In this document: positions 1 to 64,000 of the stretch, in pieces | Layout of the letters: each line of letters starts with the position of its first letter | Position numbering within the stretch: the stretch's first letter is position 1 | Assembly: GCF_002005165.1 (NCBI RefSeq) | Contig: NZ_CP019699.1 | Coordinates: 558,001 to 622,000 of the forward strand | Source of the DNA: Novibacillus thermophilus | GTDB taxonomy: Bacteria; Bacillota; Bacilli; Thermoactinomycetales; Novibacillaceae | Length of the DNA: 64,000 nucleotides | Direction: 5' to 3' | Made by a program: the position numbers and the translations under genes | The notes under the pieces: model-generated | What the model saw: only the letters and a program-made list of their open reading frames with translations | Database searches by the model: none | What the model was told of the DNA's origin: nothing

Positions 1-902
1 TCGTGGACAATTTACAAACTGGTCACGAAAAGGCCGTCGTCGGAGGCACTTTTTACCTGGGAGACATACGGGACCGTTCGTTTTTAGATCGAGTATTCAG
101 TCAGCATGAAATTGAAGCCGTCCTTCACTTCGCCGCCAGTTCGTTAGTCGGCGAAAGTGTAGAACAGCCGCTCGTTTACTACGAAAACAACGTCATCGCC
201 GCCCACACCCTCCTCTCGGTTATGTTGGATCACGGCGTAAAGTGTATCGTGTATTCGTCCACGGCGGCTACTTACGGAGAACCGGGACAACTCCCTATTC
301 GGGAAGAGAGCGCGACAGTGCCGACCAATCCGTACGGCGAGACAAAATTAGCCGTAGAAAACATGTTTCGCTGGTGTGACCGAGCTTATGGATTGAAGTC
401 GATTTCGCTCCGCTACTTCAATGCGGCAGGCGCCCACCCGGACGGGACGATCGGGGAAGATCACGACCCTGAAACTCACCTCATCCCGATCGTCATGCAA
501 GCGGCACTCGGACAGCGCGAAAAGGTACACATCTTCGGCGATGACTATCCGACCGAAGACGGAACGTGCATACGCGACTACATTCACGTGACGGATTTGG
601 CGAACGCCCACTGGCTGGCGCTTGAACACTTGCGCCGCCACCACAGGAGCGGCGTGTACAACCTGGGGAACGGCCGAGGATTCTCGGTGAAAGAAGTCAT
701 TGAGACAGTGAGGGATGTCACCGGACAACCGATTCAGGCGGACATTTCACCGCGAAGGTCGGGAGATCCGGCGATCTTAATTGCATCGCCAGAAAGAGCG
801 ATAAGAGAACTCAACTGGAAGCCGAAATACGACAACTTGCACACGATTGTCGAAACGGCGTGGAAGTGGCACAAAGCCCATCCGAACGGGTACGGGGATT
901 AA
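1..902 (+). CDS. galE: UDP-glucose 4-epimerase, 5'-truncated by window edge
   Basis: Interconverts UDP-glucose and UDP-galactose (Leloir pathway, cell-surface sugar supply). The protein is an extended short-chain dehydrogenase/reductase: the catalytic Ser of YSSTAATYG and the Tyr/Lys pair of NPYGETKLAVENM are visible, followed by the LRYFNAAGAHP substrate-binding stretch and the GTCIRDYIHVTDLA signature. The N-terminal NAD-binding glycine motif is missing because the gene begins before base 1; the GTG at position 3 is an internal codon, not the start. About 30 residues are therefore lost; the rest (299 codons) is intact to the TAA at 900-902. Followed by sugar-related genes on the same strand. 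Confidence 0.93.
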   Translation, partial: VDNLQTGHEKAVVGGTFYLGDIRDRSFLDRVFSQHEIEAVLHFAASSLVGESVEQPLVYYENNVIAAHTLLSVMLDHGVKCIVYSSTAATYGEPGQLPIREESATVPTNPYGETKLAVENMFRWCDRAYGLKSISLRYFNAAGAHPDGTIGEDHDPETHLIPIVMQAALGQREKVHIFGDDYPTEDGTCIRDYIHVTDLANAHWLALEHLRRHHRSGVYNLGNGRGFSVKEVIETVRDVTGQPIQADISPRRSGDPAILIASPERAIRELNWKPKYDNLHTIVETAWKWHKAHPNGYGD

Positions 903-1050
903 ATAGACCACCACTGTGCCCGTCTCAAATGAACATCATGTAACGCGGTGTGGGGAGGGGGTTGTCGGAAGACATGATGTAACTGAAAAGTGATCGCAAC
1001 AGATGACGTAATGCGAGATAAGGTTGGCTTCGATCAAGTAATGGGAGGGG

Positions 1051-2148
1051 ATGAGTATGACGTTCACTGTAAGTGAACCGTTGGAGAAAGTTCGGGCATT
1101 TTTAACTGAACAGGCGTTGGACGGTGTCCTTTTACGGACGCGTCGCAACTTTTCCTGGGTCACGGGAGGGAGGGACAACCACATCGAGTTGGCGACTGAG
1201 CTCGGAGTTGCCGACTTACTGATTTTTCGCGACATCCAGTACTGCGTTACGACAAAAATGGAATCTCTCCGTCTCTACGAAGAGGAACTTGAAGGGTTGG
1301 GTTACGAATTCGTCACACCTGAGTGGTACGAAGGTACCGAAGGCGCCATCCTCCAACTGTGTAAAGGGAAAAGGGTCGGGAGCGACGTCCCGTTTGCCCA
1401 CTTTCCCCATGTGGAGCAAGAGCTGGCACCCCTTCGGTACAGCCTTTCCACCGGAGAAATCGACCGCTACCGCTGGCTGTCGCAAAAGGCCGCCCGGGCG
1501 GTAGAGGCGACGTGCCGTGACATCGAACCAGGTTGGACGGAGCACCAAATCGCGGCTAGTCTGGCGGCCAGAGTGTTGCAAGACGGCATTCAGCCGACGG
1601 TGTTGCTCGTGGCGACTGACGACCGCATCTTTAAATACCGGCACCCAATCCCGACGGACAAACGGTTGCAGTCGTACGCGATGCTTGTCCTGTGCGCAGA
1701 AAAGTGGGGCCTGATCAGCAATGTGACCCGCTTTGTTCACTTTGGAACACTTCCGCAAGAACTGGAGGAAAACAAGTGGAAACTGGCACAGATTGATGCC
1801 GCGATGAATGCCGCGACCAGGCCGGGCGTTCCGATTAAAGATGTGTTTCAAACCGGCCTCGATACATACGCCAAAGTGGGTCACGGAGACGACTGGCGTT
1901 ATTTACACCAAGGTGGGCCGACGGGGTATAAGGCGCGGGAGTTTTTCGCCACACCAGAAGTGTCTGGAAACGTAGAGCTTAACCAGGCGTTCGCCTGGAA
2001 TCCGGCCATTCGCGGGATCAAGTCGGAAGACACTCTCCTGGTGGGAGAGAGGGAAAACGAATTTCTCACCCACACGGGCGACTGGGTTTACATGGAAGTG
2101 GAAGAGAACGGAGTCACTTACTTGCGCCCCGATATCTTGATCCGATAA
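1051..2148 (+). CDS. M24 (Xaa-Pro peptidase-like) family protein, metal site apparently lost
   Basis: A 365-residue protein with the creatinase-like N-terminal domain (about 1-140) and a pita-bread C-terminal domain (about 150-365) of the M24 aminopeptidase P family. In active members the first two metal ligands sit in a D-x-G and S-D-x-T-R context; here the matching stretch reads LVLCAEKWG and SNVTRFVHF, so both aspartates appear replaced. The His in HQGGPTGYKAREF and the first Glu (IKSEDTLLV) are still recognisable. It may be a non-hydrolytic M24 homologue. ATG at 1051 follows GGGAGGGG. It lies between galE and a ROK regulator, suggesting a sugar-linked cluster, but the substrate is unknown. 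Confidence 0.75.
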   Translation: MSMTFTVSEPLEKVRAFLTEQALDGVLLRTRRNFSWVTGGRDNHIELATELGVADLLIFRDIQYCVTTKMESLRLYEEELEGLGYEFVTPEWYEGTEGAILQLCKGKRVGSDVPFAHFPHVEQELAPLRYSLSTGEIDRYRWLSQKAARAVEATCRDIEPGWTEHQIAASLAARVLQDGIQPTVLLVATDDRIFKYRHPIPTDKRLQSYAMLVLCAEKWGLISNVTRFVHFGTLPQELEENKWKLAQIDAAMNAATRPGVPIKDVFQTGLDTYAKVGHGDDWRYLHQGGPTGYKAREFFATPEVSGNVELNQAFAWNPAIRGIKSEDTLLVGERENEFLTHTGDWVYMEVEENGVTYLRPDILIR

Positions 2149-2267
2149 GATACCCATAGAATGAGGGGAACAGTGTACACTCGGGACAAAACCCGACCGG
2201 TTAATGGAAATTGAGGCCATCCGGTTGAGTCACCGGTTGCCCCGTGTTTTCTCCTAGGAGGAGTTGT

Positions 2268-3479
2268 ATGGCCAACCACTTAGTTGGAAGCTTTCAATTG
2301 ATGAAGTCGCTCAACAAAACGCTGATTCTCAATGTCATCCGCACGGACGGGCCGATCTCACGGGCGGAGATCGCGAAAAAAACGAATCTCACGCCTCCGA
2401 CGGTGACGAACATCGTCAGTGAGTTGATCTCTTCCGGCCTTGTCATCGAACGCAACCTCGGCGAGTCGAAAGGCGGGCGGAAACCGATCATGCTCACCAT
2501 CAACACATCGGCTTTTCACGTGGTCGGTGTCGACGTCGGCAGCCGACAGATCAGCATTGTGGTCACGGATCTGAATGCGTCGGTTTTCGAATCTCACCAG
2601 GTCGATCTTCCGCACCCGTTATCGGAAGGTCGATTTATGACTTTACTCAAAAACGGGATTCGCACTGTCATGGATAAGCCATTGAAAGAAGGCAGCATTG
2701 TGGGGATCGGCATCGGGATGCACGGCTTGGTCAATCCCGACAAGGGGGTCGCCATTTTCGCCCCGAATTTAAACCTTCGCAACATGGCACTGCGTGAACA
2801 GTTGGAAGCAGAATTTCACGTACCGGTTGAAGTTGACAACGACGTGCGGGCGATGGCGTTGGGAGAGAGCTGGTTCGGCAACGGCCGAGGGATCGACAAC
2901 TTTATTTGCGTAAACGTGGGCAACGGAGTGGGAGCCGGAATTATACTGGATCAAAAACTGTTTCGAGGGGCGAGTTTTACGGCTGGTGAAGTGGGGCATA
3001 CGACTGTCGATCCCGATGGTCCACCATGTACGTGTGGGAATAACGGCTGTCTACAGACGCTCGTTTCGGGTCCAGCTGTGGCGGCCCGGGCGAGGGAGCA
3101 GATTCAAGCGGGAAGAAGCAGTGTACTCGAAGGAAAGGACATCACAGGAGAAGCAATCTACCATGCGGCGTTGGAGGGGGACGCCCTCGCTCTCGACATC
3201 TTGCGGCAGACGGGGCGCTACCTCGGAATCGGGTTGGCCAATCTCATCAATACGCTCAATCCAGAACGAGTCATCGTCGGCGGCGGCGTGGCAAAAGCCG
3301 CTCAGTTCATCATGGGGCCGCTAAAAGATACAGTGGCAGCGAGAGCCTTGGACACTCCCGCCAGGTCGACGACGATCGTGACGGCTAAACTGGGTGACCA
3401 GGCCACGGTCATCGGGGCTGTTACTCTCGTGTTGCGCAAACTGTTTACACCCGAATACAGCCAGTCCGACGTGTCGTAA
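2268..3479 (+). CDS. ROK family transcriptional regulator (NagC/XylR type)
   Basis: A 403-residue DNA-binding sugar sensor. The N-terminal winged helix-turn-helix (about residues 10-70, GPISRAEIAKKTNLTPPTV) is followed by a ROK kinase-like domain with VGVDVGSRQISIVV, the NVGNGVGAG phosphate loop and the zinc-binding CTCGNNGCLQ motif near residue 260. Start: an upstream in-frame GTG at 2244 is open, but the strong Shine-Dalgarno CTAGGAGGAG lies at 2253-2263 inside that extension, so ATG 2268 (MANHLVGSF) is the start. Such proteins repress sugar uptake and catabolic operons and are released by a sugar or sugar phosphate; nearby galE and manA are candidate targets, by inference only. Confidence 0.88.
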   Translation: MANHLVGSFQLMKSLNKTLILNVIRTDGPISRAEIAKKTNLTPPTVTNIVSELISSGLVIERNLGESKGGRKPIMLTINTSAFHVVGVDVGSRQISIVVTDLNASVFESHQVDLPHPLSEGRFMTLLKNGIRTVMDKPLKEGSIVGIGIGMHGLVNPDKGVAIFAPNLNLRNMALREQLEAEFHVPVEVDNDVRAMALGESWFGNGRGIDNFICVNVGNGVGAGIILDQKLFRGASFTAGEVGHTTVDPDGPPCTCGNNGCLQTLVSGPAVAARAREQIQAGRSSVLEGKDITGEAIYHAALEGDALALDILRQTGRYLGIGLANLINTLNPERVIVGGGVAKAAQFIMGPLKDTVAARALDTPARSTTIVTAKLGDQATVIGAVTLVLRKLFTPEYSQSDVS

Positions 3480-3606
3480 AAGAACGCTAGCAACTCTGGT
3501 GAGAGGCCCGTTTCTAGGGACCTCTGTCATGGAGTAGCCGGCGTCCACATCGACGTTTCCGTCTCCCACTCTTCCATTGATGCGGTATTTGATGCCAAAG
3601 ACATCG

Positions 3607-4587
3607 TTAGTAATAGGCCCGGAGTAACGTGATCTCACCGTGTGGTTCGACTTCGTAAACGTCCAGATTGGCCGGTACGAGCAGCGTGTCACCTTGTGAT
3701 ATGGGCAGTGCGTGACCTCCGTCGTATGCGAGAAGGCCTTTTCCCTGGGCACATATGAGCACGTCTGGCTGTCCTTTTTTTCCGAGGGGAACGGCGTGTG
3801 GAGCGGAAAGCTCCCACTTGTCGATCGTAAAGTACGCGCACTGGATTAAATGTTCTTGCACAACTTCCGCGGTGTCAAAGACGATATGCCGTTCATCGGG
3901 GACGGTCTGCGCTTCGTAGCGCAGGACATCGGCGGCCTGATCTGTGTGCAGTTCACGCGGTTTCCCGTTGGAATCCACCCTGTCCCAGTCGTACACTCGG
4001 TAGGTGACATCCGACGTCTGTTGCACTTCGATCAACATCACGCCGCCCATAATGGCGTGGAGGGTGCGGGAAGGAACAAAAATAAAGTCGTCTGCGGCCA
4101 CTTCTACGTATCGCAAATAGTCTTTCACTGTGCCTTCTCGAACGGCTTTTTCGTATGTGGTCCGGTTCGGAAAGGTGTGCCCGTAGTGGACGGTTGCCCC
4201 TGGATCGGCCTCGACGATGTACCACGCCTCTGTTTTACCGTAATCCCCCTCGTGCTTTTGGGCGTATGCGTCGTCCGGGTGAATTTGTACAGACAAGTCT
4301 TGTTCAGCGTGGATAAACTTCACTAACAGCGGAAAACAGTCTCGGTCCGTACGCCCTAAATAGAAACCAGGGTATTGCGCGACAATGTCTGGCAGCGTTT
4401 GTCCCGCTAGAGGGCCGTTGACGCACACACTCGTCCCGTGAGGGTGTCCGGAAAGCGTCCAAACCTCTCCGATTTTACCGTTTTCATCAAGTTGAAAAAA
4501 AGGGGCGAGACGGTCTCCGCCCCACACGCGCTCTTTTGCAATCGGGCGAAATTTCAACGGGTATGAATGAAGACTTGACAAGTCCAT
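3607..4587 (-). CDS. manA: mannose-6-phosphate isomerase, class I
   Basis: Zinc-dependent interconversion of mannose 6-phosphate and fructose 6-phosphate, linking mannose use or GDP-mannose synthesis to glycolysis. The cupin-type fold of the short Bacillus ManA/Pmi form (about 320 residues) is clear: SVQIHPDDAYAQKHEG supplies zinc ligands, GKTEAWYI a Glu ligand, and SRTLHAIMGG a further His. The ORF is open from a GTG at 4602, but that GTG is part of the Shine-Dalgarno AAAGGTGG; ATG 4587 sits about 10 nt after it, so 4587 is chosen (326 residues). Convergent with the ROK gene; no partner on the same strand. Confidence 0.9.
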   Translation of the reverse strand: MDLSSLHSYPLKFRPIAKERVWGGDRLAPFFQLDENGKIGEVWTLSGHPHGTSVCVNGPLAGQTLPDIVAQYPGFYLGRTDRDCFPLLVKFIHAEQDLSVQIHPDDAYAQKHEGDYGKTEAWYIVEADPGATVHYGHTFPNRTTYEKAVREGTVKDYLRYVEVAADDFIFVPSRTLHAIMGGVMLIEVQQTSDVTYRVYDWDRVDSNGKPRELHTDQAADVLRYEAQTVPDERHIVFDTAEVVQEHLIQCAYFTIDKWELSAPHAVPLGKKGQPDVLICAQGKGLLAYDGGHALPISQGDTLLVPANLDVYEVEPHGEITLLRAYY

Positions 4588-4720
4588 TGCGACGTTATCC
4601 ACCTTTCGCGATTCGTCCTGATCCCATTATACATGAAAACGAGGGAACGTAACCGACATGAAAATTCATAGTCCAACAGTCCCTGATCTTGTGGTAAGAT
4701 AAAGGATAAGTTTATCGTTC

Positions 4721-4749
4721 AACGCGTTACAGTGTGTAGGCGTTAACGC
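4721..4749. promoter_or_regulatory. two short palindromes upstream of ABC importer
   Basis: AACGCGTT (4721-4728) and GCGTTAACGC (4740-4749) are both self-complementary and share a CGTT/AACG core. They lie between the manA and substrate-binding-protein start codons, roughly 35-60 bp before the latter. This could be an operator, but no regulator is adjacent and no clear -35/-10 pair was identified. Confidence 0.3.
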
Positions 4750-4782
4750 GCTATTTTAAAAAAGGGGAGGAAGACGTGTACG

Positions 4783-5826
4783 ATGAAAAAGAGATGGGGG
4801 CCCTTAACCCTTGTTCTGCTAGCGCTCATGCTCGTGTTGGCGGCATGCGGACAGCCGTCTTCTGACGCGGGAGAGACTGAAGAAAACGCTGCGGAAACGG
4901 GCGAAGGCGATGAAGCGACGAGTGAAGGCGATGAGTCGGTCACAATCGGCATCAACCAGCTCGTTGAGCATCCATCCCTCGATGCCGCTCGGGAAGGGTT
5001 TATGCAGGCGTTTGCCGACAACGGATATACCGAAGGGGACAATGTGACATTCGATGTGCAGAACGCTCAAGGAGATCAGTCAACCGCCACCTCCATCGCC
5101 AACAAGTTCGCTTCTGACGGAGTCGATCTCGTTCTGGCCATCGCCACCCCTGCGGCACAAGCGACTGCGCAAGCGATCACGGATATCCCGGTGTTGATCA
5201 CGGCAGTGACAGAGCCGGTTGAGGCTGGATTGGTGGAAAGTTGGGAAGCGCCAGGAAGCAATGTCACTGGGACGAGCGATTTAAATCCAGTGGCAGATCA
5301 GCTGTCTCTCATCCCGGAAATTGCCCCTGATGCCAAAACTGTAGGGATCGTGTACAGTTCCGGCGAAGTGAATTCGGAAGTACAGGTCGAATTGGCACAG
5401 GAGGCAGCGGACGAACTTGGTTTGGAGTTGGAACTGGCGACGGTGAGCAATAAAAGTGAAGTGTTGCAGGCGGCCCAGTCGCTGGCAGGAAACGTCGACG
5501 CCTTCTACGTTCCGACAGACAACACGATTGTCGACGCGTTAGAGTCGATGATTCAAGTTGCGGAAGAATCGCAAATTCCCCTCATTGTCGGAGAAGGGGA
5601 CAGCGTTGAGCGCGGCGGATTGGCGACGTGGGGCATTAACTACGAAAAACTCGGTTACCAAACCGGGGAGATGGCCATTAAAATATTAGAGGGTGAAAAC
5701 CCAGCGGATATGCCAGTGGAGACGCTGGAAGATATCGAATTGAGCATCAATGTGTCCGCTGCGGAGCGCATGGGGGTCGACATCCCTCAGGAGCTGCTGG
5801 ACCAAGCGGACAACGTCATTGAGTAG
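4783..5826 (+). CDS. ABC transporter substrate-binding lipoprotein (TrpX/ABC_sub_bind family)
   Basis: Extracytoplasmic receptor of a three-gene importer. A lipoprotein signal peptide ends in the lipobox LVLAACG, giving the lipid-modified Cys at about residue 22; a Glu/Ser-rich linker follows, then the periplasmic-binding-like fold of the ABC_sub_bind family (VTIGINQLVEHPSLDAAREG, later VGIVYSSGEVNSEVQ). 347 residues, the normal size. RBS AAAGGGGAGGAAG at 4761-4773 precedes ATG 4783. The family includes tryptophan/tyrosine importers (TrpXYZ) of Firmicutes; substrate here is not shown by sequence. Only 11 bp separates it from the permease gene. Confidence 0.88.
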   Translation: MKKRWGPLTLVLLALMLVLAACGQPSSDAGETEENAAETGEGDEATSEGDESVTIGINQLVEHPSLDAAREGFMQAFADNGYTEGDNVTFDVQNAQGDQSTATSIANKFASDGVDLVLAIATPAAQATAQAITDIPVLITAVTEPVEAGLVESWEAPGSNVTGTSDLNPVADQLSLIPEIAPDAKTVGIVYSSGEVNSEVQVELAQEAADELGLELELATVSNKSEVLQAAQSLAGNVDAFYVPTDNTIVDALESMIQVAEESQIPLIVGEGDSVERGGLATWGINYEKLGYQTGEMAIKILEGENPADMPVETLEDIELSINVSAAERMGVDIPQELLDQADNVIE

Positions 5827-5837
5827 GAGAGGGTTAG

Positions 5838-6746
5838 ATGGGCACAGCGATAGACCTAGGACTCATATACGCGGTCATGGCTCTCGGCGTGTACTTGACA
5901 TTTCGCATTCTGGATATGCCGGATTTGACCGTAGACGGCAGCTTTACGACGGGAGCCGCTGTCGCCGCGAAACTCATCATCAGCGGTGTGCCCCCCCTTT
6001 GGGCGACGCTGGCCGCCGTCGTGGCGGGCATGATCGCCGGGTGGATCACTGGAATCCTACACACCAAGGGGAACATTAACGGTTTGCTCGCTGGGATCTT
6101 GACGATGATCGGCCTGTATTCGATTAACTTGCGCATTATGGGCGAGGCGAATTTATCGTTGCTCCGCGAGGATACATTGATCACACCGTTGAGGGACGGG
6201 GGCTATCTGGGAACCTGGCTTTCCATAGTCCTCTTAGCCCTGATTGTCGTGGTCATTAAACTGTTGCTCGACTGGCTGTTGCATACGGAGATCGGCTTGA
6301 GTGTGCAGGCCACTGGCGACAGTCCCGAAATGATTAAAAGTCTCGGTGTGAATACAGACCATACGAAAATGTTAGGCCTCAGCCTTTCCAACGGATTGGT
6401 GGGCTTAAGCGGCGCTCTCATCGCCCAGTACCAAGGGTTTGCCGACATCGGAATGGGGATCGGTTTAATTTTGGTCGGGCTAGCTTCGGTTATCATCGGC
6501 CAAGTGCTGTTCGGCAACCGTAGCATTGTCGTGTCGACCCTGGCGGTCATTCTCGGTTCGATCGTCTACCGCATTGTCATTACGTTGTCGCTGGAACTGG
6601 GATTCAATCCGTCGGACATGAAACTCATTTCGGCCGTTCTCGTCGTTCTCGCGCTCACTTTGCCCCAGTGGTCCCTATTTCGGCGTCTGCCGCGGTTTAG
6701 CGTCGCAGGCAGTGTCCGCTCACAGGCGAAGGGAGAGGAGCGCTAA
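5838..6746 (+). CDS. ABC transporter permease (BPD_transp_2 family, TrpY-like)
   Basis: Integral membrane subunit of the importer encoded by 4783-7540. The 302-residue protein is almost entirely hydrophobic with about 8 membrane spans and the LGVYLTFRILDMPDLTVDGS start typical of this family, which is related to branched-chain amino acid and sugar permeases. The EAA-like cytoplasmic region SPEMIKSLGVNTDHTKMLGL lies near residue 160. Start ATG 5838 follows GGAGAGGG. The stop overlaps the next start by one base (TAATG at 6744-6748), so the ATPase is translationally coupled. Confidence 0.88.
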   Translation: MGTAIDLGLIYAVMALGVYLTFRILDMPDLTVDGSFTTGAAVAAKLIISGVPPLWATLAAVVAGMIAGWITGILHTKGNINGLLAGILTMIGLYSINLRIMGEANLSLLREDTLITPLRDGGYLGTWLSIVLLALIVVVIKLLLDWLLHTEIGLSVQATGDSPEMIKSLGVNTDHTKMLGLSLSNGLVGLSGALIAQYQGFADIGMGIGLILVGLASVIIGQVLFGNRSIVVSTLAVILGSIVYRIVITLSLELGFNPSDMKLISAVLVVLALTLPQWSLFRRLPRFSVAGSVRSQAKGEER

Positions 6747-7540
6747 TGTTACGACTGGAAAACGTCTCGAAAACGTTTTTCGCCGGCACTGTCAATGAAA
6801 AGAAGGCGCTAAACGGGATTAATCTTCACCTGGAGGCCGGTGATTTTGTCACGGTCATCGGAAGTAACGGAGCGGGAAAGTCAACGTTGCTGAATGTTAT
6901 CGCCGGTCGGCTGAAAAGCGACGAAGGGACTGTTGCGATTAACGGCGAAAATGTGACGGCTCTAACGGAACACGAGCGCGCCCGTTACATCGGACGGGTC
7001 TTTCAAGATCCGATGGCTGGCACGTCCCCAAGTATGACTATCGAGGAAAACTTGGCCCTCGCTTACCGGCGCGGGAAAAAGCGGACGCTCAAATTAGGGG
7101 TGACAAAGGCAAAACGCGATTTTTTCCGGGAACATCTGTCGATACTGGAACTCGGGTTAGAGGACCGCTTAAAGGCGAAAGTCGGGTTGCTTTCTGGCGG
7201 TCAGCGTCAGGCGCTGTCGTTGCTCATGGCCACTTTTACCCAACCGGAAATTTTGCTTCTGGACGAACACACGGCGGCCCTAGACCCGAAGCGGGCAGCG
7301 TTAGTGACGCAGCTCACCCGCGATATCGTGGCCAAATTTTCCTTGACGACCTTAATGGTGACACACAACATGGAACAAGCCCTTCAGCTCGGCAACCGGC
7401 TGATTATGATGCACGAAGGCCGAATAATTCTCGACATTCCCCCTGAACAGAAAAAATCGATGCAAACAGACGATTTGCTGCGGGCTTTCGAAGAAGTGAG
7501 GGGCGAAGCGTTTGCCGAGGACCGGTACATCCTGCAGTGA
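6746..7540 (+). CDS. ABC transporter ATP-binding protein (TrpZ-like)
   Basis: ATPase of the three-gene importer. Walker A GSNGAGKSTLL (near residue 38), Q-loop FQDPMAGTSPSMT, signature LLSGGQRQALSL, Walker B EILLLDEHTAALD and the switch His in VTHNMEQAL are all intact, so the subunit should be active. 264 residues. It begins inside the permease stop codon (TAATG). The DEH rather than DEP after Walker B is a family trait of this transporter group. Followed by an imperfect hairpin and T-run. Confidence 0.9.
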   Translation: MLRLENVSKTFFAGTVNEKKALNGINLHLEAGDFVTVIGSNGAGKSTLLNVIAGRLKSDEGTVAINGENVTALTEHERARYIGRVFQDPMAGTSPSMTIEENLALAYRRGKKRTLKLGVTKAKRDFFREHLSILELGLEDRLKAKVGLLSGGQRQALSLLMATFTQPEILLLDEHTAALDPKRAALVTQLTRDIVAKFSLTTLMVTHNMEQALQLGNRLIMMHEGRIILDIPPEQKKSMQTDDLLRAFEEVRGEAFAEDRYILQ

Positions 7541-7648
7541 CGCATCGACAGCGGGTGTTTTGGACAGACACAGTGTTCAAACAACCGCTGAGATGCAAGA
7601 GAAGCAGATGATATGGGAGTTTCTGTTGTGCTGAATTTCCTTATTTCG

Positions 7649-7719
7649 GTACGGACGGCTCAAGGGTGGGGTGTCTTAGTCGATCCTGATCCTTTCTCTG
7701 AACCGTTCGTACTTTTTTT
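7649..7719 (+). terminator. possible terminator after ABC importer
   Basis: GTACGGACGG (7649-7658) pairs 9 of 10 with CCGTTCGTAC (7703-7712), which is followed directly by seven T. The 44-nt loop is long for an intrinsic terminator, so this is a weak call; it would serve the importer genes on the plus strand. Confidence 0.4.
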
Positions 7720-7722
7720 GTT

Positions 7723-8631
7723 TTAGTGACGTTTACTCTCCTGTGTGACTCTATCATACAGGTCAAGAAATGAACGGGCAGCGTTGGGAAGGTAGCGGTC
7801 TTTGTGATAAGCGAAGACGAGCGTTCGCGTCGGTTTGGAAGCGAGGGACAAGTACACGGGCCCGATGTTGTTCCGGGCCACCATTTCGGGGACGAGGGTG
7901 ACGCCTAACCCGTGCTTCACAAAGGAAAGGGCTGTTTGGATGCTGCTCGTTTCATAAGCGACGCGCGGTTGGAAGCCGCTTTCAGCACACAGGCCGAGCA
8001 CAGTTTGTCGGAAACCGTAGCCCCGCTTTAACAAAATAAACGGGGCGCCGGCAAGTTCTTCCAGACGGACGGATGGTGTTTGGCGAGTTAGTCCCTCCGG
8101 CAACCATGCTTCGTCCGTTGTCGGCAGTGCAAGGAACAGCGGTTCGGTGAGCATTGTCTTCGTGGTTAAGCGGGAGTCCTCCACAGGAAGAGACAGAATG
8201 GACACATCAACGTGCCCTTTGACCGTAAGTTCGGTTATCGTCTCTGTCGACTCCTCCACAAGCCGCACGGTGACTTGCGGGTATTGGACTTGGTAAGACT
8301 GGAGGAGTGGCGGCAACACATGGCCGCCCGTGATGACCGTCGTACCAATGATCAAGTCGCCCGTCGCGCCTTCGCTCTGCTCCCGCATCTCGCGTTCAAG
8401 GTCTTCATGCAGTTGGAGGATGTGCTCGGCTCGTTTGAAAAAGCGTATCCCTTCCGGTGTCGGTGTCACTTTGTTGCGGTCTCGGAAAAACAGCCGGACT
8501 CCGAGGTCTCGCTCCAGTTTGGCAATTTGTTGGCTGAGGGACGGCTGGGCGATGTTTAACGCTTTGGCAGCCTGGGTAAAGCTCTGTTTGCGGTATACTT
8601 CGCAAGCGTATTTGAGCAATCGCGTTTCCAT
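7723..8631 (-). CDS. LysR family transcriptional regulator
   Basis: A 302-residue LysR-type regulator with N-terminal winged helix-turn-helix (FTQAAKALNIAQPSLSQQIA, about residues 18-37) and a two-lobe co-inducer domain (about 90-290, starting GDLIIGTTVITGGHVLPPLL). The ORF is open to 8727, but ATG 8631 (METRLLKYACEV) is the family-like start and has AAGGAGA six bases upstream. Divergent from leuCD, with about 280 bp between them; LysR proteins usually act on the divergent promoter, so control of leuCD is a reasonable inference. Effector unknown. Confidence 0.9.
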   Translation of the reverse strand: METRLLKYACEVYRKQSFTQAAKALNIAQPSLSQQIAKLERDLGVRLFFRDRNKVTPTPEGIRFFKRAEHILQLHEDLEREMREQSEGATGDLIIGTTVITGGHVLPPLLQSYQVQYPQVTVRLVEESTETITELTVKGHVDVSILSLPVEDSRLTTKTMLTEPLFLALPTTDEAWLPEGLTRQTPSVRLEELAGAPFILLKRGYGFRQTVLGLCAESGFQPRVAYETSSIQTALSFVKHGLGVTLVPEMVARNNIGPVYLSLASKPTRTLVFAYHKDRYLPNAARSFLDLYDRVTQESKRH

Positions 8632-8814
8632 GAAATGTCTCCTTAATGATAGTTTGTACCTATCGTCATTATACAATATATATCTTGGACTAATAGAATT
8701 TTTTGCGGTAGGATAAGAGTACGGCAAACGTGGTCGTTGCAGAAAGTTTTGTTGCGTCAGGTTGAGGTCAGGCAGATCAACGGAGTAAACGGCGGGACCC
8801 GCGTTGACGCGTTA

Positions 8815-8848
8815 TGTCAATGTCGTGGTTCCCGTTTCGTGTCAATGT
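8815..8848. promoter_or_regulatory. direct repeat in LysR-leuC intergenic region
   Basis: TGTCAATGT occurs at 8815-8823 and again at 8840-8848, 25 bp apart start to start, just before a TAAAAT hexamer at 8852-8857. The position between a LysR gene and its divergent neighbour fits an operator or activator half-site pair; this is inferred from placement only. Confidence 0.3.
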
Positions 8849-8910
8849 TGGTAAAATAGAGGATAATTTCTGTCGTGTTTAGCAACTTTTAAAATAGGTG
8901 GGGTGAGGGT

Positions 8911-10350
8911 ATGAAACCGAGGACAATGTTTGAGAAGATCTGGGATCGACACGTCATTCACGAAGAGCCGGGGAAACCGAGCATCTTGTACATCGATCTC
9001 CACATGGTCCACGAAGTGACGTCGCCGCAAGCGTTTGAAGGGTTGAGGTTGTCCGGGAGACGCGTGCGCCGGCCGGACTTGACGTTTGCGACGATGGACC
9101 ACAACGTTCCGACGACGGACCCGAAATTGGGAGTAGAAGATGAGATTTCCGCCAAGCAGATGGAGACGTTGAAGAGGAACTGCGAGGAGTTCGGCATTGA
9201 GCTGGCCGATTTCTTCAGTGCCAGACGGGGGATCGTGCACGTCATAGGGCCGGAGCTCGGCTTAACTCTTCCGGGCAAAACGATTGTGTGCGGGGACAGT
9301 CACACGTCGACTCACGGAGCCTTCGGCGCCTTAGCCTTCGGCATCGGCACGAGTGAAGTCGAGCACGTACTGGCCACCCAATGTTTGCAGCAAGCGAAGC
9401 CGAAAACGATGGAAGTGCACGTAAAGGGTGATCTCCAACCGGGAGTCAAAGCGAAAGACTTGATCTTGGCCATTATCGCCAAATTCGGCACGGACTTTGC
9501 CACCGGCCACGTCATTGAGTACACCGGCGAAGCTTTGGAAAAAATGTCGATGGAAGAGCGGATGACGATATGTAACATGTCGATTGAAGCCGGGGCGCGC
9601 GCCGGCATGATTGCACCGGACGAAACGACGTTTGAGTATTTGCGCGGTCGTGAACGGGCACCGAAAGGGGAACTGTTCGACAAGGCGGTGGAAGAGTGGA
9701 AAGCGTTGCGCACAGACGAAGGGGCCGAATTTGACAGCCGTGTCGAAATTGACGCCTCTGAAGTGGCGCCGCAAGTGACGTGGGGCACCAGTCCGGGCAT
9801 GGGGACCGACATTAACGGGGTTGTCCCGGACCCGGCTTCTTTCGACAACCCGACGAAGCGCAAAGCCGCCGAGTTGGCGCTGGAGTACATGGATCTAAAG
9901 CCCGGTACACCGATGACGGAAATTCAAATTGACCGGGTGTTTATCGGCTCGTGTACGAACGGCCGGATTGAAGATCTGCGCGAAGCGGCGAAAGTCGTTC
10001 GCGGGCGGCGGGTCGCTCCCAACGTGAGGGCGATGGTCGTGCCCGGCTCACAACAAGTGAAACGACAGGCAGAAAAAGAAGGGCTGGATAAAGTGTTTAA
10101 AGCGGCTGGATTTGAATGGCGCCAAGCGGGGTGCAGCATGTGTCTCGGCATGAACCCCGATATTTTGCAGCCGGGTGAGCGGTGTGCGTCGACGTCGAAC
10201 CGCAACTTTGAAGGTCGACAGGGCCGCGGCGGCCGCACGCATTTAGTGAGTCCGGCGATGGCGGCAGCAGCCGCAATTGAAGGCCACTTCGTGGACGTGC
10301 GCAAGTGGAAATTCGTGGAAGAAGAGGTGTCTGAACATGGAGCCGTTTAA
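8911..10350 (+). CDS. leuC: 3-isopropylmalate dehydratase large subunit
   Basis: With LeuD, isomerises 2- to 3-isopropylmalate in leucine synthesis, and citramalate to 3-methylmalate when CimA is used. Aconitase-fold protein of 479 residues, [4Fe-4S]-dependent: the cluster cysteines are in [12 protein letters not shown] and [10 protein letters not shown], and the [20 protein letters not shown] signature is intact. Start ATG 8911 follows GGTGGGGTGAGGG. leuD overlaps its 3' end. The pair is separated by 36 kb from the ilvB-leuB operon in this window, which lacks its own leuCD. Confidence 0.96.
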
Positions 10351-10945
10351 ACGACATACCGGGTTGGTCGCGCCGCTAGACCGAGCCAACGTGGACACGG
10401 ACGCCATTATACCGAAACAATTTTTAAAGCGCATCGAACGGACCGGTTTCGGGCAGTTTCTCTTTTACGACTGGCGTTTCGACGAAGCGGGAAACGAAAA
10501 CCCCGAATTCGAGCTAAACAAACCTCAATACAGAGGGGCCAGCATTTTGCTCGCCAGGGACAATTTTGGCTGCGGTTCTTCGCGGGAGCACGCGCCGTGG
10601 GCCCTTCTCGACTACGGATTTAAAGTGCTGATCGCCCCGTCTTTCGCCGACATTTTTTACAACAACTGTTTTAAAAACGGCATTTTGCCCATCCAGTTGC
10701 CGGCGGAGACCGTCGATGAGCTGTTTCAAAAAGCAGGGCAAGAAGGGTTTACGCTGACGGTGGATTTAGAAAAGTGCACCATTTCAGACGACCGTGAGTT
10801 TCACGTCACATTTGACGTGGACGGCTACCGGCGCCAGTGCCTGTTACAAGGCCTGGACGATATCGGCGTGACGTTGCAGTACGAAGATAAAATCAAGGCA
10901 TTTGAGAAGCAGTATCCGGCCTACTATCAACCGCAAACGGGCTGA
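10337..10945 (+). CDS. leuD: 3-isopropylmalate dehydratase small subunit
   Basis: Swivelling-domain partner of LeuC. The 202-residue protein carries [19 protein letters not shown] and [17 protein letters not shown], both characteristic of LeuD. An ORF is open from 10277, but [20 protein letters not shown] from ATG 10337 is the family start, preceded by AGAGGTG. This start lies 14 bp inside leuC, so translation is coupled. Transcription ends at a strong hairpin at 11016. Confidence 0.96.
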
Positions 10946-11015
10946 GCGTAGGACATAAAGTGAAACCTCCCAGCCGCTTCAACGTTTTCTGGCTTTAAGT
11001 GAAATGCGTAAGGTG

Positions 11016-11060
11016 AAAGGGGCGTCTGCCAACCGACCGCCCCTTTAAATTTTTGTTTTT
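11016..11060 (+). terminator. intrinsic terminator after leuCD
   Basis: Perfect 9-bp stem AAAGGGGCG (11016-11024) / CGCCCCTTT (11038-11046), followed by AAATTTTTGTTTTT. On the minus strand the T-tract is absent, so it mainly serves leuCD. Confidence 0.85.
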
Positions 11061-13740
11061 ACGTGTCGTCCTCCTCTGTCGACGTCCAATGGACCGTGAA
11101 CGTCACTTCATCGGATGCGGCATCCATATCTTCTGCGTGAGTGGATTGGGCGCTGCTTTCGGCCGTAGCGTCGACCTCTTCTGCGTCACTCGTTGAAGTG
11201 TCGACTTCATGGTTGGAAGACAGAGTGTAGATTGGCTCCGAGTCGTCCAAATGTGTTTCGGCTGCGCCCTCCTGTGCTTGTGCCAACGGTTCCTCATCCC
11301 CTTGCGATTCGAAGGCGGAAATGGAATCACGCTCTTTTGCATTGCCTGCCTCAGCAGATTGGGCGGCATGGCTTCCGACCGCAATCCAGAAGAATGTCCC
11401 TTCCACCGCAGTCTCTGCTGGTTCCGATGGCGTCTGAATGCGGATGGAAAACGAGTCTGTTCGGCGTTCTTCTAAGCTGGCCGTGCACCCCGGGCGATCG
11501 GTCATGGCGACGACGGCGTATTCAGGTGAAGAATACGGTCGGTTGAACTGAACATCGAGGAAAACCTCGCTTTCGTTTTCCCTAATCCGAAATGTGCCCA
11601 CACCGAACTGGCTGTTGTTTTGACTGTAAGTGTGGAAAGGGTTGAAAGACAGTTTCTCCAGTCCGATGGAGTGGTCAGCGATTTTATCGCCGGTTACGGC
11701 TCCGTCTGCGATGGTGTCCGTCATGACCGCTTCCTTGGCCAGGTGGGCACTTTCGACTGAACGGCTGCGGATGTGACGCGCTTCTACCGTTTCAGCGGCC
11801 ATGTGCCTCGCTTGTATCGATTCAGAAGCGATCTTATTCCCCGTAACGGTTTGTTCCTGTAAGTGACGAGTGTTGACAGATTCCTCCGCCAGTTTATCCG
11901 CTGTGACAGCAGCATCGGAGATGTGGGCTGACCGGATGGATTCTGAAGCGATCTTCGGTGATGTGACAGAACCGTCGACAAGGTGATCCTGCCGGATGAC
12001 CCAAGACTGCAAGTGATCACTGTGGATACAATCAGGTGCTAAGTGATGACTGTGAATTTCTTCCGATGCGATGTGCGATTGGCGAACGGCTTCCTCTGCC
12101 AATTTGTCGTTGGTGACCGCCTGGGCTTGAATGTGCCGCGATTCTATGACTTCCGGTGCCAATTGGACAGATGTGATCGTTTCATTGGCGAGGTGGTCTC
12201 GAGTGACCGACTTGTTTTGAATGTGGCGGCTTTGGATCGCGTCGTCCGCGATGTGATGTGCCTGAACAGCTTCTTCGGTCAACTTTTCACTGGCGACGGA
12301 ATGGTCTCGCAAGTGGGCAGTCTCGACAGAATCGGGTGCGATTTTGGAAGACGTGACGGAACTTTCGCCTAACTTCGCGGTGGTGATGGCGTAATCGATC
12401 ATTTTGTCCGTTGAAACCGATTCAGGTGACAGTTTAGACGTGGTGACAGACTTATCTGCCAGTTTGGACCCAAATACGCTGTTTTCCGCCAAGTGGTGTT
12501 CGTGAATGCTCCCTTCTTTGATGTGGGAGCTCCCGACGGACCTCTGTTCAAGGTGGTGTTCCTGAATGGCCTTCGGCACGATGTGTGTGCTCGTCACCGC
12601 ATCATCTTCGATGATGTGGCTGTCGACGGATTTTGGGGCGATTTTGGCTTTGGTGACAGCGTGTTCAGCCAGGTGTTTTTCGGAAACGCTTCCCGGAGAG
12701 AGATGTTTTCCGGAAATCGTCTGTTCTTCCAACATGTCTCCTTGAATGGACGCAGGGGAGATGGCCCTTTTCGTCACGGCTTTGTCCGCTAAATGGTGCA
12801 TTTCGATAGCCTGTTGTTGGATGTGATGACTTTGGACGGCTTGACGCTTGATAGCGTCCGAGTGGATGCTATTGGCAGACACTTTCTCTTCCGTAACAGC
12901 TTTGTCCGCCAAGTGATGCGTTTGGACGGATTGGTCGGCGATGTGTTTTCCTTTTACAGAGGCTTGATCCAATTTGCTCGAGGTAATGGCTTCTCTACTG
13001 ATTTTGTCACTTGTGACAGCACCGTCTTGCAGCTTGGCGGTGGAGATGACGCCGTCTTTCAACTTTGCCTGATCCACACAGCTGTTGGCTAGGCTGTTGG
13101 CCGTAATCGATCCGCTCTTAATCTTCTGCGACGTGATGGCTTGATCGGCAATGTGTTCTCCCTGCACATGACCGGCAGCCAGATGGCGAGAGTGGATGGA
13201 CCTGTCTTTCAACTTTGTGTCGTCGATACTGTAGTCGACGAGCCGGTCGCCTGTAATGTTGTTTTCCATTAAGTGTTTAGATTGAATCGTCTCGCGTTTG
13301 ATTTTTTCCCCGCTGATGGATCCGGAAGCGATGTGTTGCTCTTTGACAGCGCCCGGCACGATTTTGGGGGCGGTCACGGACCCGTTTTCCAGTTTGGACG
13401 TGTTCACGATGTTGTCCGAAAGGTGATCGCGCTGTACGGCATTGTTTTTAATTTTGGAACTGGTTACGGATTGATTTGCCAGCTTTTCACTCGTCACTGA
13501 TTCATTGGACAAATCACCCGTGTAAATGTAAGGTTTGGAAATGCGTTCGATGGAGGCGGGGGTTTTTGTGCTGGCGGTGTGCAGTTGGGCAGAATCGTGA
13601 TCTTGTGGTGTGTCAAGATCGTTTCGGTTCACGATGTTGTCTATGATCCACTCATCATCGATCGGAATCTGTCGCTTTTTTTTGCGGACAGGCTTTCTCG
13701 GCTTTCGGTTCCTCACCTTGATCATCCTTCCTGTTATCAT
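11059..13740 (-). CDS. WIAG-tail domain protein with 62 tandem decapeptide repeats
   Basis: An 893-residue protein of unknown function. Residues 1-35 are very basic (RNRKPRKPVRKKKRQ); 81-700 consist of about 62 back-to-back ten-residue repeats with no insertions, pattern [S/A]-[V/I]-T-S-x-[K/H]-[I/L]-x-x-x, for example SVTSSKIKNN or AIQSRHIQNK; about 701-800 form a beta-rich domain ending FFWIAVGSHA, matching the WIAG-tail domain of spore-forming Firmicutes; the end is an acidic Ser/Glu/Asp-rich tail. The regular spacing suggests a fibre, probably beta-solenoid. No signal peptide. ATG 13740 follows GGGTGAAAG, but GTG 13716, nine bases after AGGAAGG, is an alternative start. A surface or spore appendage role is an inference. 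Confidence 0.85.
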   Translation of the reverse strand: MITGRMIKVRNRKPRKPVRKKKRQIPIDDEWIIDNIVNRNDLDTPQDHDSAQLHTASTKTPASIERISKPYIYTGDLSNESVTSEKLANQSVTSSKIKNNAVQRDHLSDNIVNTSKLENGSVTAPKIVPGAVKEQHIASGSISGEKIKRETIQSKHLMENNITGDRLVDYSIDDTKLKDRSIHSRHLAAGHVQGEHIADQAITSQKIKSGSITANSLANSCVDQAKLKDGVISTAKLQDGAVTSDKISREAITSSKLDQASVKGKHIADQSVQTHHLADKAVTEEKVSANSIHSDAIKRQAVQSHHIQQQAIEMHHLADKAVTKRAISPASIQGDMLEEQTISGKHLSPGSVSEKHLAEHAVTKAKIAPKSVDSHIIEDDAVTSTHIVPKAIQEHHLEQRSVGSSHIKEGSIHEHHLAENSVFGSKLADKSVTTSKLSPESVSTDKMIDYAITTAKLGESSVTSSKIAPDSVETAHLRDHSVASEKLTEEAVQAHHIADDAIQSRHIQNKSVTRDHLANETITSVQLAPEVIESRHIQAQAVTNDKLAEEAVRQSHIASEEIHSHHLAPDCIHSDHLQSWVIRQDHLVDGSVTSPKIASESIRSAHISDAAVTADKLAEESVNTRHLQEQTVTGNKIASESIQARHMAAETVEARHIRSRSVESAHLAKEAVMTDTIADGAVTGDKIADHSIGLEKLSFNPFHTYSQNNSQFGVGTFRIRENESEVFLDVQFNRPYSSPEYAVVAMTDRPGCTASLEERRTDSFSIRIQTPSEPAETAVEGTFFWIAVGSHAAQSAEAGNAKERDSISAFESQGDEEPLAQAQEGAAETHLDDSEPIYTLSSNHEVDTSTSDAEEVDATAESSAQSTHAEDMDAASDEVTFTVHWTSTEEDDT
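11641..13500 (-). repeat. 62 in-frame 30-bp coding repeats
   Basis: The region encodes 62 consecutive ten-residue units in perfect register. Units are diverged at the DNA level (for example GTGACAGA and GTAACGGA variants), so this is an old, protein-level repeat rather than a recent DNA expansion. It is not a CRISPR array: there are no invariant repeats or unique spacers. Confidence 0.9.
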
Positions 13741-13786
13741 CTTTCACCCATAGGTATATTCACTAGAGGCAAACGTGGAAACATAA

Positions 13787-14503
13787 TTATTGAAAATGGG
13801 TGTATACCTTGATGACGAGTGGCAGATGGTCGGACGCTTCCGGTAGAGTCTTCACGACGTCGGCTTGGACAACGCGAAAGGCCGGGCTCAAAAAGATGTA
13901 ATCCAACCGGGCGCGGGGCCGATATGAAGGATAAGTACATCCGGCTCCCTCTCCCGCTTCCTGCCAGCTGTCGATCAAGTGACGGGTGACGTTGCACCAT
14001 GGGGAACTGCCCGGTTTCATGTTCCAGTCTCCAGCCAACATGACAGGCAGTCGGGTTTCTTTCACTTTGTTCAAAATAAACGACGTTTGTCGTCTGTGGG
14101 TGATTCTGTCCAGGCTGAGGTGAGTGGCATACAGTTTAATCGGTTGAGCGTCGATGAGACACGTGACATCCAGTAGGGCACGGTCTTCAACGAGGCGGTA
14201 GTGTAAGCGATAGTTTTGAATGTCCGCAATGGGATAGCGGGATAGGACAGCGTTCCCGAACTCTCTATTCTCTCCACGGTGTACGGCAGGGCCGAACGCG
14301 TAGTCCATCTGTAAATAGTGTGCCAGCCAGTCAATTTGGTCGATGTAGTCACTTCGGCTGGAAAAGTTCCGGTCCACTTCGTTCAAGACGGCCAGATCTA
14401 CATCGCACGCTGCAATTAAGTCGGCTATGCGTTGCAAGTTGAGGACACCGTCTGTACCTCTGCCGTGATGGATGTTAAAGGACATGATCGTTATGTAGGA
14501 CAT
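13787..14503 (-). CDS. endonuclease/exonuclease/phosphatase family protein
   Basis: A 238-residue single-domain phosphodiesterase of the DNase I/Mg-dependent EEP fold. Visible motifs: SFNIHHG (metal-binding Asn), LNEVDRN (catalytic Glu), ATHLSLD, GDWNMKPGSSPW and the C-terminal SDHLPLV His. The ORF is open from 14521, but the Shine-Dalgarno GAGGAGG lies inside that extension; ATG 14503 (MSYITIMSFNIHHG), eight bases downstream of it, is the start. No signal peptide. Substrate (nucleic acid, phospholipid or sugar phosphate) cannot be told. Divergent from the M48 protease gene. Confidence 0.85.
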   Translation of the reverse strand: MSYITIMSFNIHHGRGTDGVLNLQRIADLIAACDVDLAVLNEVDRNFSSRSDYIDQIDWLAHYLQMDYAFGPAVHRGENREFGNAVLSRYPIADIQNYRLHYRLVEDRALLDVTCLIDAQPIKLYATHLSLDRITHRRQTSFILNKVKETRLPVMLAGDWNMKPGSSPWCNVTRHLIDSWQEAGEGAGCTYPSYRPRARLDYIFLSPAFRVVQADVVKTLPEASDHLPLVIKVYTHFQ

Positions 14504-14613
14504 CGAAGTTTTCCTCCTCATGTTGGACAGGCAGGCGAGGAAGTCTCACTCATGATTTGCCTGGCCAAGCATACGAATGAAAACAAAACAGCCAAAGTAG
14601 GTGGACGGTCGCC

Positions 14614-15891
14614 ATGGACAACAAATCCGTACGATGGTTCGTCGTGCTCTTTATCGTGTATGCTATTGCGTTGGCAGTCGGTTTATTCAGTGTGCAGCGC
14701 CCTGTCCCGGTACCGGACGGTTGGGTGGGGACGGTAGCCGATCCTAAGACCTTCATTCCAGAAGGTGAACTTGAGGAAAATGCCCTTTTCGCCCGGATAC
14801 GGGACCTGCTTTATTTTTTGCAGACACCGTTGATGTGGCTGTTGGTGCTGATTGGTCTGTTTGCCGGTTGGTTTCGAAGGGCAAAAGAGTGGCTAGACCG
14901 TCGCATCAAGTTGCGGATATGGTCCGGTACGGCTTTTGCCGTTGCGGTCTTGACGGCGGTGGAACTGATCCAACTGCCGTTTCATGGGGCTTACTACGCG
15001 TTGTCCCGCTATTCTGGCGTGTCGAATATGAGTGTCGGGTTTTGGCTGACAGATCAGCTGAAAGCGTCGTTGCTGTCCGTCGCCATGTCCCTGCCTGTCG
15101 TGTTCCTCCTGTTTTTCTTCATACGGAACAGCCCCAGGAGATGGTGGGCCTGGATGGGTCTAATCTCCGTACCGCTCACGCTGTTTTTTGTCTTTATCCA
15201 ACCCGTCGTCCTCGATCCGCTGTTTAACGATTACACGCTGCTGCGTGAATCAGAGTTGAAAGCCGACATTCTCGCCCTGGCCGATCAGGCCGGTATACCG
15301 GCGGACAACGTGTACGAAGTGAACATGTCGGAACGGACCAATGCGTTGAACGCCTACGTGACCGGAATCGGATCTAATGCGCGCATCGTTTTGTGGGACA
15401 CGATGCTTGAACAGATGTCGACAGAGGAAATTTTGTTCACGATGGCGCACGAAATCGGACATTATCAGATGAGACACGTTTACTGGGGTACCTTTTTCAG
15501 CATTGCAGGGACCTTTTTGTCGCTGTACCTTGTCTTTCGCGGTTCGAGATGGCTGCTCGCGAAGTTCGGATGGCTGTGGGACATTCCGTCCCTTTCACGT
15601 GTCACGGCGCTCCCGGTACTGTTACTCGTTTTTTCTGTCGTCCATTTCGTGGCGACCCCAGTAAATACTGGAATTTCCAGGGTTATGGAAACGTCGGCCG
15701 ACGAGTACGCGCTCCAGATGACAGGCGCTCCGGAGGCTGGGATCAGCGGTTTTCAGCAGTTAGCCCGTAAAGGGAGGTCGGAAACGTATCCCCCTCGCTT
15801 CATTAGATGGTGGCGTTATACGCATCCTTCCATTTCCGAACGGCTACACCGCTTTGAGTCGGAGAGAGGCAGCGGTTCTGCCTTGGAGTAG
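14614..15891 (+). CDS. M48 family integral membrane metallopeptidase (Ste24/CaaX protease type)
   Basis: A 425-residue zinc protease of the Ste24 family. Several hydrophobic spans surround the active site MAHEIGHYQMRH (HExxH, near residue 280), with the third zinc ligand in ETSADEYALQMTG about 75 residues later. The N-terminal region has a first membrane segment (VVLFIVYAIALAVGLFSV) followed by an extracellular loop. ATG 14614 follows GTAGGTGGAC. Members degrade misfolded membrane proteins or process lipidated or peptide substrates; the substrate here is unknown. Confidence 0.9.
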   Translation: MDNKSVRWFVVLFIVYAIALAVGLFSVQRPVPVPDGWVGTVADPKTFIPEGELEENALFARIRDLLYFLQTPLMWLLVLIGLFAGWFRRAKEWLDRRIKLRIWSGTAFAVAVLTAVELIQLPFHGAYYALSRYSGVSNMSVGFWLTDQLKASLLSVAMSLPVVFLLFFFIRNSPRRWWAWMGLISVPLTLFFVFIQPVVLDPLFNDYTLLRESELKADILALADQAGIPADNVYEVNMSERTNALNAYVTGIGSNARIVLWDTMLEQMSTEEILFTMAHEIGHYQMRHVYWGTFFSIAGTFLSLYLVFRGSRWLLAKFGWLWDIPSLSRVTALPVLLLVFSVVHFVATPVNTGISRVMETSADEYALQMTGAPEAGISGFQQLARKGRSETYPPRFIRWWRYTHPSISERLHRFESERGSGSALE

Positions 15892-15910
15892 CAGCCGCTG
15901 CCCCTCTGTT
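15868..15910 (+). terminator. weak hairpin between M48 gene and gerQ
   Basis: GGCAGCGG (15868-15875) pairs with CCGCTGCC (15895-15902) around the M48 stop codon, followed by CCTCTGTTTCT, only moderately T-rich. It lies between two convergent genes. Confidence 0.4.
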
Positions 15911-15939
15911 TCTAAACTTAGCTCATGTGCACGAATCGG

Positions 15940-16287
15940 TCATCCCTGTTCAGGGGGCGTAAAGGCGATGTCGTCAAATACAAAGTAATCCACGTTAATC
16001 ATGCGGAATAAGTAATCTTTGTTGGTCTCCCGATCTCTGAGCAACAAATAGTCTCGTCCTGCTGCCCTTAATGTTCCCGTGACGACCTTGGCGTTCCATT
16101 CGCGGTTGTTCTCGTACGTCAAGTAGATCGTCACCACTTTGCCGATATTCAGGCGCAAAATATTTTCAATGTACGACTCTTCCATCTGTTGGCTCGCTTC
16201 CGCCCCCATTTGACTGGGATAAAAACTGTCGCAGTTGACATAAGGCGACGGATGAGATGGCGGGATATGTCCGTCGTAACGGTACAT
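15940..16287 (-). CDS. gerQ: spore coat protein GerQ
   Basis: Spore coat protein required for the activity or localisation of the cortex-lytic enzyme CwlJ during germination; substrate of coat cross-linking in Bacillus. 115 residues with a short Pro/Ser-rich N-terminus and the conserved GerQ core EESYIENILRLNIGKVVTIY, followed by NNREWNAKVVTG and AAGRDYLLLRD. ATG 16287 follows AAAGGAGAGG. It directly follows cwlJ, 25 bp downstream, as in B. subtilis cwlJ-gerQ, so the two are very likely co-transcribed late in the mother cell. Confidence 0.95.
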   Translation of the reverse strand: MYRYDGHIPPSHPSPYVNCDSFYPSQMGAEASQQMEESYIENILRLNIGKVVTIYLTYENNREWNAKVVTGTLRAAGRDYLLLRDRETNKDYLFRMINVDYFVFDDIAFTPPEQG

Positions 16288-16312
16288 GGGATCCTCTCCT
16301 TTTTTTAAATAG

Positions 16313-16735
16313 CTAGAATACGTTCGGACAGTCTTCTTGCCTGGGAATATAGAAACAGTGGCTTTTGTAGCGGCCGCTGTGTTGTTGGTTGTACCACGTC
16401 GGAGGGCAACTTCCGGATGGTTTGAAGAACCACAGCGCGTATGTGGCGGGATCGTACCGCTCTCCGCGGATGACTTGTCGGGCTAACCGAATGTCTCGTT
16501 CCCTGGGGGGCTGGTAAAAGTACGAATGCTGTACAGCTTCAAAACCGCCCGGCGACTGAAACACCATTTGTTCAATGGTGCGAATGCCGACGAAGTCCAA
16601 ACAGTTGGCGACGACGCGATTGACGCCGACGTTTCCGACCATGAGCATTCCCAATTCCAAGTCACCCTCTGCTTCGGCACGCATTAATTGGGCGAGCAGC
16701 CTCACGTCTTGTTCTCTGGCAGATACGCGTGACAT
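16313..16735 (-). CDS. cwlJ: spore cortex-lytic cell wall hydrolase CwlJ
   Basis: Hydrolyses cortex peptidoglycan during germination, particularly in response to Ca-dipicolinate. 140 residues of the Hydrolase_2 (SleB/CwlJ) domain: LLAQLMRAEAEGDLELGMLM with the catalytic Glu, then VGVNRVVANCLDF, and the C-terminal CPPTWYNQQHSGRYKSHCFY. As in other CwlJ proteins there is no signal peptide or binding domain. ATG 16735 follows GGAGGTGA. First gene of the pair with gerQ. Confidence 0.95.
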   Translation of the reverse strand: MSRVSAREQDVRLLAQLMRAEAEGDLELGMLMVGNVGVNRVVANCLDFVGIRTIEQMVFQSPGGFEAVQHSYFYQPPRERDIRLARQVIRGERYDPATYALWFFKPSGSCPPTWYNQQHSGRYKSHCFYIPRQEDCPNVF

Positions 16736-16893
16736 GGGTCACCTCCGTCTACATCCAGCTTCTCCAACAGTATATTGGGCTTCTGCTGGAAGCGTTCCGT
16801 CACAACGTGAAAAAATGTTCATGATTCAGGCGAGTGTTTCTCATCGTTTGTGGTATATTGAATAGTACAGACATGCTGAAACGTGGTGTTTTA

Positions 16894-17835
16894 ATGATGA
16901 AGAGATGGCTGAAGTCTTTCGGTATTTTAACGACGTTCGGGACGTATCTCATCCTCGTTATGGGGGCGGTTGTGACCAAAACAGAATCCGGTGAAGGGTG
17001 CGGCGATTCGTGGCCCCTTTGTCACGGCGAACTGATCCCGTCTTCCGTCAATCTCGAACTGGTCATCGAGTACAGCCACCGCATCGTTTCTGGCATTGTG
17101 GGTCTGCTCGTACTGATTTTTGCGATCTGGGCAGTTGCCGCAATGCGGAAAAGTCGAGCTGTCAAATGGTTTGCCATCGGTAGCGTGTTTTTCATCGCAT
17201 TTCAAGGGGCGCTCGGCGCGATGGCTGTCGTCTTCGGCCAGTCGGATGCCGTCCTGGCTTTGCATTTCGGTTTTTCTCTGCTCTGCTTCACATGCGTCCT
17301 TCTTTTGACTATGCTCGTGTTCCGAGGGGATCAACCGCACGAAGTGCGCCTGACCGATGTGACCGACTCATTTCGCTACTTAATCTGGTCGGCGGCTGTC
17401 TTCATTTACTTAGTCGTCTACACGGGTGCTTACGTGCGCCACGCCGATGCGAGCATGGGCTGTGCTGACTGGCCGTTGTGTAACGGACAGCTGATTCCGC
17501 CCCTCTCGGGCATTGAAGGGATTCAGTTTGGCCACCGTGTCGCGGCGGCCCTGTCGTTTATCTTTATCGCCTACATTACGTATGTGGCGATCCGTCACTA
17601 CAGAGACAGAAAAGACGTTTACTGGGGCAGTGTGGCATCGTTCGCCCTCATTGTGTTACAAGTGGTGAGCGGCGGTTTGACGGTGCTGACAGGAATCCAG
17701 TTGATGGTGTCCATTGTCCATACTACCATCGTGTCGTTCTTGTTCGGAGTGATGTGCTACATGGCCTTTCAAGTCCGTAAACCCGCCGGGCAGCGCCAGG
17801 GGGGTATGATAGAGACAAAACGGGTGTTGACGTGA
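16894..17835 (+). CDS. ctaA: heme A synthase (CtaA/COX15)
   Basis: Oxidises the C8 methyl of heme O to give heme A for aa3-type cytochrome oxidase. 313 residues, eight membrane spans. The ESGEGCGDSWPLCHG loop cysteine pair (Bacillus-type CtaA), the EYSHR heme His and the second-half MGCADWPLCNG cysteines and GHR heme His are present. The ORF is open from GTG 16834, but a TATATT element lies in that extension, so ATG 16894 (MMKRWLKSFG) or 16897 is preferred; ATG 16873 is possible. No ctaB (heme O synthase) is adjacent, unlike the common ctaA/ctaB divergence. Confidence 0.92.
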   Translation: MMKRWLKSFGILTTFGTYLILVMGAVVTKTESGEGCGDSWPLCHGELIPSSVNLELVIEYSHRIVSGIVGLLVLIFAIWAVAAMRKSRAVKWFAIGSVFFIAFQGALGAMAVVFGQSDAVLALHFGFSLLCFTCVLLLTMLVFRGDQPHEVRLTDVTDSFRYLIWSAAVFIYLVVYTGAYVRHADASMGCADWPLCNGQLIPPLSGIEGIQFGHRVAAALSFIFIAYITYVAIRHYRDRKDVYWGSVASFALIVLQVVSGGLTVLTGIQLMVSIVHTTIVSFLFGVMCYMAFQVRKPAGQRQGGMIETKRVLT

Positions 17836-17862
17836 CGGTATATGTGATAAGGGTGTGATGCG

Positions 17863-18375
17863 ATGCACGTCATCGAGCGCAAAAAGCGGTACGACGGAAC
17901 GGTGACGGAGTACCGTTGCCGACTGGTCAGAAGGCGCGAGAGGGAAATGGTGCTGCTGTACGCCATTCCACAACCGTTCAAGCTGAATGCCGCGTCCTGG
18001 ACCGTTCACATCCCGGCCGGAACGTACACCGTCGCCTATTACTGGGAGCACTTGCCTTACAACGTCTACCATTGGCGGACGCCGGCCGGCATCTCCTTAG
18101 GATCGTACTTTAACATTGTGAAAGATACATGCATAGCGGAAAACTGTGTGTCATACACCGACATGATCGTCGACGTGATGGTCATGCCTAATGGGGATTA
18201 CGCTGTTCTCGACGAAGATGAACTTCCTGCTCCGCTTGACGTTTTTGAAAATGGCCGCGTGAAGTCAAGTGTCGACCAGCTCTTGCGTCACCTCGATGAA
18301 GTGATGCGTTACCTATACGAGGAAACGGACCGTCTGATCGAAGCAGGGAATATCAAAGGAATCGTTCGCTTGTAA
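17863..18375 (+). CDS. DUF402 domain protein (possible nucleoside tri/diphosphatase)
   Basis: A 170-residue soluble protein with the DUF402 (FomD/NtdP-like) barrel: core motifs ASWTVHIPAGTYTVAYYWEHLPYNVYHW-type segments at 40-75, YFNIVKDTC, VSYTDMIVDVMVMPNGDY and DEDELPAPLD, the last three rich in acidic metal-binding candidates. Related Bacillus and Staphylococcus proteins hydrolyse nucleoside tri- and diphosphates; the assignment here is by family only. ATG 17863 follows AAGGGTG. Ends in a 15-bp bidirectional terminator that overlaps the stop codon. Confidence 0.85.
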   Translation: MHVIERKKRYDGTVTEYRCRLVRRREREMVLLYAIPQPFKLNAASWTVHIPAGTYTVAYYWEHLPYNVYHWRTPAGISLGSYFNIVKDTCIAENCVSYTDMIVDVMVMPNGDYAVLDEDELPAPLDVFENGRVKSSVDQLLRHLDEVMRYLYEETDRLIEAGNIKGIVRL

Positions 18376-18411
18376 AAGACCCGTATCACCTTAAGTGTGA
18401 TACGGGTCTTT
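18375..18411 (+). terminator. strong bidirectional terminator
   Basis: Perfect 15-bp stem AAAGACCCGTATCAC (18375-18389) / GTGATACGGGTCTTT (18397-18411) with a 7-nt loop. It separates the convergent DUF402 and SASP genes and has A and T runs on both flanks. Confidence 0.9.
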
Positions 18412-18431
18412 ACCTTACGAGTCGCTCGATT

Positions 18432-18632
18432 TTATATACCGCTGCTCAGTTGTTGTTCTGCCAGAGCGACCAATCGCTTCGTAATTTCTCCTCCGACAGA
18501 TCCGTTGGCACGGGAAGTGGTGTCAGGACCTAATTGGACGCCAAACTCTTGGGCGATTTCGAATTTCATTTGGTCCAGTGCTTGTCTCGCAGCTGGTGCC
18601 AAAAGTTGGTTTGTATTGCGGCTGTTTGCCAT
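18432..18632 (-). CDS. alpha/beta-type small acid-soluble spore protein
   Basis: Coats and protects spore DNA against UV and heat, and supplies amino acids at germination. 66 residues with both SASP signatures: the germination protease region [12 protein letters not shown] and the DNA-binding [23 protein letters not shown] 18632 ([11 protein letters not shown]) is chosen because GTGGAGGTGATG lies immediately upstream; open codons further upstream to 18680 lack such a signal. Expected expression is in the forespore. Which ssp paralogue this is cannot be decided. Confidence 0.95.
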
Positions 18633-18716
18633 TTTCATCACCTCCACTTTATATCTATAATGTGTACCAATTGATGCCAAAGATGTACGGAGCGTGTATG
18701 TAAATGTTGGAAAACC

Positions 18717-19817
18717 CTAGCGTGTTGGCGGTTTTGCCCGTTCGTACGGTTTAGGCCAGTTCACCTCGACGTCGAGTGCCTTGGCGGCGTGGAGCGGCCA
18801 GTACGGATGGCGCAACATCTCTCTGCCTAAGGCGATAAAGTCCGCCTTTTTGTCCCGCAAAATGTATTCGGCTTGTTCAGCTTCGGTGATGAGCCCAACG
18901 GCACAGGTGGCTATGCCGGCTTTCCGGCGTATCGTTTCGGAAAAAGGCACTTGATAACCGGGTCCGATGGAAATCTTTTGTTCCGGTGCATTGCCACCAG
19001 AGGACACATCTACGACGTCAACCCCCTTTTCCCTCAACATTTGGCTTAAGCGGACAGAATCTTCCAGTGTCCAGGAAGGCCGTGAGGTGTGTTCCAGCCA
19101 GTCCGTTGCCGATATGCGCACCCACAGCGGATAGTCGTCCGGCCAAACGCTGCGAACCGCTTCGACGACTTCCATCAGAAAACGCGTTCGATTCGCAAAC
19201 GATCCGCCGTACTCGTCAGTGCGGTGATTCGAGTACGGAGAGAGAAACTGGTGCAGCAAGTACCCGTGGGCGGCGTGAATTTCAACTAGCTGAAATCCGG
19301 CCTCTAGGGCGCGAATGGCTGCCTCCTTAAAGCAGCGGACGATGCGCCCGATTTCTTCTACTGTAAGCGCGCGGGGCATTCCGTAGTGGCGCGCGTACGG
19401 GATCGCGCTGGCTGATACGACTTCCCAACCTCCTTTTTCCTCACTGACATAGCCTTGCCCCTTCCACGGGGCGTGCGTACTCGCTTTTCGTCCAGCGTGG
19501 GCCAGTTGAATGCCGGGGACACTGCCGTTCTCTCTTATGAAGTGGGTAATGTTTTGTAACGGTTTTATATGTTCATCGTCCCAAATGCCTAAATCATCGG
19601 GTGAGATGCGTCCTCGCGGTTCCACGGCAGTCGCCTCTGCGATGATTAACCCGGCACCCCCGACGGCACGGCTACCGAGGTGGACGAGATGCCAGTCGTT
19701 CGCCAACCCGTTTACGGCCGAGTACTGGCACATAGGAGATACCACGATGCGATTGCGAAAGGAAATGTTCTTCAACGTCACAGGTTGAAACAACATCGGC
19801 TGTTTCTGTTTGGTCAT
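18717..19817 (-). CDS. namA: NADPH dehydrogenase NamA / Old Yellow Enzyme (YqjM-like)
   Basis: FMN-dependent ene-reductase reducing activated C=C bonds of enals, enones and nitro compounds; linked to oxidative or electrophile stress. 366 residues, TIM barrel. The YqjM-class Cys is in VSPMCQYSA, the substrate-binding His pair in EIHAAHGYLLHQFLSP, and GRKAS and ALGREMLRHP flavin-binding stretches are present. GAGGAGG upstream would serve ATG 19817 (11 nt) or TTG 19823 (5 nt); ATG is preferred. Transcribed alone, divergent from fetAB. Confidence 0.92.
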   Translation of the reverse strand: MTKQKQPMLFQPVTLKNISFRNRIVVSPMCQYSAVNGLANDWHLVHLGSRAVGGAGLIIAEATAVEPRGRISPDDLGIWDDEHIKPLQNITHFIRENGSVPGIQLAHAGRKASTHAPWKGQGYVSEEKGGWEVVSASAIPYARHYGMPRALTVEEIGRIVRCFKEAAIRALEAGFQLVEIHAAHGYLLHQFLSPYSNHRTDEYGGSFANRTRFLMEVVEAVRSVWPDDYPLWVRISATDWLEHTSRPSWTLEDSVRLSQMLREKGVDVVDVSSGGNAPEQKISIGPGYQVPFSETIRRKAGIATCAVGLITEAEQAEYILRDKKADFIALGREMLRHPYWPLHAAKALDVEVNWPKPYERAKPPTR

Positions 19818-19877
19818 GAACAAAAGATCCTCCTCTCAACGTGATTAAACTCTATTATACGGAAAACCGGAAGGAAA

Positions 19878-19907
19878 TTGCAGGAAAAGGGACCTGTCCA
19901 CTATAAT
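19878..19907 (+). promoter_or_regulatory. promoter of fetAB
   Basis: TTGCAG (19878-19883), 18-bp spacer, TATAAT (19902-19907), 45 bp before the fetA start. A sigma-A type promoter. Confidence 0.65.
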
Positions 19908-19951
19908 GGAGGGTGTCGTGTACGTACCGCGAAAAGGTAAGGAGAACCCAG

Positions 19952-20691
19952 ATGTTACGACTAAACAACATTGTCAAGCGTTATCGGGACGGAAGCAAAA
20001 CAGTCACCATTTTTCAAGATTTGACCGCCGGATTGGACGCAGGCCAGTTTACGTGTGTGATCGGTCCTTCGGGGCGGGGAAGAGTACGTTGTTGCGCGTG
20101 GTGAACAAGTTAGAGCCGATCGACGCCGGTTCCATGTCGCTGTTCGGCAAAAGGGATCGAGACTACTCTGTACAGCAATGGCGAGCACTCATCGGACTCG
20201 TGTTTCAAAAACCGGTCATGTTGGAGGGGACCGTCCTAGACAACGTGTCGGCAGGACCGAGGCTGCACCATCGCCCGTTTAAAGAGGAAGAGTGTCTCCA
20301 ATTAATGCACGAAGTCGGCTTGTCCGAAGAACTGTTACACAAAGACGCCAAAACGCTGTCGGGCGGCGAACAGCAGCGCGTATCTCTTATTCGGGCCCTT
20401 GCCCTTAAACCGAAACTGTTACTGTTGGACGAGGTGACGGCGGCGTTAGACGACCACCACAAAAGGGTGGTAGAAGCGTGCGTCAAGAAGCGGAACAGGG
20501 ATGACGGGCTGGCCGTGCTGTGGGTCACACACGATATGGAGCAGATGAGGCGCTTGGCAGAAAGGGTTTGGTTTGTCTCGAGGAAGCGACTGTTGCAGTA
20601 CGACACGCAGGAAGCCCTGTTTCACGACGATAAAACTCGAGAAGTTCAAGCCTTTCTACGCTATCAGACAAACGCAGGGGGGCGGAGGTAA
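19952..20691 (+). pseudogene. fetA: iron export ABC transporter ATP-binding protein FetA, frameshifted in Walker A
   Basis: ATPase partner of FetB (YbbL/YbbM type), involved in metal efflux and oxidative stress resistance. Translation from ATG 19952 (after GGTAAGGAG) gives MLRLNNIVKRYRDG and reads to VIGPSGRGR; the frame must shift near 20071-20074 (GGGGCGGGG) to continue as GAGKSTLLRVVNKLEP. One missing G would restore GPSGAGKST and a 246-residue protein with LSGGEQQRVSL and LLLLDEVTAALD intact. As written the product is cut at the phosphate loop. The downstream gene fetB is intact and its GTG immediately follows the stop codon. Confidence 0.85.
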
Positions 20692-21450
20692 GTGTCGACG
20701 TTTGCACTGTCGATGACGCTTATCTTTATTTTCATCACGCTGTTTCTGTCCATGTGGCAAAAGTTGCGTCTCGAAAAAGACATTGTAATCGCCACGATTC
20801 GCACCGCCGTCCAGTTGACGTTCATCGGATTCGTCCTGGAATTTGTCTTTGAGCAGAAAAATGCAGGTTTTGTCATTGGTGTTATCGCTATCATGGTCAC
20901 GGTTGCCGCATACAATGCCGCTTCTCGTGGAAAGGATTTGAAAGGCCTCGTGTGGCGTGTGTGGTTCGTCATTGCCACGACTGAGGCTGTCACGATGGGG
21001 ATCATGGTGGTCGTGGGGATTATCGAACCCCGCCCCGAAACGGTTGTCCCGATCAGCGGCATGATCGTGGGAAATGCGATGGTGGTCGCTAGTCTGCTGA
21101 TTAACCAGTTGAAGGAGAGCGTGAGAGATTCTGTCCCGGAGATCGAGGTGCTGCTCGCTTTGGGAGCTTCTCAAAAGCAGTCGATGCACCGCGTACTGAA
21201 ACGCGCCGTCAAGTCGAGCATGATCCCGACGATCGACTCCATGAAGACGGTAGGGCTCGTGCAGTTGCCGGGCATGATGACGGGGATGATTATAGCCGGA
21301 ACAAGCCCGATTGAAGCTGTCAAATATCAGATTCTGATCATGTTTGCCATTACCGGATCAGCGGCGTTGACGAGCATTTTGCTGGGGATGTTGACTTACG
21401 GCATGTGGTTGACCCGCGATTTACAAGTCAAGGACATCCTGCTGAAGTAA
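20692..21450 (+). CDS. fetB: iron export ABC transporter permease FetB (UPF0014)
   Basis: Membrane subunit of the FetAB exporter. 252 residues with about seven spans and the family signatures EKDIVIATIRTAVQLTFIGF, PISGMIVGNAMVVASL and PTIDSMKTVGLVQLPGMMTG. It starts at GTG 20692, directly after the fetA TAA, using GGCGGAGG in the fetA end as ribosome binding site, so it depends on upstream translation. If the fetA frameshift is real, coupling and pump function would both suffer. Confidence 0.92.
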   Translation: MSTFALSMTLIFIFITLFLSMWQKLRLEKDIVIATIRTAVQLTFIGFVLEFVFEQKNAGFVIGVIAIMVTVAAYNAASRGKDLKGLVWRVWFVIATTEAVTMGIMVVVGIIEPRPETVVPISGMIVGNAMVVASLLINQLKESVRDSVPEIEVLLALGASQKQSMHRVLKRAVKSSMIPTIDSMKTVGLVQLPGMMTGMIIAGTSPIEAVKYQILIMFAITGSAALTSILLGMLTYGMWLTRDLQVKDILLK

Positions 21451-21541
21451 CGCTGTAAAAGAAACGCGACACGGCTCGATCATTTCGCCGTGTACGGGTG
21501 CCGGCAGTCAATCTGAAAAAGATCAAATGCTCTTCTGTCCG

Positions 21542-22159
21542 TCAAAGCCTTTTAATCACCTGAATCGCCAGGTGTACGGCGACCCCCCAAATGATAACAG
21601 CTGACACCCTATTGATGATCTTCAACAATCTACCTTCGGAATCAAATTGCCCGATCGCTTTTCCAAGTAAAGCGAGACCGAAAAACCAGAGCCAGGAAAC
21701 CGTGATACAGGCGGTAGTAAATGCCACTTTTTCAGAACCCGTATAGCTGAGTGAACTCGTTCCAATCACGCCAATCGTATCGAGAATGGCATGGGGATTG
21801 AGCAGGGAGACTGACATAGCGAACACGATTTGTTTGTTGGTTGGCATGGCGGCTTCCGGTTCGCTTAAATTTGCGGGGTCGCTTTTCCAAATGGACCATC
21901 CCATATAGAGTAAAAATAAAATGCCAATAGAAAAGATTGCAGTTTGCAATGCCGGGACTGTTAACACAACGACAGAGACGCCTACGACTGCTAACAGAAT
22001 GAGCAGAGTATCGCAAAGCGAAGCTGTAAGGATAACGGGAACGGCCCCTCTGAATTTTGGCTGGGAAGCTCCTTGATTAAATACAAACACATTTTGTGTA
22101 CCGAGGGGAAGGATTAATCCAAAGGCTAATACAATACCGTGTAGAAAGGCGGCGATCAT
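21542..22159 (-). CDS. LysE/ArgO family amino acid exporter
   Basis: A 205-residue inner membrane transporter with six predicted spans. LILPLGTQNVFVFNQG near the N-terminus and SLLNPHAILDTIGVIG in the middle are the LysE/ArgO signatures; members export lysine or arginine. ATG 22159 (MIAAFLHGIVLAFG) follows GCAGGAGGAC; the ORF is open to 22252 but the extension is not conserved-looking and lacks a ribosome binding site. Substrate is inferred from family. Confidence 0.88.
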   Translation of the reverse strand: MIAAFLHGIVLAFGLILPLGTQNVFVFNQGASQPKFRGAVPVILTASLCDTLLILLAVVGVSVVVLTVPALQTAIFSIGILFLLYMGWSIWKSDPANLSEPEAAMPTNKQIVFAMSVSLLNPHAILDTIGVIGTSSLSYTGSEKVAFTTACITVSWLWFFGLALLGKAIGQFDSEGRLLKIINRVSAVIIWGVAVHLAIQVIKRL

Positions 22160-22354
22160 GAAAGTCCTCCTGCTGTTTAGAATGTGATAGTGAAACAGTG
22201 TCGGTCGAAACTTCGGAAAATCGTGACTGTCTAGATTTATGCACACGTACATCTTAAAGACATGAGACCGTTAAGTAAAGCATTCGCGTGACGAAAGACT
22301 TGCGAAGGGGTGACGCGCCGAAAAATTTGCGTGAAATAAAGGACCAACCTGTGT

Positions 22355-22360
22355 TATACT
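22355..22360 (+). promoter_or_regulatory. extended -10 element upstream of cimA
   Basis: TATACT preceded by TGT (TGTTATACT) about 55 bp before the cimA start. No clear -35 at 17 bp, so an extended -10 promoter is the best reading. Confidence 0.45.
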
Positions 22361-22414
22361 AGCGATAATTATCTGGAAATCTGACGGAACGCATCACGTA
22401 GGGGGTTTTGTAGG

Positions 22415-24040
22415 GTGAAACCTCAAGTTTTACTGTACGACACGACACTGAGGGATGGCACACAGGGGGAGGGCATCAGCCTTTCCGTAGATGACAAACT
22501 AAAAATCGCCAGAAAATTGGATGGCCTCGGCATCCACTACATCGAAGGCGGGTGGCCGGGCAGTAATCCGAAAGATATGGAATTTTTCCTAAAGGCGCGA
22601 GAATTGCATTTAGAGCACGCGACCATCACCGCCTTCGGTAGCACTCGGCGCGCCGGCATTGACGTTGAAGAGGACGACAACTTGCAGAAAATCTTGGACA
22701 GCGGTGTGAAAGCGGTCGCGATATTTGGAAAAACGTGGGATTTCCACGTACTTAAAGCACTAAAGACGACACTGGAAGAGAACTTAAACATGATTTTTGA
22801 GTCGATCCAGTACTTGAAACGAGCCGGTTTAGAAGTCATTTTTGATGCGGAACACTTCTTTGACGGCTACAAGCACAATCCGGAATACGCCTTGGAAGCA
22901 GTCCAAAAGGCGCAAGAAGCAGGTGCCGATTGTATCGTTCTCTGTGACACGAACGGCGGTTCCATGCCCCATGAAATTTACGACATCGTCTCGCACGTCG
23001 TATCGAAGCTATCGGTTATGGTCGGCATCCATTGTCACAACGACTGTGAGTTAGGAGTCGCCAATTCGCTGGCGGCTGTCCGGGCAGGGGCGAGGCACGT
23101 CCAAGGGACGATCAACGGGTACGGTGAAAGATGTGGCAACGCCAACTTGATCTCGGTTATCCCCAACTTGCAGATGAAACTGAACTACAGCTGCGTCGAT
23201 GAATCGCAATTGAAAAATCTCATTACAGTGTCTAAATATGTCCACGAAATCGCCAACCAAGTACCGCCGAACAACCAACCGTTCGTGGGCAGAAGTGCGT
23301 TCGCGCACAAAGGCGGCATGCACGTCAGTGCCATTTTGAAGCACCCGGAAACGTACGAACACATCCCGCCGGAATCCATCGGCAACAAGCGCAGGGTTCT
23401 CGTGTCGGAGCTGTCGGGGCAGAGCAATGTGCTGTTTAAGGCGAAAGAGTGGAATGTGAAACTGGATAAGCACGACCCGCAGTCCCGCAAAATTTTAGAC
23501 AAAATTAAAGAGCAAGAGCACAAGGGTTACCAGTACGAAGCAGCTGAAGCTTCGTTTGAGTTAATGGTGAGGGAAGGGCTCGGCGAATTAAAAGAGTTCT
23601 TCCAGTTTGACCACTTTAAGATTTTTATCGAACGCGATGAAGCGGACGTGTTGCGTACGGAAGCCGTCGTCAAACTGCGGGTGAACGGAGAAGTCGTGCA
23701 CACTGTGTCTGAAGGAAACGGCCCGGTAAACGCCTTGGACAACGCCCTGAGAAAAGCGCTGGAGCAGTACTTCCCTTTAATCAAAAAGATGTACCTTTCT
23801 GACTACAAAGTGCGTGTACTGGATGAAACCGACGCGACAGCGTCCACTGTCAGAGTGCTGATCGAATCGTCCGACGGGAAAGAAAAGTGGAGCACCATCG
23901 GCGTATCTGCCAACATCATTGAGGCCAGTTGGTATGCGCTGATTGACAGTGTGCGCTACTACTTGATGAAACACGAGGAAGAAATCGAAATCGTCCAGAG
24001 CAGTAAACCCGAACAGCGCGTCGGCGTCGTCAACCACTAG
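22415..24040 (+). CDS. cimA: (R)-citramalate synthase
   Basis: Condenses pyruvate and acetyl-CoA to citramalate, the first step of the threonine-independent route to 2-oxobutyrate and isoleucine. 541 residues: HMGL-type barrel with LRDGTQGEGISLSVDDKL and GIHCHNDCELGVANSLAAV metal/substrate motifs, then a LeuA-type allosteric domain (about 400-530). The YDTTLRDGTQGEG start and EGGWPGSNPKD place it with CimA (TIGR00977 type) rather than LeuA, which is separately encoded at 50.8 kb. GTG 22415 follows GTAGG. The product needs LeuCD and LeuB, both in this window. Confidence 0.92.
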   Translation: MKPQVLLYDTTLRDGTQGEGISLSVDDKLKIARKLDGLGIHYIEGGWPGSNPKDMEFFLKARELHLEHATITAFGSTRRAGIDVEEDDNLQKILDSGVKAVAIFGKTWDFHVLKALKTTLEENLNMIFESIQYLKRAGLEVIFDAEHFFDGYKHNPEYALEAVQKAQEAGADCIVLCDTNGGSMPHEIYDIVSHVVSKLSVMVGIHCHNDCELGVANSLAAVRAGARHVQGTINGYGERCGNANLISVIPNLQMKLNYSCVDESQLKNLITVSKYVHEIANQVPPNNQPFVGRSAFAHKGGMHVSAILKHPETYEHIPPESIGNKRRVLVSELSGQSNVLFKAKEWNVKLDKHDPQSRKILDKIKEQEHKGYQYEAAEASFELMVREGLGELKEFFQFDHFKIFIERDEADVLRTEAVVKLRVNGEVVHTVSEGNGPVNALDNALRKALEQYFPLIKKMYLSDYKVRVLDETDATASTVRVLIESSDGKEKWSTIGVSANIIEASWYALIDSVRYYLMKHEEEIEIVQSSKPEQRVGVVNH

Positions 24041-24110
24041 CGCGGAAAGGACACATCGCCTCTCGTGCAAAAGGCGGACGTGATGACACTTTCACGGCAG
24101 AGGGAAAGCC

Positions 24111-24150
24111 AAACGCGCGACGCTCATCGAGGAGTGTCGCGCGTTGTTTA
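24111..24150 (+). terminator. bidirectional terminator between cimA and EamA gene
   Basis: AACGCGCGACGCTC (24112-24125) pairs with GAGTGTCGCGCGTT (24132-24145) with one G-T pair, with AAA before and GTTTACTTTTT after. It includes the stop codon of the convergent EamA gene. Confidence 0.8.
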
Positions 24151-25044
24151 CTTTTTCGTCCGGACGAACGCGTACACACCGAACAAAATCAGTCCCCCGC
24201 CGATCCATTGACTGACAGACAGCGTTTCACCGAAAACAGCGTACGCGAGAACGGACGCGCCGATTGGTTCGCCGAGAATGCTGACGGACACGACAGAGGC
24301 CCCGACCCATTTAAGAGACCAGTTCAAAACGGTGTGGCCGAGTAACGTCGGAAAGACAGCCAAGGCGAGGAAAATCCACCAGTCTTTCGCGGCGTAGTTC
24401 GTGAAGGAAGCGCCGTTGAAGGCGTTGTAAACGAATAGTGTCACGCTGCTCGCTCCGTACACGACGTACGTGTACACCATGAGGGACACGTTTTTGCGCA
24501 CGTGCTGTCCGATCAGCCAGTAACCTGTAACCATCGCGGCGCCGAGAAGGGCGAGCAAATCGCCGAACAGCGCCATGCCGCCGATGCGGAAGTCGCCCCA
24601 GCCGATGATGACGCTCCCGGTCATGGCGACGCCGGCCCCGAGTAAGGCCTGTAAGGTCGTACGCTCTTTGAAGAAAACGTAGGTGCCGATAAAGGCAAAA
24701 AGCGGTTGCATGGCCACCAGTACGACGGAACTGGCGACGGACGTGTAAGCGAGCGATGTAAACCAAAACAGAAAGTGGAAGGCTAAAAAAACTCCTGAGA
24801 CAAGTGCGAGCAACCAGTCTTTTCGCTTCAACGACTTCAGCTCTGTTCGGCCGTGCACGAAGACCCAAGGCGTCATGAGCACGACAGTAAAAAGCAAGCG
24901 GTACAAAGCGACGATCGCTTCCGGCGCGTCCGAGAGCTTGACAAATACTGCAGAGGTTGAGATGGAGAGAACACCGAGCAGCAATGCGGCGTAAGGTTTT
25001 AACGTGGATCGAGTTGAAGCCGTTGATTCTACAGAGGTGTGCAA
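24148..25044 (-). CDS. EamA/DMT family transporter
   Basis: A 298-residue drug/metabolite transporter with two EamA repeats and about ten spans (for example YAALLLGVLSISTSAVFVKL and, in repeat 2, LFGDLLALLGAAMVTGYW). ORF openness extends to 25314, but the extra 90 codons are not hydrophobic and look non-coding; TTG 25044 (giving MHTSVESTAS) has AAAGGAAC seven bases upstream and is preferred. Substrate unknown; family members export amino acids, nucleosides or metabolites. Confidence 0.85.
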   Translation of the reverse strand: MHTSVESTASTRSTLKPYAALLLGVLSISTSAVFVKLSDAPEAIVALYRLLFTVVLMTPWVFVHGRTELKSLKRKDWLLALVSGVFLAFHFLFWFTSLAYTSVASSVVLVAMQPLFAFIGTYVFFKERTTLQALLGAGVAMTGSVIIGWGDFRIGGMALFGDLLALLGAAMVTGYWLIGQHVRKNVSLMVYTYVVYGASSVTLFVYNAFNGASFTNYAAKDWWIFLALAVFPTLLGHTVLNWSLKWVGASVVSVSILGEPIGASVLAYAVFGETLSVSQWIGGGLILFGVYAFVRTKK

Positions 25045-25299
25045 TGTCCAGTTCCTTTCTGTTTTGAAAATACAAGACGTTGTGCCGTGAATCGGGCCAT
25101 CTCCTTCCACCCGGTTGCCTGCGTTCATGACAAGCGGGAAGATGCGTGAGCGGCCGAAGGCCTCCATCCTGGAGTGGCACTCCTCAAGCAACTCCACGAC
25201 GCGGTTTAGTATTTGCAAGCAGTACGAAAGCCTGTTTTGGCTGCAACGCGGCTTGGAAGTTATAAAAGATTGACCAGTCTGGAAGACGCCTTTGGCACA

Positions 25300-25324
25300 T
25301 GTTACAATAAACACAATTGTAACA
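25300..25324. promoter_or_regulatory. perfect inverted repeat over the likely polA promoter
   Basis: TGTTACAAT (25300-25308) and ATTGTAACA (25316-25324) form a perfect 9-bp inverted repeat with a 7-nt gap, 15 bp before polA. The left arm contains TACAAT, a plausible -10. Could be a repressor operator or a 5' mRNA hairpin. Confidence 0.5.
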
Positions 25325-25338
25325 GTTGGAGGCGCCTT

Positions 25339-27981
25339 ATGGACAAGTTATATTTAATTGACGGGAGCAGTATTGCGTATCGTGCGTTTTACGCCCTCCC
25401 ACTTTTGACCCATTCGAGTGGAACACCGATTAACGCCGTATACGGTTTTTCCTTAATGTTACTCAAATTGCTCGAAGAAGAAAAGCCAACCCACTTGCTC
25501 GTCGCTTTTGATGCCAGTGCAAAGACGTTTCGCCACGCCGATTACGAGGAATACAAAAGCACGCGCATGAAAACTCCAGACGAACTGTCAGGGCAATTTC
25601 CGATTATCAAAGATTTGTTGGATGCTTTTTCCATTCCTTACTACGAAGTGGAAAATTACGAAGCAGATGACATTATCGGGACGCTTTCGCGCAAAGCGGA
25701 AGAAGCATCTCTCAAAACGCGCATCGTCACCGGGGACAAGGACCTGCTGCAGCTCGTGTCGGAACGGGTGGAAGCCTTGTTGACGCGAAAAGGGATTACA
25801 GAAATGGACGTGTACACTGTGGACGCCATCCGTGACAAGTACGGTCTGAAGCCTGAACAGATTGTCGACCTAAAAGGGTTGATGGGCGACAGCTCGGACA
25901 ACATTCCCGGCATACCCGGTGTCGGGGAGAAGACAGCGCTGAAGTTGCTTCAGCAATTCGGCTCCGTTGAAAATGTTCTCGACAATGCGGATTCCATCTC
26001 CGGGAAAAAACTGCAGGAAAGAGTGAGGGATCACGCCGACCAGGCCCGGTTGAGTAAAAAGCTGGCCACCATTTTCCGGGACATGTCTATAGACATTGCG
26101 CTCGCTGACTTAAAGTACGACGGCTATGATCGGGAAAGGCTGGCGAAGTTTTTCAAAAAGTGGGAGTTCAAGACGTTGCAAGAGCGCATTATGGGCGATG
26201 ATGTGACAGAAAGGACAAAGGCGAAGGACATTCTCGTGGACACGATCGCGCATGCCAGTGTGCTCAATGAATGGATCGATTCGGCTTCCGCTCCCGTGGC
26301 CCTCTACGTGGAAATGGAGCCGGGACCGTACGTGAACGCCGATGTCATCGGGTTTGGCCTTTCCGATGGAACCCGTCACGCGTATGTCCCGTTTAAAACT
26401 GTGAAAGAGAGCCGCACCTTTCAAAGCTGGTTGCAGGACGACGCGAGGGCAAAAGTGGGCTACGATATCAAAAAAGCGATGGTCGCACTGAAAAAATACG
26501 GTATCCAAGTCAACGGGTTCGTGTTTGACGTGATGCTCGCCTCTTACTTGCTAAATCCGACCGAGTCGGATCACGCCTTAAGTGAAATCGCCAAACAGCA
26601 GTTGCAATACCCTTTACCCCACGACGATGAAGTGTACGGGAAAGGGGCGAAACGCAAACAGCTGGAAGGACAGGAGCTGGCTGAGCACCTCGCCCGCAAA
26701 ACCGAAGCGATGCGCCTATTGCACCAGCGACTCGACGAACAGCTGGAAACGTACGGAATGAAAGACTTGTACTACCGTTTAGAGCTACCGTTAGCGAAAA
26801 TTTTGGCCGGGATGGAAGCGGACGGCGTCAAAGTGGATCGAGGCCGGTTACAGGCTTTGGGAAAAGAATTTGAGGAAAGGCTTCAGAAGTTGACAGAAGA
26901 GATATACTCACTGGCCGGCACCGAGTTCAACATCAATTCTCCGAAACAGCTTGGTCACATCTTATTTGACAAACTCAATCTCCCGGTCATGAAAAAAACG
27001 AAGACGGGGTATTCCACGAGCGCGGACGTACTGGAGAAATTGGAACCGCAACACGAGATCGTGGGCAAAATTTTACTCTTCCGCCAAATCGGCAAGCTGC
27101 AGTCCACCTACGTGGAAGGCCTGTTAAAAATGATACAGCAAGAGACAGGCAAAATTCACACCATCTTTCAACAGACCGTTGCCGCAACAGGGCGGCTCAG
27201 CAGCACGGACCCGAATCTGCAAAACATCCCGATCCGGTTGGAGGAAGGGCGGCGCATCCGGGAGGTGTTCGTGCCGTCGGAAAGCGGTTGGAAAATATTG
27301 GCCGCTGACTATTCGCAAATTGAACTGAGGGTATTGGCGCACTTTGCCCAGGACGAAACGTTGCTGGAGGCGTTCCGCGAAAACATGGACATCCACACCC
27401 GTACAGCGATGGACGTGTTCGGTGTGGACAAGGACCGTGTAACGCCGCTGATGCGGCGTCAGGCAAAGGCGGTCAATTTCGGCATCGTGTACGGAATCAG
27501 CGACTACGGCCTATCGCAAAATCTGAATATCTCACGCAAAGAGGCGGCTACCTTTATTGAGCGGTACTTCCGAAGTTTCCCGGGCGTCAAACGGTACATG
27601 GACGACATTGTCAAACAGGCGCGGGAGCACGGCTACGTGACGACGCTGTTGCACAGGCGCCGCTATTTGCCGGACATCAACAGCAAAAACTTCAATCGCC
27701 GCAGTTTTGCCGAGCGGACGGCTATGAACACCCCAATTCAAGGGACAGCAGCCGACATTATCAAACTGGCCATGGTAAAACTAGCCGAACGCCTGTCCCG
27801 AGAAGGCTTTAAGACCCGCATGCTGTTGCAAGTGCACGACGAACTCATTTTCGAAGTACCGCCCAACGAGGTGGAAGCGTTAAAAGCGGTCGTAACCGAC
27901 GTCATGGAAAACGCGGTGGAACTGTCTGTCCCCCTCAAAGTTGACGTCAGTACTGGGGACACGTGGTACGACGCGAAGTAA
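25339..27981 (+). CDS. polA: DNA polymerase I
   Basis: Fills gaps and removes Okazaki primers. 880 residues: 5' nuclease domain (1-290, YLIDGSSIAYRAFYALP, GDSSDNIPGIPGVGEKTA), a 3'-5' exonuclease-like domain (about 310-470) and the family A polymerase domain with DYSQIELRVLAH (motif A), RRQAKAVNFGIVYG (motif B) and LQVHDELIFEVP (motif C). The exonuclease-like domain lacks the usual acidic catalytic residues (VALYVEMEPG in place of a D-x-E motif), as in other Bacillales Pol I, so proofreading is unlikely. ATG 25339 follows TTGGAGG; the frame is open upstream to 25213 without family homology. Confidence 0.95.
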   Translation: MDKLYLIDGSSIAYRAFYALPLLTHSSGTPINAVYGFSLMLLKLLEEEKPTHLLVAFDASAKTFRHADYEEYKSTRMKTPDELSGQFPIIKDLLDAFSIPYYEVENYEADDIIGTLSRKAEEASLKTRIVTGDKDLLQLVSERVEALLTRKGITEMDVYTVDAIRDKYGLKPEQIVDLKGLMGDSSDNIPGIPGVGEKTALKLLQQFGSVENVLDNADSISGKKLQERVRDHADQARLSKKLATIFRDMSIDIALADLKYDGYDRERLAKFFKKWEFKTLQERIMGDDVTERTKAKDILVDTIAHASVLNEWIDSASAPVALYVEMEPGPYVNADVIGFGLSDGTRHAYVPFKTVKESRTFQSWLQDDARAKVGYDIKKAMVALKKYGIQVNGFVFDVMLASYLLNPTESDHALSEIAKQQLQYPLPHDDEVYGKGAKRKQLEGQELAEHLARKTEAMRLLHQRLDEQLETYGMKDLYYRLELPLAKILAGMEADGVKVDRGRLQALGKEFEERLQKLTEEIYSLAGTEFNINSPKQLGHILFDKLNLPVMKKTKTGYSTSADVLEKLEPQHEIVGKILLFRQIGKLQSTYVEGLLKMIQQETGKIHTIFQQTVAATGRLSSTDPNLQNIPIRLEEGRRIREVFVPSESGWKILAADYSQIELRVLAHFAQDETLLEAFRENMDIHTRTAMDVFGVDKDRVTPLMRRQAKAVNFGIVYGISDYGLSQNLNISRKEAATFIERYFRSFPGVKRYMDDIVKQAREHGYVTTLLHRRRYLPDINSKNFNRRSFAERTAMNTPIQGTAADIIKLAMVKLAERLSREGFKTRMLLQVHDELIFEVPPNEVEALKAVVTDVMENAVELSVPLKVDVSTGDTWYDAK

Positions 27982-28019
27982 CAATCGTGTATCTCAACGT
28001 GGAGAGAGGGGATGGTTGA

Positions 28020-28846
28020 GTGCCAGAACTCCCAGAAGTTGAGACCGTCCGCCGGACGTTGGAACAGCTCGTTGTCGGCAAGACCGTTGAACGCGTGAGC
28101 GTCCATCTGCCGCGCATCATTCGCGAGCCGGTGGACGTTGAAGCATTTGCTGCGGTGCTCCAAGATGAAACGATACGGAAGATCGGGCGCCGGGGAAAGT
28201 ACTTACTGTTTCACTTCGACCACTGGGTCATGGTGTCCCACCTCCGCATGGAAGGACGTTACAGCGTCTTGCCGCAAAGCGTTCCCGCGGAAAAGCATAC
28301 ACATGTCGTGTTTCACTTCACGGACGGCAGCGACTTGCGTTATCGAGATGTGCGCCAATTTGGTACGATGCAGCTTGTCCGTCCGAAAGACGTGCCGGTA
28401 AAGACGACGGTGGGGAAACTCGGGCCAGAACCGCTTTCACAAGAATTCACTGTTTTGTGGCTTCAAGACCAGCTTACGCGGCGGCGGGCCCGGTTAAAGC
28501 CGTTGCTGTTGGACCAGTCATTTATTGCGGGATTGGGGAATATTTATGTGGACGAAGCTCTGTTTCAAGCTCGGTTACATCCGGAGCGCTCCGCGTCCAG
28601 CTTGAGTCGTGGGGAAATTCGCCGGTTACACGCTGCCATTCAAAAACGATCCGGAAGGCGATTGAGGCCGGTGGTGCTTCGGTGCGCTCGTACGTCAACG
28701 GGGCGGGAGAAATGGGCATGTTCCAGTTGCAAATTAGCGTTTACGGCCGACAGGGCGAACCGTGTCCCGTTTGCGGCAACTCGATTCAACGCATCGTCGT
28801 TGCCGGACGCGGCACCCACATCTGCGGCCATTGCCAAAGGACATAA
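28020..28846 (+). pseudogene. mutM: formamidopyrimidine-DNA glycosylase (Fpg/MutM), frameshifted
   Basis: Excises 8-oxoguanine and nicks the abasic site. The PELPEVETVRRTLE N-terminus with catalytic Pro2/Glu3 is intact from GTG 28020, as are the lysine-loop and H2TH regions (LDQSFIAGLGNIYVDEALF). At the A5 run 28642-28646 the frame shifts: the original frame continues as unrelated sequence, while the +1 frame continues IRKAIEAGGASVRSYVNGAG and the zinc finger CPVCGNSIQRIVVAGRGTHICGHC to a TAA at 28846. One missing A would restore a standard 275-residue enzyme. Located after polA as in Bacillus. Confidence 0.85.
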
Positions 28847-29016
28847 CGCCGTCCATCTTGAAACGATAGGCTACCATGCTTGCGCGTCATCACAGCAGGT
28901 GGCATTTCCACTGTGGATGCCGCAACGCGGCATGGGACTCTTTACGCGGCAGTCCGTTTGCCCAAGTGTCGGGGTAAACGGTACTGTAGGTAGCCGTTCT
29001 CGAGCGAGGAGTAGTG

Positions 29017-29658
29017 ATGTATATGCGTGTTGGCTTGACTGGGGGGATCGCCTCTGGGAAGAGCACGGTCTTGGACAGGTTTCAAGAGCTCGGGGCTTCC
29101 GTCGTCGACGCCGACGTCGTGGCCCGGGAAGTGGTGGAGCCGGGCACTGAAGGCTTAAGACAGATCATCGCGCACTTCGGTCGGGATTTTGTGCAGCCCG
29201 ACGGCACCCTCGACCGTGCAAAATTGGGTCAGCTCATTTTCCGAGACGAGAAAGAAAGAACAAAGCTGAACAACATACTGCATCCGATCATCAACGGGCG
29301 CATGCGGCAACAGATGGCGCACTTTGAAAAGGAAAAACCGGACACACCCGTTATCGCAGAGATCCCACTCTTAATCGAAAATAACCTCACACGCATGTTC
29401 GACCGGATCATCGTCGTGTACGTACCGGAACAAGTACAAGTGGAGCGTTTAATGAAACGAAACGGGCTGAAGGAAAGGGAAGCCAAGGAGCGATTGAAGG
29501 CCCAGATCCCTATAGAAGAAAAGAGGCAGTATGCCGATTTCATTGTGGACAACTCCGGGGACGTGGAGAATACGAGACGACAGGTGGATCGCATATGGGG
29601 AGCTTTACGCCGAGAAATGGGACAAGACGAACCATCTTCAAACGATCTTGGACATTAG
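29017..29658 (+). CDS. coaE: dephospho-CoA kinase
   Basis: Last step of coenzyme A synthesis: ATP-dependent phosphorylation of dephospho-CoA. About 213 residues with the P-loop GLTGGIASGKSTV, DADVVAREVVEPGTEGL and the lid region RNGLKEREAKERLKAQIP. GAGGAG at 29005-29010 serves ATG 29017 (MYMRVGLTGG); ATG 29023 and GTG 29014 are alternatives. Its 3' end overlaps the lytic transglycosylase gene by 64 bp. Part of the conserved polA-mutM-coaE-gapB order. Confidence 0.93.
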   Translation: MYMRVGLTGGIASGKSTVLDRFQELGASVVDADVVAREVVEPGTEGLRQIIAHFGRDFVQPDGTLDRAKLGQLIFRDEKERTKLNNILHPIINGRMRQQMAHFEKEKPDTPVIAEIPLLIENNLTRMFDRIIVVYVPEQVQVERLMKRNGLKEREAKERLKAQIPIEEKRQYADFIVDNSGDVENTRRQVDRIWGALRREMGQDEPSSNDLGH

Positions 29659-30256
29659 TCGTCCTCTGTGGAGTGTGTCTGTTTCTCATTTTCCTGTTCA
29701 TGCAGTCGGTGTTGGTCAAAAAGTTGATGTACCCGGTGAAGTACGAAGATGAAGTCCGCATTAGTTCTGAGGCGTTTGGCGTAGATCCTATCTCATCATG
29801 GCGATTATTCGAGTGGAAAGTAATTTTAACCCAGAGGTGAGCTCACACAAAGGAGCTTTCGGCCTGATGCAGCTCATGCCTGACACCGCCCGGTGGATGG
29901 TGGACGACGGGCACTTCGATTCACACTTTTTAGATCGGTTGGAAGAACCGGCGGTCAACATTCATATGGGTAGCTGGTACATCGGCCAGTTGCTGCGCCA
30001 GTTCGACGACAATCCGGTTGCGGCCATCGCTGCCTACAACGCTGGCCCAGGGCGAGTGGCAGAGTGGATAGAGGAAAATGAATGGGACGGGGACGTGCGG
30101 AATCTTGAGGATATCCCGTACGGGGAAACGCGGCACTACGTTCAGCGCGTGTTGTATTACTACAGGAAATATAAAGAAGTACACCCCGAAATTCAGAGCA
30201 ACACGTCCTCATCTGTTGCCCTCACGGGAGAAGCATTTACGAATTTCAGCGGATAA
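29595..30256 (+). pseudogene. lytic transglycosylase (SLT domain), frameshifted
   Basis: Membrane-anchored peptidoglycan lytic transglycosylase. From ATG 29595 (AGGTGG eight bases upstream) the protein begins with a basic tail and one span (LVVLCGVCLFLIFLFM), then ISSEAFGVDP; near 29787-29790 (CCTA) the frame breaks, and the SLT domain continues in the next frame as IMAIIRVESNFNPEVSS with catalytic Glu in RVESNF, then GAFGLMQLMPDTARW and AAIAAYNAGPGRV. Restoring one T (CCTTAT) yields a 220-residue intact protein. Lies between coaE and gapB, a place where Bacillales often have such a gene. Confidence 0.8.
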
Positions 30257-30340
30257 TGTTACACGTTAATGGCTAAATGTGATATACTAATTGCAGATAA
30301 AGAACGCTAACAGAGTGCAACATACAGGAAGGTGACCTGC

Positions 30341-31396
30341 ATGACAGTTCGCGTGGCCATTAACGGGTTTGGCCGGATTGGAAGGGCGGTTTTTCGTCGG
30401 TTAGTCGAACAGGGAGAGGAAAACGTACAACTTGTAGGGGTTAATGCTGCGTATCCGCCGGAGACACTGGCGCACTTAGTTAAGTACGACACTGTCCACG
30501 GAACGTTTCGTTACAGTGTAGCGGCTGAAGATAACGCGTTGTCCGTCAACGGGCAACGGGTTTTGGTTGTCAACGAACGAGAACCGGAACGCTTGCCTTG
30601 GAAACGTTTCGGGGTCGACATCGTCATTGAGGCGACAGGGAAATTTCGTCACCGGGAGGAAGCGGAGCGGCACCTTGTGGCGGGTGCAAAAAAAGTGATC
30701 ATAACGGCTCCGGGGAAGGCGGAGGACCTCACAGTCGTCATGGGAGTGAACGAACACTGGTACGACGGTGAAAAACACCACGTCGTGTCGAACGCGTCTT
30801 GTACGACGAACTGTCTCGCCCCACTCATGAAGGTGCTTCACGATTCGTTTGGGGTTGAACACGTGATGATGACGACGGTTCACTCGTTTACGAGTGACCA
30901 AAAAAGCTTGGACAATCCGCATAAAGATTTGCGCCGGGCCCGCGCTGCTTCCCAAGCGATTGTCCCCACGACGACGGGCGCAGCGGAGGCAGTGGCAAAG
31001 GTCATACCTGAGTTAGAAGGGCGTCTGACGGGGTTGGCGTTAAGAGTACCGACACCAAACGTGTCCATCGTCGATGCGGTCGTCGACCTGTCCCGTGACG
31101 CGGAGCTTGAGGGCATCATCGAGGCTTACAAAGAGGCGGGAACGACCCACATGCGCGGCATTGTCGATGTGTGTGACGTCCCCCTCGTTTCAGTCGACTT
31201 TGTCGGGAACCCCCATTCCGCCATCGTGGATACAGGGGCGTGTTCCATGTTGGGTAACCGAAAAGTCAAGCTGTTGGCCTGGTACGACAATGAATGGGGG
31301 TATTCCTGCCGTATCGTCGATCTCGTCCACTACATGGCCGATCAAATGGAGCACCGCGTTTCTGAACCTGAACGTCAAATGGTGTATTCCTCATAA
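30341..31396 (+). CDS. gapB: glyceraldehyde-3-phosphate dehydrogenase, GapB type
   Basis: 351 residues with the NAD(P)-binding INGFGRIGRAVFR and the catalytic SNASCTTNCLAPL. Sequence features such as NPHKDLRRARAAS and the operon position after coaE match the gluconeogenic, NADP-preferring GapB of Bacillus rather than the glycolytic GapA; a glycolytic paralogue is expected elsewhere. ATG 30341 is preceded by AGGAAGGTGA, so the in-frame GTG at 30332, which overlaps that site, is rejected. speD, which follows gapB in B. subtilis, is absent. Confidence 0.9.
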   Translation: MTVRVAINGFGRIGRAVFRRLVEQGEENVQLVGVNAAYPPETLAHLVKYDTVHGTFRYSVAAEDNALSVNGQRVLVVNEREPERLPWKRFGVDIVIEATGKFRHREEAERHLVAGAKKVIITAPGKAEDLTVVMGVNEHWYDGEKHHVVSNASCTTNCLAPLMKVLHDSFGVEHVMMTTVHSFTSDQKSLDNPHKDLRRARAASQAIVPTTTGAAEAVAKVIPELEGRLTGLALRVPTPNVSIVDAVVDLSRDAELEGIIEAYKEAGTTHMRGIVDVCDVPLVSVDFVGNPHSAIVDTGACSMLGNRKVKLLAWYDNEWGYSCRIVDLVHYMADQMEHRVSEPERQMVYSS

Positions 31397-31417
31397 ACAG
31401 CGGCATTATCATGAATT

Positions 31418-31450
31418 AACCGGGGCGGTTGGAAGCTGCCCCGGTTTTTT
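31418..31450 (+). terminator. intrinsic terminator after gapB
   Basis: AACCGGGGC (31418-31426) / GCCCCGGTT (31438-31446), then a T-run. Confidence 0.88.
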
Positions 31451-31483
31451 GGTCGGAGGTGCCGCCGGTAGTGGGCGTCTGTC

Positions 31484-33112
31484 TCAATACTCTCCCAACA
31501 CCGACTGGGCAATGTTCATCGAGTGGTCGCCGATCCGTTCCAAATTGCTGATAAAATCTAAGAACGCAACCCCCGCATTCCCCGTGCAATGCCCGTTGTT
31601 TAAGCGAGCGATATGGGACTTCCGGAACTTTCGTTCCATCTTGTCAATTTTTTCCTCGTTCTGAATAACTTTTTGGGCTAACTCTGTGTCATTCTGTTTC
31701 AGTGCCTCGATGGCCATACCGAACGTGTCCAGCGTTAAAGCGTACATTTCCTGCAACTCAGCAAAGGCTTCATCTGAAAAGACGATCTTGTGCCGTTTCT
31801 TATAGTTTCCTAATTCGACAACGTTCGTCGCGTGATCTCCGACGCGTTCAATGTCGTTAATCGTCTGCATTAACAGCGTATGCCGGTTCGATTCAGCAGC
31901 GGAAAAAGTGCTAGACGATATTTGCGTCAAATAGTCCGAAATTTTCTTTTCCAAGTCGTTAATGACTTCTTCCCGCTGCATCACCAATTCCGAGTCTCTC
32001 GACTTGCCGTGGAAGAAGTAGTCGGCGGCGTTATTCAACGCTTTGAAGGAGAGGTGTGCCATGCGGTCCAGCTCTTTCGCCGCTTGTCCCAAGGCGACAG
32101 AAGGGTTGTTTAAAAGACGGGTGTCCAAGTTTTTGGCACCGTATTCGATGATTTCTTCTTCTCCGCGAATGACTTTCGTGACGATGTAGGCGAGAACACC
32201 GATAAACGGAAGCTGGATCAATGTGTTCGTGAAGTTGAAGATACCGTGGGCGTACGCGATTTGCATCCGGATGTCCGCTCCGGTCATCTCTCCCAACCAG
32301 GTGACGAGGGGATAGAACAACGGTAGAGCCAATATAAAGATGATCGTACCGATGACGTTAAATAAGACGTGGGAAAGGGCAGCGCGCCTAGCGGCGAGAG
32401 AGGCGCCGAGGGAGGCGAGTACCGCGGTAATCGTCGTTCCGATGTTGTCCCCGAACAAAATGGGAAGCGCCGTGCGCAACGCCACGCCACCGTCGTCGGC
32501 CAACTGCTGCAACACGCCGATGGTGGCGCTGCTGCTCTGGACGATGACTGTAAAGACGGTTCCCACCAGAACGCCGAGTATGGGGTTTTGTCCCAATTCC
32601 ACCATCAGATCTTGAAAAAGAGACAAATCTTTTAGCGGCTTTAAGCCAGTCCCCATCGTTTGCAGTCCGTAAAACAGCATGCCGAAGCCGAAAATGATTT
32701 GTCCGATATTGCGTATGTGTTCGTATTTGAAAAAGAAGAGGAGTACCGCCCCTAGGGCAATAATCGGCAACGCGTAATCCTCAATTTTCAGTCCAATGAT
32801 GAACGCGGTCACCGTCGTCCCGATGTTCGCTCCCATGATGACGCCGATGGCCTGACGCAGAGTCATCAAACCGGCGTTCACAAACCCGACCACCAACACC
32901 GTTGTACCGGAGCTGGATTGAATGAGGACGGTCGTCAAAATACCGGCGATCACGCCCATCACGGGATTTGTCGTCAACCGGTCGAGAATGAGGCGCAGAC
33001 GATCTCCTGCCGCCTTTTCCAGTCCGTCTCCCATGTACTTGATCCCAAACAGAAAAATGCCTAACCCGCCCAAAAAGAGGAAGAGCGTTTCTTGAACGGA
33101 TATGCCCTCCAT
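31484..33112 (-). CDS. Na+/phosphate cotransporter family protein (NptA-like, with PhoU domain)
   Basis: A 542-residue membrane protein with two inverted Na/Pi-cotransport repeats, each carrying the QSSS signature (LIQSSSGTTVLVVGF and VIVQSSSATIGVL), and a cytoplasmic PhoU-like helical domain from about 340 to the end. Probably sodium-driven phosphate transport, or export as reported for some homologues. Start ATG 33112 (MEGISVQETLFLFLGGLGI) follows ACAGGAGGAC; the frame remains open to 33373 but the extension overlaps nrdR and has no ribosome binding site. Confidence 0.9.
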   Translation of the reverse strand: MEGISVQETLFLFLGGLGIFLFGIKYMGDGLEKAAGDRLRLILDRLTTNPVMGVIAGILTTVLIQSSSGTTVLVVGFVNAGLMTLRQAIGVIMGANIGTTVTAFIIGLKIEDYALPIIALGAVLLFFFKYEHIRNIGQIIFGFGMLFYGLQTMGTGLKPLKDLSLFQDLMVELGQNPILGVLVGTVFTVIVQSSSATIGVLQQLADDGGVALRTALPILFGDNIGTTITAVLASLGASLAARRAALSHVLFNVIGTIIFILALPLFYPLVTWLGEMTGADIRMQIAYAHGIFNFTNTLIQLPFIGVLAYIVTKVIRGEEEIIEYGAKNLDTRLLNNPSVALGQAAKELDRMAHLSFKALNNAADYFFHGKSRDSELVMQREEVINDLEKKISDYLTQISSSTFSAAESNRHTLLMQTINDIERVGDHATNVVELGNYKKRHKIVFSDEAFAELQEMYALTLDTFGMAIEALKQNDTELAQKVIQNEEKIDKMERKFRKSHIARLNNGHCTGNAGVAFLDFISNLERIGDHSMNIAQSVLGEY

Positions 33113-33301
33113 CGCATGTCCTCCTGTTGTCTCGTCCGTTTTATGAAACCGAAGACCATTATACAGCAAGTGGGACAAGGATGAAACTGTCTCTTGTTTG
33201 GAGTTCGGGCGTATTCTTTGAGTTATCCGGTTATGGACAAACTGTAGAGGAATGGCTGCGTTTGCTGTACAATAAAAAGTAAGACAAATTGGTGAAAATG
33301 G

Positions 33302-33787
33302 ATGTGTGATGGAGTGCGATGTCCGTATTGTGATCACACCGGTACGCGCGTTTTGGACTCCCGTCCCGCTCATGAAGGGAAGTCTATTCGCCGCCGGCGG
33401 GAGTGTGAAGCGTGCAGCCGGCGATTTACGACATTTGAAACGGTAGAAGAAAAGCCGCTCATCGTCATTAAAAAAGACGGATCACGGGAAGAGTTTAACC
33501 GGGACAAGTTGCTGAGAGGACTGGTGCGGGCCTGCGAGAAGCGCCCTGTCCCCTATGAAGAATTGGAGAACCTCGTGTCCCGCATTGAGCGGGACCTGCA
33601 GGGAACGACGGAACAGGAAGTCTCCAGCCGCGACATCGGGGAGATGGCCATGGAAGGGCTGTACCACCTGGACGAAGTGGCGTACGTTCGCTTTGCTTCC
33701 GTGTACCGTCAGTTCAAAGACATCAACGTGTTCGTTAAAGAATTGGAAGAGCTGCTCAAGAAGCCGACTCCATTTCAAAAAAAGTAA
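33302..33787 (+). CDS. nrdR: transcriptional repressor NrdR
   Basis: Represses ribonucleotide reductase genes when (d)ATP levels are high. About 157-161 residues: N-terminal zinc ribbon VRCPYC ... CEACSRRF and an ATP-cone (about 50-140, [20 protein letters not shown]). The family normally begins at MxCPxC, which favours the GTG at 33314; ATG 33302 adds four residues and has a GGTG about eight bases upstream. The true start is undecided. Precedes dnaB-dnaI, as in Bacillus. Confidence 0.92.
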
Positions 33788-33862
33788 TATCCACTTCTGG
33801 CGCCGTGCTATAATGGTAGGACACTTCAACAAGTCACTTGGTTTGACCGGAGGTTTGCACGG

Positions 33863-35269
33863 ATGAACCAGACATGGCGAGAACTGAGCCCGAACGACAG
33901 TTGGTCCGTCGTAACGGAACGGCCCCTTGAGACAGCTGCAGTCGGTGTGCTCGTCCATTTGTACCAGCCGATTATCGGTACAGATTCCGTCAGCTTGTAC
34001 ATGACGTTGTGCGTGCAAGGCGGAGCTTATGCGGGGAGCCAGTCTCCGCCTTGTACGCACCGTTTTCTGATGAACTTGTTGTCCCTCCCGCTGGATCAAG
34101 TGCTGGAAGCGAGGCGCCGTCTGGAAGGCGTCGGGCTGTTAAAGACGTACGAGCGCCGAGAAGAACTGGGTCGGTCTTTTCAGTATGAAGTCATTCCGCC
34201 GTTGGAACCGCGCGCGTTTTTTCAGACGGATGTGTTGAGCATCACGTTGATGAACCGTTTGGGAAAAGAGCGTTTCCGCCAGGTGCGGGAACGGTTCTGC
34301 CCCGAAAGGATCAGGGAGAGGGACGGTTTCGAGAATGTAACAAAAAAGTTTAACGACGTGTTTACGAGTATCACGGCGTCTGAGTTGACGGTGCGAGATG
34401 AAAGCGAGTATCAGCCGCTTTTAGCTGAACTTGAGACAGCTTCTGCCAGTGAAGCGGAGCGAGGCCCTTCGTTTGACGGTGATGAGCTGGATTGGGATTT
34501 TCTGAAAGCACAGGCGTCTCCCGTCGGCTCTATCGACCACTTGACGGAAGAGGACCGGGATCAGATTCGTCAGTGGGCGTTTTTTTACCAGTTAGACGTC
34601 GTCGCACTGGGCAAGGCTCTGCAAAACCCCGTATTGTACGACGAGCGAAACGAACTCCAATTGGAGGAATTGCATTCGTACATCAAACAGGAATACCGCT
34701 ACCGTCACGGACACCCCCCGGACATTCGCCAAGTGAACGCACAGCGGCGCACCCCAAGTGGGCGTGAGACGGAGGGCGATCCTTCCGAAAGCGTGGAAGA
34801 AAAGCACCGCCGCTGGCTGGCCAAGCTGTCGCCGCTGGAACTGTTGGAACGGTACCAGCGCGGCGGAAAAGTGCCGGAGGCGGACGTCCAGTTGGTGGAA
34901 GAACTCGTCGAAACGTACGGCCTTCCCTTCGCCGTCGTCAACGTGCTCATTGAATACGTCCTGTTGACGAACGATTACAAGTTGCCGCGGTCGCTCGTGG
35001 AGAAGATGGCTGGGCACTGGAAGCGTGCCAACGTTCAAACCGTCGAGGAAGCGCAAGAACTCGCGTTGAAACAGCTGTACCGGCGTGAACGCCCGAAGTC
35101 GACCGAAATAAAGAATCAAAAACGGAGGACTGCTCAAAGACAAAATCGCGCAAAGTCAGACGGTGCGAAGAAACCGCCAGTGGAATCAGAGGAAAGCCGG
35201 CGAAAACGGCAAGTGAGATTCGAGCAACTCCTTGGAAAGTTGCAGCAGGCGCGATCGAGAGGAGAGTAG
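33863..35269 (+). CDS. dnaB: replication initiation and membrane attachment protein DnaB
   Basis: Firmicutes primosome protein that, with DnaD and DnaI, loads the replicative helicase at oriC and restart sites; not the E. coli DnaB helicase. 468 residues: N-terminal winged-helix region (about 1-140), DnaB_2 domain (about 310-380, LSPLELLERYQRGGKVPEAD, LPFAVVNVLIEYVL) and a basic, disordered C-terminus (QKRRTAQRQNRAKSD). ATG 33863 follows GGAGG. dnaI starts five bases after the stop. Confidence 0.93.
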   Translation: MNQTWRELSPNDSWSVVTERPLETAAVGVLVHLYQPIIGTDSVSLYMTLCVQGGAYAGSQSPPCTHRFLMNLLSLPLDQVLEARRRLEGVGLLKTYERREELGRSFQYEVIPPLEPRAFFQTDVLSITLMNRLGKERFRQVRERFCPERIRERDGFENVTKKFNDVFTSITASELTVRDESEYQPLLAELETASASEAERGPSFDGDELDWDFLKAQASPVGSIDHLTEEDRDQIRQWAFFYQLDVVALGKALQNPVLYDERNELQLEELHSYIKQEYRYRHGHPPDIRQVNAQRRTPSGRETEGDPSESVEEKHRRWLAKLSPLELLERYQRGGKVPEADVQLVEELVETYGLPFAVVNVLIEYVLLTNDYKLPRSLVEKMAGHWKRANVQTVEEAQELALKQLYRRERPKSTEIKNQKRRTAQRQNRAKSDGAKKPPVESEESRRKRQVRFEQLLGKLQQARSRGE

Positions 35270-35273
35270 GGCG

Positions 35274-36215
35274 ATGGATGCCTTTCGGCAAACGATCAAA
35301 TCCGTGTTACAAGAAGTGTCCAAACAAGCGGTTGTCGATCCGGAAAAGAGGGTTGAACAACTGTTGGCAAAACCGAGAATGCGCCGTTTTCAGCGGGAAC
35401 ATCCCGAGCTGGAGAAAGGCGCGTACCTTCGGTCGTTAAACCGGTTGGACCAGTATATTCGCGAGTGGGATCACTGCGACCGTTGTCCCGGGCTTGAAAA
35501 CTGCCCCAACCTCGTCCGGGGCCACCGCCCGTTCCTCGTTCCTTACGCCGGCTACATCGACCTCCGTCTCAGTCCGTGCCCGTTACAGCGCCAGATGGAG
35601 GAGAAGAAGCGCCGCACAAACAAAATTCGCAGCCACTACATACCGAACGACGTGTTGAACGTCACCTTTGAAAAACTGGAGCTCGACGCCACGAGAGAAG
35701 AGGCGATATTTGCTGCCATGGCGTTCGCTGCCGAATACCGCCCGGGAGAGAAGCGAAAAGGGCTGTACCTCTACGGCGATTTTGGCGTCGGCAAAAGCTG
35801 TATCGCCGGGGCCATGGCGCAGGAGTTGGCAATGCGCGACATTTCCGTTTACATGGTGTACGTCCCCGAGTTTTTCCGGGAGTTGAAAGAATCCATTCAG
35901 GAAGGTTCTTCACACCAAAAAGTAGAAGAGTTGAAACGAGTATCCGTCCTCATCTTGGACGACATCGGAGCCGAAGGGGTGTCTCCTTGGTTGCGAGATG
36001 AAGTGTTGGGAAGTATTTTACAGTACCGTGTGTCCCACAATCTCCCGACTGTTTACACTTCCAACTTCACGTATGACGAACTGGAAGAACATCTCGCCTA
36101 TTCGCAAAAAAACGGTTTTGAAGCTGTCAAGGCAGGGCGCATCATGGAGCGAATCAGACACGAGACTGAGGCCTATCACGTTGGCGGGCCAAACCGCCGT
36201 ACGGCTGAACGCTAG
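35274..36215 (+). CDS. dnaI: primosomal protein DnaI (helicase loader)
   Basis: AAA+ ATPase loading the replicative helicase. 313 residues: an N-terminal helicase-binding domain with a zinc-binding cluster (CDRCPGLENCPN ... SPCPLQ) and a C-terminal AAA+ domain with Walker A YGDFGVGKSCIAG and Walker B SVLILDDIGAEG. ATG 35274 (MDAFRQTIK) follows AGAGGAGAGTAGGG; ORF extension to 35232 overlaps dnaB and is rejected. Confidence 0.93.
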   Translation: MDAFRQTIKSVLQEVSKQAVVDPEKRVEQLLAKPRMRRFQREHPELEKGAYLRSLNRLDQYIREWDHCDRCPGLENCPNLVRGHRPFLVPYAGYIDLRLSPCPLQRQMEEKKRRTNKIRSHYIPNDVLNVTFEKLELDATREEAIFAAMAFAAEYRPGEKRKGLYLYGDFGVGKSCIAGAMAQELAMRDISVYMVYVPEFFRELKESIQEGSSHQKVEELKRVSVLILDDIGAEGVSPWLRDEVLGSILQYRVSHNLPTVYTSNFTYDELEEHLAYSQKNGFEAVKAGRIMERIRHETEAYHVGGPNRRTAER

Positions 36216-36308
36216 TCTCACATCTTTGACATTTTCATTTACGTATGGCACGTTTTCTCTGGTTGGGGAAGTTTTTATTTTATATGAATTCGAGAGAGGA
36301 GAAGTGAT

Positions 36309-36590
36309 ATGAAAATTTTTGCCGTGTTGTTGCCGATGCGTGATGAAGAAAAAAGTAACGTGTATCGTCCGCAACACCTCGATTACCTCGCTAAATTGCG
36401 AGAGGAGGGCAAAATTTTGGCGAACGGACGTTTCACCGACGGCGCAGGGGGACTCGTCATTTACCGGGCCGACTCGTATGACACGGTCAAAGCATACGTC
36501 GAGAACGATCCGTACGTCGTTCACGGGGCGCGGACGTATCACATTCACGAATGGGAAATGGTGACAGGCCGGGGTCCGTTGCAAAACTAG
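36309..36590 (+). CDS. YciI family protein
   Basis: A 93-residue protein of the YCII-related superfamily: MKIFAVLLPMRDEEKSNVYR with a later HLDYLAKLREEGKILANGRF, the conserved His and Asp (FTDGAGGLVIYRADSYD) and NDPYVVHGARTYHIHEW. Family members are small ferredoxin-like enzymes or dimer proteins of largely unknown role. ATG 36309 follows GAGAGGAGAAGTG. hutP begins 18 bp after its stop, so the two may share a message. Confidence 0.85.
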   Translation: MKIFAVLLPMRDEEKSNVYRPQHLDYLAKLREEGKILANGRFTDGAGGLVIYRADSYDTVKAYVENDPYVVHGARTYHIHEWEMVTGRGPLQN

Positions 36591-36608
36591 CTCGCGGGGA
36601 GGAGTTCG

Positions 36609-37073
36609 ATGGACCGGTGGGAGCCGTTGTTACGAGGTGACATCGGCAAAATGGCAATGATGGTGACGCTGCTCTCGGACGGTCGCGAGGAAAAAGAACT
36701 GGTGCAGGCCGTCAGGAGGCGCGGGTATTTAATTGTCACTGGCAAGGTCGGGTCCATGGACCCGCAGAAAGTCGTTGGCTCTATTGAATCGTCAGTAAAA
36801 CGTCAAGCCCTTATTGACTCCGATCTGTACCGCGAAGAGCACGCGTTGTACCACGCCATGATGGAGGCGCTCCTCGGAATCAGCCGGGGGCAGATTTCGT
36901 TCGGCAGCGTATTGCGCACCGTAGGGTTGCGTTACACGGTGTTAAGAGGGCTGAAGTCTCCCAATGCCAAGGAAGAAAAGGATTGGATTGCCGTCGCGAT
37001 GTACGGAACCATCGGGGCTCCGGCTAAAGGGGCGGAACACGAGGTCATGGGCCTTGGGATTAATCACATTTAA
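36609..37073 (+). CDS. hutP: HutP-family antiterminator
   Basis: A 154-residue homologue of B. subtilis HutP, the histidine- and Mg2+-dependent RNA-binding antiterminator of the hut operon. Conserved stretches include GKVGSMDPQKVVGSIESSV, the metal/histidine-binding REEHALYHAMMEALLG with its two His, RGQISFGSVLRTVGLRYTVLRG and the C-terminal IGAPAKGAEHEVMGLGINHI. No hut gene follows: the next genes are on the other strand. It may act in trans on a distant hut operon or have another target. ATG 36609 follows CGGGGAGGAG. Confidence 0.9.
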   Translation: MDRWEPLLRGDIGKMAMMVTLLSDGREEKELVQAVRRRGYLIVTGKVGSMDPQKVVGSIESSVKRQALIDSDLYREEHALYHAMMEALLGISRGQISFGSVLRTVGLRYTVLRGLKSPNAKEEKDWIAVAMYGTIGAPAKGAEHEVMGLGINHI

Positions 37074-37078
37074 ACGAC

Positions 37079-37108
37079 AGCCCGCTGCCATCGTCGAGGC
37101 AGCGGGCT
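37079..37108. terminator. hairpin between hutP and the peptide gene
   Basis: AGCCCGCTGCC (37079-37089) pairs perfectly with GGCAGCGGGCT (37098-37108) around an 8-nt loop, between two convergent genes. T-runs are short, so efficiency is uncertain. Confidence 0.6.
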
Positions 37109-37125
37109 TCGTCCAGATCGAGCTA

Positions 37126-37248
37126 TCAGTTATCGCTCTGCACGGTCGGTTGGTGCGAACCGATCGGATAGCTCTCACCAGCAAACGCTACGGCAGGAAG
37201 CGATAACAGTGCCAAAACGACAAATCCGAGCAACGTTTTTTTCAACAT
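37126..37248 (-). CDS. 40-residue secreted pro-peptide, candidate signalling peptide (Phr/NprX-like)
   Basis: Not recognised by length-filtered ORF calling. ATG 37248 lies one base after the stop codon of the RRNPP-type regulator, with GGGAGGG ten bases upstream. The product has a classic signal peptide: MLKK, a hydrophobic core (LLGFVVLALLSL) and an AFA cleavage site near residue 23, leaving a 17-residue hydrophilic tail GESYPIGSHQPTVQSDN. This architecture and position match pro-peptides of Rap-Phr, NprR-NprX and PlcR-PapR systems, where a short C-terminal fragment is re-imported and binds the TPR regulator. The function is inferred, but the ORF, ribosome binding site and signal peptide are seen directly. 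Confidence 0.75.
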   Translation of the reverse strand: MLKKTLLGFVVLALLSLPAVAFAGESYPIGSHQPTVQSDN

Positions 37249-37249
37249 C

Positions 37250-38569
37250 TTAAATTATCCCTCCCTTAACGTACTCTTTTTCCAATGCGTACAGTTCACC
37301 CATGTACTTCAAAAATTTCTCATTGTCCGTATGCTCGTGTAACTGGGCTAACAGGACAGTGGCCTCTTTATGTTCTTTCGAAAACCCGTGCTTCTTCGCC
37401 AGGTCAAAAGCTTTTTCCAACACTTCCTGGGCGCTGTCTTTTTCCTCAAGTTCCATGTAAATGTCCGCCAACATCAGCAGCGCTTCGCTTAAATACTTGT
37501 GGTTGGCTGTTTTTTCCGCCAGTTCCACCGCCTGGTGCAAGTCCTCTTTTCCTTTTTGAAAGAGGCCGCGTTTAACTGAAATTTGACCGAGGAACATAAA
37601 GGTGCGAATCAAATACTCGCTGGAAAGGTGCTTATGCTTTATGGACAGTGACGTTTTAAAACACTGTTCAGCCATGTCGTAGTTCTCCGTGAGGAAGTAA
37701 TTCTCTCCTAAGTTGTTCCACAAAATCCCGGTTAATTTCGGATCGTTGGTCAAATGTAAAAACTTTTGGGCCTCTTTTAGTGTGTCGATGGCATCTTCTA
37801 CATTGTAGTAGTTTTGTTGAATGATCGCTTTTAAAATGTATATGGAAATGAGGCTGTAGTAGTCGTTGTTTTCCTGGGCAATCGACATCGCTTCCACCGT
37901 TAGCCCGTAAGCTTGGTTCGCTTTGCCGATGCGTTCGTAGTACAGTGCGAGGTTGTGGAGCTGGCGACCTTTCAAGTAAGGGCGTTCGCCGTTCGGGTTG
38001 AACGTTTTGAGCGCCTGCTTCGTGTACCGAATGGCGGCATTAAAATTGTTTTGATAATAGGAAATGTAACCTAAATTTCCGTATGCCTCCGAGATTAAGT
38101 TTGTTTCCTCAGGAACGTGCAACTCTTTTGCGCGGCGAATGACATTGTGAAATTCCCATTCGGCCCGGTCGTATTTTTTTTGGTACATAAAATTTTTCCC
38201 GCGGAAAAACGTGAGGCGGCACAGGTGGGTCGGGTTCCCTTTTTTTCTTTCCTCGTGTTCCAACGCTTTCAAGCGGCTTTCCGCCTCGTCGTAACAGTGA
38301 TTCAAGATGAGTGAATTGATCTGGTCCAATTTAATTTCGAAAAAGTCTTCTAACTCCTCCTCTTCTTGAGCCACCTCTTTCAGTTCATCCAAACTCAGTC
38401 CGAGCCGGTTCAACAGATAGTCCAGTTTATCTTGTGAGATGTGACGCGTCACGCCCCGTTCAATGTTGCTAATGGTCGGGACAGACAGTTGCGGACCAGC
38501 CAGATCCTGCAGAGTCAATCCCATTTCTTTCCTCTTGCGACGTATGAGTTCTCCAATGTGTTGTTCCAC
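37250..38569 (-). CDS. XRE-HTH + TPR regulator (RRNPP-type peptide receptor)
   Basis: 439 residues: an N-terminal XRE helix-turn-helix (about 1-62, LTLQDLAGPQLSVPTISNIERG) and a long array of tetratricopeptide repeats (about 75-430, for example AYGNLGYISYYQNNFNAAIRY and ILWNNLGENYFLTENYDMAEQCF), the layout of PlcR/NprR-type quorum-sensing receptors. The frame is open to 38674, but GTG 38569 (VEQHIGELIRRKRKEMG) has GGGGGAGA eight bases upstream and is chosen. A secreted pro-peptide gene follows one base after the stop. Probably a peptide-responsive transcription factor; targets unknown. Confidence 0.87.
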   Translation of the reverse strand: MEQHIGELIRRKRKEMGLTLQDLAGPQLSVPTISNIERGVTRHISQDKLDYLLNRLGLSLDELKEVAQEEEELEDFFEIKLDQINSLILNHCYDEAESRLKALEHEERKKGNPTHLCRLTFFRGKNFMYQKKYDRAEWEFHNVIRRAKELHVPEETNLISEAYGNLGYISYYQNNFNAAIRYTKQALKTFNPNGERPYLKGRQLHNLALYYERIGKANQAYGLTVEAMSIAQENNDYYSLISIYILKAIIQQNYYNVEDAIDTLKEAQKFLHLTNDPKLTGILWNNLGENYFLTENYDMAEQCFKTSLSIKHKHLSSEYLIRTFMFLGQISVKRGLFQKGKEDLHQAVELAEKTANHKYLSEALLMLADIYMELEEKDSAQEVLEKAFDLAKKHGFSKEHKEATVLLAQLHEHTDNEKFLKYMGELYALEKEYVKGGII

Positions 38570-38933
38570 CGCATAATCTCCCCCGTATTCGTTACTTTCC
38601 CGAACAATTTCAAACATTCTACACGTTATTATAATGAATTGTAGTGTTTTCGTAAATAAAAATTTTACATACAAGGGGAAATTGTTCGAGAATTTTACAT
38701 CGATTACCTCTCATTTGTACAGAAGAGCAACAAGACAGATTTTCTAGAACAGACGGGTCGCGGCGTTACCCGAAAGCCGTAATCTGCCTTTTGCCATCAA
38801 TATATGGGGATGGAACGCTGCATATTACTGGTGATTCAGCAAAAATTGCGACTGGGATTGTTTATATTTTGTCACACTGTTCCCACTTCCGTTATGCTAA
38901 AATAGCGAATATGGATTGAGAGGAGGATGGAAG
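38570..38933. promoter_or_regulatory. divergent intergenic region with two promoters
   Basis: On the minus strand TTTACG (38656-38651), 17-bp spacer, TATAAT (38633-38628) fits the regulator's promoter. On the plus strand TTGTCA (38869-38874), 18-bp spacer, TATGCT (38893-38898) fits the promoter of the coiled-coil protein gene. The middle (38660-38865) holds no ORF or obvious operator that I recognise. Confidence 0.6.
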
Positions 38934-39653
38934 ATGCGGAGAGTTGCCATTATTCTAATTTTGACATTCGTACTGGCGACGCCGGCGTTGGCGGCGAGTC
39001 AAGAAGCTTCACAAGAGCAGGCGGCGGCTTGGGATAAAGTCGTATTGGACTATTATGACGGGAAGTACGGAGCCTCCGAGGAGTACGATCAAGACTATGT
39101 CAACATCAGCGACTGGGTGATCCTTGATGTGGATTCTTCTGAACTGGAGGCACAAGTCCGAGAAGAAATAGCCGTGAAGGAACAAGAACTGGCAGAAATT
39201 GAGCGACAAGTGGGCGAATTACAAGAGCGTTACGACTACTTTCACAGTCTCATGCAAAGCGTAGAGGACGAGGATTACAAAAAAGAGTTGGAGTCCCTTG
39301 TCCAAGACGCGGAGAAAGCTTTGAACGACGCCCAGAAAGAAGCCGAAAGCATACAGAGTGAGATTCAGGGCTTACAAGAAGAAGAGTACTTAACTCAAGT
39401 AGCAGTCGCAAAGGCCGAAATTAAATTCGGCGGCAACGTGCTCGGCACGATGACTCAGCGCGAGGACTTGTTTGTCAACCCTGAAAACGGTGAAATGATG
39501 GACGCAGCGACAGCGAAAGAGTACGCAGAAGTTAGCGAATATCTCAGTGAGCAGCCGCAAGTGGACCAACAAACGTATCACCACGAAACGGTCGGTTTGT
39601 TCTTTCTCGTCATTGGTTTGGGCGGCTGGTGGTTAGTCAACCGAAAACTTTAA
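38934..39653 (+). CDS. exported coiled-coil protein with C-terminal membrane anchor
   Basis: Unrecognised family, 239 residues. A signal peptide (MRRVAIILILTFVLATPALAAS) is followed by an acidic region (YYDGKYGASEEYDQDY), a coiled coil of about 90 residues rich in Glu and Gln (ELEAQVREEIAVKEQELAEI to QSEIQGLQEEEY), then a short region and a C-terminal span VGLFFLVIGLGGWWLVNRKL. The layout predicts an extracytoplasmic protein held in the membrane at its C-terminus. ATG 38934 follows GAGGAGGATGG; ATG 38916 lacks a site. Divergent from the RRNPP regulator, so a possible target of it, by inference. Confidence 0.7.
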   Translation: MRRVAIILILTFVLATPALAASQEASQEQAAAWDKVVLDYYDGKYGASEEYDQDYVNISDWVILDVDSSELEAQVREEIAVKEQELAEIERQVGELQERYDYFHSLMQSVEDEDYKKELESLVQDAEKALNDAQKEAESIQSEIQGLQEEEYLTQVAVAKAEIKFGGNVLGTMTQREDLFVNPENGEMMDAATAKEYAEVSEYLSEQPQVDQQTYHHETVGLFFLVIGLGGWWLVNRKL

Positions 39654-39660
39654 CACTGCC

Positions 39661-39689
39661 TTGACTCGAGGGGAAAATCTCGTTACAAT
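39661..39689 (+). promoter_or_regulatory. promoter of thrS leader
   Basis: TTGACT (39661-39666), 17-bp spacer, TACAAT (39684-39689): sigma-A consensus-like, immediately upstream of the T-box leader. Confidence 0.8.
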
Positions 39690-39694
39690 ACGGA

Positions 39695-39970
39695 AAACGC
39701 GACATCGTGAAACGGCGATGACAAGGCTACGAGTGTGAAGGGATGCCGGTTGCAAGAGAGAAGGCCCTTGGCTGGAAGGCCTTTAACGCGGCGCTCGCAC
39801 TTACCTCCTTTGAGCTGCAGCGGGGAACGCGGTCGACGTCAGTAACCGCTGCCGGTTTTTTCGCCGTTATGCCGGTGAAGGGTTTACCGGATGGGCTGTT
39901 CCGGTAAACTGAATGAGGGTGGAACCACGACGCAGACGCTCGTCCCTTTTGGCGGACGGGCGTTTTTAGT
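39695..39970 (+). promoter_or_regulatory. T-box leader (threonine) of thrS
   Basis: The T-box core AGGGTGGAACCACG lies at 39916-39929, followed by the terminator ACGCTCGTCC (39936-39945) / GGACGGGCGT (39954-39963) and TTTTT. Upstream is a long stem I region; ACC at 39803-39805, in CACTTACCTCC, is a good specifier codon candidate for threonine. Uncharged tRNA-Thr would favour the antiterminator and raise thrS expression. Confidence 0.93.
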
Positions 39971-40005
39971 TTTAAAAAATAGAATCATGTCGAGAGGTGA
40001 TCTTG

Positions 40006-41934
40006 TTGAGCATTCACGTAACCCTGCCGGACGGTTCTGTCAAAGCGTTTGAATCCAGCGTGACAGTGGAGGACGTTGCCGCATCAATCAGTCCAATCCT
40101 TAAGAAGCAGGCCGTTGCCGGGAAAGTCGACGACCGCGTCGTCGATTTAAACCGGGAGATCGAAAAAGACGCCACCGTCAAAATTTTGACCTTGAAAGAC
40201 GAAGAAGGGCTGGAAGTGTACCGCCACAGTACGGCACACTTGATGGCGCAGGCGATTAAGCGGCTGTATCCAGACGTGAAACTGGGCATCGGTCCGGTGA
40301 TTGAAGACGGGTTCTACTACGACGTAGATTTGCCCGAAAGCTTAACGCCAGAGGATCTGCCGGAAATTGAAAGAGAGATGCAAAACATCGTGAAAGAGGA
40401 CTTGCCCATTGAGCGGCAAGTCGTCTCGCGGGAAGAAGCTATTCAGCTGTACGAAGAGGTGGGAGATCCCTATAAATTGGAGCTCATTCGCGATTTGCCG
40501 GACGATGCCGTCATTACGATATACAGACAAGGGGAGTTTTTTGATCTCTGCCGCGGCCCCCACTTGCCGTCAACCGGCCGGATCAAAGCGTTTAAACTGT
40601 TGAGCATTGCCGGCGCGTACTGGCGCGGGGACAGCGATAACCAAATGCTGCAGCGCATATACGGGACAGCCTGGCCGAAGAAATCCGAGTTGGACGCATA
40701 CTTAAAGCGGTTGGAAGAGGCGAAGAAACGCGACCACCGCAAGCTCGGCAAGCAGTTGGGCATTTTTACGCTGTCGGAAAAAGTCGGGCAAGGCTTGCCG
40801 CTGTGGTTGCCGAACGGTGCCAAGATTAGGCGCACGATTGAACGGTATATCGTCGATCTGGAAGAACGGCTGGGGTACCACCACGTGTACACGCCCCACT
40901 TGGCCAGCGTGGAGTTGTACAAAACGTCTGGACACTGGGACCATTACCGGGACGATATGTACCCGCCTATGAAAATAGATAATGAAGAACTGGTCTTGCG
41001 TCCGATGAACTGCCCGCACCACATGATGATTTACCGCAACGAATTGCGCAGCTACCGCGATCTCCCTTTGCGAATCGCTGAACTGGGAACGATGCACCGC
41101 TACGAAATGTCAGGGGCGCTGGCGGGGTTGCAGCGCGTGCGGGCGATGACGCTCAACGACGCTCACATCTTCTGTCGACCCGAACAGCTGAAGTCCGAGT
41201 TTAAACGGGTCGTAGAACTCATCCAGCACGTATACAAAGACTTCGGGATCGAAGACTACTACTTTCGCCTGTCGTACCGCGATCCGGAAGATACGGAGAA
41301 GTACGTGCAAAACGACGACATGTGGGAAAAGGCCCAGACGACACTGAAAGAGACGATGGACGAGATGGACCTTGAGTACGTGGAAGCGGAAGGGGAAGCG
41401 GCCTTTTACGGACCGAAGTTGGACGTGCAGGTGAGAACAGCTTTAGGCAAAGATGAAACGCTGTCGACCGTTCAGTTGGATTTCCACTTCCCGGACAAAT
41501 TTGATTTGGAGTATATCGGGGAAGACGGACAAGCCCACAGGCCGGTTGTTATTCACCGGGGCGTCGTCAGTACGATGGAGCGGTTTGTCGCCTTCCTCCT
41601 CGAATACTATGCGGGAAACCTCCCGGTGTGGCTGTCGCCAGAGCAAGTGCGGGTCATTCCGGTTGCCGATCAGTTTTTGGACTACGGACGGGAAGTGGAA
41701 TCCGCCTTGCAATCTAAGGGAATTCGAGCCAGTGTCGACAGCCGGAACGAGAAGATGGGGTACAAAATTCGCGAGGCGCAGTTGCAGAAAATCCCCTACA
41801 TGCTTGTCGTCGGGGGGAAAGAGGCCCAAAACCGCACCGTTTCGGTCCGGGAGAGAGCTAAAGGCGATCAAGGGGCAGTCTCGATCGAAGCGTTTGTCGA
41901 TCAAGTGCTCCAACAGATTGAAAACTACACATGA
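40006..41934 (+). CDS. thrS: threonyl-tRNA synthetase
   Basis: Charges tRNA-Thr. 642 residues: TGS domain (1-62), editing domain with [16 protein letters not shown] (HxxxH), class II catalytic core ([35 protein letters not shown], motif 3 region ending in STMERF) and C-terminal anticodon-binding domain. The frame is open from GTG 39997, but that GTG is inside the Shine-Dalgarno GAGAGGTGA; TTG 40006 (reading [15 protein letters not shown]) is five bases downstream and is preferred. Controlled by a Thr T-box. Confidence 0.95.
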
Positions 41935-41949
41935 CGTGCGTTCTAGGTG

Positions 41950-41978
41950 TTGACACTCCTCCCGGGATATGCTAATGT
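41950..41978 (+). promoter_or_regulatory. promoter of infC-rpmI-rplT
   Basis: Perfect TTGACA (41950-41955), 17-bp spacer, TAATGT (41973-41978). Confidence 0.8.
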
Positions 41979-41984
41979 GTACGA

Positions 41985-42145
41985 GTAACACCATATCAGC
42001 TTTCCAATGCAAGCAGAAGCGCCCCGCTTCTCACCTGATCGACGCCGTTTTCGCGGTAGTTGGCAGGTCTCAGACAGACGGAAGAGTAGACGTCGATGTT
42101 GGCTGGACGTGAAGTGCGGGCATTTTGTCCGCACTTTTGTTTTCG
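41985..42145 (+). promoter_or_regulatory. L20 leader / attenuator of infC-rpmI-rplT
   Basis: The 200-nt untranslated leader ends in an intrinsic terminator: AAGTGCGG (42112-42119) / CCGCACTT (42129-42136), then TTGTTTT, about 40 bp before infC. Its placement matches the Firmicutes L20 leader, in which ribosomal protein L20 binds the mRNA and promotes termination (autoregulation). I infer the L20 role from position and the terminator, not from a structure match. Confidence 0.75.
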
Positions 42146-42183
42146 TAAACGAAATGGGTACACTAACCCCGGAGGTGACAAAT

Positions 42184-42708
42184 ATTAGCAAAGACATGCC
42201 GGTCAATGAGGGCATACGGGCAAGGGAAGTGCGCTTAATCGGACCTAACGGCGACCAGTTAGGCATTAAGAAACTGCGTGAAGCGCTGCAGTTGGCACAA
42301 GAGGCCAATCTCGACCTCGTGAACGTCGCCCCTAACGCCAAGCCGCCTGTGTGCCGCATTATGGATTATGGGAAGTACCGTTACGAACAGAGCAAGCGGG
42401 AAAAAGAAGCGCGGAAAAAGCAAAAAGTGATCACCGTCAAAGAAGTGCGCCTCAGCTCGAGCATTGAGGAACACGATTTGCAGACGAAACTCCGCAATGT
42501 AAAGAAGTTTTTGAAGAAAGGCGACAAAGTCAAGTGTTCCATTCGCTTTCGCGGGCGGGAGATCACGCACCAGGACATCGGCCGGGAGTTGTTGAACCGC
42601 ATTGCCGAGGAAGTGAAAGACGAAGCCGAGGTGGAGCGCCGTCCGAAGTTAGAAGGACGGAGCATGGTCATGATTTTAACACCTGTCTCGAAGCGGGAAA
42701 AGCATTGA
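42184..42708 (+). CDS. infC: translation initiation factor IF-3, AUU start
   Basis: Prevents subunit association and checks start codon choice. 174 residues: N-domain ([22 protein letters not shown]) and C-domain ([32 protein letters not shown]). The start is read as ATT at 42184: GGAGGTGA (42171-42178) is five bases upstream, and [17 protein letters not shown] aligns with the B. subtilis IF3 N-terminus. ATT starts allow IF3 to repress its own synthesis by rejecting non-canonical starts. The nearest in-frame ATG upstream (42154) precedes the ribosome binding site. Confidence 0.93.
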
Positions 42709-42741
42709 ACGAAATGACACCGAAAACATGGAGGACCGAAA

Positions 42742-42939
42742 ATGCCTAAAATGAAAACACACCGCGGCGCAGCCAAGCGCTTCGGTAAAACCGGAAAAGG
42801 CAAAATTAAGCGGACGAAAGCTTATCACAACCACAACTTAGGGCATAAAACGATGAAGCAGAAGCGCCGTTTGCGCTCGTCGACCATCATGGCAAAAGGT
42901 GACGTCAAGCGCATCAAGCAGCTGATTGCCAACAAATAA
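42742..42939 (+). CDS. rpmI: 50S ribosomal protein L35
   Basis: 65 residues, very basic, beginning [25 protein letters not shown]-type sequence (first 17: [17 protein letters not shown]) and ending in the conserved [14 protein letters not shown]-like tail. ATG 42742 follows TGGAGGACC. Middle gene of the infC-rpmI-rplT operon. Confidence 0.97.
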
Positions 42940-42966
42940 CGCATTGCACGCGAGGAGGGAACGACA

Positions 42967-43326
42967 GTGGCTAGAGTAAAAGGCGGTCCAGTGACTCGCC
43001 GTAGACGCAAAAAAGTGCTAAAGCTGGCAAAAGGGTATTACGGTGCCAAACATAAATTGTTTAAAACGGCAAAACAGCAAGTCATGAAGTCGTACATGTA
43101 CGCTTACCGCGACCGTCGCCGCCGCAAGCGGGACTTTCGCAAACTGTGGATTGCGCGCATCAATGCGGCTGCCCGTCTGAACGGACTGTCATATAACAAG
43201 TTCATGCACGGATTGAAAGCGGCCGGGGTGGAAATTAACCGGAAAATGCTTGCCGATCTCGCCGTCCACGATGAAAAAGCTTTTTCGGAGCTGGTGAACC
43301 TGGCAAAATCGAAAGTGAATGCCTAA
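42967..43326 (+). CDS. rplT: 50S ribosomal protein L20
   Basis: 119 residues, early assembly protein binding 23S rRNA and probable autoregulator of this operon. [20 protein letters not shown] and [20 protein letters not shown] are the family signatures. Starts at GTG 42967 after CGAGGAGGG. Last gene before a strong terminator. Confidence 0.97.
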
Positions 43327-43349
43327 ATCGCATGACAAGTGTTCGACGC

Positions 43350-43390
43350 AAGTTCTGTCCAGAGAAACACTTTGGACAGAACTTTTTTGT
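43350..43390 (+). terminator. terminator after rplT
   Basis: Perfect 12-bp stem AAGTTCTGTCCA (43350-43361) / TGGACAGAACTT (43373-43384) followed by TTTTT. Confidence 0.93.
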
Positions 43391-43495
43391 ATCGGTTAAT
43401 GACAGAACGGCTCATTTGCGTTAAACTGGCTATTAAAACAAAATCCTTTCGGGCGTTTCGATTTCTTCTATTTGTTAGAAAAAAAGTATTTTTAT

Positions 43496-45079
43496 CCCGA
43501 ATTTCGAATGTGGATAACATCAGCTATTTCTAGCATTACCCACATGGAAACAAACAGTAAAAGTGGAAACTAAACTTGTCCTTTCGATGGGGTTTCTTGT
43601 TCTTGGGATACACTTTCCCCCTCCCCACACAAGCGGGCTCGGTTATTTCCATGTAAAAGTTTGGATAGGCATTATTGTAGGAGAACCACCCGTTCTTCCA
43701 TGCGCCGCCAACTGTACTCATTTTGGAAGGCTGCCGCGATTTTTAGAATGACTTGGCGACTGCGATAGATGATCGTACCAGGGACATGGAAAAACTCCTT
43801 ACGAAATCGTGCAATGGTATAGCGGCGATGAACCGGTTCACAGCAGTCCATCTTAAAACGCTCGAATACATTGTAGGCCAACAGCTTCAGCAACAGATCG
43901 ATTTCATTGGCTTTAAACGAATCTGTCGGAATACGGTGAATCGAAAAGCCGTGCTTCACTTCTTTGATGTAGTTCTCCATGCACGCGCGCTGATTGTAAA
44001 AACGCCAAATGTCGATGGGCTCCCAATCCAAATTGGTCACGATTGCTTCGTAATCCCAAAGAAAGTCGAATTGGAGTTGATCACCATCGTAGCGTTCGGC
44101 TTTCCTGATGACGACCACCATTCGAGCCTTTTTCCAAGAAGTGGCTTTGTACACTAAACAAAGGCCTTCGATGATGACGTCTCCGTCCACATAGCGTTTC
44201 CAATGAGGACATTTGGCGACTTCTTTGGCTAACCGATGCGTCCATTTGAGTTTGCCAACGTAGCCGATCTGTTTGCCTTCCCAAAAACTATAGAAGGTTT
44301 CGCCGCCGAATCCTTTGTCGAATCGGGCATACTTGACTTTACACGATTTAGGAAGACGTTGAAGGGTTTCCTTCGCGAAAGTATGGGCATTGCGGGAACA
44401 ATGCGTATTGCCTGAACGCAGTTCGGCATTAAGGTAAAGACGGGACTTTCCTTCAAAGGCGATGAGTGGTTGGAAGCTTTTACGTCCGGGCTTTTGAGCG
44501 TTTGTCCCAACTTCGGCCCCTTCCTGATTCCCGTACACCGTCTCAACGGTGGAATCGAGGTCGAGAATGCATTCGTCGGATAGGCAGGGAGTGATGAGAT
44601 CAAGGTTTAATGCCTTCAAGTCCCGACGGATCGTGGGCATGGAGACAGCAGCGCGGCACAGTTCTTTATACAAAAGAGTGTGATGGGGACAACGTCCACC
44701 TAAAAAACGACGTACCAGCGAATCGTCTCGCAATGAGCGGAAATGGAATATACGTTCGCAACCCAGTAGCCATCCGACTAAAAGGTACATCAAGATCTTG
44801 AAGAACGGAAAAAGCGTATTCCGGCCTTTCCCGCAACCTATCTGACGAAAAGCGTCTTCCAGTTTGATTTTTTCAAGGTACGCAAGCAAGGGTTTACTCC
44901 CTGCGTGTGAGGTTGCATTCTTTAGCGTGAATTCTGTTTTCATTTTGGCGATGTTTGTGGTAGACTTCACCTAACGGGTGCCCCTCTCTTTGGGTTTTGT
45001 TGTTCGTTCAAACACCATTATACCAAGGATTGGAGCACCTTTATTACTGGATCAAGCAACTTTACTTTCGAAATTCAGG
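43496..45079 (-). mobile_element. IS1380-family insertion sequence with TSD
   Basis: A complete 1584-bp element. Its imperfect terminal inverted repeats are CCCGAATTTCGAATGT (from 43496) and, on the other strand from 45079, CCTGAATTTCGAAAGT (14 of 16 matching). It is flanked by an identical 5-bp direct repeat TTTAT at 43491-43495 and 45080-45084, consistent with target duplication. It encodes one transposase and lies between rplT and ilvD, ending 32 bp before the ilvD start. Confidence 0.88.
43672..44970 (-). CDS. IS1380 family transposase
   Basis: A 432-residue DDE transposase, full length. Visible: the N-terminal region, [17 protein letters not shown] with the first catalytic Asp, [13 protein letters not shown], the central [17 protein letters not shown] with the second Asp, and [19 protein letters not shown] with the C-terminal catalytic Glu, all IS1380 hallmarks. 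GTG 44970 has GAGAGGGG ten bases upstream. No frameshift, so the element may be active. Confidence 0.93.
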
Positions 45080-45089
45080 TTTATATCAT
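45061..45089 (+). promoter_or_regulatory. possible hybrid promoter at IS-ilvD junction
   Basis: TTTACT (45061-45066) inside the IS end, 17-bp spacer, TATCAT (45084-45089) in flanking DNA. It could drive ilvD now that the native upstream region is displaced. Hexamers are weak, so this is tentative. Confidence 0.35.
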
Positions 45090-45111
45090 ATATAGAAGGG
45101 GATGTGGAACC

Positions 45112-46791
45112 GTGAGAAAGATGAGAAGCGACATGATCAAAAAGGGGTTTGACCGTGCCCCTCACCGTAGCTTGCTCAGAGCAGCAGGGGTCAAAGAAGA
45201 AGATTTTGACAAACCGTTTATCGCCGTCTGCAATTCATACGTGGACATCATCCCGGGGCACGTCCATTTGCAAGAGTTCGGCAAACTTGTGAAGGATGCG
45301 ATTCGGGAGGCGGGAGGCGTTCCGTTTGAGTTTAACACCATCGGCGTCGACGACGGAATCGCGATGGGGCACATCGGCATGCGCTATTCGCTGCCGAGCC
45401 GCGAAATTATTGCCGACTCCGTGGAAACGGTCGTGTCCGCCCACTGGTTTGACGGCATGGTGTGCATCCCGAACTGTGACAAAATCACGCCGGGGATGAT
45501 GATGGGGGCCCTGCGCGTCAACATTCCCACTATTTTCGTCAGCGGCGGACCGATGAAAGCAGGGAAAGACAAGAGCGGCAGGTCCATCTCCCTGTCCTCT
45601 GTCTTTGAAGGTGTGGGAGCGTACCAGTCTGGCAGCATCGACGAAAAAACACTCACTGAACTGGAAATGTACGGTTGCCCGACGTGTGGTTCCTGCTCTG
45701 GCATGTTTACAGCGAATTCAATGAACTGTCTGGCGGAAGCCCTCGGTCTGGCATTGCCAGGGAACGGCACTATCCTGGCCGTATCCGAAGAGAGGAAAGA
45801 ATTCGTCAAGCGGTCGGCTAGACAGCTGATGAAACTCATCGAGAAAGACATCAAGCCCCGCGACATTGTCACGAAAGAGGCGATCGACAACGCGTTTGCC
45901 CTCGACATGGCGATGGGCGGTTCGACGAACACCGTCTTGCACACGATGGCCCTCGCGCACGAAGCCGAGATCGACTACCCGATTGAGCGCATAAACGACG
46001 TGGCCTCGCGTGTCCCGCATTTGGCCAAGATCGCTCCGGCGTCGGACCACCACATTGAAGACGTGCACGAAGCGGGCGGGGTCAGTGCCATTCTCAACGA
46101 ACTGTTTAAAAAGCCGGGGGTGCTGCACGGGGACTGTATCACCGTAACCGGCAAAACGTTGCGTGAAAATGTAAAGGGGTGCGAAATCAAAAACAAAGAA
46201 GTCATCCGTCCTATTGACAATCCGCACAGTGAACGCGGCGGGCTGGCGGTTCTCTTCGGCAACTTGGCGCCGGAAGGGAGCATCATTAAGGTCGGCGCCG
46301 TTGACCCGGAAGTGGGGGATAAGCACGTCGGTCCGGCGATCTGCTTTAACTCCCAGGAAGAGGCGCTGAAAGGGATTGCCCAGGGGAAAGTGAAAGAAGG
46401 AGATGTCGTCGTCATCCGTTACGAAGGACCGAAAGGCGGTCCCGGGATGCCAGAAATGCTCGCGCCGACGTCACAAATTGTCGGGATGGGGCTGGGAGCT
46501 AAAGTCGGTTTGATTACGGACGGGCGCTTCTCCGGCGCATCCCGCGGCATCTCCATCGGCCACATCTCGCCGGAAGCGGCGGAAGGGGGACCCATCGCCT
46601 TCGTGGAAGACGGGGATATCATCGAACTAGACCTCGCCAACCGAAAAATCGAGTTGAAGGTCAGTGACGAGGAGATGAAACGCCGTCAAGCGAAATGGAA
46701 AGGGTTTGAACCGAAAGTAAACAGCGGTTATCTGGCCCGTTACTCCAAACTGGTCACATCGGCGAGCACTGGCGGCGTCATGAAAATATAA
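45112..46791 (+). CDS. ilvD: dihydroxy-acid dehydratase
   Basis: Dehydrates 2,3-dihydroxy acids to 2-oxo acids, the common third step of valine and isoleucine synthesis. 559 residues, Fe-S enzyme: [20 protein letters not shown] and [20 protein letters not shown] hold cluster cysteines, and [19 protein letters not shown] the C-terminal signature. GTG 45112 follows AGAAGGGGATG. The IS1380 element sits 32 bp upstream, so its native promoter has probably been separated; a hybrid promoter is noted separately. It is outside the ilvB operon, which has its own promoter at 46814. Confidence 0.96.
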
Positions 46792-46813
46792 CAAATTATT
46801 TTACCTAAAACCA

Positions 46814-46843
46814 TTGACATTGGGCTGAGAAGGTGTCTATAAT
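46814..46843 (+). promoter_or_regulatory. promoter of ilvBNC-leuAB
   Basis: Consensus TTGACA (46814-46819), 18-bp spacer, TATAAT (46838-46843). Transcription would begin just before the riboswitch. Confidence 0.88.
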
Positions 46844-46884
46844 AGCATCTAAATAATAAATGCAAGCACGCCAAATCTATATGA

Positions 46885-47050
46885 CCGTTTGGTTGGAAGG
46901 GTGTCTAGGGTTCCGCCGTAACAGGGTCTGGACCGAGTGACATCAGCACTTACGGCTCGTAAGTGTACACCGTGAGGATAAAAGCCTCTGCGGCAGGTTC
47001 TAACCTAATCGTGCCCACATGATTAGGAAATAACGCTGTAGGGGCTTTGA
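46885..47050 (+). promoter_or_regulatory. ykkC-class riboswitch, candidate ppGpp-sensing subtype
   Basis: Hallmark ykkC sequences occur in order: CTAGGGTTCCG (46905-46915), GGTCTGGACCGAGTG (46925-46939) and GGATAAAAGCC (46976-46986). The 3' aptamer segment AAAGCCTCTGC (46981-46991) can instead pair with GTAGGGGCTTT (47038-47048), followed by a weak T-rich tract; this competing stem looks like a terminator formed without ligand. ykkC RNAs sense guanidine (subtype 1) or, in subtype 2, ppGpp or PRPP; those before branched-chain amino acid genes belong to the ppGpp group, so that ligand is inferred from context. Confidence 0.8.
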
Positions 47051-47084
47051 TTATTCAACCCCATGATTCAGAAAATTCCAACCG

Positions 47085-47405
47085 CAGAAGAGGCTATGAA
47101 GAGGATAAGACATGAGGCGTCAGGTGTGACAGAGAGCTCTGGGTTGCTGGAAACAGAGTCACCTGCTTCATGGTAGCTCGCCTCGGAGCTTTCCCCTGAA
47201 CCGCAGTGGGTGTGTGCGCTGCGCAGTAGGATTGGAACGGGTCGCTCCCGTTAAGAGCGAAAGTGTACGACGACGAAACACTTGCTGAGGTTGCGTTTTG
47301 CGAAAAACGCGACGAAGTTGGGTGGTACCGCGAAATCCTTCGCCCCAATCTGGCACGTAAAGAGGTGTTAGCTTTATGTGCTGGAAGGAGAAGGATTTTT
47401 TATTT
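47085..47405 (+). promoter_or_regulatory. T-box leader (leucine) of ilvB operon
   Basis: T-box core GGGTGGTACCGCG at 47320-47332. Terminator AAATCCTTC (47333-47341) / GAAGGATTT (47390-47398) followed by a long T-rich tract. CTC at 47177-47179 (TAGCTCGCCTC) is the likely specifier, a leucine codon. Uncharged tRNA-Leu would permit readthrough into ilvB. It lies directly downstream of the ykkC riboswitch, forming a tandem leader of about 570 nt. Confidence 0.9.
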
Positions 47406-47426
47406 TTTAAAAAGGAGGAGACAGTC

Positions 47427-49168
47427 ATGTGTGCCCAGGCGCAAGCGGCGGGAAATGTGTTAGAACTGATCAAGGAAGATGAGGGAGAAGAATTAAGCGG
47501 CGCAGAGATTCTTTTGCGGTGTTTGATTCAAGAGGGCGTGGAGCGGATCTTCGGGTACCCGGGCGGGGCTGTGCTTCCGATATACGATTCGCTGTACTCC
47601 AGCGCTCTCCAACACATTTTGACTAGACACGAACAGGGGGCGATTCACGCGGCGGACGGGTATGCCCGGGCGACGGGCAAACCGGGCGTCGTCATCGCCA
47701 CCTCCGGCCCCGGCGCGACCAACTTGGTTACAGGCATTGCCACGGCGCATATGGACTCGGTTCCGCTCGTCTGCATTACGGGAAATGTGGCGACGTCCGC
47801 CATCGGGACAGATGCCTTCCAGGAGGCGGATATTACGGGTATTACGATGCCGATTACGAAACACAACTACTTGGTTCGCGATACGAAAGACATTCCGAGG
47901 ATCGTAAAGGAAGCTTTCCACATTGCGAGCAGCGGCCGTCCCGGACCCGTGCTGATTGATATTCCGAAGGACGTGGCCAACCGGAAAGTGCGATTTCAAT
48001 CGGTAGACCGTATTTCCCTTCCTGGCTACAACCCGACGTTAAAACCGCATCCCCTTCAAGTGGAACGCCTCGTCAAGGCAGTTGCTGAGGCGAAGCGGCC
48101 AGTCATACTGGCTGGCGGGGGGTTGTGAGCAGCGGAGCCGATCAAGAGTTGATCCAGTTCGCGGAACAGGCACGCATTCCCGTCACCACCACCTTGATGG
48201 GGATCGGCGGATTCCCTGGGAAACACCCGCTGTTTATGGGCATGCCCGGCATGCACGGAACGTATGCGGCGAACCAGGCGCTGCTCGAGTGCGACCTGCT
48301 CATCGGAATTGGGGCGAGATTCGACGACCGGGTCACGATGGGGCGTGTAGACAAATTCGCACGGAAAGCCAAGATCGTCCACATCGACGTCGACCCGGCC
48401 GAGATCGGCAAAACTGTCGAGACGTACATCCCCCTCGTCGGCGACGTCAAACTAGTGCTCGAAGCCGCAAACGCGAAAGTCTCGCCGTCTCAGTCAGAAG
48501 CGTGGTTGAAGCAAATCGACGAATGGAAGACCGCGCATCCGCTCTCGTACAAAAAACACAGCAACACCCTCATGCCACAGTGGGTAATAGAGCTGTTGTA
48601 TGAATCGACGGGCGGGGATGCGATTGTGACGACAGACGTCGGGCAGCACCAGATGTGGGTGGCCCAGTACTTTCACTTTAAACAGCCGCGCTCACTTATT
48701 TCGTCGGGCGGCCTCGGGACGATGGGCTTTGGCTTTCCTGCGGCCATCGGGGCGCAAGTGGCCCATCCGGAGCGGACGGTCATCTCCGTCAACGGCGACG
48801 GTGGCTTCCAGATGAACGCTCAGGAACTGGCTGTTGTCGCCATCCATAATATCCCGGTGAAAGTGGCCATTATTAACAACCAGTGTCTCGGCATGGTGCG
48901 CCAGTGGCAGGAGCTCTTCTACGAGAACCGCTACAGTCATATCGATCTCTCGGGGAGCCCGGACTTCGTCAAACTGGCCGAAGCCTACGGCGTTCTCGGA
49001 CTGAGAGCGACAAATGAGGAGGAAGCAAAAAAGGCGTGGCAGAAGGCCCTCGACCATCGCGGTCCGGCCGTCGTCGACTTCGTCGTCCGCGAAGAGGAGA
49101 ACGTCTATCCGATGGTGCCCTCCGGTCGCGGTTTGGACGAAATGATTCTAGGGGATGAAGGCAAATGA
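47427..49168 (+). pseudogene. ilvB: acetolactate synthase large subunit, frameshifted
   Basis: ThDP/FAD enzyme forming acetolactate or acetohydroxybutyrate. From ATG 47427 (AAAGGAGGAG upstream) the ThDP-binding [15 protein letters not shown] region reads to AVILAGGG-type sequence, then the frame ends at TGA 48126-48128. The G6 run at 48117-48122 lacks one G: the next frame continues SSGADQELIQFAEQ, the ThDP motif GDGGFQMNAQELAVV and QCLGMVRQWQELFYE. Restored length is 580 residues, normal for IlvB. Without it no active enzyme is made from this locus. Its end overlaps a duplicated copy of the ilvN start. Confidence 0.88.
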
Positions 49169-49202
49169 AGCACGTTAGGGGATGAAGGCAAATGAAGCAC
49201 GT
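49149..49202 (+). repeat. 27-bp exact tandem duplication across ilvB end / ilvN start
   Basis: A 27-bp unit beginning TAGGGGATGAAGGC is present twice, 49149-49175 and 49176-49202, with no mismatch. Each copy holds the ATG of ilvN; the first ATG (49165) reads MKHVRG and stops, the second (49192) opens ilvN. Confidence 0.95.
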
Positions 49203-49683
49203 TCTGTCTGTTCTCGTCAACAATGAACCAGGGGTGCTCGCCCGCGTCGCCGGTCTGTTCGGCAGACGCAATTTCAACATTGACAGCATTTGCGTAGGTG
49301 AAACTGAAATCCCGGGTCTTTCGCGCATGATTATCGTCACATCCGAAGACAACCGTACGATGGAGCAAGTGAAAAAGCAGTTGCACAAGCTCGTCGACGT
49401 GATTAAAGTGCAGGACTTAAGCGAGAATGCGATGGTGGCGCGGGAGTTGATGCTCGTCAAAGTCGGGGTCACGCCTGCGTCCCGCTCTGAAATTAACGGG
49501 ATTCTCGATCCGTTTCGCGCAGCTGTTGTCGATGTCAGTCCGGACTCCATCATCGTGCAGGCGACAGGAGACAGGGAAAAACTGGACGCACTGTTGGACC
49601 TGCTCCACCCTTACGGCATCAAGGAAATCAGCCGAACAGGGTTAACGGCGATGATGCGCGGCATGGTGAAGGTGCCGTCGTAA
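49192..49683 (+). CDS. ilvN: acetolactate synthase small (regulatory) subunit
   Basis: Regulatory partner of IlvB conferring valine feedback inhibition. 163 residues: N-terminal ACT domain (HVLSVLVNNEPGVLARVAGL, RRNFNIDSICVGETE) and C-terminal ALS small-subunit domain (about 75-160, ARELMLVKVGVTPASRSEI). The start at 49192 is the second copy of a 27-bp tandem duplication; before that event ilvB and ilvN would have overlapped by ATGA. Also called ilvH. Confidence 0.95.
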   Translation: MKHVLSVLVNNEPGVLARVAGLFGRRNFNIDSICVGETEIPGLSRMIIVTSEDNRTMEQVKKQLHKLVDVIKVQDLSENAMVARELMLVKVGVTPASRSEINGILDPFRAAVVDVSPDSIIVQATGDREKLDALLDLLHPYGIKEISRTGLTAMMRGMVKVPS

Positions 49684-49706
49684 GGGTACTGCCACATACG
49701 ACGTAA

Positions 49707-50744
<1,038 letters not shown>

Positions 50745-50772
50745 AACTCGATGATTGGAGGAGGTCCGGAAC

Positions 50773-52341
50773 ATGCGCAAAGTGGACATTTTCGATACGA
50801 CACTGCGCGACGGGGAACAGTCTCCCGGGGTGAATTTAAGTCAAGAGGAAAAGGTGGAGATCGCCCTCCAATTGGAGCGGTTAGGCGTCGACGTCATCGA
50901 AGCCGGGTTTGCGGCTGCTTCCCGCGGGGACTTTAACTCCGTCAAGAGAGTGGCGCAAACCGTCAAAAGACCGAAAGTGGTGAGCTTGTCCCGAACGGTT
51001 AAAAAAGATATCGATGCCGCGTGGGAAGCGCTGAAAGATGCCGAAAATCCCCGTTTGCACATCTTTATCGCGACCTCACCCATTCACCGTCAGTACAAGT
51101 TGCGCATGAGTAAAGAACAAGTGTTGGACAATGCGCGGGAAGCGTTGGCGTACGCCAAACAGTTTTTTTCCGAGATTGAGTTTTCGGCGGAAGACGCCGG
51201 AAGGACCGAGTTGGACTTTCTCGTTGAAGTCGCCGACATGGCGATTAAAAGTGGCGCCATTGTGTTGAACCTGCCCGACACCGTGGGGTATTTGAGTCCT
51301 GAGGAGTACGCCCACATCTTTAAGTACGTGTCGGAGAAAGTGCCGGATATTGACAAAATAACATTGAGCGCACACTGTCACGACGACTTAGGTATGGCGG
51401 TCGCCAACAGCCTAGCGGCAATAGAGGCCGGAGTCGGGCAAATTGAAGGAACAATTAACGGGATCGGCGAGCGGGCTGGAAATGCGGCCATTGAGGAAGT
51501 AGCGTTGGCTCTAAACACCCGTAAGGATTACTACTCTGCCATGACCGGACTGAACTTGAAGGAAATTGCGCGCACGAGCCGCCTCGTCAGCAAGCTGACT
51601 GGAATGTTCGTCCCCGGGAACAAGGCCGTCGTCGGAGCCAACGCATTTGCTCACGAGTCAGGGATTCACCAGGACGGTATGTTGAAGAACAGCACGACGT
51701 ACGAAATCATGCGTCCTGAGACGATTGGCCTGTCCCAGAGCAATCTCGTGCTGGGCAAACATTCCGGGCGCCACGCCTTTCGCGACAAATTGCGCAACAT
51801 GGGCTACCAGTTAAATGACGAGCAAGTCAACAAACTGTTTGAGCGGTTTAAAGATCTCGCAGACCGGAAGAAGACGATCAACGATGAAGACTTGATTGCC
51901 CTCGTGGAAGAGCGTTGGGGAGAACCGGAGGAAGTGTACAGCCTGGACTACTTTCATTTATCGTACGGCACGCAGTCCGTGCCGACGGCGACGTTGCGCT
52001 TAAACCACAAAGACGGCAAAAAGATCGAGGAAGCGGCTTGTGGCAACGGGTCTATCGACGCCATATACAAAGCGATTGACCGGGCGACGGGTGAACAAGT
52101 CGAGTTGGCCGATTACAAAATTAATTCGGTTACACACGGTAAAGACGCCCTTGGGGAGGTGTTTGTGCAACTGCGTCAAAATGAGCTGACGGTTCAAGGC
52201 CGGGGGGTCAGCACCGATATTTTGGAGGCGAGTGCACGGGCCTACATCGACGCCGTAAACCGGCTCATCGCCCGCCGTCGGGACCAAGAGACGCAGAAAG
52301 GAACCGCTTTGCCAGGGCAGGAAACAGCGACGATCAGTTGA
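50773..52341 (+). CDS. leuA: 2-isopropylmalate synthase
   Basis: First committed leucine step: acetyl-CoA + 2-oxoisovalerate. 522 residues: HMGL-type barrel with [19 protein letters not shown] and [18 protein letters not shown], then a C-terminal LeuA allosteric domain (about 395-505) for leucine inhibition. ATG 50773 ([16 protein letters not shown]) follows TTGGAGGAGG; the ORF opening at 50755 contains that site. Distinct from CimA at 22.4 kb, its paralogue. Confidence 0.97.
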
Positions 52342-52451
52342 GAAAACCTCTCAACAGTTTCGGTAGACAAAACAGTTTTAGCTTACGTTTCGGCAGACGG
52401 ATGTCATTTTAGCGAAGAAGCTCATTCATGAGTGTTAGGAGGACCGGAATT

Positions 52452-53531
52452 TTGGCAAAAGAGAAACAGATAGCAGTTTTGCCGGGAGATGGAATCGGCC
52501 CGGAAATCGTCGACGAAGCGGTGAAAGTGCTGAAGCGCGTGGCACGAATGTTCGGCTACTCGTTCACGTTTCAGTACGGCTTGATCGGCGGAGCCGCCCT
52601 CGACGAAACAGGACAGCCGCTCCCTGAGGAGACATTGCACATGAGCCAAAAGGCAGACGCCGTATTGCTCGGTGCCGTCGGCGGTCCGAAGTGGGACGAC
52701 AACCCGGGTGATTTGAGGCCGGAAAAAGCGCTGCTCGGCATTCGCAAGGCGTTGCAACTGTACGCCAATCTGCGGCCAGCGGCTCCCCATGAGCAGCTGA
52801 TTCACAATTCAACCTTAAAGGAAGAAACAGTGCGCGGGGTCGATCTCATCGTCGTCCGCGAGTTGACAGGGGGACTCTACTTCGGGGAGAAAAAACGGGA
52901 ACGGACGGAAGACGGGGAAGTGGCTGTCGACACGTTGGTCTATCACGAACACGAGATCGAGCGCATCGTGCGCAAGGCGTTTGAAATTGCTAGACTGCGA
53001 CGGAAACGCGTGACATCAGTAGACAAAGCGAACGTGTTGGAAAGTTCCCGACTGTGGCGGTCTGTCGTGGAGCGGGTCGCGCCGGACTATCCCGACGTCA
53101 CGTTGGAGCACATGCTGGTGGACAACTGCGCGATGCAGTTAGTGCGCCGTCCGGCGTCGTTTGACGTCATCGTCACTGAGAACATGTTCGGAGACATCTT
53201 GAGTGACGAAGCCGCTATTTTAACTGGTTCAATCGGCATGCTGCCGTCGGCGAGCCTCGGCGACGGCAACATCGGGCTGTACGAGCCGGTACACGGTTCG
53301 GCTCCTGACATCGCCGGTCAAGGGATCGCGAACCCCATTGCCACTGTTCTTTCCGTTGCGATGATGATGAAGTACTCCTTCGGCGATGAGGAAGCTGCTC
53401 GTGCCATTGAACAAGCGGTGCACAAAGTGCTCGACGCCGGTTACCGGACAGCCGATCTGGCCGGAGACGAGCACACCACTCTCACGACTGCAGAGTACGG
53501 CGATAAGATCGTCGACATGTTGGAGAAATAA
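52452..53531 (+). CDS. leuB: 3-isopropylmalate dehydrogenase
   Basis: Oxidative decarboxylation of 3-isopropylmalate, and of 3-methylmalate in the citramalate route. 359 residues: [43 protein letters not shown] and [21 protein letters not shown]. The ORF is open from ATG 52428, but AGGAGG at 52437-52442 lies in that extension and TTG 52452 ([16 protein letters not shown]) is nine bases downstream, so TTG is preferred. Last gene of the operon; leuC and leuD, which often follow, are absent. Confidence 0.95.
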
Positions 53532-53534
53532 CCG

Positions 53535-53580
53535 AAAGGGGCTCTCACAAGCTGCAGGTCTAAGCTGTGAGAGCCCTTTT
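53535..53580 (+). terminator. terminator after leuB
   Basis: AAAGGGGCTCTCACA pairs with TGTGAGAGCCCTTTT with one bulged G, in 53535-53580; ends the ilvB-leuB operon, and abuts the convergent trmB. Confidence 0.88.
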
Positions 53581-53588
53581 GCGTTCGT

Positions 53589-54230
53589 TTAAGTGCGCAA
53601 GCGCGCTTCAAACCGGTAGATGGGCTGGCCTTTTTTTGAAAACTTTTCTTCATACTCTGTCATAATGTTGTCTTCTCGCCATTCGCTTTCGTGTAAGTTC
53701 AGTGTAATGGCGCGGAGGCGGTAATCTCTGTCTGCCACTTGGTTCAGGGAATACTCAAAAAAGCCGGCGTTGTCCGTCTTTAGAAAGATTTCTCCGCCGG
53801 GAACGAGCAGCTGTTCGTAAATGGATAAAAAAGAGGGGTGGGTGAGCCGCCGCTTGGCGTGTCGACGTTTCGGCCACGGATCGGAAAAATTTAAATAAAT
53901 GCGTTCCCACTTTCCCTTGTGGGCAAGAGATGGAAGGTCCTGCACGTCCATCCATAAAAACGCGACATTGCGGAGATTGAGATCAACGGCTTTTTTTACG
54001 CACTGCCACAACACTTCCGGTACACGTTCTACACCGACGTAGTTCACATCGGGGTTGCGTTGGGCCAAGGTCGTGATAAACCGTCCCTTTCCCGTGCCGA
54101 GTTCGGCGTGAACCGGGTGGTCATTCGTGAAAAAGTGTGACCAAGTCTGCTGTAATCGGTTGGGGTCGATAACGTACTGCGTTTGTGCCAGCAGCTTTTC
54201 CTCAACGCCCGGCTTGCGGCGTATGCGCAT
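53589..54230 (-). CDS. trmB: tRNA (guanine-N7-)-methyltransferase
   Basis: Forms m7G46 in the variable loop of tRNAs using SAM. 213 residues: SAM motif ELGTGKGRFITTLAQRNP, YVGVERVPEVL, and the diagnostic LNFSDPWPKRRHAKRRL. ATG 54230 (MRIRRKPGVEEKL) has GAGGTG six bases upstream; GTG 54239 overlaps that site. Confidence 0.95.
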   Translation of the reverse strand: MRIRRKPGVEEKLLAQTQYVIDPNRLQQTWSHFFTNDHPVHAELGTGKGRFITTLAQRNPDVNYVGVERVPEVLWQCVKKAVDLNLRNVAFLWMDVQDLPSLAHKGKWERIYLNFSDPWPKRRHAKRRLTHPSFLSIYEQLLVPGGEIFLKTDNAGFFEYSLNQVADRDYRLRAITLNLHESEWREDNIMTEYEEKFSKKGQPIYRFEARLRT

Positions 54231-54356
54231 GTTAGACACCTCGTTTCAGCCTTTTATTATAGCAATTTTTAGGCTTGCACAACAGGCATTCGTCCACGCT
54301 ATTTTCCGCCACTCTCCATACGTTAAAGAGAGAAGAGGTGGGAAGGAGGAAGGACG

Positions 54357-54506
54357 TTGAGTGCGAACACCAGCTTCTTCGCTGGCGGGTATTCGTGGAT
54401 CTGGATTTTGATTATTTTGTTTTTCTTTTTCCTCGTGTTCTGGTGGGGATTCGGAGGTTTTGGCGGCTACGGGTACGGCTACGGTTACGACGGTCCATAC
54501 TATTAA
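54357..54506 (+). CDS. 49-residue hydrophobic Gly/Tyr-rich protein (YjcZ-like)
   Basis: A small ORF with TTG 54357 eight bases after GGAAGGAGG. It has a short polar N-terminus (SANTSFFAGGYS), one membrane span (WIWILIILFFFFLVFWW) and a Gly/Tyr tail (GFGGFGGYGYGYGYDGPYY). The layout resembles YjcZ-type sporulation proteins, but similarity is by composition only. It ends shortly before a terminator, so it is a separate transcription unit. Confidence 0.65.
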   Translation: MSANTSFFAGGYSWIWILIILFFFFLVFWWGFGGFGGYGYGYGYDGPYY

Positions 54507-54526
54507 ATCGCACACCGCAAAGGTGG

Positions 54527-54569
54527 AAAGAGCTTCCTGTTCCCGACAAAGGCAGGTCGCTCTTTTTGA
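54527..54569 (+). terminator. terminator after 49-residue gene
   Basis: AAAGAGC (54527-54533) / GCTCTTT (54559-54565), extended by CCTG/CAGG inside, then TTG. Confidence 0.75.
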
Positions 54570-54597
54570 GTCTTGTCGATATGAGAGGTGAAATGGG

Positions 54598-55008
54598 ATG
54601 TCGAAACTGTTTCCCTGGTTGGACCACACACGGCACCACGCCGAAATGTGGGAAGATATGTTTCCCCCGTTTGGTCAGTTGTCCGACTTTGCGTGGATGA
54701 GACATGAACAGTACGAAACGGAAGACGAGTGGGTGTTTGTCATCGAAATCCCCGGACTGTCGCCGGATCATCAACTGGACATTCGGGCGATAAACGGCGA
54801 ACTGTGCATAACTGGAAGAAGCAAGGAAAAAAGTGAGGCAGATTTAAATCAGGGGTACTGTGAATCGAACATGTCGTTTCGCTATGTGACGACGCTCCCC
54901 AAAGGGTTGCAGAGCGAGCGGATGGAAACGGAGTTGAACGGTTGCGTCTTAAGGGTTCGCATCCCGAAGCCAGAACCCTTCCTCCCCCCGGGAGTGCGAC
55001 GGCAATGA
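54598..55008 (+). CDS. Hsp20/alpha-crystallin family small heat shock protein
   Basis: ATP-independent holdase. 136 residues with the alpha-crystallin domain (about 40-120, YETEDEWVFVIEIPGLS, INGELCITGRSKEK, SFRYVTTLPKGL, LNGCVLRVRIPKPE). The canonical C-terminal I-x-I/V motif may be the VRIPK stretch; the tail is short. Spore-forming Bacillales have several such proteins, including CotM-like coat members; a spore role cannot be excluded. ATG 54598 follows GAGAGGTG. Confidence 0.85.
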   Translation: MSKLFPWLDHTRHHAEMWEDMFPPFGQLSDFAWMRHEQYETEDEWVFVIEIPGLSPDHQLDIRAINGELCITGRSKEKSEADLNQGYCESNMSFRYVTTLPKGLQSERMETELNGCVLRVRIPKPEPFLPPGVRRQ

Positions 55009-55052
55009 AAGATGCGGGGAAGAGGTCAAAACTTCCCCCACATCTTGTTGCC

Positions 55053-55289
55053 TTAAATCGGTTTTTCTGCGTGATCCGGCAAATGGGCGTGCAAGGTGTC
55101 AATCAGTTGGCGACGCAAGTCGCTACTGATGTTTTCCCAAATTAATTCAAACACGACACCCAGGCCGGGCAGAAGTTTTTCCTCTTTTTGTTCGATGGAA
55201 TCGGTGACCATGTCGCGCAATTCCTCCTGCGTCATATCGTGAATGTTGTGAATGACGGCTTTGCGAATACTGATGTTGTCAAGTCCCAT
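55053..55289 (-). CDS. sspI: small acid-soluble spore protein SspI
   Basis: Minor forespore-specific SASP. 78 residues, with the SspI core IRKAVIHNIHDMTQEELRD and EEKLLPGLGVVFELIWENIS. Slightly longer at the C-terminus than the B. subtilis protein. ATG 55289 follows CAGGAGGG. Its position near a SpoU-type methyltransferase and pheST matches B. subtilis sspI-ysgA-pheS. Confidence 0.92.
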   Translation of the reverse strand: MGLDNISIRKAVIHNIHDMTQEELRDMVTDSIEQKEEKLLPGLGVVFELIWENISSDLRRQLIDTLHAHLPDHAEKPI

Positions 55290-55358
55290 CTAGGCAAACC
55301 CTCCTGCGTTAGTGTCCACCCCAGCAAACATACCTTGTTCCATAGTATGGCGAAGTCC

Positions 55359-55389
55359 TTGTGAAAATATAATTGCCGTCTGCTATAAT
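55359..55389 (+). promoter_or_regulatory. likely promoter of ktr gene
   Basis: TTGTGA (55359-55364) and TATAAT (55384-55389) with a 19-bp spacer, 42 bp before the start codon; divergent from sspI. Confidence 0.5.
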
Positions 55390-55430
55390 AGTGGAGCAAT
55401 AGCCGGGATATGTGAAAGGGGAAGCCCTGG

Positions 55431-56084
55431 ATGAAAAAGCAGTTTGCCGTGATCGGTTTGGGCCGCTTTGGCGGCAGCGTGGCGAGGGCGCTGTGCGAGA
55501 TGGGTTACGAAGTCCTCGTCGTTGACAAGAATGAGCAGAGAATTCAAGATTTTTCCAACATCGCAACCCACGCCGTTGTGGCGGATACCACCGATGAAGA
55601 GGCGTTAAATGCCCTCGGAATACGCAACTTCGACATTGTCGTCGTCGCCATCGGAGAGGATATACAGTCGAGCATCCTCACCACCCTCATCTTGAAGGAG
55701 TTGGATGTCCAAACAGTCGTCGTCAAGGCGCGAAACGCATTGCACGGAAAGGTGCTGTACAAAATCGGCGCGGACAAAGTGGTCTACCCTGAGCGGGATA
55801 TGGGGATCCGCGTCGTCCACAGTTTGATCTCCCCAAATATTCTCGACATTATTGAACTGGCGGATGACTACAGCATCGTCGAAATACACGCAGGAGAATT
55901 TTTCAGCGGCAAAACGTTGAAGGACCTGGATATTCGAGCCAAATTCGGTTGCAACGTGATGGCGATTAAGAGCGGCGACCGCATCAATATTGCCCCGTTG
56001 GCGAGTGACCGCATCAACGAGGGAGATATTCTCGTCGTCATTGGCCACAACGATGACTTGCAGCGCCTCGAGGAGAAGGCGTAG
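55431..56084 (+). CDS. KtrA/KtrC-type potassium uptake regulatory protein (RCK)
   Basis: Cytosolic gating ring of a Ktr K+ channel/transporter. 217 residues: RCK_N Rossmann domain (1-125, FAVIGLGRFGGSVARAL, VADTTDEEALNALGIRNFD) and RCK_C (about 135-217, PNILDIIELADDYSIVEI). ATG/nucleotide and c-di-AMP binding are expected from the family. No KtrB/D membrane partner is adjacent. The stop is five bases before the next start, so it is co-transcribed with the methyltransferase. KtrA versus KtrC not resolved. Confidence 0.9.
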   Translation: MKKQFAVIGLGRFGGSVARALCEMGYEVLVVDKNEQRIQDFSNIATHAVVADTTDEEALNALGIRNFDIVVVAIGEDIQSSILTTLILKELDVQTVVVKARNALHGKVLYKIGADKVVYPERDMGIRVVHSLISPNILDIIELADDYSIVEIHAGEFFSGKTLKDLDIRAKFGCNVMAIKSGDRINIAPLASDRINEGDILVVIGHNDDLQRLEEKA

Positions 56085-56089
56085 TCGTG

Positions 56090-56893
56090 ATGAATACTGT
56101 TGACATTTCGTCTCCGCACAACCGTACCTTAAAGCAGTGGAGGAAACTGCAACATAGCCGAAAGGAACGGTACCGCCGCCGCCAGCTACTCATCGAGGGC
56201 GAAAAGCTGTTCACTGAGGCTCGAAAAGCGGGTTGTCAGTTTCATGCAGTGCTGTGTGCCGAAACGCGTTCCCTGTCGGACGAGTGGTGGGATTGGGTAC
56301 GGCGGGAGGGAATTCCCGTATACGTGCTGTCTCCGCCTTTGTTCCGCGACTTAATGGAGACCGACACGCCGCAAGGGACAGGGGCTGTCGTCGACATGCC
56401 CCAAGCTGCGTCTTTTGATCTACATAAGCAAAATTCCCTCGTTCTGTTGCTCGACCGCATTCAAGACCCGGGAAATCTGGGAACACTGCTACGAACGGCA
56501 GCAGCTGCAGGGGTGACGTTTGTCGGGCTGGGCAAAGGAACGGTCGACCCGTACAACCCGAAGGTCGTCCGCTCTGCAGCTGGAGCCATATTCCGCATTC
56601 CGTTTCAACAGGTCGATCTGGCGGAGTGGATCACGCGTTATCAGGCTGTGGGAGGCCAGGTCGTCGGAACGGCCGCAGATGCCGGCGAGCTGTACCACGC
56701 GGTTCGCTATCCTGAACGCGTCGCTTTGTTACTGGGCAACGAAGGGAACGGTCTAGCATCAGAGCTGCGCCGCATGTCCGACCGCAATGTGCAGATCCCG
56801 TTGGCTGAAGGGGCCGAATCGCTCAACGTGTCGGTCGCCGGCGCAGTTCTACTGTATGAAATCGTCCGTCAACGCGGGGGTGTGAGTAAATAA
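56090..56893 (+). CDS. TrmH/SpoU family RNA methyltransferase (YsgA-like)
   Basis: SAM-dependent 2'-O-methyltransferase of rRNA or tRNA with a SPOUT trefoil knot. 267 residues: N-terminal substrate-binding domain (RKERYRRRQLLIEGEKLFTE) and C-terminal SpoU motifs LDRIQDPGNLGTLLRTAAAAG, LLGNEGNGL and IPLAEGAESLNVSVAGAVLLYE. ATG 56090 or GTG 56087. Same neighbourhood as ysgA before pheS in Bacillus, but here the ABC-F gene separates the two. Confidence 0.92.
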   Translation: MNTVDISSPHNRTLKQWRKLQHSRKERYRRRQLLIEGEKLFTEARKAGCQFHAVLCAETRSLSDEWWDWVRREGIPVYVLSPPLFRDLMETDTPQGTGAVVDMPQAASFDLHKQNSLVLLLDRIQDPGNLGTLLRTAAAAGVTFVGLGKGTVDPYNPKVVRSAAGAIFRIPFQQVDLAEWITRYQAVGGQVVGTAADAGELYHAVRYPERVALLLGNEGNGLASELRRMSDRNVQIPLAEGAESLNVSVAGAVLLYEIVRQRGGVSK

Positions 56894-56969
56894 AGGATGC
56901 AAGGACTGGAATACTGTCTGGCTGACTGGGGATGTCGTGATTTTGACAAATAGTTTTCAGTTGTTTAAG

Positions 56970-57020
56970 ATGACATCAAACGGATGGAAAAGGGTGAACG
57001 TTCGCAACATGAGGTTCTAA
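56970..57020 (+). CDS. 16-codon leader peptide of ABC-F gene
   Basis: ATG 56970 to TAA 57018-57020 encodes MTSNGWKRVNVRNMRF; in-frame GTG 56994 and ATG 57009 could also start shorter versions, and AAAAGGG at 56989 may serve them. The stop codon overlaps attenuator arm A, so a ribosome stalled at its end would block that arm. Arg-rich ends of this kind are typical of antibiotic-arrest leader peptides. Translation is inferred. Confidence 0.55.
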   Translation: MTSNGWKRVNVRNMRF

Positions 57021-57206
57021 TCCTATTTTGAACGCAACGGATGGAAGGTTTCGCGAAGCGGAAGAGACGTCCGCTATCGTTTGTGTTGCCTTCAAATGCG
57101 TATTCAGAATAGGATTGGACGCGATTATTTGAATGGGCCAATACAGTTTGTCTGTGCTCACTCGTTTAGCGCCTCCTATTCTGAACAGGAATGGGAGGCT
57201 TTTTAT
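57019..57206 (+). promoter_or_regulatory. transcription attenuator (terminator/antiterminator) before ABC-F gene
   Basis: Four arms: A AATCCTATTTTGAA (57019-57032), B TTCAGAATAGGATT (57103-57116), C TCCTATTCTGAA (57174-57185), D GAATGGGAGGC (57189-57199). A pairs with B with one wobble; B pairs with C perfectly over 12 bp; C region 57171-57181 pairs with D and is followed by TTTTTAT, an intrinsic terminator 24 bp before the gene. A:B therefore permits termination, B:C prevents it. A drug-stalled ribosome on the leader peptide would free B. Confidence 0.85.
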
Positions 57207-57229
57207 ATCCAAAAAGTGGAGATGATCGC

Positions 57230-58803
57230 ATGGCCTTATTGGAAGCCCATCGCTTAAAGATGTTTGAGAGAGATCGGATGTTGTTTGATGTAGACCATCT
57301 GCGCATTTATCCGAACGACCGAATAGGCTTAGTGGGGAAAAATGGCAGCGGGAAAACGACGTTACTCATGACGCTCGCTGGGCTTAAAAAGCCAGAGGAA
57401 GGTTCGGTCACCGTCCGCGCGTCGTTTCAATACATGCCCCAGTTCAAGGGAAAACACGGTACGAAAAGTGGCGGAGAACGGACTCAGAAATACCTGATTC
57501 ACGCCCTTTCTAAACAGCCGGAACTGCTCCTCTTGGATGAACCGACGACCCATTTGGATACCAACCATATCGAATGGCTCGAAAAAAAGCTGTCCCGTTG
57601 GCCGGGGCCTTTGTCGTCGTCTCCCACGACCGAGCGTTTTTAGACGCGATATGTACGGCCATTTGGGAGATTGATGCGGGTAAGGTGAACATCTATGCTG
57701 GGAATTACACTGACTATGCCAACCAAAAAGAGTGGGAGCGCAAGCAACACCAACTGGCCTATGAAAAGTATGTGCAGAAGAAGAAACAGTTGGAAGAAGC
57801 GTTACGGCTAAAGGAGCAAAAGGCACAAAGGGCCGCGAAGGCGCCCAAAAACGTGAGTGCATCCGAAGCCAAAATCACTGGAGCCAAGCCCTACTTTGCC
57901 AAAAAACAAAAGAAACTTCACCAGACAGCCAAATCGATTCAAACCCGGTTGGAGAAGTTGGAAAAAGTGGAAAAGGTGAAAGAAGAGCCCCCTGTTAAAA
58001 TGGATGTGTTACATGGGGACACCGTCAAGGGTAAAATTGTGCTACGGGTGAAAGACTTGCCAGGGTTGATGGGGAGCCGTTTACTGTGGAAGCCAGCCAG
58101 CTTTGAGGTACGGGGTGGTGACAAGCTGGCCGTTTTGGGACCCAATGGGTGTGGGAAAACGACCCTGTTGAAAAAAATCGTCAAGCAAAGGGAGGGTGTC
58201 TCTCTTTCGCCGTCTGTCAAACTGGGCTATTTTAGTCAGGACCTTACCGTTTTATGTGCTGAACAGACCGTATTGGACAATGTCCGTTCTACTTCCAAGC
58301 AAGATGAAACCTTGATCCGCACCGTTTTGGGCCGTCTCCATTTTATCCGAGACGACGTGTATAAACCGGTGGGGGTTTTAAGCGGGGGCGAGCGGGTGAA
58401 GGTGGCCTTGGCCAAAGTTTTTCTCAGTGATGTGAATGTGTTGATCCTGGATGAGCCGACGAATTATCTGGATATTGCGGCCGTTACGGCCCTGGAGTCC
58501 CTTTTGAAAGAATATGAGGGCACCCTCATCTTCGCCACCCATGACCGGCGCTTGGTGCAAACGGTGGCAACGAGAATCTTAACCTTTGAACAGGGGGACA
58601 TCAAACTGTTTGACGGACCCTATCGCCACTATACAGAGCGTCACGCCCGGAAAAACGGGGATGAGGACAAGGAGAAACGGCGCCTTCTGGTTGAAACCAA
58701 ACTGACGGAAGTGCTGAGCCGGCTAAGCCTAGGTCCGTCAGAAGACTTGGAACGGGAGTTTGAAAGACTGTTGGCTGAGAAAAAGAGATTGGAAGGAGAA
58801 TGA
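57230..58803 (+). pseudogene. ABC-F ribosomal protection protein (Vga/VmlR-like), frameshifted
   Basis: Soluble ABC-F ATPase of the antibiotic-resistance type that dislodges drugs such as lincosamides, streptogramin A or pleuromutilins from the ribosome. First cassette: GLVGKNGSGKTTLL, KSGGERTQKYL, LLLLDEPTTHLD; linker (Lys/Glu-rich, about 160-250); second cassette: LGPNGCGKTTLL, LSGGERVKVALA, VLILDEPTNYLD. The frame breaks in CCGGGGCC near 57600-57605: one missing G restores KLSRWPGAFVVVSHDRAF and a 524-residue protein. ATG 57230 follows GTGGAGATG. Drug specificity is not predictable here. Confidence 0.85.
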
Positions 58804-58818
58804 GGGGGACCAGAGATC

Positions 58819-58847
58819 TTGCATAATGTGACAGGTTGATCTATACT
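58819..58847 (+). promoter_or_regulatory. promoter of pheST
   Basis: TTGCAT (58819-58824), 17-bp spacer, TATACT (58842-58847), just after the ABC-F stop codon. Confidence 0.8.
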
Positions 58848-58857
58848 GGTAGACAAA

Positions 58858-59105
58858 TTTGAACAGAGAGTAACGGCGAAGAAGGAGAAGGGTGCCGGTA
58901 CTTGCTGCCAGGGAAGGGGTGTCGTGGACTGGAAGCACCCCTCGGAAAAAGGCCGGACACGTTCCCTCCGGAGCTGTCCCTTGAACGGTCTTGAGAGGAT
59001 CAGTAGGGGGAACCGGACGATTCCGTTATGCGAATGAAGTGATAAACGAGGGTGGTACCGCGGCCTTTCGCCCCTTTTATAAAAGGGGCGAAAGGCTTTC
59101 TTTGT
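58858..59105 (+). promoter_or_regulatory. T-box leader (phenylalanine) of pheST
   Basis: T-box core GAGGGTGGTACCGCGG at 59048-59063. Terminator with a 16-bp arm pair 59063-59096 (GCCTTTCGCCCC / GGGGCGAAAGGC) then TTTCTTT. TTC at 58962-58964, in ACGTTCCCTCCGGAGC, is the likely phenylalanine specifier. Confidence 0.93.
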
Positions 59106-59143
59106 GTGACCTTGCAAGTGAAGTTTAGAAGGAGGAGAAGGGC

Positions 59144-60175
59144 ATGAAAGAACAACTGACAGCGTTGCGAGCAAGGGCGATGGAAGCTGTTCGACAGGCG
59201 GAAACGGAGCAAGAACTGTCCGAAACCCGTGTGGCGTACTTGGGGAAGAAAGGGGAATTGACGCAATTTTTGCGTCAAATGGGACAACTTGCGCCAAAAG
59301 AGCGTCCTGCTGTCGGGAAGCTTGTCAACAGTATCCGCCGTGAATTAGAGGAGGCCGTCTCCAGGAAAGAAAAAGAGCTGAAAGAACAGGCTCTGGCAGA
59401 ACAGCTAGCCCGGGAAAGTGTCGACGTGACGCTGCCGGGCCGCACGTTCGATCAAGGGAGCATCCATCCGTTAAGCAGTATAGTCGAACAAATCGAAGAC
59501 ATTTTTATCGGAATGGGATTTCAGGTGGCGGACGGACCACTCGTCGAGTGGGACTATTACAACTTTGAAGCGATGAATATGCCGAAGAACCACCCGGCCC
59601 GCGATATGCAGGACACGTTTTACATTACAGAAGACATTCTCATGCGCACCCATACGTCGCCCGTACAGGCGAGGACGATGGAAAGCCGCAAAGGAAAACC
59701 GGTTAAAGTGATTTGTCCCGGCTTTGCGTTTCGCCGGGACGACGATGACGCCACCCATTCTCACCAGTTTTCGCAAACAGAAGGGTTAGTCATCGACAAA
59801 AATATCGCCATGAGCGATCTGAAAGGCACACTAACGGAGTTTGCCCACAGGATGTACGGAGAAGACCGGCGAGTCCGCTTTCGCGCCAGTTACTTTCCGT
59901 TCGTCGAACCGGGGGCCGAGATGGACGTGTCCTGTGCAAACTGTGGCGGAGACGGATGCCATGTGTGTAAAAAAACCGGGTGGATTGAGATATTGGGCGC
60001 AGGTATGGTACATCCCCGGGTGCTGGAAATGTCCGGCTACGATCCAGAAAAGTATACCGGTTTTGCGTTTGGCATGGGGATTGAGCGGGTGGCGATGTTA
60101 AAGTACGGCGTAGACGACATCCGCTACTACTTCAACAACGACCTCCGTTTCTTGCGCCAGTTTGTCTCGTTGTAA
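59144..60175 (+). CDS. pheS: phenylalanyl-tRNA synthetase alpha subunit
   Basis: Catalytic subunit of the heterotetrameric PheRS. 343 residues: N-terminal coiled coil (1-85), then the class II core with [32 protein letters not shown] and the C-terminal [22 protein letters not shown] 59144 follows GAAGGAGGAG. Controlled by a Phe T-box. Confidence 0.97.
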
Positions 60176-60222
60176 CGAGTTGTAGTAGAGGAATTTTCAG
60201 TGTAGTACGAGGAGGAATGACG

Positions 60223-62622
60223 ATGCGCGTATCCAAGGAATGGTTATCGCAGTACGTGAATATAGACGGTATCCGTGTAGAGGAAATAGCTGAAAAGTTG
60301 ACACAGGCCGGTGTGGAAGTTGACACGGTAGAGAAGCGTGACACGGGCATCCACGACGTCGTCGTGGGGTATGTCCTGAGTGCGGAACAACACCCGAATG
60401 CTGACAAATTGAAAGTGTGTCGTGTAGACGTCGGGGAAGATCGTCCGGTGGACATTGTGTGCGGCGCTCCCAATGTCGCGGCCGGGCAGTATGTTCCCGT
60501 GGCCAAAGTCGGTGCCACGCTCCCGGATTTCAAAATCAAGAAGGCAAAACTGAGGGGCGTCGAATCGAACGGGATGATTTGCTCTGCCAGCGAACTCGGA
60601 CTGGACAATAAAATGTCCGACGGCATTATGGTGTTAAATGGAAAATGGGAACCGGGGACCGATGTTAAAAGCGTCTTAGGAATGGATGACGAAGTGTTGG
60701 AACTCGATCTGACGCCGAACCGTTCCGACTGCTTGAGCATCATCGGTGTTGCCTATGAAGTGGCCGCACTGTTTGACCGCGAACTAAACATACGCTACAG
60801 TGAACCGCTTCTGGGAGAGGCGGAGTTGCCGGCAAAGGTAGAGTTGGATGCCGGGGAAGACTGCACGCTCTACACTTTGCAAGTATTGCGAAACATCCAA
60901 ATCGCCCCGTCACCGCAATGGATGCAAAACCGTCTGATAGCGTCTGGGATTCGCCCGATTAACAACGTCGTCGACATTACAAACTACGTCATGCTGGAGT
61001 ACGGGCAACCGCTACACGCTTTTGACTACGACAAGGTAGCGGACGGCACGATTGTCGTTCGTCACGCCCGGAAAGGGGAGACGTTTGTCACCCTGGACAA
61101 CGTGGAACGGGCGCTGGACGAATCGATGATGTTGATTACAGACGGAAGCAAGCCGATCGGCATCGCCGGCGTCATGGGGGGCGCCAACTCTGAAATTAGT
61201 GACTCGACCCGGACGGTTCTGATTGAATCGGCCTACTTCTCGCCGCAGTCGATTGGCAGAACGTCTCGCAAACTTGGCTTGAGATCCGAAGCGAGTGCAC
61301 GTTTCGAGAAAAGTGTCGATCCGACGCGCGTATTGCCGGCATTGCGCCGTGCGGCACAGTTGATGTGCGAGTTGGGTGGAGGTGAGGCCGCGTCTGAAGA
61401 AGTGGTGGCTGAAAAAGGGAAACACGCGCCATCGACGGTCTCAATGCGCTACGAGCGGATGAATCAACTGATCGGGGTAGACATCGACAAACGGGAAGTG
61501 ACATCCATCTTCGACCGGCTCCGCTTTGATTACGATGACAAAGGTGAGCGAATTGAAGTCCACGTCCCGACACGCCGTCCCGACATATCCATTGAAGCTG
61601 ACTTAATCGAAGAAGTGGCCCGCCTGTTCGGGTACGAGCGCATTCCGGTGCGGTTGCCGACGAGCGAAACGGAGATCGGCTCCCTGACGAAGGTCCAGTC
61701 TTTAAAACGCATGTTGCGCCGGACGATGCAAGGTTTGGGTCTGTTCGAAGTCATGACGTACGCTTTTACGGCACCGCACAAAAATAGGGAAATTGAGTCG
61801 CTGAACGCAGGGATGCGCGAAATACGCCTGCAAATGCCGATGAGCGAAGAGCGAAGTGTGCTCAGAACCAGCTTGTTGCCGGGATTGCTCGAAGTGGCGC
61901 AGTACAACATTCATCGCCGGGAAGAACGAGTCGCCATTTTTGAAATGGGGCGAACATTCGCGACGGAAGAAGCGGAGCTGAGCAAGCTTCCACAAGAGGA
62001 GGAGGAGTTTGCCGGACTGTTGTGCGGCCCGTTCATGTCACCCGATTGGCTGGAACAGAAGAAGCCCCTCGATTTCTTTACGGTAAAAGGGTTGCTGGAG
62101 GCGCTATTTCAACGGCTCGGCATCAGGGGCATCGCGTACGAACAGGCGTCACCGGAAGGTTTTCACCCTGGCCGAACAGCTGAAGTAAAGCTGGACGGCG
62201 AGGGGATCGGGTACGTCGGGCAGTTGCACCCGCAACTTGCCGCACAGTACGACCTTCCCGAAAGTTACGCATTTCAGGTGAAACTGTCTCCCGTTTTGCA
62301 GGCGGCAGTGGAAAATGAGGTCCGTTACCGTCCGTTACCCCGCTTCCCGGCCGTGACCCGCGATTTGGCCGTAGTCGTAGACGAAGACGTGCCGGTGAGA
62401 GCACTGGAAGACACCATCTGCGACGTGGCGAAAAGATGGTTGGAATCTGTGACGGTATTCGACGTCTTTACAGGGGAAAAGATCGGGAAGGGGAAGAAGA
62501 GTGTCGCTTTAGCCCTCGTATTTCGCGACCCGAACCGCACCCTTACGGACGCAGAAATTAACGAGATGCACGATCAGATCGTTCGCCAATTGCACGATAA
62601 ACACGGTGCCCAATTGAGGTAA
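60223..62622 (+). CDS. pheT: phenylalanyl-tRNA synthetase beta subunit
   Basis: 799 residues: EMAP-like tRNA-binding domain (about 40-150, VGYVLSAEQHPNADKLKVCR), B3/B4 editing domain, B5 (about 405-475), catalytic-like domain and C-terminal ferredoxin-fold anticodon-binding domain (RYRPLPRFPAVTRDLAVVVD). ATG 60223 (MRVSKEWLSQYV) is eight bases from AGGAGGA; ATG 60217 is too close to that site. rnhC, found next in B. subtilis, is missing here. Confidence 0.97.
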   Translation: MRVSKEWLSQYVNIDGIRVEEIAEKLTQAGVEVDTVEKRDTGIHDVVVGYVLSAEQHPNADKLKVCRVDVGEDRPVDIVCGAPNVAAGQYVPVAKVGATLPDFKIKKAKLRGVESNGMICSASELGLDNKMSDGIMVLNGKWEPGTDVKSVLGMDDEVLELDLTPNRSDCLSIIGVAYEVAALFDRELNIRYSEPLLGEAELPAKVELDAGEDCTLYTLQVLRNIQIAPSPQWMQNRLIASGIRPINNVVDITNYVMLEYGQPLHAFDYDKVADGTIVVRHARKGETFVTLDNVERALDESMMLITDGSKPIGIAGVMGGANSEISDSTRTVLIESAYFSPQSIGRTSRKLGLRSEASARFEKSVDPTRVLPALRRAAQLMCELGGGEAASEEVVAEKGKHAPSTVSMRYERMNQLIGVDIDKREVTSIFDRLRFDYDDKGERIEVHVPTRRPDISIEADLIEEVARLFGYERIPVRLPTSETEIGSLTKVQSLKRMLRRTMQGLGLFEVMTYAFTAPHKNREIESLNAGMREIRLQMPMSEERSVLRTSLLPGLLEVAQYNIHRREERVAIFEMGRTFATEEAELSKLPQEEEEFAGLLCGPFMSPDWLEQKKPLDFFTVKGLLEALFQRLGIRGIAYEQASPEGFHPGRTAEVKLDGEGIGYVGQLHPQLAAQYDLPESYAFQVKLSPVLQAAVENEVRYRPLPRFPAVTRDLAVVVDEDVPVRALEDTICDVAKRWLESVTVFDVFTGEKIGKGKKSVALALVFRDPNRTLTDAEINEMHDQIVRQLHDKHGAQLR

Positions 62623-62733
62623 CCCCGTTCGTGCGTCTATTCTTGACGAAAGGGAAGGAATTGGATAGGGTAGTAGCGAACGAATAACGTGAAAAGCTCG
62701 TTATGTTCTGTAGCGGGGAACGGAGGGGCAGTC

Positions 62734-62997
62734 GTGAGCGAAGAGAAGAACCGTTTAACCGTATCCATTTATGGGAAAAATTATACAATTGTAGGAGATG
62801 AAAGCCCCGAGTACATGCGTACACTGGCGGGATACGTGGATGAAGTGATGCATCGGGTCGGACAGGGGAACACCCGTTTGGATACGTCCAAATTAGCCAT
62901 TTTAACAGCGTTAAACATCGCGAATGACTACTTTCGCCTGCGTCAAAAATACGAGGAATTGGAAAACAAGCTTAAGAACGGAAAAAATCGTTCGTGA
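62734..62997 (+). CDS. zapA: cell division protein ZapA
   Basis: FtsZ-associated protein promoting Z-ring bundling. 87 residues: N-terminal beta domain (NRLTVSIYGKNYTIVGDESPEYM) and C-terminal coiled coil (FRLRQKYEELENKLKNG). GTG 62734 (MSEEKNRLTVSIYG) follows CGGAGGGG; the ORF extension from 62689 is rejected. Its stop abuts the next start. Confidence 0.9.
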   Translation: MSEEKNRLTVSIYGKNYTIVGDESPEYMRTLAGYVDEVMHRVGQGNTRLDTSKLAILTALNIANDYFRLRQKYEELENKLKNGKNRS

Positions 62998-63543
62998 ATG
63001 CCGATGAACCTACTTGACATCGTGGTGTTGTTACTGCTTGCGGGAGCCGTGTTGAACGGGTTGCGCCGCGGATTCGTCTTGCAGATCGCCAGTCTGATCG
63101 GATTTGTTTTGGCTTTAGTGATTGCTTTTCGCTTCAGTGCGGATCTCGCAAACGGACTCGGAGAAGTGGTCCCCGTCACGAGCCGTGACGGGGAGACACC
63201 GTCGTGGCTGTCATTTTTGCCGCTAGACGCCGTGTTGTACCGGGTGATCGCCTTTGTGCTCCTGTTTTTCGGAACGAAATTCCTTTTCCGCCTTATTGCC
63301 GGAATGCTTCACCATGTGGTGAAGCTGCCCGTTTTAAACACTGTGAACCGGTTGGCCGGCGTTTTCCTTGCGCTCGTTCAAATCGGGATCATTTTGGTAA
63401 TCGCCATCAACGCACTCCAATTCATCCCCGGGCCGAAAATGCAATCCCTCTTGCAAGAGTCGTGGTTTGCCACATGGGTGACGAATACAACCCCTGCCCT
63501 GACCAGCTGGTTGAAAGAGTGGATACTTTCGCCGAAAACATAA
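62998..63543 (+). CDS. CvpA family membrane protein
   Basis: 181 residues, four predicted spans, with LDIVVLLLLAGAVLNGLRRG at the N-terminus and a conserved FRLIAGMLHHVVKLPVLNTVNRLAG segment typical of CvpA/YshB proteins. Role is poorly defined (linked to colicin V production in E. coli and to cell envelope functions). ATG 62998 follows the zapA TGA directly; ATG 63004 is an alternative. Same order as B. subtilis yshA-yshB-polX. Confidence 0.88.
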   Translation: MPMNLLDIVVLLLLAGAVLNGLRRGFVLQIASLIGFVLALVIAFRFSADLANGLGEVVPVTSRDGETPSWLSFLPLDAVLYRVIAFVLLFFGTKFLFRLIAGMLHHVVKLPVLNTVNRLAGVFLALVQIGIILVIAINALQFIPGPKMQSLLQESWFATWVTNTTPALTSWLKEWILSPKT

Positions 63544-63579
63544 TATAGGTAGCCGAGCAGCCGATGGGAGGGAAGGCCT

Positions 63580-64000
63580 TTGCCCAGTCATCGCGACATC
63601 GCTGAGATGTTGTTCGAACTCGCCAACTACATGGAGATCGACGGTGAAAATCCTTACCGGGCCAATGCGTATCGCCGTGCGGGACAGGCTGTAGAACATT
63701 TAAAGCGGCCCTTAGAGGAGATAAAAGAAGACTTGCAATCGGTAGCGGGAATCGGGAAAGGCACGGCTGCTGTCATTCGCGAGATCATAGAGACCGGTGA
63801 GTCGTCGCTTTTAAACGAGTATCGCGAAAAACTGCCGAAAGGATTAATGTCTCTTCTGGAACTGCCCGGTCTCGGTCCCAAGTCAGTCAAGACGCTGTAC
63901 AAAAAGCTGAACGTTACCAATGTGTCGGAACTGGAACAGGCCATTCGCCGACAACAGGTGCGGACTCTGCCGGGATTCGGCGCGAAGTCGGAAGCCAAAC
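63580..64000 (+). CDS. polX: DNA polymerase X (PolX), 3'-truncated by window edge
   Basis: First 140 residues of a family X DNA polymerase acting in base excision repair, with 3'-5' exonuclease in its C-terminal PHP domain (not in the window). The 8-kDa-like domain starts HRDIAEMLFELANYMEIDGENPYRANAYRRA; helix-hairpin-helix motifs VAGIGKGTAAVIREI and LPGLGPKSVKTLY are visible. TTG 63580 follows GGGAGGGAAGG; no in-frame ATG lies nearby. The frame remains open to the edge. Confidence 0.9.
   Translation, partial: MPSHRDIAEMLFELANYMEIDGENPYRANAYRRAGQAVEHLKRPLEEIKEDLQSVAGIGKGTAAVIREIIETGESSLLNEYREKLPKGLMSLLELPGLGPKSVKTLYKKLNVTNVSELEQAIRRQQVRTLPGFGAKSEAK

Follow-up and report, generated by a model that had tools for sequence, protein, structure and literature searches.

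The window, a stretch of 64,000 nucleotides from Novibacillus thermophilus (genome in a single contig of 3.63 Mb), carries on its reverse strand two adjacent genes that very likely constitute a chromosomal RRNPP-type pair: an HTH-TPR receptor and a small secreted pro-peptide, whose pheromone would be exported, processed, re-imported and bound by the receptor to exert local control. This reading had been put forward in the initial annotation for a regulator gene and a 40-residue ORF one base apart, the latter with its own ribosome binding site (RBS) and a Sec-type leader. The elements were confirmed, including their coordinates, and the reading itself is backed by the domain content of the receptor, its predicted fold, the recurrence of the two-gene arrangement across the order Thermoactinomycetales and the retention of the small ORF next to the orthologous regulator. 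The features of the locus are the following:

37250..38569, reverse strand: gene of the HTH-TPR receptor/regulator (HTH_3 and TPR families, predicted fold, orthologue)
37259..37267, reverse strand: RBS of the small ORF, AAGGGAGGG, inside the last codons of the receptor gene (read directly)
37126..37248, reverse strand: gene of the 40-residue pro-peptide (own RBS, Sec-type leader, recurring arrangement)
37180..37248, reverse strand: secretion leader, residues 1-23, MLKKTLLGFVVLALLSLPAVAFA (KK, hydrophobic core, AFA; cleavage site by inspection)
37159..37179, reverse strand: likely pheromone core GESYPIG, residues 24-30 (orthologue match, proline at +5; exact ends inferred)
37129..37158, reverse strand: C-terminal tail SHQPTVQSDN, variable and probably removed by trimming (no counterpart in the orthologue; clade paralogues have variable tails)
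38754..38772, no strand assigned: candidate operator CGGGT-N9-ACCCG (17-mer inside the palindrome shared with the orthologue)
38934..39653, forward strand: divergent gene of an exported coiled-coil protein that has a membrane segment at its C-terminus, likely the local target (co-occurrence with the regulator)

Putative receptor and pro-peptide

As read from the sequence, the regulator gene starts with GTG at 38569, ends with TAA at 37252-37250 and encodes 439 residues; its RBS, GGGGGAG (38584-38578), is located 8 nt 5' of the start. The product matches HTH_3 at residues 10-64 (Pfam, E 1e-8) and several TPR families with E-values down to 2e-19, the HTH_3 and TPR matches being over the cut-offs. 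An AlphaFold model computed with 33 relatives (pLDDT 91, pTM 0.77) comprises an HTH at the N-terminus followed by a long helical TPR superhelix. Among PDB chains, this model resembles NprR (Z 27.7, 344 residues, rmsd 5.3) and RapI (Z 26.7); because animal TPR proteins such as LGN fit equally well or better, scoring slightly above NprR (Z 30), the fold backs RRNPP membership without proving it. At the sequence level, a profile of the receptor family retrieves NprR at 5e-13 and RapF at 4e-10, among many generic TPR proteins, and a search of PDB chains with the single regulator sequence found nothing. NCBIfam matches of the regulator to FimS, AfsR and others were discarded, since they lie far below cut-off and only reflect the TPRs.

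The small ORF begins with ATG at 37248, one base past the regulator stop and on the same strand, and ends with the stop codon at 37128-37126 after 40 codons; AAGGGAGGG is positioned 10 nt 5' of its start. The encoded peptide consists of MLKKTLLGFVVLALLSLPAVAFA and GESYPIGSHQPTVQSDN, with the proposed cleavage site between the two. Its leader displays KK, a hydrophobic core and AFA at positions -3 to -1, passes a simple leader rule (basic-then-hydrophobic start) and is of a type that recurs in 11 clade paralogues. An NCBIfam match of the peptide to Asr was rejected as weak (E 0.09) and confined to the leader.

Membership was assessed using a five-point RRNPP(A) signature (PMC10075063). The receptor has 439 aa (signature, 250-500 aa) and contains TPRs, in the signature usually accompanied by an N-terminal HTH, according to both domain matches and predicted fold; the pro-peptide has 40 aa (10-100 aa); and the genes are separated by one base on the same strand (-60 to 400 bp). 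Sec export of the window peptide was judged by the simple leader rule only, and the orthologous peptide fails this rule.

The orthologous locus and the recurrence of the pairing

One true orthologue of the regulator was found, in the genome of a second genus from the same family (G001), with 65% identity over the full length; all other receptor relatives share about 32% identity or less with the regulator. The locus order common to both genera is dnaB-dnaI-hutP-(peptide-regulator)-coiled coil-thrS-infC. At E 1e-62, a search of 398 genomes of the class revealed no orthologue outside the two genera; a sample of 398 genomes from the phylum contained no match at E 1e-22 apart from the own genome, and a single-protein search of the contigs of the named genomes returned no orthologue. 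The sister genus possesses two complete threonyl-tRNA synthetase genes in tandem (L048:9653-11593 and L048:12317-14251), where the window has one.

The initial annotation had named loss of the small ORF in a relative keeping the regulator as an observation that would speak against the pair. It was looked for in the one available relative, and the ORF is retained, with an atypical leader. The orthologous small ORF overlaps the regulator stop, carries GGAAGGAGG at the place of the window RBS and encodes MANMLVGIVTAILFVLRTPDYLF followed by GEAYPIVM. The stretch GE[SA]YPI starts at residue 24 in both peptides and is identical in five of six positions, which was reached in 0 of 20,000 shuffles, and its codons differ at synonymous positions (GGT/GGC, GAG/GAA); outside it, leader and tail of the two peptides have diverged or are gone. 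Preservation of start, RBS and GE[SA]YPI amid this divergence points to selection on the peptide, the conservation of the motif being that of one orthologue pair plus paralogues, with the orthologue in two genomes only. In the leader MANMLVGIVTAILFVLRTPDYLF, no basic residue precedes the hydrophobic core, and there is no AxA site. Given this atypical leader, the export route of the orthologous peptide is uncertain; SHP peptides are a known case of PptAB-type export with leaders that go unrecognised by SignalP (PMC10075063).

Beyond the orthologue, homologous receptors are present in 41 of the 42 genomes of the order Thermoactinomycetales, and the named relatives that carry them belong nearly all to this order (for example Kroppenstedtia, Melghirimyces, Thermoactinomyces and Laceyella). 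Small ORFs of the secreted type, defined by 25-80 codons, a basic-then-hydrophobic start and a beginning at -45 to +60 bases from the receptor stop, directly follow 62/103 sampled family receptors, compared with 14/195 control genes under the same rule (3/60 among further genes from the window and from the syntenic region, 11/135 neighbours in named relatives); the pairing is thus beyond chance. Taking the receptors of the named relatives alone (25/43 positive) against the 195 controls, Fisher's test gives p = 6e-13, which serves as a guide only because the sequences are related. Some precursors contain repeats: in L027 there are four tandem copies of QSEPGGL (candidate pheromone SEPGGL) and in L023 tandem copies of the candidate pheromone NPGEY. 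Tandem pheromone copies are known in RRNPP pro-peptides (PMC11343458).

Tandem-copy pro-peptides were observed across Thermoactinomycetales 3' of the receptors L023, L027, L038, L042, L061, L091 and L101, their motifs comprising NPGEY, SEPGGL, SQEPGWP, KLDSDPRPA, SKPGGH and SEDPGMS. The sister-genus genome encodes 13 further family receptors (L007-L019), most with a pro-peptide of their own, and the genome of the window two further full-length ones. No small ORF was seen after one of the latter (L003), nor after several paralogues in the sister-genus genome. A second complete pair in the genome of the window (L002 and L004, G000:C1:981564-984455) has the peptide MLKKLIVSAVVVALLTLPVTAFAAERVVGHSFAPGPTVSTE; ahead of it, in tandem, is a TPR gene whose match does not extend to the HTH part. 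Three receptor copies (L017, L051 and L069) are interrupted by an in-frame stop, with an intact pro-peptide ORF still following L017, which suggests birth and death of pairs. Searches of plasmids yielded no full-length receptor relative and one weak TPR match, and searches of phages found none; therefore, there is no sign of an origin from mobile elements.

Probable position of the signal, its presumed route and its candidate target

The initial annotation had taken the 17-residue tail ending SHQPTVQSDN as the source of the signal. A signal at this C-terminal end is not supported: SHQPTVQSDN is missing in the orthologue, and the conserved part, GE[SA]YPI, directly follows the leader. In the clade formed by the two genera, 13 precursors are readable, two of which need a TTG or CTG start inside a longer frame. 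With +1 assigned to the residue that follows A-x-A (or to the position homologous to it), proline occupies +5 in 11/13 precursors, a count that no column reached in 20,000 shuffles, and glycine occupies +1 in 8/13. After the leader, these precursors read, for example, GESYPIG, GEAYPIV, GDRMPVI, GTRGPIV, GTRAPIV and GDRCPTP, and the tails behind this core are variable. In the other families of the order, proline is situated exactly at -4 from the C-terminus in 43/49 precursors (0 of 5,000 shuffles), in motifs such as SEPGGL, SNPGHA and GDPVHI. A tree of 101 receptors separates the two-genus group from all others by a branch with support 100, so that the precursor layout follows the receptor clade. 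The conservation of the layout among paralogues could partly reflect recent duplication; a deep split parts the window pair from the other paralogues, with proline at +5 on both sides.

As far as can be judged from the sequences, GESYPI, with which the secreted chain would begin, is probably part of the pheromone of the window pair, SHQPTVQSDN being the tail. Such a layout would be a variation inside a known kind, since NprX (PMC10075063) as well as PhrH and PhrK (PMC7425212) already depart from the C-terminal position. It appears fairly probable that, within one receptor family and one order, the pheromone has moved from the extreme C-terminus (proline at -4) to a place right after the leader (proline at +5), and that the tail now following it is disposable and was lost in one genus together with the standard Sec leader. 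If so, the two layouts need different processing, and precursor and protease use have been rewired in evolution.

An RRNPP pair of the conventional sort, whose pheromone would occupy the extreme C-terminus (TVQSDN, for instance) like that of most Phr, PapR and AloP peptides, would agree with the conserved C-terminal motif of 43/49 sister-group peptides; however, the orthologous peptide ends right after GEAYPI without a counterpart of the tail, and the constrained position in the clade of the window is +5 after the leader, which renders this alternative unlikely. Quite improbable is a working HTH-TPR repressor accompanied by the decaying remnant of a pheromone gene in at least one genus. Decay would be in line with the atypical leader of the orthologue and with the paralogues that have no small ORF, but the ORF of the window possesses a full leader and RBS, and both ORFs have kept start, RBS and GE[SA]YPI while the rest diverged. 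The small ORF might also encode a microprotein of the membrane or envelope whose only link to the regulator is co-transcription and which carries no signal for it. Leader-containing small proteins of many kinds do exist, but the order-wide recurrence of the pairing with diversified, sometimes tandem short motifs fits pheromones and not a structural protein, so that this explanation is hardly credible.

For the preferred reading, an RRNPP pair with its pheromone behind the leader, the neighbourhood provides a candidate target. The pair is positioned tail-to-tail with hutP (PF09021, E 1e-28), and thrS and infC are located beyond the coiled-coil gene. The latter, whose product has no match to a Pfam family, occurs in only 2/42 genomes, both of which have the regulator; the two proteins share 43% identity, and the gene is adjacent to and divergent from the regulator in both cases. 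The two orthologous intergenic regions have a single block of at least 11 bp in common, the invariant 17-mer GGTCGCGGCGTTACCCG (38756-38772), whose distance upstream from the regulator start is about 190-200 bp in either genome and which occurs once in the genome of the window. Exclusive co-occurrence of the coiled-coil gene with the regulator and the invariant 17-mer between them argue for a target that is probably local, with the coiled-coil gene as the candidate, and the palindrome containing the 17-mer may act as a local operator for the regulator operon and/or this gene. The earlier suggestion that the coiled-coil gene is a possible target thereby gains indirect support. The 17-mer is not shared upstream of the clade paralogues, and a wider regulon is not claimed, given that matches with up to three mismatches number 20 compared with 18 for a reversed control pattern. 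Separately, upstream of thrS (39690-39970) there is a leader with GGGTGGAACCACG and a terminal T-run that has a T-box-like look; Rfam gave no match at gathering score over the whole window, including this leader.

The pair could function in the following manner: The 40-aa precursor would be exported by Sec, as its leader indicates, and signal peptidase I would cut after AFA. From the resulting 17-residue chain, the N-terminal part around GESYPIG may be freed from the tail by further proteolysis, consistent with its conservation. An oligopeptide permease would re-import the peptide (five OppA-type binding-protein genes are found in the genome of the window), which, judging from the fold, would then bind to the receptor on the concave surface of its TPR superhelix. 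Peptide binding may change the binding of the regulator at the palindromic site between its gene and the coiled-coil gene. The own operon and/or the exported coiled-coil protein would thus be controlled, as co-inheritance and the invariant 17-mer suggest.

Comparison with known systems

In a branch of Bacillota that has been little studied, the locus offers a signalling pair open to testing, for which a specific peptide and a specific operator can be named as candidates; large sets of such pairs are present throughout the order Thermoactinomycetales. Should the pheromone indeed directly follow the leader, the standard premise of pro-peptide searches, that the signal occupies the last 5-10 residues, would be misleading for this clade, and comparing the two sister groups would show how processing of the precursor changes under conserved receptors.

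With NprR-NprX of the Bacillus cereus group, the window pair shares the HTH-TPR receptor fold and the family profile match, whereas identity to the regulator is 14-16% in structural alignments and both neighbourhood and presumed target are different. Rap-Phr of Bacillus subtilis is similar in the TPR fold and in having a gene for a small secreted pro-peptide immediately behind that of the receptor. Rap proteins have no HTH, and their targets are response regulators or the partners of these. Most Phr pheromones are pentapeptides from the C-terminus (PMC7425212). Complete Firmicutes genomes have been screened for a large-scale RRNPP catalogue (PMC10075063), and the window pair may already be listed as a candidate in catalogues such as this one.

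AloR-AloP of Paenibacillaceae is alike in several respects: (i) an HTH and TPR receptor is directly followed by a secreted pro-peptide of 32-50 aa; (ii) there are many paralogous pairs per genome; (iii) a neighbouring gene is controlled (alo13 and spo0E), a logic that the window pair may share (PMC7425212). In contrast to the conserved core of the window peptide, which follows the leader, the pheromone tested for AloP13 is a hexapeptide from the C-terminus, SHGRGG (PMC7425212). The phylum sample of 398 genomes, searched at E 1e-22, gave no sign of close kinship with AloR. Pairs of other Thermoactinomycetales families (among L021-L107) have homologous receptors with about 25-32% identity, the same gene order and Sec-type leaders, but differ in the proline -4 motif at the end of the pro-peptide and belong to a separate group of the receptor tree.
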